Shown one piece after another: positions 1-38,243 of a DNA stretch of 38,243 nt. The DNA is taken from the IMG/VR virus record IMGVR_UViG_3300021335_000037, positions 1 through 38,243 of that record; one strand, given 5' to 3'. Position 1 is the stretch's first letter. Every line of letters starts with the position of its first letter. The notes under the pieces were generated by a model that saw only the letters and a list, made by a program, of their open reading frames with translations, was not told the origin of the DNA and searched no databases. The DNA comes from a virus. A program made the position numbers and the translations under genes.

Positions 1-626
1 ATGGGTGGCTTTGCATCTTTATCCTTACCAGCCTTTTCATTCTTCAGGCGCTGTACATCAAGCTTTGTCTGGCGTTCCATCTCAGCTTTACGAGCCTCTT
101 GCTGAGCTTTTACAAGCGCATTACGGGTATTCACTTGCTCTGTGTATTCTGCAAGCTGCTGAGCCCGGTTGTAATCGTTTATTTTACCAAGAGTATTGCT
201 ACCAGCTTCCATCGCAGCCAAGCCGCCCTTCTGAGCGCCACCTAAGATAGCACCACCAATACGCATAAGCTGCTCACCGCCAGATAAAGTCATATCCGGG
301 CGCTCAGGCATATCTGGAAGCCCTTGAGCCATCCGCACTACATCCCGTCTGGCTGCTGTAGCTGGGGCAGCATTAGGGTTAGCCGGGCGTGATGGTGGGG
401 CTTGTGGTAGCAGCGCTGGGGGTGCTGGCATAGGCATATCATATTCATGCACGGTATCTGGAAGCCCTGTAGTGAGTGCCGGGCGTGGCGCTGGTACTGG
501 TATGGATGCCGGGTCTATCAGAGCTGGTTGCTGAGCCAATATTGCAGGGTTACTTGTATTACCAATACCCGCTGCTCTCAGCGCTCCATCAGGCATATAA
601 ACGCCATATCTTGGATCATAATTCAT
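1..626 (-). CDS. Internal virion (ejection) protein, T7 gp15-position, cut by window edge
   Basis: The ATG at 626 overlaps the stop of the upstream gene (TAATG). The frame stays open for 208 codons to position 1. The N-terminal half is Pro/Ala-rich and low in complexity; the C-terminal half, from about residue 125, is an Ala/Gln/Glu/Lys-rich helical, probably coiled-coil segment. It is fourth in the order nozzle, small gene, gp13-like, gp14-like, this gene, so by position it corresponds to T7 gp15, a component of the ejected core. I see no catalytic motif. If the molecule is circular, the frame continues from 38243 to a TGA at 38207-38209, giving 220 residues, and that stop overlaps the start of the next gene. 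Function is inferred from position only. Confidence 0.75.
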   Translation of the reverse strand, partial: MNYDPRYGVYMPDGALRAAGIGNTSNPAILAQQPALIDPASIPVPAPRPALTTGLPDTVHEYDMPMPAPPALLPQAPPSRPANPNAAPATAARRDVVRMAQGLPDMPERPDMTLSGGEQLMRIGGAILGGAQKGGLAAMEAGSNTLGKINDYNRAQQLAEYTEQVNTRNALVKAQQEARKAEMERQTKLDVQRLKNEKAGKDKDAKPP

Positions 627-1696
627 TACAGGCCTCCATAACCATTTACAGGGTTAAACGTGCCTCGCTCGAAGCTCCCAGCGTTACCCGCACCATAGCT
701 ATAGCCGCCTATGGGCTTCTGCTGACCGAACATGGTAGGGGCGTATTCTCTACCAAAACCAGCACCCATCATCGCACCACCCATAGTTCCCATGAACGGA
801 TTTGCGGTTACAGCGTTGATGCCTGAGAGCGAGTTACCACCCCGGCCACCAAGGATGCCTGTATTGTAGTTGTTCAGCTGCTGCATTTCGAAGTCACGCT
901 GAGCCTCGAAACGCGCCTTTTCATCATTCAAGCGGTTCTGCGCGTCAGTGCTTAGGATGCCACCGCCTTGGTTCATGAACCCAGCTGAAGTACCTGCCTG
1001 ACCCAGCGCAGCGTTATACATATTGCCCAAGTTGGCATTCGCGCTGTTCATCATGTTGAATTGATTGGTCTGGGATTGCAGCCCACGGTTTGTCAGCTGG
1101 TCTAACAGGCTTACAGCTGTATCAGCGCTGCGGTCATCGTATGCACGTTGCGCTAACGCATCAGCTACCCCTGCACGGCTGCTATTCATATTGCCAGAGC
1201 CACTAGCCATTCTATCGATGCCGGGCAGTGTCTGCTCAGTCAAAGCGCGGTATGGGTCGCGCATAGCAACAGCTAACAGTGGCTCTACGTTATTACGGGC
1301 ATAGTCAGTGGCAGCCGCCAGCTGGTCTCTGTTAGCCATGTTGTAAATGTCTTGGTAATTATTAGCAAAGCCCCGGCCAGCACCCATGAAGTTGAGGGCG
1401 TCTGCGTAGCCTAACTGTCCAGCTGAACCTAGCTGCTGGGCTGCTTGAGCTTGGAAGGGGTCTATACCTGCATAGGTTTGACCAGTGTAAGCGCCAGTAT
1501 TTACAGCTGCATCAAGTGCATTCTGTCCTCTAGAATATACATCATTGAGGTACGGACGGGCATCCATGTATGGCATTGATGACATTCTATTTGCATCAGC
1601 TTGCGCCCGTCTATCTGCCTTAGCAGACTTATTGCCCATCACGCCACCAATGACAGTACTACCTATCATTCCGGCTGTTACTGGATCCATTCCCAT
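626..1696 (-). CDS. Internal virion (ejection) protein, T7 gp14-like
   Basis: This 356-residue protein starts with a short Gly/Ala-rich hydrophobic stretch (about residues 5-24) and is then rich in Ala, Asn, Gln, Met and Gly. That pattern is common in podovirus ejection proteins that enter the cell envelope with the DNA. AAGGAT lies upstream of the ATG, and the gene follows a gp13-like gene by 2 nt. No enzyme motif is visible. Position directly after a gp13-like gene and before a gp15-position gene supports a gp14-like role, probably forming part of the trans-envelope channel. Composition is unusual enough that homology may be weak, so the assignment rests on order and character. Confidence 0.7.
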   Translation of the reverse strand: MGMDPVTAGMIGSTVIGGVMGNKSAKADRRAQADANRMSSMPYMDARPYLNDVYSRGQNALDAAVNTGAYTGQTYAGIDPFQAQAAQQLGSAGQLGYADALNFMGAGRGFANNYQDIYNMANRDQLAAATDYARNNVEPLLAVAMRDPYRALTEQTLPGIDRMASGSGNMNSSRAGVADALAQRAYDDRSADTAVSLLDQLTNRGLQSQTNQFNMMNSANANLGNMYNAALGQAGTSAGFMNQGGGILSTDAQNRLNDEKARFEAQRDFEMQQLNNYNTGILGGRGGNSLSGINAVTANPFMGTMGGAMMGAGFGREYAPTMFGQQKPIGGYSYGAGNAGSFERGTFNPVNGYGGL

Positions 1697-1698
1697 AG

Positions 1699-2004
1699 CT
1701 AATATCCTTGCTTAATATAAAGAAGCATTACGCGCCCGTTTCTGAGCGGCATTTCTTTGTGTAGTTTGAAACCAAACATCACCAGAAACTTGTGATGCTT
1801 GTTGTCTGAAGTGTAAGAAAGTGTATAAAGCGGCTGCTTATGTAGGCTACAGAACAGTTCAAAGTCCTGTTGCAGCTGTTGCTTTACAGTCTTTGTCCAG
1901 CGGTGATGGATGTCACAGTGGATAAAGTGTCTTAATTGCTCTTCTTCTTTATATGGCTGTAAATATACAGTGTAGGCATCACGCTCTATGACAGGCAGCC
2001 TCAT
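1699..2004 (-). CDS. T7 gp13-like internal virion protein (GNAT-fold remnant)
   Basis: The ATG at 2004 overlaps the preceding stop (ATGA), which makes it preferable to an upstream TTG at 2016. The protein is then 101 residues. Its C-terminal part contains HKFLVMFGFKLHKEM, which resembles the C-terminal motif of GNAT-type proteins and the matching stretch of T7 gp13 (a family with an acyltransferase-like fold). In T7, gp13 is needed for assembly of the internal core. The gene lies between a small tail-associated gene and the gp14-like gene, the same order as in T7. Identification combines a short motif with position and is moderate. Confidence 0.55.
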   Translation of the reverse strand: MRLPVIERDAYTVYLQPYKEEEQLRHFIHCDIHHRWTKTVKQQLQQDFELFCSLHKQPLYTLSYTSDNKHHKFLVMFGFKLHKEMPLRNGRVMLLYIKQGY

Positions 2005-2279
2005 ACAGCTGCCCAAGCTGTACCGTTAAAGACCACTAGCCCCTCTGAGCCATTACCTAAGGCATCCCACGGGGTGACATTGTACTTCACCATTCCACGT
2101 ACTGGGTTTAGAGGTGGTTCATTTAGTACTTCTATGCCAGCGACATTTAGTGACCTTAGACTAGCCTCTAGCCGCTGCAATTCATCTTGAATGTATTTAC
2201 GCAAATCAACATCCAGCTGAGGCACGTTAGACCTGTTGTAAGGCTGAATGACTACATTGCTCTTTTCATTAACAGTCAT
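2001..2279 (-). CDS. Small tail-associated hypothetical protein
   Basis: This 92-residue protein starts at the ATG that overlaps the stop of the nozzle gene (TGATG at 2277-2281). The first half, about residues 15-45, is probably helical, with heptad-like Leu/Ile spacing. The second half ends in a short beta-rich segment with VRGMVKYNVTPWDALG and a C-terminal FNGTAWAAV. That ending recalls the short structural peptides placed after nozzle or fibre genes in marine podoviruses. The gene is tightly coupled on both sides. No function is assigned. Confidence 0.7.
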   Translation of the reverse strand: MTVNEKSNVVIQPYNRSNVPQLDVDLRKYIQDELQRLEASLRSLNVAGIEVLNEPPLNPVRGMVKYNVTPWDALGNGSEGLVVFNGTAWAAV

Positions 2280-3937
2280 CACTTACTCCCGGTGGTCGTT
2301 ACATCGATATCAAACCCGGAGAAACTGAAGTCTTTATAATCATTGTCAGCTAGTGACACTTTGTAACTGAGGTATCTCCCGGCAGCGCGTGAATCAATCT
2401 TGTAATCTGTGGCTGTATCGAAAGTAACTGTATTGCCATAGGTAGGGTTTTGATTAGGTATATCTGATGCACCAAATTCAAAATTAAAAGAGGTGTTATC
2501 AGTGTTTACTGTAGACAGCTGGGGTAAGAGCCTTGTTATCACCTTGTAGCCATCGATAGACTGCTTCATCTCATCCAAATCTATACCGACACGCTCGAAT
2601 TCAGGCGGCTTAGTGGCATCCTCATCAATACCGAAAGCAATAGATGAGCCTTCCTCAGCCAAATCCAAAGCAAACAGCTTATTATATGTGAGGTTATGAG
2701 ATAAATCCTTATCGCCTACCATGATGGTATGCCGTCCAAAGCTGTCCCCTTGCTCGAAGTATGAGCCGCCTACTGTGTTATAGGTGGCTGTAGCATCAGC
2801 ATAGGTGCTTACAGTGTTTAGGTTAGCTGTAGTCCCGGCACTTACGTTAGGTAAGTCCATAAATGCCCAAGTATTGTTTTGATAGTTATAGACAGCTGCG
2901 CGGTTGCATCTGTCACTGTCAGGGAAGCTAATGCTGCTATCGCCTGATTGATAGCAAAAGTATATCTCGCTGAGCTGTTTATTCTGCAATGCAAAGCAGC
3001 GGTCAGCATTCTTAATATTCAGGGTAGAATAGATGTGCTGGCGCACCTTCTCATCTGCTATAGACTGCTTAGTAGTGCCATCATGTACATAGATATCGGT
3101 ATTACCGAAAACAAAGTGCTTACCGTCAGCCTCAACTACGCAGTTTTGGTTAATTACACCATCATCACTAAAGAGCTTGCGGAAGTTGAAGATGAATGAG
3201 CCACCAGTGAACTCCATCAGCATCACTTCAGTAGATGAGTAGATGATAAAGTTAGTACCTAATTCTGCGCCATCTTTGATTGGGGTCTGCATCTGCACTA
3301 GGTCATTGAACCCTGCTGAGGCCGTAGTATCCAGCTCATCCCAAGTGGTAGGGCTAGAGTTAGCGGTTACAAGGTCAGAGAAACGCACCCGGTTAGGGTA
3401 ACTATTAGCCCCCTCTATCATGTTCAAGGCCACTAGGAAGTCACCATATGGCCGCAGCGCATGGCAGCGCCAGTTTGTATTCCAGTTTGTTAGATTGGCA
3501 AACACAGTGCCACTGGGCAGCCTAAAGGCGGGTACTCCATCGGGTCTATTGATGTAAGCAACATCAGCCAGCACACACATAGTAAAGGGGCTATCTATAG
3601 CTGTCCGGGCTAAAAGTGAGCCTGATGCATCAGTAAGAGAGCCGTTAGCGTACTCAAATACCCGGAAAGTATCGGAGACTGTTACAACGCTGTCGAAGCC
3701 TGTATTAGGTACTACCCCTAAGCAGCCTCTAGCATTATTAGCTGGTAAAACACCGTTCCCTAAGTCCTCGATGTTATCATAGATGGTTCTAAAGACCACT
3801 GAGCGCTTAATCTTACCTTCATCAAAGCGCACGTTATTGGCAGTTGTGAAGCCAGCCAGCGGCAAGTTATAAGGGTTTATATCAGTGATAACCCCTACTG
3901 AACCAAGGTTACGCACTGGCAATGTTGTTGAAGCCAT
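2279..3937 (-). CDS. Tail nozzle protein (T7 gp12 / tail tubular protein B-like)
   Basis: The 552-residue protein is almost entirely beta-rich, consistent with the beta-propeller of podovirus nozzle or DNA-stabilising proteins. Typical segments are NPYNLPLAGFTTANNVRFDE near the N-terminus (residues ~21-40), PNRVRFSDL near residue 180 and an NNTWAFMDLP segment near 360. GAGGT sits 7 nt before the ATG. T7 gp12 is longer (794 residues), while several marine podovirus nozzle proteins are of this shorter size. It would close the tail tube after DNA packaging. It is odd that it lies far from the head-tail adaptor gene (25789-26403), because the two are neighbours in T7. Confidence 0.75.
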   Translation of the reverse strand: MASTTLPVRNLGSVGVITDINPYNLPLAGFTTANNVRFDEGKIKRSVVFRTIYDNIEDLGNGVLPANNARGCLGVVPNTGFDSVVTVSDTFRVFEYANGSLTDASGSLLARTAIDSPFTMCVLADVAYINRPDGVPAFRLPSGTVFANLTNWNTNWRCHALRPYGDFLVALNMIEGANSYPNRVRFSDLVTANSSPTTWDELDTTASAGFNDLVQMQTPIKDGAELGTNFIIYSSTEVMLMEFTGGSFIFNFRKLFSDDGVINQNCVVEADGKHFVFGNTDIYVHDGTTKQSIADEKVRQHIYSTLNIKNADRCFALQNKQLSEIYFCYQSGDSSISFPDSDRCNRAAVYNYQNNTWAFMDLPNVSAGTTANLNTVSTYADATATYNTVGGSYFEQGDSFGRHTIMVGDKDLSHNLTYNKLFALDLAEEGSSIAFGIDEDATKPPEFERVGIDLDEMKQSIDGYKVITRLLPQLSTVNTDNTSFNFEFGASDIPNQNPTYGNTVTFDTATDYKIDSRAAGRYLSYKVSLADNDYKDFSFSGFDIDVTTTGSK

Positions 3938-3954
3938 AGTGCTACCTCGCTTGG

Positions 3955-4860
3955 TTATGTCTTGATGATGTAATTGAGGATAATGGTGGGCTGCACGTTA
4001 TTATGCGCTGCACCGCCCCCGGTATTACTTATAGTTAGGGCTGGGTATGAACCACTGCCATCGTATCGAGAATATTGTATGCCTACCGGGGATAAGCTTG
4101 ATGTACCAGCTTCCCAGTTACTTTTCAGGGCAACATTACCGCTGTGATTGTGAGCGGGCATCTCGCTAGTGGTCAGCGTATGGGTCTCTGCGCCCCCTGT
4201 AGCCCCTAAGGTATCTCCATCGATGCCCCCGGTCTGCCCAGTGAGCCTGTTGGCTGACGTACCCCCCATGTCATCTTGCCCGGCAATCACACGGCCTCTG
4301 AGGTCTGGGATGTTAAAAGTAGTCGAGCCATCCCCTGCCCCATAGGTAGTACCTATAGCGCTGAACAACCCACTGTAGATGGTTCTAGAGGCCAGCTGGC
4401 CATCACATAAGAGCCACCCGGTTGGGGCTGTAGTCCCTGCATATGGGCTAATGATGCCAGCGGGGGTTACAGCACTGCTAGCCATTTTAGCAGCAGTAAT
4501 AGCCCCATCAGCAATATCAGCTGTCTGGATAGTGCCATCAGTAATCATGCTGCTGCTGACAGGTAGATTATTAGCCATGAAGTTAATAAGCTCTAGCAGA
4601 GATGCCTGCATTATCGTGCCATTGTAGTTCACGACAAAGGCATCTGATGTGCTTAGTGAGGTAGAAGAGGCAGCTGCCCCGCCAGTGAGCGCATTAAGCT
4701 CTGTGTGTGAAATGAGGGCTGCACCTTGGATATTCGGAAAGGTATTCTTTAGAGCTGCCTTAATAAGTCTAATGTGGTCATCAGCTTGCCCTAGACCATC
4801 AGTGGCTGCTGGGTTGGTTGTGACCAACTGGGAGATGTTATTGGCGGTCTCTAGTGCCAT
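3955..4860 (-). CDS. Tail collar-domain fibre protein
   Basis: This 301-residue protein has a phage tail collar domain at about residues 140-200: TAPTGWLLCDG, then GSTTFNIPDLRGRVIAG. It ends in a segment of the fibre-tip type (TLTTSEMPAHNHSG at about 227-240). The N-terminal 130 residues are Ala/Thr/Ser-rich and probably form the attachment shaft. AGAGG lies 6-9 nt before the ATG. It is the first gene after the long late leader and its promoter, so it opens the late transcript. It is probably a receptor-binding or short tail fibre protein, second to the 1307-residue fibre. Confidence 0.85.
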   Translation of the reverse strand: MALETANNISQLVTTNPAATDGLGQADDHIRLIKAALKNTFPNIQGAALISHTELNALTGGAAASSTSLSTSDAFVVNYNGTIMQASLLELINFMANNLPVSSSMITDGTIQTADIADGAITAAKMASSAVTPAGIISPYAGTTAPTGWLLCDGQLASRTIYSGLFSAIGTTYGAGDGSTTFNIPDLRGRVIAGQDDMGGTSANRLTGQTGGIDGDTLGATGGAETHTLTTSEMPAHNHSGNVALKSNWEAGTSSLSPVGIQYSRYDGSGSYPALTISNTGGGAAHNNVQPTIILNYIIKT

Positions 4861-5182
4861 GATTTACCTCTTGTGCGCCATTTGAGCGCTCTGATTAAAA
4901 AGGCCTGACTACAACAACAACAACAAGCAACTTTAACGGCTTTTTGAAGTCGAGGTCTGGCCAAAGGTACGGGGGGTCGATAAGCAGCGTATGGTACCAA
5001 ACCCGCAGAATTGCTGGGGTGTTGCTGCTATGTGGTTGTATTCTATGGATAGTGTGGATGGCTGATTGATAATCAGACGGCCAGCTGGGACACAGATATA
5101 CCACTGACATTAGGACATTAGGCGTCCAGCGTCAGAACATTATTAGTGTAAGGCTTTATGTCTTTAATACAAATCGGGACAT

Positions 5183-5293
5183 AAGCGCCACCTAAGCCTC
5201 TTCAGTCCACATCAGTCCCGTCAGTCCACATCAGCATACTCAGCACCCATCATAGGTCATCAGTGACATCAGTGGCGCTTGTATATGCTTAGG
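5183..5293. repeat. Clustered direct and inverted repeats in late leader
   Basis: TCAGTCCACATCAG occurs at 5202-5215 and again at 5221-5234. AAGCGCCAC at 5183-5191 is the reverse complement of GTGGCGCTT at 5272-5280, and CCTAAGC at 5191-5197 is the reverse complement of GCTTAGG at 5287-5293. The two inverted pairs cannot both form as one continuous stem because their order is not nested, so alternative RNA structures are possible. Confidence 0.7.
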
Positions 5294-5321
5294 CCACTGT
5301 GGTACAACTACAGCGGCTCAT
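5289..5321 (-). CDS. 10-codon leader ORF at the start of the late transcript
   Basis: The ATG at 5321 has GAGGA 6 nt upstream and begins 15 nt inside the predicted transcript. It encodes MSRCSCTTVA, followed by TAA. The stop overlaps one arm of an inverted repeat (5287-5293). It may be a leader peptide or only a ribosome-loading site. Length alone gives little evidence for a functional protein. Confidence 0.3.
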   Translation of the reverse strand: MSRCSCTTVA

Positions 5322-5334
5322 GAGTATTCCTCTA

Positions 5335-5352
5335 CGATAGGGGGACATAAGT
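5335..5352 (-). promoter_or_regulatory. Predicted phage RNAP promoter, late genes
   Basis: The minus strand reads ACTTATGTCCCCCTATCG. It shares the ACTTATGTCCCCCT core with sites near 13.79, 16.35 and 19.87 kb. Placed with its last G as +1, it matches the T7 consensus at -14, -13, -11, -9, -7, -5, -4, -3, -2 and +1. It precedes the tail and ejection genes. Confidence 0.7.
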
Positions 5353-5438
5353 AAATGGGTCTTACTATGGGCAGCAGTGGGGATTATAGCGCCAATCTCA
5401 TGGCACATACCACTGCTGCTCACCTGTCTCTCTCTCTT

Positions 5439-5615
5439 CTAGCCTTCAGTATTAGACCAGTAGTGAGCTTGGTTTGTGGGTATCTTGTTCCCGGTCACCT
5501 TGCGCTCTCTGTCGAACCAACAGGATGGACACATAGGTGCGATGCCGTGGTATGCGACAGCCGGAGCTTTGTCACATACTTGGCACTTAATGTTGTTTAC
5601 AGGCTTATTCTTCAT
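5439..5615 (-). CDS. Small zinc-ribbon protein (58 aa)
   Basis: This 58-residue gene starts at an ATG overlapping the ribonucleotide reductase stop (TAATG at 5613-5617) and ends with TAG at 5439-5441. It has two CxxC pairs, C11-x2-C14 and C29-x2-C32, spaced as in a zinc ribbon: CQVCDKAPAV and then MCPSCWFDRER. Such mini-proteins usually bind nucleic acid or a protein partner. It is coupled to the ribonucleotide reductase gene and is the last gene before the late promoter, so it should be expressed with the DNA metabolism genes. The specific role is unknown. Confidence 0.75.
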   Translation of the reverse strand: MKNKPVNNIKCQVCDKAPAVAYHGIAPMCPSCWFDRERKVTGNKIPTNQAHYWSNTEG

Positions 5616-7531
5616 TATGAGGCTATGTCCACTACCTCACATACGCCAGCTGTACAGGACAGCTCTTGTGAGCCTGTTGTGTTATCTTCTGCCTCATAGC
5701 GTGATAGGTCAGCCCAATTGATACGTGTAGGCATCTGCTGTTGCAGCTCTTCGATATCATTAGCGCTGCACTCTTGATATGGTGCTTGCTGATAGCTGTG
5801 GTCAGAGTGAGGTAGGAAGCTCACGCCACTACAGTAATCGAAGTGCTTGTAGACCCAAGCGCCTACCTCTAGCCACTCATGCTCTCGCACTGAGATGGTT
5901 ACAGATGGCTTATGCTCACACCAATGCTTTGCATACATCAGCCACATCTCTAGCTGCTCGATGGCAGTCATATCGTTGCGCTCGATGCCGTGCGGGGCAG
6001 CGATAGGGAACGTAAACACCATAGTACGCTCAGGGTTCATTACATCAGGCTCAGCCGGGATACCTGCATCAATCATAAACTGCGTCATAGGGTCATCATT
6101 AGCAGCTCTCACAGTACGCTTATAGAAGCGGCTATGCCGGGCATGGATGCCTGAGGCACTGTCCACTAGCTGGCTTACTGTGCCTGATGGTTTGATACAT
6201 GTAATGGCTGCTGATTGCGGGATGCCTAGCTTATTGGCTAGCTCCTTGTTAGTCTCAACAGCGCAGCCCCGGAGTTGCTCCAGCAGCGGTACGATATTCC
6301 ACCCGTACTGTGGATCTCTACAGGATAGCATGGGGTTATCCATGATGCCTGTCAGGCTCACGCCAAGCAGCCTTTCCTGTTCTGTATTCTCACGCCATAC
6401 ATCACGCAAGTATTTAAAGTTAGTCAGTGTGCTTTGGTATGTGCCAAGCTTGGTAGCCAGCGCTACTTTACGAAGCAGTGAGGCTTCATCATCGTGCGGC
6501 CTCACAACCACCTCAGTGAGGTTACAGAACTGGTAAGGCCTCAGGATAATCTCTGAACAAGGGTTCGTACCGAACTGCTGCTCACTGTCACGCCTACCGT
6601 TCTCAGCTGCTTTCACTTGTGCTGCTTCCCGGTTGAACATACCGCGTTCACCTGATTTGCTCTCTACCAAAGATAGCCACTCACGCATGAATGTTTCCAT
6701 CTCCGGGCGGTGCTTGTATGTCGCGCTGTTATTCGCTAGCGCTCTTTGCCCGTTGTTCTCCCACCACTGACCAGCCTTGGCGTGGCGCATTTGGTCATCA
6801 TTGAGGTTACTGAGGCTGATGAGGGCGCTGCGTCTTACACCGCCTACCACTACAACCTGCCCAATCTTACAGGCGATATCGTGGCACTCAATCGGATAGA
6901 GCTGGCGGCCAGCTGCATTCTGAAACACGTTTATGGTGAATTCGAACAGATCTACAAGAGGCTGAGCGCCACTTGCTCTACCGCCAAAAGTCTCTAGGCG
7001 GCTCCCTGAGGGGCGTACAGCGTCCACATTATAACCGGGTACTTTCCCTACCCACAATAACTCAAGTAGCTGCCTATAGGCTGTAGCCCATCCCTCTTTG
7101 CTATCTTCAACCTTTACGATAGTGTCAACAGTTTGCATTTCACTAGCCACCGGGGGCAGCAGGTCTACGCTGTTGCGCTCTACACTAAAGCCAACCCCGG
7201 TACCACACATAAGAATATATAACAGCTCATCAAATGCACGGGGGTGGTCTAGAGGGATGTAAGAGCAGTTGTATGCTGCTACGTGGTTACGGTCTAACGC
7301 CTTCCCGGCTGTCATCAACGCTCTCATCGATGGCATGATTTCCAGATTAAGCACGGCCTCTTCTAGCTGCTCCCGGTCAGCCATCTTGCCACCTAAATGC
7401 TGCTCCATGTAATCGAAATAGCGGCCTACAGTTTCCGGCCATTCTTCCCTGCGCTGCTCATCTGGCAGCCACCGGGCGTAACGTGATTTGTGAATGAAGT
7501 TTTGGTAATCGCTTGGTAAGTAATTATTCAT
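5615..7531 (-). CDS. nrdJ: Adenosylcobalamin-dependent ribonucleoside-triphosphate reductase (class II, monomeric)
   Basis: This 638-residue enzyme reduces ribonucleotides to deoxyribonucleotides using vitamin B12. Visible motifs match the Lactobacillus leichmannii type: the TNPCSEI motif with N323, C325 and E327, the redox partner cysteines C89 and C336 (11 residues after C325, as in the model enzyme), and a C-terminal shuttle pair C626-x4-C631. The start overlaps the upstream DUF3310-like gene by 4 nt, and the stop overlaps the zinc-ribbon gene. The family member from Lactobacillus is about 739 residues; shorter forms are common in phages. It supplies dNTPs during replication and implies a host that makes or imports cobalamin. 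Confidence 0.95.
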   Translation of the reverse strand: MNNYLPSDYQNFIHKSRYARWLPDEQRREEWPETVGRYFDYMEQHLGGKMADREQLEEAVLNLEIMPSMRALMTAGKALDRNHVAAYNCSYIPLDHPRAFDELLYILMCGTGVGFSVERNSVDLLPPVASEMQTVDTIVKVEDSKEGWATAYRQLLELLWVGKVPGYNVDAVRPSGSRLETFGGRASGAQPLVDLFEFTINVFQNAAGRQLYPIECHDIACKIGQVVVVGGVRRSALISLSNLNDDQMRHAKAGQWWENNGQRALANNSATYKHRPEMETFMREWLSLVESKSGERGMFNREAAQVKAAENGRRDSEQQFGTNPCSEIILRPYQFCNLTEVVVRPHDDEASLLRKVALATKLGTYQSTLTNFKYLRDVWRENTEQERLLGVSLTGIMDNPMLSCRDPQYGWNIVPLLEQLRGCAVETNKELANKLGIPQSAAITCIKPSGTVSQLVDSASGIHARHSRFYKRTVRAANDDPMTQFMIDAGIPAEPDVMNPERTMVFTFPIAAPHGIERNDMTAIEQLEMWLMYAKHWCEHKPSVTISVREHEWLEVGAWVYKHFDYCSGVSFLPHSDHSYQQAPYQECSANDIEELQQQMPTRINWADLSRYEAEDNTTGSQELSCTAGVCEVVDIAS

Positions 7532-7857
7532 TTAATCGCACCTGTTTGATTCATAAGTTTAGAAATATCAATGCCCCGGTCACGCAGCTCCATTGCTGTC
7601 TCTTTATCGAGCAGCAGCGAGATGTATTGCTGGCATTTACGTAAATCCTGAAGCCCACCTTTCTTCTCATAGCGCCATAGATACTTCAGGATATTGGCGC
7701 GGTAGAACGCTGTGATATTATCGCCCAGCATCCCCTCGATGGCTTCGATACTTTCCATGCCACCAGCTCCTTGGTAGTGGCTTGGGTCTGTGATTAAGTC
7801 TTGCTTATGCTGCTCCACGGTTAGGCTCCCAAAGTATCGGTTCACGTTTCTTTTCAT
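7528..7857 (-). CDS. DUF3310-like nucleotide metabolism-associated protein
   Basis: This 109-residue protein contains the DUF3310 pattern: PSHYQGAGGMESIEAIE at about residues 25-41, then FYRANILKYLWRYEKKGG at about 51-68, followed by a helical segment. Members of this family are common in phages and are often labelled nucleotide kinase-like without biochemical proof. The start is inside the exonuclease gene (53-nt overlap). Later ATGs would remove the conserved PSHYQ motif, so the early start is kept although its Shine-Dalgarno site is weak. It overlaps the reductase gene by 4 nt. Confidence 0.8.
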   Translation of the reverse strand: MKRNVNRYFGSLTVEQHKQDLITDPSHYQGAGGMESIEAIEGMLGDNITAFYRANILKYLWRYEKKGGLQDLRKCQQYISLLLDKETAMELRDRGIDISKLMNQTGAIK

Positions 7858-8548
7858 CCCAATCAGACCAACGAAGTATCCGTGCCATCCGGGCTTGCAT
7901 CAGCGCATCTTCTCTGGTCAGGCCTTGCTTGATGAAGGCTGCCTCCACTAGAGACCACGCAGGGCGGCTGCCTAAGATAGCCTCAGCTCTCTTAGCTCCG
8001 ATTGTCGGGCAGCCCTTATAGCCATCCGTAGGGTCACCAGTTAGCGTCTGCATAAAGAAGTGACGGTCTGCATCTTGTTCGCTGATATCCAAGCGCTCAT
8101 CAGCGTGAGGCCTGTACAGCTTGCAGGGGATTGTCATAAGGTCTTTATCTTCACTGACCACCACGCAGCCCCCGGCATTGTCCGGGCGGGTAGCTAGCAT
8201 CCCCAGAACATCATCAGCCTCTAGATTGTCATGGCATTGCCAATTGTATTCAGCTTTAAGGTTCTCAACGAAAGTCGCGTAGCCTAGTGGTTTGCGAGTG
8301 TTCTTTCTGTTGCCTTTGTAGGTGGGGTTTATCTGTTTGCGGAAGTTGTCGCTACCGCTGAAACATAACAGCAAATCATCACTGTTAAGCTCTTCTGTTA
8401 TCTTTTGCATTTCATTTACAAACACAGTGTGCGCTTGTTTATGGTCTGCACTTAACGTCCATACATCATCGCCCCAGTTGGTCTCTTCTTCAGTTGTGGC
8501 TAGGGCTCTATATGCATAAATGTCTGCATCAATCAGTAGTTTGTTCAT
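7805..8548 (-). CDS. T7 gp6-like 5'-3' exonuclease (FEN/PIN family)
   Basis: This 247-residue protein has the acidic motifs of the 5'-nuclease family in order: LLIDADIYAYRA at residues 4-15, NPTYKGNRKNTRKPL near 74, LEADDVLGMLA near 109 and SEDKDLMTIPC near 131. A helix-hairpin-like motif follows, GDPTDGYKGCPTIGAKRA at about 171-188. In T7 this enzyme removes RNA primers and degrades host DNA for nucleotide reuse. GGAG lies 13 nt before the ATG. The start overlaps the winged-helix gene by 20 nt and the end overlaps the DUF3310-like gene by 53 nt. Confidence 0.93.
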   Translation of the reverse strand: MNKLLIDADIYAYRALATTEEETNWGDDVWTLSADHKQAHTVFVNEMQKITEELNSDDLLLCFSGSDNFRKQINPTYKGNRKNTRKPLGYATFVENLKAEYNWQCHDNLEADDVLGMLATRPDNAGGCVVVSEDKDLMTIPCKLYRPHADERLDISEQDADRHFFMQTLTGDPTDGYKGCPTIGAKRAEAILGSRPAWSLVEAAFIKQGLTREDALMQARMARILRWSDWDEKKREPILWEPNRGAA

Positions 8549-8891
8549 CGAAGTATTGCGCTCCTTCCGCTAGAAATTCCAAACCATCCTCAGTGACCAT
8601 CCAGCGCGTACCAAAACTATCAGCGGTAAGCTGTACTGAGATAAAACCCATGCTGGCCGCCATCGCTATATGCTGGGCAGCTGCACGGGCAAATCTACTT
8701 TTGATGGTGAATGGTTCTTCAGCTGCTGCCGCACATACAACCCAAACACGTAGGGTCTCATGGAAGGCTTCAGCATCAATGTGTGTCTGCCCACGTTTGT
8801 CCAAGTTTCCATTCGGCTTCGATGGGGATTTTGCCTTGGAACCACTTTTCTCCCGCAGCTTGCGCTGCTCTTCTAGCGATATCACCGACAT
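8529..8891 (-). CDS. Small winged-helix-like protein overlapping DNA polymerase
   Basis: This gene is in a different frame from the polymerase. The ATG at 8891 has AAGGA 8 nt upstream and gives 120 residues; it overlaps the 3' end of the polymerase by 116 nt. The N-terminus is Lys/Ser/Pro-rich. The C-terminal half (FARAAAQHIAMAASMGFISV and then FGTRWMVTEDGLEFL) looks like a recognition helix followed by a beta wing, suggesting a DNA-binding winged helix. An upstream ATG at 9020 has no comparable ribosome site and would add residues wholly inside the polymerase gene. Function is unknown; a replication accessory or regulatory role is possible. Confidence 0.65.
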   Translation of the reverse strand: MSVISLEEQRKLREKSGSKAKSPSKPNGNLDKRGQTHIDAEAFHETLRVWVVCAAAAEEPFTIKSRFARAAAQHIAMAASMGFISVQLTADSFGTRWMVTEDGLEFLAEGAQYFDEQTTD

Positions 8892-10587
8892 GCTGGGCGT
8901 CCTTCTCTCTGATTTGGATTTGCACTTCATCGTGTACCCAAGCCATGATGTTGGCATCGAGTTCTGCTTCAGTGATTGCTTGTTGAATGTTGAGTAGCCA
9001 TTGGGCGCTGATAGTTGCACCAGCTCCCTGCAATAGGGAATTAAGGGCTTTATGTTGGCTTCTTATTTTAATGTGCCTACCGTCTAGCCCTTTGACGTAA
9101 CCGCGTTCAGCGGCTTTCTCAGCGGCTCTACGCAGCCTTCCCAGTGCTGGCATACGCTCATTAAAGTTGGCTAGCAGCTGCTTACCTTCTTTCAGGCCAC
9201 CACCAACAACCTCACCAATCTTGGATGCCCCGGCACCATACAGATAGGCGTAAATAAAACGCTTCGAGCTATCTCTGTCGGGCAGCCCGGCAGCTTCTTG
9301 GTTTACACTGTGTATGTCACCCTCTAACACCTCACGGGTGTAATTAGCGTCATCCAAATAGTAAGCGAGGCAGCGCAGCTCTAGCCCGGAGAGGTCTGCC
9401 CCAAGCAGTTTATAACCGGGCTGCGTTGTGAACAGTTCACGGCATTGTGAACCGTATGGCAGCCGGGTGGCTGGCACTTGTCCCAAATTGCAATTACGAT
9501 GCGCTGCTCTCCCGGTCACAGTACCCTGAGCGACAATCTGGTGGGTCAGCTTCCTATTCTTCTGTAGCTTCATCCACGCTTGTTTGCCCTCAGCCAGCTG
9601 GCCGATGCGTTTCTGCACCATAAAGAATTCAGCTAGCTTTTGTGCCTCTGGATATTGCAACCCGGCCAGTACACTTTCATCGATTTGTGCATGGCCTTGC
9701 GCTGTCATCAGCTTAGGCTGCCAATTGTATTTAGCCCGGAGACAGCGCTCAATGTGTCTGCGGCTGTTAGGGTTAAACTGTATTACCTTCACTTTGGTAA
9801 ATGGCTCACCCTTTGTGTAACCCAGCTTCTTGTTATTGACCTTCGGGATAAACTCTTCATGGATTTCCCAAGGCTCGAACAAGTCCTGTAAGTTAGCCTC
9901 GATAGCCCCCCTGCGTTCTGATAGCTCAGCATATAGCTCTACTGCTTTAGACATATCGAATGTCCAGCCGTAGTTACCTATCTGGTCACATAAGGTTGCA
10001 AGACGGTGTGCGAGGTCGATTGCTTCTTGACTGTAGGCATCAGGATTAAGGTGCAGCAGCAGAGCGTGATTTACCTCTACGTCCTGTACACAATAGTCCA
10101 GCATGTCCTGTGAAAGGGTTTCCCAGCCCCCATCATAGTCCCCTTTAAAAAGGCCTATCCGCATACCCCACGCCCCTAAGCTATGGGAACCGTACAGACG
10201 TTTCGGGAGGAGCTGAACGTCTGACCAGTTAGCTTCAAAGTCCTCATTCTTGAGGTCGGCACGGATTAGCCGTGATAGAACAAGCGTATCCGTGATTTTG
10301 CCTTTAGGTGCGAATTCAGGGAAGCACCTCTGAAGGCTGGGAATATCGAAGGAAATGATATTGTGGCCGATAAGCTCATCAGCTACCGCTAGCCGATGTA
10401 CACCCCAAAGAAGGCTGTCCCCGGCATAGGTCTGAACGTAACCAGTACCCATCTCCTTAATAACAATGCAGTGAACCTTGGTTGCTACAAGGCCATCTGT
10501 CTCAATATCGAATACAAGGCGTTCAGGCCGCTCTACGCTGGTCTGACCTGCCTCTGCGCGGTCATTGCGGTGAACTAAGGCTTCCAT
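8776..10587 (-). CDS. Family A DNA polymerase (T7 gp5-like)
   Basis: This 603-residue replicative polymerase has an N-terminal 3'-5' proofreading domain: FDIETDG with D27 and E29, FDIP with D81, and YCVQD with D169. The polymerase domain follows: motif A GADLSGLELR with D398, motif B RDSSKRFIYAYLYGAG with R438, K442 and Y446, and motif C VHDEV with H552, D553 and E554. Y446 aligns with E. coli Pol I Phe762 and T7 Tyr526. The protein is about 100 residues shorter than T7 gp5. Part of this is a much shorter segment before FNPNSRRHI, where T7 has its thioredoxin-binding loop. The start overlaps the upstream small gene by 13 nt. Confidence 0.96.
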   Translation of the reverse strand: MEALVHRNDRAEAGQTSVERPERLVFDIETDGLVATKVHCIVIKEMGTGYVQTYAGDSLLWGVHRLAVADELIGHNIISFDIPSLQRCFPEFAPKGKITDTLVLSRLIRADLKNEDFEANWSDVQLLPKRLYGSHSLGAWGMRIGLFKGDYDGGWETLSQDMLDYCVQDVEVNHALLLHLNPDAYSQEAIDLAHRLATLCDQIGNYGWTFDMSKAVELYAELSERRGAIEANLQDLFEPWEIHEEFIPKVNNKKLGYTKGEPFTKVKVIQFNPNSRRHIERCLRAKYNWQPKLMTAQGHAQIDESVLAGLQYPEAQKLAEFFMVQKRIGQLAEGKQAWMKLQKNRKLTHQIVAQGTVTGRAAHRNCNLGQVPATRLPYGSQCRELFTTQPGYKLLGADLSGLELRCLAYYLDDANYTREVLEGDIHSVNQEAAGLPDRDSSKRFIYAYLYGAGASKIGEVVGGGLKEGKQLLANFNERMPALGRLRRAAEKAAERGYVKGLDGRHIKIRSQHKALNSLLQGAGATISAQWLLNIQQAITEAELDANIMAWVHDEVQIQIREKDAQHVGDIARRAAQAAGEKWFQGKIPIEAEWKLGQTWADTH

Positions 10588-10793
10588 TTAGATGCCCCCC
10601 GATTCATCGCTCTGCGCGTCTGATTTGTAAATGGTGTCGGCTTGTACAGGTTGCTGTACGACTTAGCATTCTGGCTGCAAATATAGCTGCTGCGGCCTTG
10701 CGTATTTGTGATCCATGTGTGCAAGCGTGAGTGGCTATTCTCTACCCACTCTTTGAATTCTTCGACTGTCATGTCTGCTGCGTTCTTCTTCAT
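10575..10793 (-). CDS. Small hypothetical protein between terminator and polymerase
   Basis: This 72-residue gene has AGGAG 8-12 nt before its ATG and lies just downstream of a strong terminator. The N-terminus is acidic and helical (MTVEEFKEWVEN), and the C-terminal half is basic and Ser/Asn/Thr-rich. It overlaps the polymerase start by 13 nt, so translation may be coupled. I recognise no family. Position beside the polymerase suggests a small replication-associated protein, but this is speculative. Confidence 0.65.
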   Translation of the reverse strand: MKKNAADMTVEEFKEWVENSHSRLHTWITNTQGRSSYICSQNAKSYSNLYKPTPFTNQTRRAMNRGASKWKP

Positions 10794-10815
10794 TTTGCTC
10801 TCTCCTTGTTTGAAG

Positions 10816-10850
10816 CAAAAAGAAAAGGGGCATCCCTCAGGACACCCCTT
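10816..10850 (-). terminator. Rho-independent terminator after primase-helicase
   Basis: On the minus strand an 11-bp stem (AAGGGGTGTCC with GGATGCCCCTT, loop TGAG) is followed by TTTTCTTTTT. Two of the pairs are G-U in the minus-strand RNA but would be A-C mismatches in the plus-strand RNA, so the element is directional. Nearly the same sequence ends the capsid gene. Confidence 0.9.
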
Positions 10851-10930
10851 CTCGTCTAGCTTCTCTTATGCACGGATTGTAGGCGAGGCTTACTCAGCCC
10901 TAATACAAAGCCCCGTGCGGCCTGTATTCC

Positions 10931-12589
10931 TTAAAACGTATCAGCAGCATCCAATAGGCGGCCACTGTCTCGTATGTATTTAACCTTCCCGGCTACTCCG
11001 CATTCACCTGTGTGGCGGTTCTTCAGAACGTGCAGATAACGGTAGTCACCATCAGGGTCATCGGGGTCAACTTGCAGCCCGATAACAATGTCACTGACAT
11101 GGGCAATACCGTGCGTACCACGCAGCTGGTTCAGGCGTACCTTAGCGCCTTCCTCATGCCCCTTATCGCCCTCTGGACGCCTCAGGTGGCTCACCATAAT
11201 CATGCCTATCTTGAGCTGGCTGACTGCTGTTCTGAGAGCTGTAGCGGCTACATCTAAAGCCTTGCGCTCATCACCTACGTGCAGCCCACTGACCATGATG
11301 CTGATGTGGTCGAGTATGATCCACTCCACATCAAGAGCTTTGGCCATATAGTGGATGCGCTGGATGATGGTATCCACCTCGCTGCTGCCGAAGTGGTCAA
11401 ACAGGTACATTGGCTTGTCACCATCAAACATCTCATCGAATGACTGATAGATATCTGCCAGCTCTACACCTTCCCGGTCTACAGCTATGTTCTTGTTCAT
11501 GTGGATGCCCACCATAGACAGGATGGTTTTCTTGTTGCTCTCTTCGAGCATAATCATACCTACCCGGTGGCCTTCCATGTGCAGCTTGTAAGCTATCTCT
11601 CTGGCTAGAGTAGACTTGCCGACACCCGTGCCAGCACTTAGCAGAACAAGCTCCTCTTTACGCAAGCCCAGAGTAATCTCTGACAGTCTTTTGTAAGGGT
11701 AGCTGATGGCTGAGGCCGCATCAGCCACTGCCAAGGCATCCCGGATGTCGGCAGCGGCCACAATGCCATCTGGTCTGAAGGTTCTAGCTTCAAACACGGC
11801 ACTGACAATCTCTCTGCCTCTGCCTTCCATCAGACACTCATTTGCGTCTTTTAGGGGAAGATTACATATCTTTGCTTTACCAACCGGGAGCAGCTCAGCA
11901 ACTTGCTGGGCAGCCTTGCGGCCATGCTCATCCATATCGAAGCAAAGTACAATCTCATCGAAGCCGTTCACGTAATCCCAGTTGTCCTTGATTGCCCGGA
12001 CAGCTCCCTGAGCGCCCTGAGGCAGTGAGCATACTGGCAGCTTTTGGATAACTTGCGCGATGGAACAGGCGTCTATCTCGCCTTCGGTAATAATAAGCTT
12101 ACTACCCTTAGACCACTTGTGTGAACCGAACAGGGGCAGCTTACCGCCCTTGCCTACCACCTTAAACCGCTTATCCTTAAAGCGGATCTTCTGGGCAATC
12201 TTTACGCCATTCGCATCATAGTATGACGCAATCTGCACTGGCTCACCGTTGTAAGTACCAACCTCATAACCCATCTTCTTACAGGTTTCTTGGCTCAGTC
12301 CTCTAGCCGGGAGCGCTTCATAGCTGCCCGTGAGTAGGTCTTTTTGGAAGGTTTCTTCCTCTGCCGATAAACTGGATTTGCCAACTCCCTGCGTAAGGGG
12401 TTGGTAGTCGGTATCAAACTTCTTGTGCGTGTTACAGCTGAAGCAGTGCGTAGCGAAACCTTTGTGGCCATTGTCGTAAACTGCTCTAGCATCGCTGCTG
12501 TTACACAGGTCACAGGGCTCATGCCCTACAAACCTGCCTTCAGCTTCCTCGATGCCGTACTTGAGCATCTCCGTGTGATTGTATTCCAT
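10931..12589 (-). CDS. Primase-helicase (T7 gp4-like)
   Basis: The start is taken at 12589, where GGAGGAG stands 8 nt upstream; a longer frame to 12718 lacks such a site and would lie inside endonuclease I. The protein is 552 residues (T7 gp4: 566). Zinc-binding cysteines are C26, C29, C49 and C52. The TOPRIM primase domain has E169 (ITEGEIDAC) and D218-x-D220. The RecA-type helicase domain has Walker A GTGVGKST at 320-327, Walker B LILD-like IILD with D427, H468 in VSHLRR, and Q488. It ends in acidic residues and Phe, like T7 gp4, whose tail contacts the polymerase. It unwinds the fork and makes primers. Confidence 0.96.
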   Translation of the reverse strand: MEYNHTEMLKYGIEEAEGRFVGHEPCDLCNSSDARAVYDNGHKGFATHCFSCNTHKKFDTDYQPLTQGVGKSSLSAEEETFQKDLLTGSYEALPARGLSQETCKKMGYEVGTYNGEPVQIASYYDANGVKIAQKIRFKDKRFKVVGKGGKLPLFGSHKWSKGSKLIITEGEIDACSIAQVIQKLPVCSLPQGAQGAVRAIKDNWDYVNGFDEIVLCFDMDEHGRKAAQQVAELLPVGKAKICNLPLKDANECLMEGRGREIVSAVFEARTFRPDGIVAAADIRDALAVADAASAISYPYKRLSEITLGLRKEELVLLSAGTGVGKSTLAREIAYKLHMEGHRVGMIMLEESNKKTILSMVGIHMNKNIAVDREGVELADIYQSFDEMFDGDKPMYLFDHFGSSEVDTIIQRIHYMAKALDVEWIILDHISIMVSGLHVGDERKALDVAATALRTAVSQLKIGMIMVSHLRRPEGDKGHEEGAKVRLNQLRGTHGIAHVSDIVIGLQVDPDDPDGDYRYLHVLKNRHTGECGVAGKVKYIRDSGRLLDAADTF

Positions 12590-13052
12590 CTTTGCTCTCC
12601 TCCAGCCATTCATCAGGAATGGTCTTATGCGCCCACTTGAAACCGTGCTTGTCACACCACATGGCCAGAGAAGTAAGGCTGCCCTTGTACAGTTTTGCTT
12701 TCGCATTACTAAATACAAAGCGCAGGTCTATCTCTGGGCATTGGTCTTTAATGAGCAGGTGCTTTTGCCTGTCTGCGACAGTGAAGCGTCCTTTTGTTTC
12801 GATATAAAAAAAGCCCCCCGGCTTGGGGAGCTTGAAGTCTGGTGTATATTTCGCCAGCCGGGCTGGCCACTCGAAGGCCAGTTTGTCGGTTTCGAACAGC
12901 ACCTCTAGGCCGCTCTCTTTAATTTGCCTAGAGGTGCATTCTTCGAGCCCGGAGCGGTAGCCAGCTGCTATGGCTCTAGCCCGTGTAGAACTAGAAGTTG
13001 GCCGCAAAGCCTTTCTCTTCTGGTTCTTCTTCGGAGCTTTCTTCCGCGCCAT
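12540..13052 (-). CDS. T7-like endonuclease I (Holliday junction resolvase)
   Basis: This 170-residue protein closely follows T7 gp3: YRSGLEE with E37, YTPDFKLP with D72, and ETKG with E85 and K87 form the expected catalytic set. A KHLLIKDQCPEIDLRFVFS stretch is also shared with T7. The basic N-terminus is longer than in T7. In T7 the enzyme resolves branched DNA and degrades host DNA. It overlaps the SSB gene by 62 nt at its start and the primase-helicase by 50 nt at its end. A strong terminator-like hairpin lies within the coding sequence at 12805-12832. Confidence 0.95.
   Translation of the reverse strand: MARKKAPKKNQKRKALRPTSSSTRARAIAAGYRSGLEECTSRQIKESGLEVLFETDKLAFEWPARLAKYTPDFKLPKPGGFFYIETKGRFTVADRQKHLLIKDQCPEIDLRFVFSNAKAKLYKGSLTSLAMWCDKHGFKWAHKTIPDEWLEESKDGIQSHGDAQVRHRGS
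12805..12832 (-). terminator. Intragenic terminator-like hairpin in endonuclease I
   Basis: The minus strand has AGCTCCCC, loop AAGCC, GGGGGGCT (8 bp with one G-U pair), directly followed by a run of seven T. It encodes the LPKPGGFF residues of the nuclease, so it could be a by-product of the codons used. The GC-rich stem plus the T-tract meets the normal criteria for intrinsic termination. Confidence 0.65.
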
Positions 13053-13563
13053 CGCTCATAGTCCCTTCTGAGGCAGTCCAGCCACCTTCTTCAGCATCGA
13101 AACCACCATCATCACCACCGTTGCCCTCTACCAGCTCAACGATTTGAACCTTAGTGAGCAGCAGTGACACACCTGTGTTCCCACTGAGGTCATAAGTGTT
13201 AATTACGCCACCCATCTTCAGAATGCTGCCACCCCAGATCTGTGGTAATTGGTCTGCTGGAATATAGGCACCAGTGCTGTCATAGACCTTTGGCTGGTAC
13301 TGTGATTTAGCATTGATGATAATCATGTTTGCTTCTGCATCATCATCTGTCTGTTTGAATGGCATACGAGCTGTCTTAGCCCTCTTCTCGCCAAAATCAT
13401 TCTTTGCCACTTGCATACAAAGGTCTTTCAGTTCCTTCATTTGCTCCACTGGCACACGGATGCCCACCTTATACTTAGGGTCTCCCTGCCCAAACGTGTC
13501 GGGCTTGTTTACGTATGGGTAAACAGCTGTGCCTTTATGTGTGGTAAATAGTGTTTTCGCCAT
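12991..13563 (-). CDS. Single-stranded DNA-binding protein (T7 gp2.5-like)
   Basis: This 190-residue protein has an OB-fold-like body and a strongly acidic C-terminal tail (about residues 148-185) ending in an aromatic residue (AANF). That is the hallmark of T7 gp2.5 and is used to contact polymerase and helicase. AAGGAGAAACAAA precedes the ATG, an excellent ribosome site. It follows a small gene with 29-nt overlap and overlaps endonuclease I by 62 nt. T7 gp2.5 is 232 residues. It would bind ssDNA and organise the replisome. Confidence 0.85.
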   Translation of the reverse strand: MAKTLFTTHKGTAVYPYVNKPDTFGQGDPKYKVGIRVPVEQMKELKDLCMQVAKNDFGEKRAKTARMPFKQTDDDAEANMIIINAKSQYQPKVYDSTGAYIPADQLPQIWGGSILKMGGVINTYDLSGNTGVSLLLTKVQIVELVEGNGGDDGGFDAEEGGWTASEGTMSDGAEESSEEEPEEKGFAANF

Positions 13564-13741
13564 TTTGTTTCTCCTTGTTACCTTTTGGCTTTTTGGTTCT
13601 CAGTGCGGGTGTCGCTTTTTCTTCCAACTCAGAAACAAAAAGACCCAGCAGCTCAGCTTGAGCGGCTAGGTCAGTTGGTATTGGTTTGTCTCTTTGTCGG
13701 AGCCTTTTTGCTAACTCCAGCACCCGTTCTCTTGGGTGCAT
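13535..13741 (-). CDS. Small hypothetical protein, first gene of the SSB operon
   Basis: This 68-residue gene has AGGA about 9 nt before the ATG and begins 35 nt after the predicted phage RNAP start at 13776. The protein is highly charged, with a helical N-terminus (RERVLELAKRLRQRDKP) and a Lys-rich C-terminus. It overlaps the SSB gene by 29 nt. No family is recognised. It is the first gene of the middle transcript, the position held by small regulatory proteins in T7-like phages, but that is only a positional hint. Confidence 0.65.
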   Translation of the reverse strand: MHPRERVLELAKRLRQRDKPIPTDLAAQAELLGLFVSELEEKATPALRTKKPKGNKEKQNGENTIYHT

Positions 13742-13775
13742 TTAATTAATTCCTTTTTGGTTTTAGCAGTATGGG

Positions 13776-13793
13776 CGTAAGGGGGACATAAGT
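13776..13793 (-). promoter_or_regulatory. Predicted phage RNAP promoter, SSB operon
   Basis: The minus strand reads ACTTATGTCCCCCTTACG, with the proposed start at the final G. It lies in the 60-nt gap between the RNAP stop and the small gene that leads the SSB operon. It carries the same 14-nt core as the sites at 5335 and 19861. Confidence 0.7.
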
Positions 13794-13801
13794 GTTCCCG
13801 G

Positions 13802-16306
13802 TCACGCAAAGCAATAATCACTGCTAATTACATCTTCAAGCTTGAGGTCACCCTTCGTTGGTACATCAGGTAGCTCTGCGATTTCTTCATCATTAAGCTT
13901 GTAATGGTCTATGAGCTGCTGCTTTATATCTGTGTAAATGCACCTTTCAGCGTACTGGTTAACAAATGTCTGCCGCACCAATTTGAATAACGTATCGGTA
14001 TTGGCAGCGTGAGTGCCAAAACTATCGTGTATCAAAATGAAGTCAGTAACCTGATTGCGGTCAGTCAGACATGCCAGCACCGTTTCGCATAGGTGGCTTG
14101 CATCCAAGCTGTGAATGATATTTGGGGCAACAGCTGAGGCGCAGCTTTTAGTGTCTACCGCCTTGAAGTTGTCCTTCCGTAAAACCATCTTTGTACGCTT
14201 AACTTCTGATTCAGCTTTCTTGTCGTAAAGATAAATCTTTAGCTCTGTTTTCAGCTTCTTAAAATAGCTGTTATCTACAGGGAAGCCTATGGGCGTAAAG
14301 TAGCTGACAGTCTCATTCCTTGCCCCCATACATCTGGCCAGCTGCTGGAAGAATGCCATCCCTTCTCGCGCACCATCTACCACCTCACGGATACTTTCCA
14401 TGTTGTTACGGGCTAGCAGCCGGGCAGCTGAAAGTGGATTACTGAAAGGATGCTTGTTCAATAGCTTTTTAGTTACATCACGCTTGAGCGGGTTCATAAA
14501 GTCATCCATCAGCTGGTCGGTAAAACCATACAAGCTAGAGCTGTAGCAGTAGGTCATTACGTTACGCTTGACCGTCTTGCGTCCTACACCGAACCGCTTC
14601 CATTCCTGTGCCTCTACGCTTGTATCATCTTGCATACGCGCAGCGGTCAGGTCAGCTACTACCTGATAAATGTCCTGTGGCTTATCAGCTGGCAGCAGAT
14701 TGACCAAAGCGGCATCCCGGCTTGTGCGAGTAGCCGCAGCAAAATGCTGAATGCCACTAGCGCTGCCATCGAGATTAATAGCCAGCCCACTCTGATGCTC
14801 GATACCGTGCATCCAAAACCCGTAGAATTCTCTACATGCTGCTAGAAACTCAAATGGTTTATCAGCATCACCCCAGCAGATATCATGCCCGTCAGCGTAG
14901 GTGGCTTCGAAGTCGTTGCCGATATGTGCGAGGCGCTCAGCGTTGTCCATGACCCACGCTACCCGGTCAGCAAAACTAGCCTTACTCAGCTTGTTGAAAT
15001 CGCCAGTAGTGGCAACCTGTACAGCCAGCCAGTATGCACCGCGTTCACCAAGTTTCAGCTTTTTAGAGAATAGGAATAGCGATTTGATATGGCTGCTGCG
15101 GTGCGTGTTTAGCATACAAATAGGATAGACCCGGCCACGGAAGTCAAACGAATGAGGTATAAAGAATTCATCCTCATCCACTAACGTGTCCAGTTGTGCG
15201 AGGTCATTAGCCATCAGGCTGCGGCCACTATCAATCTCACGATTAAGAGTTCTAATCTCATGTGCTTTCAATGCGTGTGCAGCTTTCTCATCTCCCGGAA
15301 GCTCATCAAAGTCATCCGGGTACTTGTGATAGTCTAGCTTTTCCCGTAGTGGGAAAGTATCACTAGGCTGAAGATTGTTATCATACGCCCAACGCATTGC
15401 AGCATTTGTGTATGGGTTAATCTGGTACCCGGTGCGCTGAATAGCATTTATAGCATCCAGAGCTGGCTGCATCCGGCCACTCCTAAGCGCAGCATTAATC
15501 ATACCACGCTGTTTACGTGATGGGTTACGCACCAGTGGCGTAAGCATCGCCAGAGATGGGTCTAGATAGCAGCCGCTGTTTTGTGCAGTCCAATCACGCG
15601 GCCTTGTGAGCATTGGTGTGAACAGAGGTTCACTCCAGCTTATTCTCTGGTTGATGTTTGCAATCTCTTCTGAAGCGGCTTCTAACAGTCCGATATAGTA
15701 AAAGGTTTTACCCTTCTTGCCACGCACATCGTAAATCTCGAATACCTCAGACGCCTCTAGAATTGCAGACAGGATAGGTGCAGCTGCTTGGATCTGACGT
15801 TCAGTGTCCCACTTCTTATGCTCGAAACCATGCTTTGCAGCCTCAGCTTTGAGTACTGTTCTACGTTTCCAACTGCTACTAATCTTCTCCTCGACTTCTT
15901 TAGTTATGCGCTTAGCCAAATCTTTATCTTGAGCATAAAGATTGATAGCAAACTGCTCCATCTCAACGCGCATACCAATGCTATGTGCAACCTTGGTTCT
16001 CGTAGAGCGCTGCCCTACACCTTCCATACAACACACCAAACCAATGTAAGCTAGTAGCTCAGGATTAAGAGTGCCAAGGTCACTTACCCACTTATAGGGT
16101 CTATGCTGCTTAGGCTCTCTGGCTTCTTCTAGCCGGGCTCTAATGTTTTCTGTGACCTTTGTGATTGCAGCTTGCAGCACTTGGCTATGCGCTTTGTCGA
16201 TATTTAAGTCTTTCAAAGCAGCTTGCCGCTGCATAAATCTATCGTGACCATCTTGCAGCATGGAATGCTCACGCTGAAGCTGGTCTAAAGTTGACCTTTT
16301 GTACAT
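13802..16306 (-). CDS. T7-type single-subunit DNA-directed RNA polymerase
   Basis: This 834-residue protein (T7: 883) has all core motifs: motif A DGSASGIQHFAA with D513, motif B VKRNVMTYCYSSSLYGF with K580 and Y588, motif C IHDSFGTHA with H760 and D761, and the C-terminal FA foot. The residue after Y588 is Ser where T7 has Gly640. GAGGAG lies 9 nt before the ATG. A predicted phage promoter stands 36 nt upstream, so the enzyme may raise its own expression once made from the early sigma70 promoter. It should read the four ACTTATGTCCCCCT sites. It separates the integrase region from the replication genes. Confidence 0.97.
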   Translation of the reverse strand: MYKRSTLDQLQREHSMLQDGHDRFMQRQAALKDLNIDKAHSQVLQAAITKVTENIRARLEEAREPKQHRPYKWVSDLGTLNPELLAYIGLVCCMEGVGQRSTRTKVAHSIGMRVEMEQFAINLYAQDKDLAKRITKEVEEKISSSWKRRTVLKAEAAKHGFEHKKWDTERQIQAAAPILSAILEASEVFEIYDVRGKKGKTFYYIGLLEAASEEIANINQRISWSEPLFTPMLTRPRDWTAQNSGCYLDPSLAMLTPLVRNPSRKQRGMINAALRSGRMQPALDAINAIQRTGYQINPYTNAAMRWAYDNNLQPSDTFPLREKLDYHKYPDDFDELPGDEKAAHALKAHEIRTLNREIDSGRSLMANDLAQLDTLVDEDEFFIPHSFDFRGRVYPICMLNTHRSSHIKSLFLFSKKLKLGERGAYWLAVQVATTGDFNKLSKASFADRVAWVMDNAERLAHIGNDFEATYADGHDICWGDADKPFEFLAACREFYGFWMHGIEHQSGLAINLDGSASGIQHFAAATRTSRDAALVNLLPADKPQDIYQVVADLTAARMQDDTSVEAQEWKRFGVGRKTVKRNVMTYCYSSSLYGFTDQLMDDFMNPLKRDVTKKLLNKHPFSNPLSAARLLARNNMESIREVVDGAREGMAFFQQLARCMGARNETVSYFTPIGFPVDNSYFKKLKTELKIYLYDKKAESEVKRTKMVLRKDNFKAVDTKSCASAVAPNIIHSLDASHLCETVLACLTDRNQVTDFILIHDSFGTHAANTDTLFKLVRQTFVNQYAERCIYTDIKQQLIDHYKLNDEEIAELPDVPTKGDLKLEDVISSDYCFA

Positions 16307-16319
16307 TTGATAAAGCTCC

Positions 16320-16359
16320 TCTTTGTCCCCCCGTGGATAGGCGTTAGGGGGACATAACT
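16320..16359 (-). promoter_or_regulatory. Predicted phage RNAP promoter with inverted repeat before RNAP gene
   Basis: The promoter core AGTTATGTCCCCCTAACG is at 16342-16359 on the minus strand, with one base differing from the other sites. Its GTCCCCC is repeated in inverted form as GGGGGGAC at 16324-16331, giving a dyad around the start site. The dyad ends just before the RNAP Shine-Dalgarno site, so it could affect both transcription and translation of the polymerase gene. Confidence 0.6.
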
Positions 16360-16383
16360 AAAACTGTAGTAATTAGGGGTGTT

Positions 16384-16662
16384 TCAGTGAGAAGAGGTTG
16401 TATCGATTAGCGGGTTGTTGGATGTAAGTAATCCAATGAACGCATAAGATAAATTAAGGGTGGGAGTACGGCCGGGCGTACCAGTGTAGCCCCTGTTGAA
16501 TAGGGGCATTTTGGATATTTTACGATTACTAAAAAGTGTACTCCAACCATAATGGATTGAAGCAAATTGCTGATATAAACCACGATACATGCGGGGTGGG
16601 GCATGTGGTATGTTTTCCCAGTGTGCTGTTGTCATCCCAGCCATTTTGTAAATAGAAATCAT
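16384..16662 (-). CDS. Small early hypothetical protein
   Basis: This 92-residue frame begins at an ATG with AAGGAG 7 nt upstream, one of the best ribosome sites in the window. That is the main support for the gene. The product is rich in aromatic residues and Ser/Thr/Asn, with no recognised domain. It lies between the winged-helix regulator and the RNAP promoter, where T7-like phages keep small early host-takeover proteins. Codon character is less convincing than in its neighbours, so I rate it as probable only. Confidence 0.5.
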   Translation of the reverse strand: MISIYKMAGMTTAHWENIPHAPPRMYRGLYQQFASIHYGWSTLFSNRKISKMPLFNRGYTGTPGRTPTLNLSYAFIGLLTSNNPLIDTTSSH

Positions 16663-16740
16663 GTTCAGCTCCTTCTTTTGATGATGCAGTTATCGCCTAT
16701 AAATGACGCTAAATCAAAGCAAGCAGTTTAACCTTTTTAT

Positions 16741-16753
16741 GTAACTCAGTTAC
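16741..16753. promoter_or_regulatory. Perfect 13-bp palindrome, candidate operator
   Basis: GTAACTCAGTTAC has two 6-bp arms around a central C. It overlaps the stop codon of the winged-helix gene and lies upstream of the small early gene and the RNAP gene. Short perfect dyads like this are typical binding sites for dimeric winged-helix regulators, but no second copy was found. Confidence 0.3.
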
Positions 16754-17189
16754 CACCCGTTAGGCTACTTTTGCCCATAGCAACTTGGTAGTTTTCCATA
16801 GCATTTAGCCAGTACCTTATCGGCTTTCTCTGCACTGAAGATATGTGGAATTCAGTGTAGTCGAATAGTTGATTTACGAGCGGTGGTGCGGCCTTGTAGC
16901 CCTTCCCATCCTCTTCGATCCAGCCTTCAGCCAAACACTCTTCGACAATCTTCGCAGCTGCCTGTCTAGAGACTTGCAACTCTTTGGCTATGATGCTTTT
17001 TGTGTAAACCCGGTTGTCATGAGCAGCAACAAACATAAGTCGTGACATTGCATTTCTTGCTGGTGTCGAATTGAAATACCGCTGAATAGGAGTAGCATCG
17101 CGCTGGTTACGTGCTTGATAAATCTCTAGCTGCCATGCCGCTAAAGCAAGTGCATAACCTTTATGTAATTTCTTTTCTACATCATCCAT
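16746..17189 (-). CDS. Winged helix-turn-helix DNA-binding regulator
   Basis: This 147-residue protein has a MarR-like winged-helix segment at about residues 47-95: VYTKSIIAKELQVSRQAAAK forms the HTH, followed by IVEECLAEGWIEEDGKGYKA as last helix and wing. GAGGG precedes the ATG. It starts 10 nt after the integrase stop and is read just before RNAP. No CI-type repressor is seen elsewhere, so this is the best candidate for a transcriptional regulator of lysogeny or early expression, or for directionality control of the integrase. Which of these applies cannot be told from sequence. Confidence 0.75.
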   Translation of the reverse strand: MDDVEKKLHKGYALALAAWQLEIYQARNQRDATPIQRYFNSTPARNAMSRLMFVAAHDNRVYTKSIIAKELQVSRQAAAKIVEECLAEGWIEEDGKGYKAAPPLVNQLFDYTEFHISSVQRKPIRYWLNAMENYQVAMGKSSLTGGN

Positions 17190-17199
17190 TTGTTTACCC

Positions 17200-18033
17200 T
17201 CACGCGCTCTTAGCCAAATCAGCAGCGATAGAACGCATACTTGATGGCTTAATGTGGATATATTTAGCGGTAGTAGCCGGGTTCCTATGCCCTAGCCATT
17301 GACCAATGATATCACTATTAAGTTTCAGCTCATTAGCCATATGTGATGCAGCGGTATGCCGGAATACATGAAACACAAATTGCTTATCGCCCTTCGCAAT
17401 TAAATAACGCATTCGATCCCAAAGTCGATAAAAAACCTTTTCGCTATAGGCACTACCTTGTAAATTAAGCGCTGCCTGTACGGCTCTGGGCTCGATAATT
17501 GGCACTGAGCGGTCATCACCATTCTTAGTATCTTGCAGGTCTACCCATAGAATACCGTCCTGATCACGCTCCAAATAGGCGTTAGTGCCTTTTATGAGAC
17601 CTTGGATCTCGCCATGGCGTAGCCCTGTAAACCGCGCAAGTATGCACATGTCACGGAACCAGCTCTCTATGCGGTTACTGTTGATGTAATTGTCTATCTT
17701 TACCAACTCTTCAGCAGTAAAGTATCTGATGCGGTTCTTCTCCCGGTGCGTTTCGATTTCGAAATACTGATGCTCAAGGCCGCTCTTACGGGCGTGTGTG
17801 AGCAGCCGGGATACAGCTGCCACGTACCTATTTACGCTGGCCTTAGATAGCCCCTTACGCAGCTCTAAAGTGTCCATGAAGTCATAAAGCTTCTGAGCGG
17901 TTACATTCTTTATTTCTATCTGCGGATTGAGGCTACAGAATTGCTCAACCCGTCTAAATGCTTCTGCCCGGTGCTTAGCTGTACCTTTCCAGATACGATG
18001 TGAATTCTTATTGAGATAATCTTTTACTAACAT
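17200..18033 (-). CDS. int: Tyrosine recombinase (phage integrase)
   Basis: This 277-residue protein has an N-terminal SAM-like core-binding domain (about 1-95) and a catalytic domain with the full active-site set: R139 (TGLRHGE), K170, H222-x-x-R225 (HVFRHTAAS), H249 (LGHR) and Y258 (TTAKYIH). AGGAG lies about 9 nt before the ATG. It would recombine phage attP with a host attB, and the candidate attP is about 1.75 kb upstream in the same direction. It is compact, without an obvious long arm-binding domain. Its presence implies at least a capacity for lysogeny. Confidence 0.97.
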   Translation of the reverse strand: MLVKDYLNKNSHRIWKGTAKHRAEAFRRVEQFCSLNPQIEIKNVTAQKLYDFMDTLELRKGLSKASVNRYVAAVSRLLTHARKSGLEHQYFEIETHREKNRIRYFTAEELVKIDNYINSNRIESWFRDMCILARFTGLRHGEIQGLIKGTNAYLERDQDGILWVDLQDTKNGDDRSVPIIEPRAVQAALNLQGSAYSEKVFYRLWDRMRYLIAKGDKQFVFHVFRHTAASHMANELKLNSDIIGQWLGHRNPATTAKYIHIKPSSMRSIAADLAKSA

Positions 18034-18057
18034 TGAAGCGCTCCTTTGCGTTCCATT

Positions 18058-18258
18058 TTACAGCCACTCTCTTTTCATGGTTTGTATTTCAGTGAGTATT
18101 CGTTTCTGTGCTGAATTTAGACCTGTTTGATTTCCGTGTATCGTAGCCAGCACTTCAAGATAGCTTTGCAGACCTTCCCGATTAATGTGTTTTAGAACTG
18201 ACATCTCTGTATCTGACAAATTGATGCGGTAGCCTTTTTTAAGTTTAGTTACTTTCAT
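18058..18258 (-). CDS. Small hypothetical protein before integrase
   Basis: The ATG at 18258 has GGAG 8 nt upstream and is preferred to a TTG at 18273. It encodes 66 residues with a basic N-terminus (MKVTKLKKGYRINL) and a helical remainder. It ends 24 nt before the integrase start and so is read with it. Size, charge and position would fit an excisionase or another small DNA-binding accessory factor, but no HTH is clear. Confidence 0.6.
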   Translation of the reverse strand: MKVTKLKKGYRINLSDTEMSVLKHINREGLQSYLEVLATIHGNQTGLNSAQKRILTEIQTMKREWL

Positions 18259-18283
18259 TAAAATGTACTCCAATCAGCTAATC

Positions 18284-18727
18284 TTATGCGTATAGGTCAC
18301 CCAGTTCCCGGCAGCCCTGCATCCACTCCCGGCTCATGCAATAGGCAACCCCGTCCCGGCCATTCCGCTCAAAGTGGAACCCGTGGCGCTTATACCAGCG
18401 CTTTAGGTTAGCTTGGCTCAGGCCATCGTTACCGCAGCGGTCTGCTGTCAGATGAATGATCATGTTATGCCGGGTGGCTATCTTCATAAACAGGCTGAGG
18501 GCGTAGCTGCCATAGCCTTGTCCCTTATCCAGTGACTGTATAAAGCCCAGTGTCATCTCACCGTCTTTATGGTCATCAGTAAGCTCGATAGCTGCTACAG
18601 CCCGGCCTTGGTTATCGAGGAACACCCGGAGCCAATGTGAGAAAGGGTGCTGGATGGTAGCCCCGTAGATATCATCTACGAAGGCTTTGTTCTGGGGGTT
18701 ATTATCCAAGCGGTTATAGTTAATCAT
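18284..18727 (-). CDS. GNAT-family N-acetyltransferase
   Basis: This 147-residue protein has a GNAT core. The acetyl-CoA-binding motif A is DKGQGYGSYALSLFMKIA (G69, G71, G73), and the C-terminal LKRWYKRHGF stretch is typical of motif B. It starts at a TAATG overlap with the zinc-finger gene. Phage GNATs of this size can modify host proteins, toxins or small molecules, and some early T7-like proteins use acetylation against host targets. The substrate cannot be predicted. Placement in the early sigma70-driven operon suggests action soon after infection or in lysogens. Confidence 0.75.
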   Translation of the reverse strand: MINYNRLDNNPQNKAFVDDIYGATIQHPFSHWLRVFLDNQGRAVAAIELTDDHKDGEMTLGFIQSLDKGQGYGSYALSLFMKIATRHNMIIHLTADRCGNDGLSQANLKRWYKRHGFHFERNGRDGVAYCMSREWMQGCRELGDLYA

Positions 18728-19476
18728 TACACTAACTCCTCAACTGGTGTCAGGGGCTGGTTAGGCTTGAAAGCTTCGATACGCTTTTTAACTGCGTTAA
18801 GGTTTCTTTTGATATTGTCGAGGTCTACCCCCAACTGTGCTACTTGCGGTGTGAGGCCATGTTTCTCCATAGCTGTCGCATATCTATCGTTGTTCCTTTG
18901 CAGCATCCCCTCTAAATGGGATACAAACCAAACCAGCTTATTAGCACTGCGCTCGTATGGCAGATTATGGCTACCAATGCAGACACCATTTTGCCAGCCA
19001 TGTTCTAAGGTGTACCCATGAGCTGCAATCCGGCCTGTCTTTACATCCAGCTTATGCTTCCGGCCACATATCTGACATGAGCCAGCATGGGTAGCTTGAC
19101 GCTCTGTTGTACGGGCTGGGGCTTTAGGCTTAGGAGTAGGCTTAACGATAGGCATTGCTTTGATACGCTGCTGCTCACGCTGTAGGTAGAACACTCTCCC
19201 GGCAGCGTCATTACCTAAAGCGGCACATAGCAAGTCGAAGTGCTTCTCATGGCGGCAATGACGCAGCTCCATAGGAATGTCGAACCAATTGTACCCGGCA
19301 GCTTCTAGAGCCTTCAGGTCACGCTTTTCACGCAAGCACTCGTAAGCGCGTTGGATACGTGTAAGGCAATCCTTATGAGCTTGCTTGGTAGCAAACTGCT
19401 CAGCAGCACACATATCATGTGCCACTGAAAGATTGTATTCATATGTATTCTTTGAAGGGTCGAGATAGTAAGTCAT
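18727..19476 (-). CDS. Early zinc-finger protein of unknown function
   Basis: This 249-residue protein has a metal-binding patch at about residues 134-168: C134-x2-C137 (CQICGRKHKL), HGYTLEH with H153 and H159, and C166 in GVCIGS. The C-x2-C ... HGY ... C arrangement recurs in phage proteins of unknown role and is not a canonical HNH nuclease. The N-terminal 100 residues are helical with further cysteines and histidines, then comes a Lys/Pro linker, and the last 60 residues are probably coiled coil. It overlaps both neighbours by one base. It may bind nucleic acid. Confidence 0.65.
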   Translation of the reverse strand: MTYYLDPSKNTYEYNLSVAHDMCAAEQFATKQAHKDCLTRIQRAYECLREKRDLKALEAAGYNWFDIPMELRHCRHEKHFDLLCAALGNDAAGRVFYLQREQQRIKAMPIVKPTPKPKAPARTTERQATHAGSCQICGRKHKLDVKTGRIAAHGYTLEHGWQNGVCIGSHNLPYERSANKLVWFVSHLEGMLQRNNDRYATAMEKHGLTPQVAQLGVDLDNIKRNLNAVKKRIEAFKPNQPLTPVEELV

Positions 19477-19700
19477 TACGCAATCTCCCGCTTACCCAGA
19501 GCATCCCACTCAGCGCGTCTAATCTTCATTTTGATATTGGAGAATGCTTCGCAGATACGAACGTGCTTACGGCCTACGATGACCCAGCAAGCTCTACCGC
19601 CACATATTGGCAGCCGATTGATATACAAATCGACATTAAACAGCTTGGCTGTACGCCAGCTTGCAGACTTTGGCTTTGATTGTTTGAATAGTTTACCCAT
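19476..19700 (-). CDS. First early gene, small basic hypothetical protein
   Basis: This 74-residue gene has AAGGAG 11 nt before its ATG. It is the first gene after the sigma70 promoter and its structured leader. The product is basic (pI clearly high by eye), with CGGRACWVIVGRKHVRICEA in the middle, and has no recognised domain. As the first gene expressed it is a candidate for an early host-acting or regulatory protein. The leader RNA structure ends about 34 nt upstream of the ATG, so its translation could depend on that structure. Confidence 0.65.
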   Translation of the reverse strand: MGKLFKQSKPKSASWRTAKLFNVDLYINRLPICGGRACWVIVGRKHVRICEAFSNIKMKIRRAEWDALGKREIA

Positions 19701-19733
19701 GTGATTCGTAGCTCCTTATTTCACATTATGGAA

Positions 19734-19815
19734 CTACTTGTGTGTAAATCTTAGGGAAATACTGGGGTTCTTACCCCCAACCTGCTGATTAGAAGTCAGC
19801 TGGCCGCACAAGTAG
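19734..19815 (-). other. Structured early leader with tRNA-Arg(TCT)-like arm; candidate attP
   Basis: On the minus strand CTACTTGTG (19815-19807) and CACAAGTAG (19742-19734) form a 9-bp closing stem. Inside are a perfect anticodon-type arm GCTGA-CTTCTAA-TCAGC (19800-19784, anticodon TCT) and a GGGGT-AAGA-ACCCC hairpin (19777-19764). The stretch from TGACTTCTAATCA to AGGTTGGGGGT matches the phage tRNA-Arg at 33778-33802 except for two bases that keep the stem paired. It lacks a D arm and a normal T loop, so it is not a tRNA gene. It lies in the integrase module and is the best attP candidate. It also begins at the expected transcript 5' end. Confidence 0.6.
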
Positions 19816-19823
19816 ATGACCCG

Positions 19824-19852
19824 ATCATACCACATTGGCTCAATAGTGTCAA
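19824..19852 (-). promoter_or_regulatory. Consensus sigma70 early promoter
   Basis: On the minus strand TTGACA (19852-19847), a 17-nt spacer and TATGAT (19829-19824) match the bacterial housekeeping promoter at 11 of 12 positions. The start would be the A at about 19817, just before the structured leader. It reads toward the early genes, integrase and RNAP, as expected for host-driven early expression. Confidence 0.88.
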
Positions 19853-19860
19853 ACGCATAC

Positions 19861-19878
19861 ATATAGGGGGACATAAGT
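19861..19878 (-). promoter_or_regulatory. Predicted phage RNAP promoter upstream of early region
   Basis: The minus strand reads ACTTATGTCCCCCTATAT, with the same core as the other three sites and CTATA as in T7. It stands 9 nt upstream of the sigma70 promoter, so the phage RNAP could re-transcribe the early region, including integrase, later in infection. Confidence 0.65.
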
Positions 19879-19948
19879 AAAAAACAAAAAGACTGCTAAT
19901 AGACTACAACAGGGGATCTGTACGGTTGCCTACGTCTGCGGTTTCTTA

Positions 19949-19976
19949 GGCGGCTAAAGTTGAACCACCTGCCGCC
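19949..19976 (-). terminator. Hairpin at end of lysis operon, possible weak terminator
   Basis: GGCGGC and GCCGCC form a 6-bp perfect GC stem with a 16-nt loop, 1 nt after the stop of the last lysis gene. There is no T-tract directly after the stem; a T-rich stretch (CTTTTTGTTTTTT) comes only about 55 nt later. It may be an RNA stabiliser rather than a terminator. Confidence 0.35.
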
Positions 19977-19977
19977 A

Positions 19978-20187
19978 TTAACTCTTCTCGTTGCCAAGCC
20001 AAAGTCCGAAGGCACCGCTGATGGCACCTGTGACGGTAGCAGTCAGAGCGGTAGCCTGTGTGCTTACCTCATCTTGAGGCAGCGCCATGAACCAGTATAG
20101 CACCTCTACATACATATATAGCATTACAGCCATCACTGCGCGGGGCAGTAGTTTCCATGCTAAGATGCGCTCCATAGTATATGTCAT
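19978..20187 (-). CDS. Small two-TM membrane protein, holin candidate
   Basis: This 69-residue protein has two hydrophobic segments, at about residues 14-35 (LPRAVMAVMLYMYVEVLYWF) and 45-64 (ALTATVTGAISGAFGLWLG), with a charged C-terminus. It overlaps the preceding holin-like gene by 4 nt and closes the lysis cassette. Short two-TM proteins in this setting are typical class II holins or antiholins. Having two holin-like genes in a row suggests that one tunes the timing of the other. Confidence 0.65.
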   Translation of the reverse strand: MTYTMERILAWKLLPRAVMAVMLYMYVEVLYWFMALPQDEVSTQATALTATVTGAISGAFGLWLGNEKS

Positions 20188-20558
20188 TTAGTGTCAGTCC
20201 TCTTCGACTTGTCAAAGCTCCGCATTCCAGAGATGCCTAACATACCAAACATAAGTGGCATCATTACGCTCATGTCAGCTTGGGGGATTGTCACACCAAA
20301 CCCGGCAGCGATTGGCGAGACCATGTAATTCACTGCTAGCGATATGCCACAGATCCACCCAATAAGGGGTCTCCAGCTGGACTGAAACCAATTGCCCTTC
20401 GCGTCTGCTTTCAGCACTTCTATTTGCTGAAGGGCTATTTCCTGAGCGTGTTTATCGGCCATGGTGGCCAGCTCGAATGAGAGCTTCTGCTTTGTGTCAG
20501 CGTCAGGTACAAACTTATCAAGGATGCCACTAACTGCGGGTATAAGAGCTTGTATCAT
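20184..20558 (-). CDS. Holin, 3-TM / gene-transfer-agent release type
   Basis: This 124-residue protein has a helical N-terminus, the sequence GNWFQSSWRPLIGWICGISL (residues ~55-74) typical of the 3TM holin family first described for gene transfer agents, and hydrophobic segments around 63-85 and 93-112. It would make holes in the cytoplasmic membrane to release the lysozyme, which lacks a signal peptide. The gene overlaps the genes on both sides by 4 nt. Confidence 0.8.
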   Translation of the reverse strand: MIQALIPAVSGILDKFVPDADTKQKLSFELATMADKHAQEIALQQIEVLKADAKGNWFQSSWRPLIGWICGISLAVNYMVSPIAAGFGVTIPQADMSVMMPLMFGMLGISGMRSFDKSKRTDTK

Positions 20559-20746
20559 GTTGAACTTCCTTCACGCTTGCAGACAGCCCCTTTTATCTCT
20601 GCGAATGGTGCTACATTTGCTATATGCTTCTGCATATCTGCTAGCCGTGCAGCGCACTGCTGTTGTGTATGATGGGGGCTATAATTATCCGTAGCCACTA
20701 CGCAATCGCCAGCGGCTAGACAAAAGAATACCATTGCATAATACAT
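20555..20746 (-). CDS. Small exported Cys-containing protein of lysis cassette
   Basis: This 63-residue gene begins immediately after the TGA of a 32-residue ORF and overlaps the holin gene by 4 nt. The first 13-14 residues are hydrophobic (MYYAMVFFCLAAG), consistent with a signal or membrane-anchor segment. Four cysteines follow or border it. Position in the lysis cassette suggests a role at the envelope. It is short for a spanin subunit, and no lipobox is convincing. Confidence 0.55.
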   Translation of the reverse strand: MYYAMVFFCLAAGDCVVATDNYSPHHTQQQCAARLADMQKHIANVAPFAEIKGAVCKREGSST

Positions 20747-20845
20747 TCAGTTTCTCCTGAACCTGTGACGTAAAAAGACAATGACGTTTATGAGTGTGTT
20801 TAAGGTGACCATCGCCACCAGCCAGTACTGCAATTCAATCGGCAT
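20747..20845 (-). CDS. 32-residue single-TM protein in lysis cassette
   Basis: The ATG at 20845 overlaps the end of the lysozyme gene by 11 nt. The frame ends in TGA directly before the ATG of the 63-residue gene. The product has one hydrophobic stretch (YWLVAMVTLNTLINVIVFL, residues 7-25) and a basic C-terminus (RHRFRRN). The exact fit between two genes and the clear membrane topology support it as a real gene. It may be a small inner-membrane partner of the 63-residue protein. Confidence 0.55.
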   Translation of the reverse strand: MPIELQYWLVAMVTLNTLINVIVFLRHRFRRN

Positions 20846-21251
20846 GGCCGCGTATCATTTCTGCATTCCGGCCTGAGCGGTTGGGTAGCGTGGCAGCGTA
20901 GCGGCTGCGTAGCAGCTCATCAGCAGCCTTGTCATATTGGGATGTACGGAGCAGCTCTAAAGTCTTAACGAAAGTGAGCAGCTTCGGTACGCCCATATTA
21001 AAGGCCAGATCGATGAGTACATCTTGTATCCCGGATGGGGCGTTATCAAACCAGCTGAGGTTCTGCCGCAGCTCTCCCACGCAGATATCGATGTCCTCAT
21101 CTAGCATCTGGTCGATAGTGATATCAGAGATACCCCTGTCCTCTAAGTTGCGCCCCACGCCTATTGAAATCTTATCTGCACTGCAACGGTAGGGAAAATG
21201 CTTCTTGCCCTCTTCTTGTATCAGCCGTTTCTTTACTTTCGCTAAGTCCAT
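20835..21251 (-). CDS. T4-type lysozyme (GH24 endolysin)
   Basis: This 138-residue muramidase hydrolyses peptidoglycan at the end of infection. The catalytic E-x8-[DC]-x5-[TS] pattern is present: E14, C23 and S29, followed by IGVGRN. The Cys at the second position also occurs in lambdoid endolysins; the third residue is Ser rather than the usual Thr. No signal sequence is present, so it depends on a holin. It overlaps the upstream gene by 10 nt. T4 lysozyme is 164 residues, and the C-terminal lobe here is short. Confidence 0.9.
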   Translation of the reverse strand: MDLAKVKKRLIQEEGKKHFPYRCSADKISIGVGRNLEDRGISDITIDQMLDEDIDICVGELRQNLSWFDNAPSGIQDVLIDLAFNMGVPKLLTFVKTLELLRTSQYDKAADELLRSRYAATLPNRSGRNAEMIRGHAD

Positions 21252-21715
21252 ATGAATGCTCCCACAAACGCTAATGACATTAGAGCCGCGCAGCCTAATG
21301 CTATTGCGATAGATTTGATTGTTTCTGTTAGTTCATGCTGTTGTCTGCGCTTTTCCATTGCAGCTCTCTTGGCTGCTTCACGCGCTTCTTGAATTCTACG
21401 CTGACGTTCAGCGAGTATCATCTGCCAAGTGCCATGGCCAAAACGCATATCGATTTCCACGCCAACTTGGCGCAGCTTTTCTTGTGCCAGCTTGTGGTCG
21501 ATAATCTCTTGAGCTACGTTTTGAGTGCTGAAGTTACTGTGCTTGTCTTGCTTGTTGCGGGCGGCCATGGCTTGCTGTTCACCTTGGAATAGTAGCTCTA
21601 ACTGGTCACCCATTTCACTGACGCTGTTGTATGCGTTTATCCCCTGCTTAATACCATCCGCGATTTTAGTTACTAAGGCTATTCCAGTGAGCGCTGCGGT
21701 AACCGGGTCTACCAT
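21242..21715 (-). CDS. Coiled-coil protein with C-terminal membrane anchor
   Basis: The ATG at 21715 follows the stop of the preceding small gene by 1 nt and has GGAAAGG upstream; a longer frame to 21763 would overlap that gene. The 157-residue product starts VDPVTAALTGIALVTKIADG, has a long charged helical region (about 85-130, Glu/Arg/Ala-rich) and ends in a single TM segment (about 136-156). It sits between fibre and lysozyme. Similar small proteins occur beside lysis genes in marine phages. An i-spanin-like role is conceivable but the topology (C-terminal anchor) is unusual for one. Confidence 0.65.
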   Translation of the reverse strand: MVDPVTAALTGIALVTKIADGIKQGINAYNSVSEMGDQLELLFQGEQQAMAARNKQDKHSNFSTQNVAQEIIDHKLAQEKLRQVGVEIDMRFGHGTWQMILAERQRRIQEAREAAKRAAMEKRRQQHELTETIKSIAIALGCAALMSLAFVGAFIWT

Positions 21716-21716
21716 T

Positions 21717-21866
21717 TCATTTACCTTTCCAAGCTCTCCAAAGTTTGGTGCATACATACACAATAGAGACCAGCCCTAACACTAGCGCGATCCACTGGTT
21801 AAGGGCGGGCAGCCAAAGGGGGCTACTGACGCCCCCGGTAGCAATCAAGATGTCATGCTGGTTCAT
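21717..21866 (-). CDS. 49-residue single-TM protein after the fibre gene
   Basis: The ATG at 21866 overlaps the fibre stop (TAATG), and the frame ends with TGA one base before the next ATG. The product, MNQHDILIATGGVSSPLWLP and onward, has a TM segment at about residues 25-40 and a basic end (KLWRAWKGK). The exact gene-to-gene fit supports it. A small membrane protein next to lysozyme and holins is probably another lysis or envelope factor. Confidence 0.65.
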   Translation of the reverse strand: MNQHDILIATGGVSSPLWLPALNQWIALVLGLVSIVYVCTKLWRAWKGK

Positions 21867-24800
21867 TAAGCATTCTCCAACGCAACCACACGCGCCAACA
21901 GTGCATCATAGTCGCTTTGCAACTGGTCGTGCTTGTCGCTCAGTTCACGCAATGCCTTCCACAGAATTGGGGTCATATCGCCCATTGTAAAACGCTGAAC
22001 ATCAAACCCTTGCAAATCGTCTGTCTCAGCAAAGCTCACACGCGCATCTGAGTATTGCGATGGTAATTCAGCCGCTACGTCTTGAGCTACAAAACCAAAC
22101 TCACGCTTTTCAAACTTCTTCGTAGCCGCTTCATAGTCCGACTGATTAAACGTGTAGCTTTGCTCTAATTCAGGGTCATCAGAAAGTTGCTCGTCAGTGT
22201 ACGCTGGCACATAGTATTCGTTGCGGTTGTTCTTGTAGAACGCTTTAGGCTCAACTGCGTTCACAAAGTCCAAGCCTACAGCCAGTAATTCGATTTGCGT
22301 TTTGTCTCGTCTGTCTGAGACAGATGAAATGCTGGTATCTTGGCATCGCAAGTCGGTAACACTGCTGTTTCCTAGAACGAATTTGTTTGCAGATGTCGAT
22401 TGCGCTTGTTGGCCAATCGCTGTTGCATTAGATGCCGAACAATATGCCGAACGGCCTAACGAGGTGCTTCCTACTCCACTAGCCCAAGCCTGATGGCCTA
22501 CAGCCACAGAAGTGCCGTAAGTGTAGGTTGACATTCCGATTGCTACACAATTAAGGCTCGCTCTTGCGTAATAATGATTGCTACCACTTGAATAGCCACT
22601 GCCAATCGCAATACCGCCGCCGCCTAAACACTCTGCTTTGTAGCCAATCGCAATTGGGTAGTTATTTTGACCATTTGTTACGGTTGAATAACCAATAGCT
22701 ATTCCTTGCTGGTCATCCCCATCATATCCAGCATCATGGCCTATACTGATTGCACTATTGCCATTGGTTCGTGCTTGATAACCAATCGCAACAGAAGCAA
22801 GGCCATTAGCGTGTGCTGAACCACCCATAGCCATAGCATAGAAATCGTTTGTGTCTACTGTCGCTGCACCTGTGTCCGCTTGGAATGTAATACCAGTGAT
22901 ACCGCCACCACCGCCTCCAGCTACCGCAGTATCGACATAATCTTTGGTTGTTAAGTCCATGCTTTGCGTAGGTGTGTAACTGGCGTTACCAACCAGAATT
23001 GAGGTAAAGCCGTAAGTTGCGTTGTTTGCACCTAGCATTAATTGGTTAGTGGTTGTTGCCCCAGCGTTGTATCCCAGAGCGGTACTATAGCTTTCGTTAG
23101 TGCCAACACCAGTTAAAGCACCTATAGCAACACCACCTGCTGATTGCGAATTTGCATTATATCCAATTGCAGTTGAATAGTTCGCACCAGAAGTCGTAAA
23201 TCCTGTAGACCCCAGTGCAACTGAATAGTCAGATGCGATTTGTGTATTACGGCCAATTGAAATCGAGTCTGACCCAGACACTGTTGCAGGATTTGCGAAA
23301 TATGGGTCTACCTTTACATAATCCGCAGCAGCGAAGGATGTTCCGGCTGAAACTGTGGTTGGTTTCCAATAAGAGTTGGTGTTATCCCACGTTAAAACTT
23401 GGCCGTCTGTCGGGCTGGAACTGGTATTAACGTTGGACAGGCTATAGAGGCTTTGTCCTGTGATGGCAGTCAGATAACCGCTATCATTCGTCCACTGTGA
23501 AATGTTACCAGATTTGTTTGTAAAAGTGGTTGTGCTTGATGCTGTAGCGTAGCTACTCAAGTCGGGCGGTGTATATGTGAAAACGCCTGTCGTGTTGTTG
23601 TAGCCAAGTGAGCCACTGCCAGAAGCTACACCAATGTTAGCAGACAAATCAGTCAGTGCGATACCGCCACCTGCGCCAGCCACTGCTGTATCGACATAGC
23701 TTTTGGTAGTTAAGTCCATCGAATTGCTAGGGGTATAGTTTGTGTTACCCACTTGGATGCTGGTTAAGCCCGCGCTTGTGTTAGCCTGACCAAGCATTAA
23801 CTGCCTTGAGGCTGTAGTGGTCGCACCACGCCCTAAAGCTGTACTGTATGTATGGGTGGATGAAACATTTGTATCGTAACCAAGCGCGGTACTGCTCTCT
23901 GCCAACGCTTCTGCAAAGTGGCCTAGACTTACTGCATATTGGTCTGTTGAATCTGCACTAAGGCCAACCGCCAGTGTTCTGAGGGCAGTCGCTGTTGCCC
24001 CTTCACCAATAGCGATACTGTTAATGCCACTCGCTGTTGCGGCAGTAGTATTTGAAGCGGCTAACCAAGCTGGTGCTGAACCACCGCCACTAGAGGCAGG
24101 GGGTGTGAAGGTAAAGACGCCTGTGGTGTTATTGTATGCCAGTGAGCCGCTACCTGATGCTGCATTATTAGTTACAGACAAGTCAGTCAGTGCGATATAG
24201 CTGGACAAACTAGGTGTCCCAGTTAAATCGCTGTATGCGCCAGAGGTGGCAACTGAGGCAAGGCTAGCTGTTGTGGCATAGCTAGAGAGATCTGGTGGTA
24301 TAAAGTTGAGTGTTGCACCGTTTGCTCCCGGTATATATGAAATCGAACCACCGCCTGATGCTGCATTATTAGTTACAGTCAGGTTTGATGGTGTAAGTGC
24401 AGTAGCATACTCAAGTGCAGTACCGCCTGAGTTAGCCCTTAGAAACTTGGTTGCAGTGAATGATGATGGTGTATCTGTCAGGCCAGTAAATGTTGCTGAG
24501 CCGCTGCCACCACCAGAGGGCGTGATAGGCTGCCAAAGTGAAGTCGAAGTATCATAAGTTAAAACTTGACCATTAGCTGGTGTAGCATTGCTGACATCAT
24601 TCAAACCACTCAGCGTTGTAGCACCACTACCCCCAGAAGGTGCAGCTACGAATTCGAGTGCAGTAGCGCCTGAGTTTACAGCCAGATACTGCCCGGCTGT
24701 ACCTAGTGATGCAGGGGTATCAGTTAGCCCGCTGAATGTGCTAGAACCACTACCGCCAGAAGGCGCAGCAACAAACTCTAATGCATTGCCGCCAGAATTC

Positions 24801-25789
24801 ACCGCTAGATATTGTCCTGAAGTACCCATAGAAGATGGGGTATCGGTGAGGCCTGTAAAGGTGGTCGAGCCGCCAGTGCCAGACGCTGTCGATGCAATGG
24901 TAAGTGTGTTTGCACTGTCATTATAAGTAAGCGTGATATTAGACCCGGCAGTGAGCAAGTTACTCACCCGGTCATCAACGCGCTCATTTGTGAAGTACAG
25001 ATTGCTGCCTTCGCTTAGGTCAGTTGTCGTTGATGAGGTTTCATCTAGCAACTTGTGCCAGCCGCCACCGTGAGCAAAATAGCCCTTACCTGTTGAATGT
25101 ACATGGGCGAACATGCCGTGATAGGTCGATGCTGATGGCAAATTGCTTTCTTGGCTGTACATATTACCAAACAAAACCTTGTTGCCCTGCATGTCTAAAT
25201 CACCAGCGGTGATATCATAAAAGTCAACGCCTGTTTCGTAGTTGTTAACTCTCAGCAGCTGGTCTGCATAACCAGTGAAAGCGGAGGGTGTATCAGTCAG
25301 CCCAACAAAGTCAGTTGAACCGCTGCTAGCTTGTGCAGTGCTTGCTATAGTCAGCGTATTAGCAGCATCATTGTAAGAAAGGGTAATATTGCTTCCAGCT
25401 GTAAGCAGGTTATTCACACGGTCATCAACGCGCTCATTTGTAAAGTACAGGTTACTGCTGCCTTCAGTCAGCCCGTCAGTGTTCTGTAGATTGTTTGCTG
25501 AGGCAGTTACGTCCCAGCTGCTTCCTGACCAAATATAAAGCTGAGAAGTACCCGTATCAAAGTACATAGATCCAAGTTGTGTAGTAGACGGGGCAGAAGA
25601 ATAAGCGCCTAGATAATACTGCTGAAAGCTGTTCAAGCTATTCTGTGCATTAGTGGCGCTTGTATTCGCACTTGTTGCACTGGTTTGCGCTTGTGTAGCA
25701 CTTCCAGCAGCCTGTGTAACTGCGGTCTGAATACTGTTTTCTACAGCAGGGGTTGACCCGCTGCTTTTATAAAAGCTGCTGGTTGACAT
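21866..25789 (-). CDS. Long trimeric tail fibre with YadA-like repeats and S74 auto-processing domain
   Basis: This 1307-residue protein is the main host-recognition fibre. The N-terminus (to ~70) is Ala/Thr/Ser/Gln-rich helical. Then come two copies of an NERVDDRV-NLLTAGSNITL module (about residues 115 and 270), three GLTDTP-GQYLAVNSG modules (about 310-405) and several blocks of YadA-head-type repeats (AIG-, ALG-, SxALG- pattern) around 595-690, 840-910 and 995-1130. The C-terminus is a peptidase S74 intramolecular chaperone with a S1158/K1163 dyad (SDRRDKT), which trims itself after trimer folding, and a terminal coiled coil. It overlaps the adaptor gene at TAATG. Confidence 0.9.
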   Translation of the reverse strand: MSTSSFYKSSGSTPAVENSIQTAVTQAAGSATQAQTSATSANTSATNAQNSLNSFQQYYLGAYSSAPSTTQLGSMYFDTGTSQLYIWSGSSWDVTASANNLQNTDGLTEGSSNLYFTNERVDDRVNNLLTAGSNITLSYNDAANTLTIASTAQASSGSTDFVGLTDTPSAFTGYADQLLRVNNYETGVDFYDITAGDLDMQGNKVLFGNMYSQESNLPSASTYHGMFAHVHSTGKGYFAHGGGWHKLLDETSSTTTDLSEGSNLYFTNERVDDRVSNLLTAGSNITLTYNDSANTLTIASTASGTGGSTTFTGLTDTPSSMGTSGQYLAVNSGGNALEFVAAPSGGSGSSTFSGLTDTPASLGTAGQYLAVNSGATALEFVAAPSGGSGATTLSGLNDVSNATPANGQVLTYDTSTSLWQPITPSGGGSGSATFTGLTDTPSSFTATKFLRANSGGTALEYATALTPSNLTVTNNAASGGGSISYIPGANGATLNFIPPDLSSYATTASLASVATSGAYSDLTGTPSLSSYIALTDLSVTNNAASGSGSLAYNNTTGVFTFTPPASSGGGSAPAWLAASNTTAATASGINSIAIGEGATATALRTLAVGLSADSTDQYAVSLGHFAEALAESSTALGYDTNVSSTHTYSTALGRGATTTASRQLMLGQANTSAGLTSIQVGNTNYTPSNSMDLTTKSYVDTAVAGAGGGIALTDLSANIGVASGSGSLGYNNTTGVFTYTPPDLSSYATASSTTTFTNKSGNISQWTNDSGYLTAITGQSLYSLSNVNTSSSPTDGQVLTWDNTNSYWKPTTVSAGTSFAAADYVKVDPYFANPATVSGSDSISIGRNTQIASDYSVALGSTGFTTSGANYSTAIGYNANSQSAGGVAIGALTGVGTNESYSTALGYNAGATTTNQLMLGANNATYGFTSILVGNASYTPTQSMDLTTKDYVDTAVAGGGGGGITGITFQADTGAATVDTNDFYAMAMGGSAHANGLASVAIGYQARTNGNSAISIGHDAGYDGDDQQGIAIGYSTVTNGQNNYPIAIGYKAECLGGGGIAIGSGYSSGSNHYYARASLNCVAIGMSTYTYGTSVAVGHQAWASGVGSTSLGRSAYCSASNATAIGQQAQSTSANKFVLGNSSVTDLRCQDTSISSVSDRRDKTQIELLAVGLDFVNAVEPKAFYKNNRNEYYVPAYTDEQLSDDPELEQSYTFNQSDYEAATKKFEKREFGFVAQDVAAELPSQYSDARVSFAETDDLQGFDVQRFTMGDMTPILWKALRELSDKHDQLQSDYDALLARVVALENA

Positions 25790-26403
25790 TAGTGTGCATC
25801 CTCATATCTGTAAGCTGGGGCTATCTGTTGAGTAGAGCCGTTCAGCTCTTGGTCATTTGCTTGCTCTTGAACCTCTTGTAGAAACGCTTGGTACTTTTGT
25901 TCGAAGATAGACGCACGTTCATCGAGGTAATAATCTGCGGCATATGTAAGTGCAGCATAAATCAACAAGTCAGGGGCTGAAGTGGTTAGGGCGTTAGTGT
26001 CGGCATCAGCCGTTAGTGGGTCAAAGTCACCGTAATAGTATAGTACCAGTTCACCATCACTCGGCTGCGGATGGATAAATACTGATTCTTGTTGTCTTGT
26101 AAAATGGGTTGGGCGGCCAGCCACAGGGCTTTCTGTGTAGGCTCTAAATTGCGAATTAGGCAGTCTAATCAAAACGCGGTTCTTATAATACAGGTCGATG
26201 AATTCGATAAAATCAGACGGTAAAGTAAAGGCCGCAGTTTGTGATGTTAGAGTTATGTTTTGCACCTGCTCATTCATACCTGCTCTGAGCTGCCGGGATA
26301 CCCTGCGGATACCCTGCCCTACAAAGGTTTCAGTTAGGGCTGCGGTATTATCAGAGCGGTTCAGTAGGCTCTCAAAGTGTGTCTTAACTTCACCATAGTT
26401 CAT
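25789..26403 (-). CDS. Head-tail adaptor (T7 gp11 / tail tubular protein A-like)
   Basis: This 204-residue protein begins with a helical segment (YGEVKTHFESLLNRSD) and later has LPSDFIEFIDLYY and VLYYYGDFDPL segments. That pattern is seen in podovirus adaptor proteins that sit between portal and nozzle. Size matches T7 gp11 (196). It is read directly before the fibre gene with a TAATG overlap. It is separated from the nozzle gene (2279-3937) by most of the early and replication region. Confidence 0.8.
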   Translation of the reverse strand: MNYGEVKTHFESLLNRSDNTAALTETFVGQGIRRVSRQLRAGMNEQVQNITLTSQTAAFTLPSDFIEFIDLYYKNRVLIRLPNSQFRAYTESPVAGRPTHFTRQQESVFIHPQPSDGELVLYYYGDFDPLTADADTNALTTSAPDLLIYAALTYAADYYLDERASIFEQKYQAFLQEVQEQANDQELNGSTQQIAPAYRYEDAH

Positions 26404-26405
26404 TG

Positions 26406-26582
26406 TTATGCACCATATCGTTTAGGTTGCTTCTTCTTAGCTGGCTTGGCAGTCTTGGCTGCTTTCTTGAATTGTGCAGCTGTAGGGGCTCCCTTAGAGC
26501 CCGGCTTACGCATCTTCTCGCCACTACCAGCTTTTATTCTGGCTCTCTTCTTGTGAATGTTGGCATACAATCCATTGCCCAT
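26406..26582 (-). CDS. 58-residue highly basic protein
   Basis: The ATG at 26582 follows the stop of the 28-residue gene by 1 nt. The product starts MGNGLYANIHKKRARIKAG and is full of Lys, Arg and Ala, with a histone-tail-like C-terminus (KTAKPAKKKQPKRYGA). Short KKRARI-type proteins like this recur between capsid and adaptor genes of marine podoviruses. Probable DNA-binding or capsid-associated protein; no experimental role is known to me. Confidence 0.7.
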   Translation of the reverse strand: MGNGLYANIHKKRARIKAGSGEKMRKPGSKGAPTAAQFKKAAKTAKPAKKKQPKRYGA

Positions 26583-26583
26583 T

Positions 26584-26670
26584 TTAATACCCCTTCTTCG
26601 CTTTCTTCTTGCATTTACCAGCGCGTTTACAAGCCACAGTGCTGCGGCAGCCTCTACATGGTTTCATCAT
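26584..26670 (-). CDS. 28-residue Cys/Lys-rich mini-protein
   Basis: The ATG at 26670 directly follows the TAG of the preceding gene. The product MMKPCRGCRSTVACKRAGKC plus KKKAKKGY has a CxxC pair, two further Cys and a strongly basic tail, like a tiny zinc-binding, nucleic-acid-binding module. Its exact fit between two genes supports it, but at this size it remains uncertain. Confidence 0.5.
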   Translation of the reverse strand: MMKPCRGCRSTVACKRAGKCKKKAKKGY

Positions 26671-26910
26671 CTAACTTCTCCGGGATTTCTTGCCGCTGCA
26701 CTTCCACTTCTTCCGGGATAGTCGCAGGGGGCTGTTTGGGTCTCTGGCGGCAGCCGGGTGTTTCTTCATTTGCCCATAAGAGCGCGAACAGTAGCTGTCA
26801 CCACGGCTGGTGCCGGGTGCGATAGTATAGCCCTTAGCACCATACTTGACCGTCTTAGTGCGGCCTGTTTTAGGGTTCTTAACCTTCTTGCTATACTTCT
26901 TTTCGGCCAT
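26671..26910 (-). CDS. 79-residue small basic conserved phage protein
   Basis: The product has the segment PKTGRTKTVKYGAKGYTIAP followed by GTSRGDSYCSRS, a pattern I associate with a short conserved family found near capsid genes in marine phages (possibly the DUF6321 group, not verified). It is rich in Lys, Arg, Gly and Ser, with two Cys. It begins 2 nt after the stop of the 105-residue gene. Position in the head operon suggests a virion-associated or DNA-packaging accessory role. Confidence 0.7.
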   Translation of the reverse strand: MAEKKYSKKVKNPKTGRTKTVKYGAKGYTIAPGTSRGDSYCSRSYGQMKKHPAAARDPNSPLRLSRKKWKCSGKKSRRS

Positions 26911-26912
26911 CT

Positions 26913-27230
26913 CTAAACTCGCTTACCTGTCGCTAGGAAATCTTCTAAGCCCTCCGCTTTGAGCTTCTTGACGATATCGGCTGGCTTTATGTTTCTATCA
27001 CCTAAGATATCGAAGCCCTCGCGCATCCATTTCTCGACAACTACTGTTGGGATGCTGGCCACTTTCATAAACTCACCCTCGCGGGTCTGTGAGCTGGTGT
27101 GGCGCATATCAGCGAGGTTACGTAGGAAACTGTCTGGGATATGCTGCTGGTGCTTTCGGTGTACTCCGTCAGCGTTATCAGCGTAAGTGGTATCGATGCC
27201 AATTAAGCTTGGCTGTTTTTTATCAGTCAT
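26913..27230 (-). CDS. 105-residue hypothetical protein after capsid terminator
   Basis: The ATG at 27230 has AAGGA 7-8 nt upstream and is preferred to a frame extension to 27293. The N-terminus has ITYAD-like IGIDTTYADNADGVHRKHQQ, and the C-terminus has a helical segment (PADIVKKLKAEGLEDFLATG). It is the first gene after the capsid terminator, so its expression depends on read-through. No function recognised. Confidence 0.7.
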   Translation of the reverse strand: MTDKKQPSLIGIDTTYADNADGVHRKHQQHIPDSFLRNLADMRHTSSQTREGEFMKVASIPTVVVEKWMREGFDILGDRNIKPADIVKKLKAEGLEDFLATGKRV

Positions 27231-27304
27231 TATTCTGTCCTTGGGATGAAAGGTGACAGCCTCAGTAAGGAGAGCAAAACCTGAGACTGCCACCTATTAT
27301 ATTA

Positions 27305-27339
27305 AGCAAAACAAAAGGGGCATCCCTAAGGACACCCCT
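27305..27339 (-). terminator. Rho-independent terminator after capsid gene
   Basis: On the minus strand AGGGGTGTCC, loop TTAG, GGATGCCCCT (10 bp with two G-U pairs) is followed by TTTTGTTTT. It lies 26 nt after the capsid stop, in the position of T7 T-phi. The core is the same as the element at 10816-10850. Confidence 0.92.
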
Positions 27340-27364
27340 ATTCGTTGAGCTTTATGTGCAGAAC

Positions 27365-28240
27365 TTACGTCAGGTCAGTGATCATACCGTCAGCTGAGAA
27401 GTTCATATGCTTTAGTGAGTATTCACCCACAACAGCATGTGTGTCGGCATCGGATGTCTTTGCCAACAGTTCGCGTGTAAACGGACGCAGTACAACTGAG
27501 CGCCACATTGCAGGGTCAATTAAGAATGCGTGTGTGGATAGCTGCTCACGGTTAAGTACAACACGTAGTTCGCCAAAGCTGGACACATACAGGTCAATTA
27601 CATTTACCAATGCAGTGCCTGTGTCGAAGTCTCTGGTACGCCCAGAAGCTGCGGCAAAACCCGAAACGCGGGTGGCGTCAGCGGGCTTAATCATAAGTAC
27701 GCTGGGGTCTGATCCATTGTTGTAGCAGTCCTCATGCAGCTCAAGAAGCTTAGCTTCAGTCAGCGCTGCTGTACCCTGTGAAACAGATGTTGAAATCTGC
27801 TCAGTGGCTGAGGCCATTTCACGGGCTGCTGTTGATGTACCTGTTACAGCAGGGTTAGCTACACCAACATATGCGAATTCTAAGTCTTTTTTTATCGACT
27901 TCAGAACCTTCGATAGTTGGTATGCGGTTTCTTTAGCTCTACCATAGAGTGCTATGGCATCGGCTGTCGCTGTGACCTCAAAAGTCTCGCTCAGCACCTG
28001 AGTATTGTTAGTACGCATTGTTGTTGGCGAGATTGTGCCAGCTGAGAAGGTGTGACCTTCAATTTGTGCATTAGCACCACCAGCGCGGATCGTATCTTCT
28101 TGCCATTCGAACACACGGGCTGAGCATTTCTCTTGCTTAATCAGTGTGGTAAATGGAGTAGATGTTGGCGAAATGTTTGTAATTATTGAGGAAACGTCCT
28201 CTTTAATTCCGATCTGGTCATATGTGGTGAACTGAGCCAT
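27365..28240 (-). CDS. Major capsid protein (SU10-type HK97 fold)
   Basis: This 291-residue protein begins with AQFTTYDQIGIKEDVSSII and TSTPFTTLI, the N-terminal signature of the SU10-like major capsid protein family. The middle has a typical E-loop/P-domain arrangement with long helices (KVLKSIKKDLEFAYVG). AAGGGA precedes the ATG. It follows the scaffold gene and is followed by a strong terminator that would raise the relative amount of capsid transcript 3' ends, as in T7. It forms the icosahedral shell. Confidence 0.92.
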   Translation of the reverse strand: MAQFTTYDQIGIKEDVSSIITNISPTSTPFTTLIKQEKCSARVFEWQEDTIRAGGANAQIEGHTFSAGTISPTTMRTNNTQVLSETFEVTATADAIALYGRAKETAYQLSKVLKSIKKDLEFAYVGVANPAVTGTSTAAREMASATEQISTSVSQGTAALTEAKLLELHEDCYNNGSDPSVLMIKPADATRVSGFAAASGRTRDFDTGTALVNVIDLYVSSFGELRVVLNREQLSTHAFLIDPAMWRSVVLRPFTRELLAKTSDADTHAVVGEYSLKHMNFSADGMITDLT

Positions 28241-28276
28241 TGGATTAAATCCCTTCTATTATGTTAAGGCTGTTAG

Positions 28277-29311
28277 TTACTGTTCCCAGCGAGACATAAT
28301 AAGAGCGGTGACATCATCCGGGTCGCTGCTTGCTGCTGCTTTGGCTGCTAACTTTCTCTGTTGTTCAGTACGAGCGGCTGTTGCATTCTGTGGTGCCTTC
28401 TTAGATTTCAAGACACGCTTTGCAGGAGCTTTTCGCTTTTTAGTTGCAACCTTCTGTGCGGCATCAAACATACGAGCCTTATTAAGAATAGACACTACAG
28501 CAGGGTCTACAATGGTATCTACCATTTCCTGTTGTAGTCCTTGGCCTACTGCGTAAGCCCGGATATCGTTGTAGAGGTTGTTAGACCAATCAGGTATAGT
28601 TTCCTGTAGTGTCTTAACCGCCTCTGTTGCCTGTTCTCTAAGTTGTGCTTGCTGCTGTTGTTGCAGGTCACGGAAGTAGCTATCAGCCTCTTCTTTTACA
28701 AACTTGAGGTTATCCTGAGCGTCCTTAGCTTCTTTGCGTAATTGGGCAAAGTCACCGTCAGATAGCTGCTTGGATGCAAGCATCATATCCACCTCTTCAT
28801 AAGGCCTAGCGCGTTCTTCAGCTTGCTGTATTAGCCGCTGGAAAACTACGCCTGTTTTCTGGATTGATGATTCAGCTTCTTTTCTTAGTTTCGCTGCTTC
28901 TTGAGACTTACGAGTGAGTGAAGCTTCCTGTCCGTAGAGGCGTTTCAAATCCGTTACTGATGCTTGTACTACGTTACCGTCCACAGTGATTTCGACAACT
29001 TGCTCATCAGCCAATACTTCGACTTCAGTAGCTTCATCATCCTCTTCTGCTTCTTCTTCCGTAGATGCTTCTTCAAGGTCAGTATCTTCCTCTTCTTCAT
29101 CCTCTATTTCTTCTTCAACTTCTTCATCCGATAGCTCTAGCTCTGTCTCTTCAGCTTGAGTATCGGCTGCCTCTGCTTCTTCTGGTTCAGATACCTCAGC
29201 CTGAGGGTCTTTCCATCTAGCAAGAATGGCTTCTTCTGGATCTTCCAGACCTGTTAAAGGGTCTAAAGGTAAATCCATCTGTTGTGAGGGGTTTTGCTGT
29301 TGGTCGCTCAT
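28277..29311 (-). CDS. Capsid scaffolding protein
   Basis: The ATG at 29311 (MSDQQQNPSQQ) is preferred to a GTG at 29341, which lies inside the preceding gene. The 344-residue product has an extremely Glu/Asp-rich N-terminal third (about residues 35-110), a long helical middle and a basic C-terminus (KKRKAPAKRVLKSKKAP), the standard layout of podovirus scaffolds. Located between portal and capsid genes. The basic end would bind the capsid protein during procapsid assembly. Confidence 0.88.
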   Translation of the reverse strand: MSDQQQNPSQQMDLPLDPLTGLEDPEEAILARWKDPQAEVSEPEEAEAADTQAEETELELSDEEVEEEIEDEEEEDTDLEEASTEEEAEEDDEATEVEVLADEQVVEITVDGNVVQASVTDLKRLYGQEASLTRKSQEAAKLRKEAESSIQKTGVVFQRLIQQAEERARPYEEVDMMLASKQLSDGDFAQLRKEAKDAQDNLKFVKEEADSYFRDLQQQQQAQLREQATEAVKTLQETIPDWSNNLYNDIRAYAVGQGLQQEMVDTIVDPAVVSILNKARMFDAAQKVATKKRKAPAKRVLKSKKAPQNATAARTEQQRKLAAKAAASSDPDDVTALIMSRWEQ

Positions 29312-29318
29312 GGTAGAC

Positions 29319-29630
29319 CTATTCCTCTTCGTTGTTGTCACGCTCTATCATCTGGTTACGCACCTGAACGCGCTGGTTCAGTGTAGCCATGATGTCTGTT
29401 AGGCCTCTGTATTGGTTATAGATGCGCTCACGCTCATCTGTAGCTTCCGGCTTTGTATTTACAAACTGGCCGAATGATTGCTCTACGAGGCTGTTTATAA
29501 TTGTGATAAAGGTTTCTTGATTCAGCATTGCTTCTGCATCATCGCCCATCTTTATCAGGGTTTCATCACGGACTTCCTCTGGTGATTTAGTCAGCTCTTC
29601 TTTAACTTGGGTTGCGTTTGCTTTGGCCAT
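29319..29630 (-). CDS. Small helical virion-assembly protein
   Basis: This 103-residue protein is almost wholly helical and acidic at both ends, with FITIINSLVEQSFGQF in the middle. GGGAG stands before the ATG. It sits between portal and scaffold, where many podoviruses have a small head-associated protein of unknown function. No domain recognised. Confidence 0.7.
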   Translation of the reverse strand: MAKANATQVKEELTKSPEEVRDETLIKMGDDAEAMLNQETFITIINSLVEQSFGQFVNTKPEATDERERIYNQYRGLTDIMATLNQRVQVRNQMIERDNNEEE

Positions 29631-29641
29631 CAGTTTCTCCC

Positions 29642-31681
29642 TTAGCCTGTGGGTGACACAATTCCGCGCTTATCTTCGGTAGTCTTGAGTATCTCAAGCT
29701 CACCAAGGTCGATGCGCTTCTTATGTGCCAGTTGCTCTTCTTTCAGATCCATACTGTCAGAAGCTATTGAGTGCTGGGCTTGTACCTTCATGGCTTCAAG
29801 CTCCAACTTTAACTGGGCTATCTGTGCATCAGTTGATGCCTTTAGCTCAGCTATCTGGGTTTGCCGCTCCTGAAGCTCCATTTGCTTCATGGCCATCTGT
29901 TGCTGCATCTGCTGTGCAGGGTCAGGCTGCTGTGGCGGCATTTGGTCTGGTCGTGTGATGTAGTCATCCACGTTCAATACGTCTTGTTTCTCAAGCAGCA
30001 TTTTCATCAGCTTGTAACGGTTCTCTGGCGTATAGAAAGGCTGCAAGGCAGGGTCTTGGCTAAACAGCTGGTGTATAGCTAGGTACTTACCTGCTTCCCG
30101 CTCTTTCTCGCCATAGCCCAGCGACAGCTCTACAACTACATCCCTTCTATCGTCCCATGTTGATGGGTTAACTGGGACGTATTGACCTGCTAGCTGTACT
30201 ATCTTCTCTTCTGCCTCATTCTCCAGACAGAGGCGGTAAACCTCATGGAATAGCGGGCGTAGGAATTGATTAGCGAACTGTCTAGCGATTACTTTCTGCC
30301 GCTGCTGCGACATGCTAGATAGCTGCTCAACTAGGGCAGCACTATTTTGCTTACTAACTGCATCTTTGTTCATGCCCTTAGATAACCCGGAGATGCCGCT
30401 GGTATCTTCTGCGTCATCTTCTAAGAGCTGTAGGGTCTGGAAGATAAAGGGGTTTAAAGGTGATTGTGGCAGCGCAGATATAGCATCAGGTCTGGACACA
30501 TTGACGAGGCCTCCGATCCTTGCATCGATCAGCTCTCTGGGCGAACTGAGGCCGCCCTTAACAACCATATACCGGGGGTTATTAGTCATTACAGCGTGGT
30601 CAAGGATGCTGCGCGTCAATACAGACCGGGCGTTCTGTGTGCCTATCAGCTTGTCAGCAAAGTTAGAGCCGTAGAAAGCGTGAGGGATAGGCAGCGGGGT
30701 GAATACACAGAAAGGCATTCTATCCACTTCATACATATCCAGCAGGGCATTCCCGGCCTTGCAAATCTTATGCAGCCGGGCGATACCAGTGCCATCAGGG
30801 TCTAGCATTATGTAGCACTCATAGACCATAACGCTGCGTACTTGGTCTTGGTAACCACGAGCAGAAAAGCCCCGGTCAGCACCTATGTCATCATGCCGGG
30901 CTAATACTTCAGGGTCGGTCTCCATTTCGACATCGCCATGCTGAGTAGTTCCAATCTTTGAGATTAGCTCTTCATCATAGCCCATCTCACGCAGCTCAGT
31001 GAGCGTCTTACGCTCTCTGTGAGCGCAGAAATTAATGGTATCTAGCGAGACCGCCTGTGGCTCAATTATGAAAGTCTCAGGCGCAATAGCTTCTACTACC
31101 ACTTGGCTTTTATCAACTGCCCGGCTTATCTGGCCGCTGTTGAGCCCGATAGCATCCCGCTCGTTCTCTTCAAGCTCTACAGCTTCATCAGCTAGTAGTA
31201 TGTCCAGCTCTTCATCTGTAAGGCGGCTAAACTCTTCTAAGGGGTACTCTGTGCGCTCATCATAATACACTTTGGCTACCCCACAACGGGCAATCAGGCC
31301 ATCGTGGATCACGCTTGACATTACATCGAAGAAATCATTTTGCCTGAACAGAACGTAATCAGTGTACTCACTGGCAACCTCAGCGCTGACTACATCATCA
31401 GCGTTTTGTGGAGCAAAGTGTACAATCTTACGGCCAGCTGCGAATGTTTCCAGCAGCGCTGCTTTCATGCTGTTAACAGCGTCATACACATCCATAGAAA
31501 TGTATTTACTGTTGCCATCATGGGCTGGCTTTGGCAGCTCAGCATTATAGTATTCAGTTACCCGCTTACGCTCCCGCGATAGCTCTGAATCATAATAGCC
31601 GACTGAGCGTGATACGTTATCGTCTACAATAGCGACAACCTGCTCATCATTTAGAGGCTTATATTCATCTTTATGCGCCAT
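29642..31681 (-). CDS. Portal protein
   Basis: This 679-residue protein lies directly after the large terminase. The N-terminal part (VSRSVGYYDSELSRERKRVT at ~14-33) and the later PFCVFTPLPIPHAFYGSNFA segment are typical of podovirus portals. A Gln/Met-rich coiled-coil barrel lies near the C-terminus (about 590-650). Twelve copies would form the packaging and ejection channel at one capsid vertex. It begins 2 nt after the terminase stop. It is larger than T7 gp8 (536), nearer to P22-like and marine podovirus portals. Confidence 0.9.
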   Translation of the reverse strand: MAHKDEYKPLNDEQVVAIVDDNVSRSVGYYDSELSRERKRVTEYYNAELPKPAHDGNSKYISMDVYDAVNSMKAALLETFAAGRKIVHFAPQNADDVVSAEVASEYTDYVLFRQNDFFDVMSSVIHDGLIARCGVAKVYYDERTEYPLEEFSRLTDEELDILLADEAVELEENERDAIGLNSGQISRAVDKSQVVVEAIAPETFIIEPQAVSLDTINFCAHRERKTLTELREMGYDEELISKIGTTQHGDVEMETDPEVLARHDDIGADRGFSARGYQDQVRSVMVYECYIMLDPDGTGIARLHKICKAGNALLDMYEVDRMPFCVFTPLPIPHAFYGSNFADKLIGTQNARSVLTRSILDHAVMTNNPRYMVVKGGLSSPRELIDARIGGLVNVSRPDAISALPQSPLNPFIFQTLQLLEDDAEDTSGISGLSKGMNKDAVSKQNSAALVEQLSSMSQQRQKVIARQFANQFLRPLFHEVYRLCLENEAEEKIVQLAGQYVPVNPSTWDDRRDVVVELSLGYGEKEREAGKYLAIHQLFSQDPALQPFYTPENRYKLMKMLLEKQDVLNVDDYITRPDQMPPQQPDPAQQMQQQMAMKQMELQERQTQIAELKASTDAQIAQLKLELEAMKVQAQHSIASDSMDLKEEQLAHKKRIDLGELEILKTTEDKRGIVSPTG

Positions 31682-31683
31682 AA

Positions 31684-33255
31684 TTATACCATCTCAATGT
31701 AAAGTTCATTTGGGGTCTCCACGGGTTCCCACGCGCCCTCATGCACGTAGTTCGCCAGAGCTAAGCTCATCACACAGTCATCAAAGCAAGAGGGCTCAGC
31801 TTCCATGCTGCCGCTCTCTGTGACGATATAAGTGAGCATTTCTCTGATAGTGGTTTTGTCATTTAGCTCCAGCTCACACTCACGCATTGACGCCCGGAGC
31901 TGGTCTATGATTAGAGGTTTAGTTTTAGCTGTTGTGCTGAAGCCTAGCTTTACGGTCTCCCGGTCAGTAAGCTTGTCATGCTGCACTTCAGTATAAAAGT
32001 TGGGATAGTTAAGGTCTTTACCTAGCCGGGTGCATGTCAGGATGCCGTGGCCGTTATTCTCTACAATGATAAATGCTTCATTATAGTAGTCACCCAGCGC
32101 GTATAGCACCTCCGCAAAGTAGTCAGGATGCACTTGGCCTCGCCATGTAGCCACCTGACGTTTCTTGCTATCGAGTACTTGAGCCACACTAAAGTCACCA
32201 TTTCTAACTCCCATCGCTACGTCAGCGCCAATGATATATCGCTCACCCTCATCGTGGTCTCTGTAAGTGGTAAGCTCACCACGGGCATGATTTACCCATT
32301 CGTCTGTTTCTAATGCCAGCCGCTGCTTTACATCCCGTGTATCATCTAGCAAGTCTACGAGCTGGTCTGGATTGAATACAGGCCGCCCGGTGGTAAGGAA
32401 GGCCTCATCTGGGTAGCTGGGAAACTCTTGCCGAAAAAGGTCGATGCCGTTTTGCGCTATCTTACGTCTACGAAACATAAGCTGCTGGTCATCGAGCTTG
32501 TACTTTTCTACCAGCTCAGTTTCTTCCGGGGTTCTCTCAAACTTATCTGGTACAGCCTCCCGGTACTCCGGGTCTGTAAACCACGGTATAAAGACCGGGA
32601 TGAAACCGTTAGTACCATCTTGGGCTCCCTTCCACATATTGTAGAAAGTCCCATTTACGCCATTAGCCGTACTCTCTACGAATACTGCTGTTCCCTCAGC
32701 GTTTGGTACAGCCTGTATAAGGCCATTCCATGTTTCTTCAGCATTACTTTTAGGCCAGAAAGCCAGCTCTGATGCGTGGACGCAGGTAAGGGTCTCTCCC
32801 CTGCCAACCGCTTCGCCCCCAGCTGTTGCGACAATGTAACTGCTATCGAGAACGTCAAAGCTTAACTCCCGTCTAGATGAATACTTAGTGGATGGTTTTA
32901 GTATCTCAGGACAATTCTGATGATATCTTTTAGTCATATCAAACAGCGCTCTGGTACTGTCGCTATGGTGGGTAATCACCATTGCTTTACGCGCTTTGTT
33001 TTGACTTACACTGAAATAGAGGTAGCCGCCCACATAAGTGGATAGCCCCTGCTGCCGGGCTTTCAATATTATGACCCGTATCTTACCTTCAGTTTCAAGC
33101 TGTCTGGTTATTGCGTCATCGAGTATTTGTTGGGCGTTATTTAAAACTAAAGGGGCTACATCGCCCCTTTTTGTTCTAATCTTTAATGCTGCTTTAGAGT
33201 AATATGCAAAATCAGTGTGTAGTCTCTTGCGGATCTCTTTCAGCTTCTTGTCCAT
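31684..33255 (-). CDS. terL: Terminase large subunit
   Basis: This 523-residue packaging motor has a terminase-type Walker A (KARQQGLST, residues 65-73), a Walker B glutamate (E163 in CVHASELAFW) and a RuvC/RNase H-like nuclease domain with D345 (GADVAMG), E399 (IIVENNGHG) and D492/D493 (FDDCVMSLAL). AGGAAGAG precedes the ATG. The start overlaps the small terminase gene by 44 nt. It cuts concatemers and drives DNA into the procapsid. Confidence 0.95.
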   Translation of the reverse strand: MDKKLKEIRKRLHTDFAYYSKAALKIRTKRGDVAPLVLNNAQQILDDAITRQLETEGKIRVIILKARQQGLSTYVGGYLYFSVSQNKARKAMVITHHSDSTRALFDMTKRYHQNCPEILKPSTKYSSRRELSFDVLDSSYIVATAGGEAVGRGETLTCVHASELAFWPKSNAEETWNGLIQAVPNAEGTAVFVESTANGVNGTFYNMWKGAQDGTNGFIPVFIPWFTDPEYREAVPDKFERTPEETELVEKYKLDDQQLMFRRRKIAQNGIDLFRQEFPSYPDEAFLTTGRPVFNPDQLVDLLDDTRDVKQRLALETDEWVNHARGELTTYRDHDEGERYIIGADVAMGVRNGDFSVAQVLDSKKRQVATWRGQVHPDYFAEVLYALGDYYNEAFIIVENNGHGILTCTRLGKDLNYPNFYTEVQHDKLTDRETVKLGFSTTAKTKPLIIDQLRASMRECELELNDKTTIREMLTYIVTESGSMEAEPSCFDDCVMSLALANYVHEGAWEPVETPNELYIEMV

Positions 33256-33730
33256 TGGTTTGCTCTTCCTGTAGTAGCCCTTCTAAGAAGCTCTCAGCCT
33301 GACTGATAGCCATCTCTGATTTGCTAGCTGGTTTCTGTTTAGTGAAATCGAGTACAAGCCTAGCTGCTGCCAGCCTGTCTCTGGTGGCATCAGGTGAACG
33401 CATCACCTCTACAGCGGTGGTTAGAGCCTCTTTGGCATAATTATCTTCTACGCCTATCTTCTTAGCCATAACATCTACTACCTTTTCTGCTTCGCCTCTC
33501 AGCTGCTCCCTGAGAGGTTCTATGGTGTGTTTACGATGCCCATCAGGCACCCCTAAAGGCCTACCAGCGTTCTTACGCTTTTTGGTAGACCACTCTTTGC
33601 GTTTAGCTCTCCCCTCTGGTGTTTCCATCAGGGTTGCAAAGTAATTCTTTTTAGGGGCTCTTTGTGGGTGGCTGCCATTGCCATATCGTGGCGGGGCTTT
33701 TGCCCGTTGCTTTCTTGGTTTATCTGTCAT
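33212..33730 (-). CDS. terS: Terminase small subunit
   Basis: This 172-residue protein sits directly upstream of terL. It has a very basic N-terminus (about 1-60; AGRPLGVPDGHRKHT at ~55-69), a helical core with ATRDRLAAARLVLDF typical of small terminase oligomerisation regions, and an acidic Gln/Glu-rich tail. GAGG stands 9 nt before the ATG. It would recognise the phage DNA and regulate the large subunit. Its upstream gap holds the plus-strand tRNA gene. Confidence 0.8.
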   Translation of the reverse strand: MTDKPRKQRAKAPPRYGNGSHPQRAPKKNYFATLMETPEGRAKRKEWSTKKRKNAGRPLGVPDGHRKHTIEPLREQLRGEAEKVVDVMAKKIGVEDNYAKEALTTAVEVMRSPDATRDRLAAARLVLDFTKQKPASKSEMAISQAESFLEGLLQEEQTNGQEAERDPQETTH

Positions 33731-33747
33731 ATAAGCTCACCTCATGC

Positions 33748-33824
33748 GGTTCCGTAGCTCAACTGGATAGAGCAATTGACTTCTAATCAATAGGTTGGGG
33801 GTTCGAGTCCTCCCGGAATCGCCA
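33748..33824 (+). tRNA. tRNA-Arg (anticodon TCT)
   Basis: The 77-nt sequence folds as a full cloverleaf: acceptor GGTTCCG/CGGAATC (one G-U pair), D stem GCTC/GAGC, anticodon arm ATTGA-CTTCTAA-TCAAT, T arm GGGGG-TTCGAGT-CCTCC, discriminator G and encoded CCA. It decodes AGA and AGG. It is the only plus-strand gene and fits exactly between the gp16-like stop (33828) and the small terminase start. No promoter is evident on the plus strand. It shares its anticodon region with the leader element at 19734-19815. Confidence 0.95.
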
Positions 33825-33827
33825 ATC

Positions 33828-36800
33828 TTATATGGAGAGTGCGCCCTGTCCTAAGGCTAGTGCGCCTTTCTTTTGCTCTTCCTCTTCTTCGCCCAGCTGC
33901 ATAGTCGCAAGGATTGTTGCTACTACCGCAGCAAACGGTGCGCTATAGAATTCTACAAAGTTGGAGCTTGGCGCACGGGCGCTATTAAGCATTATCTGCA
34001 CAAACCTAGCAGCGTTAGGTGCGTTCTTCTTGAAGCCTTTAGGGTCTGTAAGATACATCCCAATCATGTCAGCTGCTAGCTCCTGAGGAGTATGGAGATA
34101 ACCTGTTTCATGTTCTCTCATCTCTCTAAATCTCTCATTTTGAAATGTTTGCATCTCAGCTGGAGAATAGCCCCTCTTACGCGCGTTATGGATACGGCCA
34201 GCCATCTCCATATATTCATCACGAACCCTAAAATCCCCAGCGTAGTTAGATAGTATGCCCGTCCTCTGCATATTAAGTACTTCATCTATAATATCTTGAG
34301 CATCTTGCTGGGTCACATTCATTATTGTGCCACGGTCTGCCGGGTTCTTTCTAGAATGACCGCTGGTTGCGTCTATAATCTGTGTCAAATACCCTCTAAA
34401 TGTTTCGGTGAAGGTAGAACGTGCGTAACGGACGCTCCCCTTTCTATCTAGGTATGCTCCCATTTGAGCTGGCTTTTCGGCTGCTTGATAGGGAAGGCGT
34501 TCAATAGCATGGCCTAGCTCATGCATCATTACGAAGATGCTTTCAGCCAAATCCATTTTATAGGTTTTATTAGGCGCAAGACCCATGATAAAACCTTTAA
34601 CTCTCTGGCCTGTAGTCCTGTCCATTACATCACCATCTGGAGATGGAACAACAGCATTTAGACCTTTAGCTTTACCTTTGAGTTTATTGCGAGTACGCGC
34701 ATGCAAGTCCCTCTTCATGTCAGTAGGGTTCTTGTACATTAAAAATGCGTAGTTTAGAGCTTCGGCTATTTTCTGCGCTGCTTCAATTGTCAGACCATTC
34801 TCAAACGGTGTACCTGACATACCAACAGGAATAGGCTGGCCGCTAGCAAATAAGACTTCAATAGCCTCTAATTGTTGTCTGATGAGATCAGCATCGGCCG
34901 GTCTGCTGGGGAGCGTGGCAAGCCCACCGGATCCACTGTCGAACCCTCTGCTATACTCAATGACTGTTTCTTCAACGCTAGTTCCTCTAGCCCCTGTATC
35001 AGCGCTTCCATCTTGTCCGTCTGGGCTGCCTGTTCCACCAAAGAGCCTGTTTCGCTCTGCATCGGGGAGTGCTTCTTTGATCGCATCGTCTGAAATCCCT
35101 TCTTTATTGGCTGCAAGTATGGCTGCATCCAGATAATCGTTATCCTCACCTTTGCCTTTTGCAACGCCCAGCTTACGCGCCAGCTGCTTTTCCGGGTACC
35201 ACATTAAGGCTTGGAAGTCAGCTGTATTTATATCATATCCCTGCATGATTAACAACTCACGCGCCCTAGCAACAGTGTTACGCATAAACTGGCGCTCACT
35301 CCCATGTTTAGGGGCGGCTTGCAGCTGTGGGTCTAGGTTTTTAACGTGTGTACCTGTTTTCTTGAATAGTTCAGGTTTCTTATGGTTCACCCCATTTGCT
35401 GTCTTGTAGGCCTTATAAAATGACTGATAATCACTTTCCAAAGCGCGTATAAATGCATCAAAGCGCTCTGCATCTTTATATAGACCTTTGCGCTCTTCCC
35501 CTGTCTTTTTGAAAGTGTCCTTAATAATCTTAGCCATCTGCTTACTGTCAGCTAGTGCAGCTCTCGCATCTTCCAGCTTTTTACCAGCATTAGGCTCTGC
35601 CTCTAGCGCTTTAACTTGCGCGGTTTGTTCTTTGATTGTAGAGCTTAATCCTTTGATACCTTCCGCAATTAGTCTGCGGTTTTTATTCATGTTCTCTTCT
35701 GTTTTAGGTGGGGTGAAGGGGCGGCCTATCATCCTGTTCCACATTCGCATCCACCATAAATCGGCAGTAAGAGGCTCATAGTTACCCCTAAGGTTCTGAT
35801 AAAAGCCCTGTCCAATTTTAGCGCCAAGCACATAGCTGCCTTTTACAAGCGCATCCGCATTTTCTTGGTTGCCTAATGTGAATTCAGTTTCATTAGCCTC
35901 ATTGAAATCATCTAGATATTCCTGTAGTTCCCGGACAGTGAAATCTGTATCTAGGAACATATCTATAGGCATATTTCTGCTAGCTTTTTGGTAGGCATTA
36001 TAAAACTTAAAGCTGGCTACCATTGCCTTATTACGTTCACCACCTTGCTTGAAGTTCTCAGGCATTTGGCCTGTATCTAGAAACGTCCTAAATCCATCTA
36101 AAGCGTATTTAAAGTTTTCTGTTACAGCCTGACCGTTAGATGTAACGGCTAGTATATAATCAAACGCTGCTTCGTTCTGTTCTAAGCGTGGTTCAACTAG
36201 CTTCAAAACAGCTTTAGCAGCCTTCAGCTTTGCATCATACCAGCCAATAGCATTGCTATCTTTTTGCAGCGCACGTAGTGCCTCTGTAGCCATCATACGT
36301 GCAATACGTTCCATGTTCTCCGGGGTGTATTCTAGCGGTTCGCTTTGCCCTGCCGCTTCTTCCCACTTTTCTTGCAGTTCGCCATAAACTCTTTCTTTCT
36401 TCTTAGCTTCAGCTGGCTTAAAGCTACCATCTTGCATCGCGCCCAGCTCTTCGTCTGTGGGCAGTATATCCATAGCAGTGAGACCCATATCATCACCAAC
36501 ATCAAACGGATCTTCGTTGATTAAGTCGCTGCTGCTGAGATTGATATCCAGCTGCTCACGGCTGCCATCTTTAGGCTCTACACGTATCTGGTCATATACC
36601 GGGTGCATGTTACCCTGCCCGGTTCGTATGTAGCCGATTGGCTCACCTAACGTAAATTCGCCATACCCGCTAGGGCGTAGAAAGGGCTGATTACCAGCAT
36701 TAATATTGCCACGGTCTTTATCCAGCTCTGTAGGTACATTGGTTTGCAGGTCGGTTGTGTAGTAATGTTTATTGCCGGAAACAAATGCTACTAGAAACTC

Positions 36801-38207
36801 TTGGTCGTTTTCAGTTCTAGAATTACCGTCCGGCTGGTTTACCCATGTCCAAAGGTTGTTTGTTTTCTTACCATTCTTAGAAACATTAAACTTCTTGAAT
36901 AGGTTAGTCTTGAAGCGCTTGCCTGAGCTTTTATCTGGCTTGGCATCTTGCTGCTGCGAGGCATCCACTTCCATACCACCAAACCCATTAGGGTTTATGT
37001 AAATACGTGCGCCATCATATGTATTACCAGATATAACCTCACCAGATGGCATAGCCACATACTGGCCTTCAGGGTCATATGCACCTAAGACATTTACACT
37101 TTGTTTTGGTGGTACAGGGCGTACAGCTTGGCCTTGTCCTATCTCAGGCACTGCTGCCTCGATGTCCAGCTCTTGCTGCCCGGCTACCCGGTTGATGTAT
37201 GGCATTAGGTACTTATCGGCTAACGCTGGGTCTGACAGCTGCCGCTCAGCGTCTACACCCACCTGCTGCGCTTTGTTTACCGGGTCTAAACCTAAGTTAC
37301 CCCGTAAATCTTCCAGAGCGCTTAGCAGAACCACCTTATCCCTTGGGCTAATAGAAGTATCATTTGATACCTCATCAGCTAAACGGTCTGCTGCCTCTCT
37401 GTTTGCCTCGATGCCGCGCACGTACCCGGCTGATACATCTCTAGGGGCTGGAGCTACGCCTGTAGCGGTACTGCCGCCCATAGCTGGTACTGGGGTAGTG
37501 TAGTTCTCTGAGAGTTGTGCTGCTAGCTGCGGATTTGCTAACTTAGAATACTCAGGATTGTTAGTGGCTACAGTCTTAATCTCTCTAATTAGGCCTGTTA
37601 GACCCTCGAAGTCCCCGGCATCTGCGGGGCGCTGGCCTGTCACACTGTCAATAAAGTCACGCGCTGGCTGCGCTAGATTAGGGTCACGCGCTGCAACATC
37701 TCGCGCAATCTCCATGATTACTTCTGTAGGCAAGCCGCCTGTCGCAATGATCATAGTTGCTTCAGGGCTACCAGCTGCTGGTAAATTACCTCTAATAAAC
37801 GCATCCTGTCTGCGGTCTTGCTCACGCTGGTTAGATAGCGCTGTTTCCAAAACATTAGCTGCTTCTAGCGCCCGCGCCTGTTCCAGCATTGATGGCTCAG
37901 TGAGCGAGGTCATACCCTCACCCTTGCGGTTCTTGTTTACGTATTTGTTTACTCTAGAGCGGTTGCCTGTGACGGCATCGATTGCCCGGCCAGCTCCTAC
38001 AGCTGCTGTCTGGCCAAGTAAGGACAGACCATAAGTGTTTGTAGCAATACCGCCTGAGATGAGAGGCCGCAGCAAGCGTTCAGCGTTTTGAGCGCCCCGG
38101 TCATACCCGATACCTACGCCAAATGGCATTAACTGGTCGGTAAACTGCGATACGCCACCTTGAAAACCAGCGTTATGCAATTTAGTAAGCTCATTAGTCT
38201 TACGCAT
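33828..38207 (-). CDS. Large internal virion protein, T7 gp16-position, with HELGH metallopeptidase motif
   Basis: From the ATG at 38207 the protein has 1459 residues (T7 gp16: 1318). The frame is also open to the window end, so it could be longer if the molecule is not circular. It is mostly Ala/Gln/Glu-rich helix. Near the C-terminus a zinc-protease motif H1229-E-L-G-H1233 is followed by E1376 in QELAADMIG, a plausible third ligand with the E-x3-D pattern of gluzincins. No lytic transglycosylase motif is evident. By position it is the gp16-like ejected protein, and a peptidase could help to cross the envelope. Confidence 0.75.
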   Translation of the reverse strand: MRKTNELTKLHNAGFQGGVSQFTDQLMPFGVGIGYDRGAQNAERLLRPLISGGIATNTYGLSLLGQTAAVGAGRAIDAVTGNRSRVNKYVNKNRKGEGMTSLTEPSMLEQARALEAANVLETALSNQREQDRRQDAFIRGNLPAAGSPEATMIIATGGLPTEVIMEIARDVAARDPNLAQPARDFIDSVTGQRPADAGDFEGLTGLIREIKTVATNNPEYSKLANPQLAAQLSENYTTPVPAMGGSTATGVAPAPRDVSAGYVRGIEANREAADRLADEVSNDTSISPRDKVVLLSALEDLRGNLGLDPVNKAQQVGVDAERQLSDPALADKYLMPYINRVAGQQELDIEAAVPEIGQGQAVRPVPPKQSVNVLGAYDPEGQYVAMPSGEVISGNTYDGARIYINPNGFGGMEVDASQQQDAKPDKSSGKRFKTNLFKKFNVSKNGKKTNNLWTWVNQPDGNSRTENDQEFLVAFVSGNKHYYTTDLQTNVPTELDKDRGNINAGNQPFLRPSGYGEFTLGEPIGYIRTGQGNMHPVYDQIRVEPKDGSREQLDINLSSSDLINEDPFDVGDDMGLTAMDILPTDEELGAMQDGSFKPAEAKKKERVYGELQEKWEEAAGQSEPLEYTPENMERIARMMATEALRALQKDSNAIGWYDAKLKAAKAVLKLVEPRLEQNEAAFDYILAVTSNGQAVTENFKYALDGFRTFLDTGQMPENFKQGGERNKAMVASFKFYNAYQKASRNMPIDMFLDTDFTVRELQEYLDDFNEANETEFTLGNQENADALVKGSYVLGAKIGQGFYQNLRGNYEPLTADLWWMRMWNRMIGRPFTPPKTEENMNKNRRLIAEGIKGLSSTIKEQTAQVKALEAEPNAGKKLEDARAALADSKQMAKIIKDTFKKTGEERKGLYKDAERFDAFIRALESDYQSFYKAYKTANGVNHKKPELFKKTGTHVKNLDPQLQAAPKHGSERQFMRNTVARARELLIMQGYDINTADFQALMWYPEKQLARKLGVAKGKGEDNDYLDAAILAANKEGISDDAIKEALPDAERNRLFGGTGSPDGQDGSADTGARGTSVEETVIEYSRGFDSGSGGLATLPSRPADADLIRQQLEAIEVLFASGQPIPVGMSGTPFENGLTIEAAQKIAEALNYAFLMYKNPTDMKRDLHARTRNKLKGKAKGLNAVVPSPDGDVMDRTTGQRVKGFIMGLAPNKTYKMDLAESIFVMMHELGHAIERLPYQAAEKPAQMGAYLDRKGSVRYARSTFTETFRGYLTQIIDATSGHSRKNPADRGTIMNVTQQDAQDIIDEVLNMQRTGILSNYAGDFRVRDEYMEMAGRIHNARKRGYSPAEMQTFQNERFREMREHETGYLHTPQELAADMIGMYLTDPKGFKKNAPNAARFVQIMLNSARAPSSNFVEFYSAPFAAVVATILATMQLGEEEEEQKKGALALGQGALSI

Positions 38208-38243
38208 CACGTTGATAAGCTCACTACCCTCTTTAGTATTGCC

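Follow-up and report, generated by a model that had tools for sequence, protein, structure and literature searches.

Truncated attachment site and intact tRNA-Arg(TCT) of a marine T7-like phage point to tRNA-dependent lysogeny

Integrase, attachment site and tRNA gene of the phage

The window, by which we mean the whole stretch of DNA analysed here, is a 38,243-base virus record that we assign to a T7-like phage by gene content: it encodes a T7-like RNA polymerase, DNA polymerase, primase/helicase, portal, capsid and terminase proteins, a ribonucleotide reductase and a tyrosine integrase. A search with half of the window returned no cultured phage with a DNA-level match, and the nearest cultured terminase, that of Roseobacter phage CRP-7, is 38% identical to its counterpart in the window. 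A 21-nt repeat, AGGGGGACATAAGT, occurs at four intergenic sites (5335–5355, 13776–13796, 16342–16362 and 19861–19881) and, judged by position, is perhaps a promoter for the phage's own RNA polymerase. Two 45-nt copies that are 87% identical (10818–10862 and 27308–27352) contain a GGGGCATCC..GGACACCCC hairpin and are likely terminators. The features that concern integration are as follows.

17200–18033, − strand: tyrosine integrase gene, 277 aa (phrog_1 integrase, E = 7e-35)
19734–19815, − strand: attP with flanking inverted arms, CTACTTGTG (19807–19815) and CACAAGTAG (19734–19742), read from the sequence
19773–19802, − strand: attP core, from the anticodon stem to the first T-stem strand, 30 nt identical to the host tRNA-Arg(TCT) gene
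Right side of the attP: GCAGGTTGGGGGTAAGAACCCC
33212–33730, − strand: 172-aa gene, left neighbour of the tRNA gene, adjoining the large terminase gene
33707–33735, + strand: promoter-like TTGCTT-17-TATAAG, ending 12 nt 5′ of the tRNA gene; weak (8/12) and overlapping coding sequence
33748–33824, + strand: intact phage tRNA-Arg(TCT), the proposed spare (ARAGORN, Rfam RF00005 and comparison with the host gene)
33828–38210, − strand: 1460-aa gene, right neighbour of the tRNA gene

The tRNA-Arg(tct) at 33748–33824 was the sole tRNA called by ARAGORN in the window, and its Rfam score of 67.5 bits, against a gathering score of 29, agrees with the first-pass annotation of this DNA, in which the phage was said to carry an intact tRNA-Arg separate from its attachment site but of the same anticodon. 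The gene occupies a gap of less than 100 bases, and both flanking genes lie on the opposite strand. The 172-aa gene on its left is probably the small terminase, judging from its position; a PHROG search gave no match for it, and its matches at the corresponding place in two relatives (G017 and L290) are 76–82% identical. A consensus promoter scan at a threshold of 9/12 found none before the tRNA gene.

A second tRNA-like site was first detected at 19773–19798 (−), 92% complementary to an arm of the tRNA, with 0 such sites expected by chance. Its exact identity to the host tRNA-Arg(TCT) gene covers 30 nt, CAGCTGACTTCTAATCAGCAGGTTGGGGGT (19773–19802, −), and ends after GGGGGT, inside the T arm, where the phage reads AAGAACCCC and the host TCGAGTCC; the match had been described in the first reading as lost at just this point. 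The anticodon stem of the core, GCTGA/TCAGC, is that of the host gene, whereas the stem of the phage tRNA is ATTGA/TCAAT, a compensatory difference that had likewise been read correctly. The core lies approximately 1.7 kb upstream of the integrase gene, and the catalytic-type residues of the integrase (R139, H222, R225, H249 and Y258) are invariant in the alignment of its family. Inverted arms like those of the window also surround the core in two further loci (L020 and L023), and such arms could possibly serve as integrase arm or accessory sites. A T-arm-like hairpin (GGGG..CCCC) is kept at 19773–19750 (−) of the window and in the same place in G006, G007 and G013; the truncated sites that keep it span several lineages and have lost the acceptor strand, and the hairpin may be either a relic or needed for something.

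Host gene and predicted outcome of integration

A scan for the whole tRNA, in which the outer stem positions were left free, found 17 genomes, mostly SAR116. All 17 carry the GCTGA/TCAGC stem, as does the attP and as the first-pass annotation had anticipated for the host, and the ATTGA/TCAAT stem of the phage tRNA was found in none of them. The host of the window phage was assigned from this sequence match between attP and tRNA-Arg(TCT). The target appears non-redundant: of 16 genomes searched, many of them incomplete, 15 have one copy of the gene and the sixteenth has two matches on two contigs. Several intact host copies had been named beforehand as a finding that would count against a back-up role of the phage tRNA, and at most this one genome might show it.

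ARAGORN called no tRNA in either hybrid junction of the window, whether the host 5′ half was followed by the attP or the left side of the attP by the host 3′ half, and at the native offset the window hybrid forms 3 of 7 acceptor stem pairs, compared with 7 of 7 for relatives that carry the full 3′ half, whose hybrid junctions all yield a tRNA by ARAGORN. In silico, neither junction of the window phage would thus rebuild a functional tRNA, in accordance with the earlier proposal that insertion here breaks the host gene. The hybrids of G006 and G007 are still accepted by ARAGORN, with two acceptor mismatches, and loss of the tRNA on integration is less certain for these two phages.

The integrase family does integrate, because a prophage of the family sits in a rebuilt tRNA-Lys gene. 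In a genome of the SAR116 order (G317), a prophage of 39.9 kb, which has an integrase of the family and a 78% identical terminase, is flanked by two tRNA-Lys(TTT) 5′ parts, each ending just past the anticodon arm; one end of the prophage carries a complete tRNA-Lys, which by its position combines a 5′ half from the phage side with the 3′ half of the host gene, and the other end carries the orphaned host 5′ half. In phages that carry a tRNA 5′ half the repeats stop directly past the anticodon arm, and in phages that carry a 3′ half they begin at this arm; the crossover therefore probably lies within it. A group I intron (Rfam, 73.8 bits; L443 7306–7543 (−), near 392,300 of G317:C1) lies beside the match to the capsid gene of this prophage. 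The capsid match is shortened at the intron, which may split the major capsid gene.

Attachment sites and tRNA genes across relatives

The core is present in 21 viral contigs. In most of them the match reaches the CCA end, so that integration would restore the host gene; in the window and in L003/L004, L010, L011, L019, L020, L023 and L024, it ends within or close to the T arm. When whole records were searched for tRNAs, all long records with a truncated attP (G000, G006, G007, G013 and G017) contained an intact tRNA-Arg(TCT), whereas none was found in the core-bearing records with a full attP; the remaining truncated records (G001, G002, G014 and G018) are fragments.

A scan with the integrase alignment gave 80 loci, and the tRNA searches were extended to further records. 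Reconstituting attP sites proved to be of two kinds, one carrying a full tRNA 3′ half (with Arg-, Phe-, Met- and Cys-type anticodon loops) and one carrying a 5′ half (Tyr-, Asn- and Phe-type); most relatives thus restore the tRNA gene on integration, which the window attP would not. The 5′-half kind was observed in G041, G048, G052, G053, G056, G070, G071, G073, G074, G076, G082, G086 and the G317 prophage, and with such a site the phage supplies the 5′ end of the tRNA together with whatever drives its transcription after integration. In a further record (G058, L149 27–103) a complete tRNA(CAT) lies at the extreme contig end beside an integrase gene and is probably a rebuilt prophage junction.

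Among records longer than 25 kb, a cognate intact tRNA accompanied a truncated attP in six of six cases (five Arg, one Ser), and any intact tRNA accompanied a reconstituting attP, of either the 3′- or the 5′-half kind, in 0 of 21 (exact test, 3e-6; 1e-4 with close relatives merged), although kinship among the phages limits the weight of this comparison. The tree requires four changes, two of them forced; the independent contrasts number just 2–4, of which two are on well-supported branches, and both go as predicted. In these counts visual reading placed the attP of G030 among the full 3′ halves, G044 was scored by inference as reconstituting, its integrase being identical to the one in G048, and G072 was left out, having no recognised attP; an Rfam search for the attP in L117, L134 and L163 returned nothing. 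Because the search pattern behind the truncated Arg cases demanded the core, other kinds of truncated site may be under-sampled. The comparison supports the idea, put forward in the first-pass annotation, that the phage tRNA backs up a target damaged by integration. Relatives with the full 3′ half in their attP, cited there as a possible counter-case, do exist and favour the back-up reading, because they have no spare tRNA.

The single Ser case, G088, carries tRNA-Ser(GCT), and its attP, 0.85 kb upstream of the integrase gene, consists of the anticodon and variable arms of tRNA-Ser(GCT) and is broken in the T arm; a second isotype therefore follows the same rule. This phage additionally has a tRNA-His that is unlinked to its attP.

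The window, G024 and G017 have the spare tRNA-Arg between the 1460-aa gene and the 172-aa gene beside the terminase, whereas in G006, G007 and G013 it is located approximately 3.4 kb beyond the DNA polymerase gene; relative G010 has just a short gap where the first group holds the tRNA. These two genomic places, together with the gap in G010, suggest that the spare was acquired at least twice. Orientation against the lytic genes was considered as a constant feature of the spare and rejected: it holds in the window and G017, and in G006, G007 and G013 the tRNA runs with the neighbouring gene.

Probable tRNA-dependent lysogeny, alternatives and known systems

The window phage has a tyrosine integrase of its own, an attP core that matches the inside of a tRNA gene of SAR116-type genomes, a target that is mostly single-copy, hybrid junctions predicted to lack a tRNA, and an intact tRNA of the disrupted isotype, and we consider it very likely that this phage uses tRNA-dependent lysogeny. 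Recombination by the integrase would join the attP to the host's one tRNA-Arg(TCT) gene at its anticodon arm, where the crossover is placed by inference. With an attP comprising the anticodon arm and the T-arm start only, neither junction would contain a working tRNA, and the lysogen would for that reason depend on the complete phage-borne tRNA-Arg(TCT). In the relatives, related integrases would act on attP sites with a whole 3′ or 5′ half, by which the gene is rebuilt, and no spare tRNA is carried. The common core in described cases is short (approximately 10 bp), and the 30-nt core of the window departs from this; we treat core length as descriptive and the failure to rebuild the tRNA, seen here in silico, as the defining point.

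Integration might instead be rare or abortive, with a decaying attP and a tRNA acquired by chance and unimportant for lysogeny. In keeping with this, the integrase-family search found no prophage with a truncated attP among 136 genomes of the SAR116 order, no truncated junction occurs among the 21 core-bearing viral contigs, and T7-like cyanophages are described as integrating without stable lysogens being obtained (PMC8776855). Against it, the integrase is intact with its catalytic-type residues conserved, its family forms prophages, and core and tRNA have been retained together across several divergent lineages, all of which makes decay unlikely.

Support for the translation of AGA codons during lytic growth has been proposed for many phage tRNAs, and the likeness of the tRNA to the attachment target would then be coincidental. 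tRNA-Arg(TCT) is indeed frequent in marine phages of many kinds, with at least 120 matches listed in marine viral contigs, and CRP-7 has the tRNA but lacks both an integrase of the window's family and a second core copy, so tRNA-Arg(TCT) can be carried for other reasons. However, AGA use fails to separate carriers of tRNA-Arg (9.4–14.3 AGA per 1000 codons) from non-carriers (4.9–16.3, same genes), and the heaviest AGA user, G088 (31.4 per 1000 codons), has Ser and His tRNAs instead; these figures do not support an explanation by codon supply. Nor would a role in translation explain why the attP is truncated in carriers but not in non-carriers, and we regard it as quite improbable here. Under a further reading, the phage tRNA would replace host tRNA-Arg that an anticodon nuclease of the host has cleaved, and the altered stem of this otherwise host-like molecule would confer resistance. 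The idea draws on phage tRNAs as counter-defence in the literature (a possible extra selection according to PMC10865867), but the anticodon loop is unchanged and the idea predicts no link with attP truncation; it is very improbable.

tRNA-dependent lysogeny has been described and genetically tested in mycobacteriophages (mBio 2024, PMC10865867), where its evolutionary origin and its prevalence outside actinobacteriophages are called unclear. Like the window phage, Fionnbharth, LeBron, Gaia and other actinobacteriophages in that study combine a tyrosine integrase with an attP too short to rebuild the tRNA and a cognate spare, their relatives with full cores have no spare, and crossover is presumed to occur in the anticodon region. 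Their cores are approximately 8–17 bp and their hosts Actinobacteria, compared with 30 bp in a marine T7-like phage; the truncated sites of the window's family target tRNA-Arg(TCT) or tRNA-Ser(GCT), and, unlike the actinobacteriophages, this family also includes the type that restores a 5′ half. Similar in phage type and host are the Lo5R7ANS-like prophages of Sinorhizobium meliloti, T7-like and in an alphaproteobacterium, whose integration inactivates a different target, tRNA-Leu(UAG), which a prophage copy replaces (PMC11476347). That replacement tRNA is closer to those of other alphaproteobacteria (97.6%) than to that of its host (80.6%), whereas the window tRNA departs from the host type at two stem pairs only; when the first 27 kb of Lo5R7ANS were searched by anticodon loop for its attP, only the tRNA itself was found. 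Integration has also been shown for the cyanophages S-TIP37 and P-SSP7 and for the HMO-2011-type roseophage CRP-3 (PMC8776855, PMC6918029). These phages and the pelagiphages, all marine and T7-like, resemble the window in having an integrase and an attP matching a host tRNA gene, but the available parts of the reports describe no spare tRNA that replaces the target, and the core of CRP-3, unlike that of the window, overlaps the tRNA 3′ end.

Our searches of the open-licence literature found no report of tRNA-dependent lysogeny in SAR116 or marine T7-like phages. The mechanism is already known but little documented; what is new is its probable occurrence in marine T7-like phages, with unusually good natural comparators. 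Within one family, related integrases are associated with three solutions (restoring the 3′ half, restoring the 5′ half or carrying a spare), which provides natural pairs for testing how phages switch among them. The family also offers a specific explanation for the single tRNA gene of some small phages, and the present case fits a route by which viruses live inside a host without killing it.

The altered anticodon stem of the spare deserves separate consideration. The first-pass annotation took the two stems to mean that attP and spare derive from different tRNAs, which is not required: the window tRNA and the SAR116 gene agree at 73 of 77 positions, and the four that differ make up two compensated anticodon-stem pairs. 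The differences of G021 from the SAR116 gene are likewise confined to this stem, with a partly different set of pairs, and the tRNAs of G006, G007, G013 and G017 differ there and elsewhere. No bacterial gene identical to the window tRNA was found; G446 has the same stem and was rejected as a source, with 12 differences elsewhere compared with 4 in total for the SAR116 gene. In all five Arg phages the tRNA differs from the phage's own attP by 2–3 stem pairs. Compensated changes of this kind would keep the tRNA fold while altering the presumed core-binding arms of the integrase, and could perhaps shield the spare from recombination by the phage's own enzyme, a suggestion that we make tentatively from these comparisons. 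The stem difference is by itself too weak as proof of escape: among alphaproteobacterial tRNA-Arg(TCT) genes the anticodon stem shows natural variation that covers every type seen in the phages, and the tRNA-Ser of G088 differs just slightly from its attP. In Fionnbharth and LeBron, too, the tRNA-Lys departs from the attP flanks at the pair beside the loop. If the shielding idea is true, the stem changes suggest a testable rule for carrying a copy of one's own integration target.
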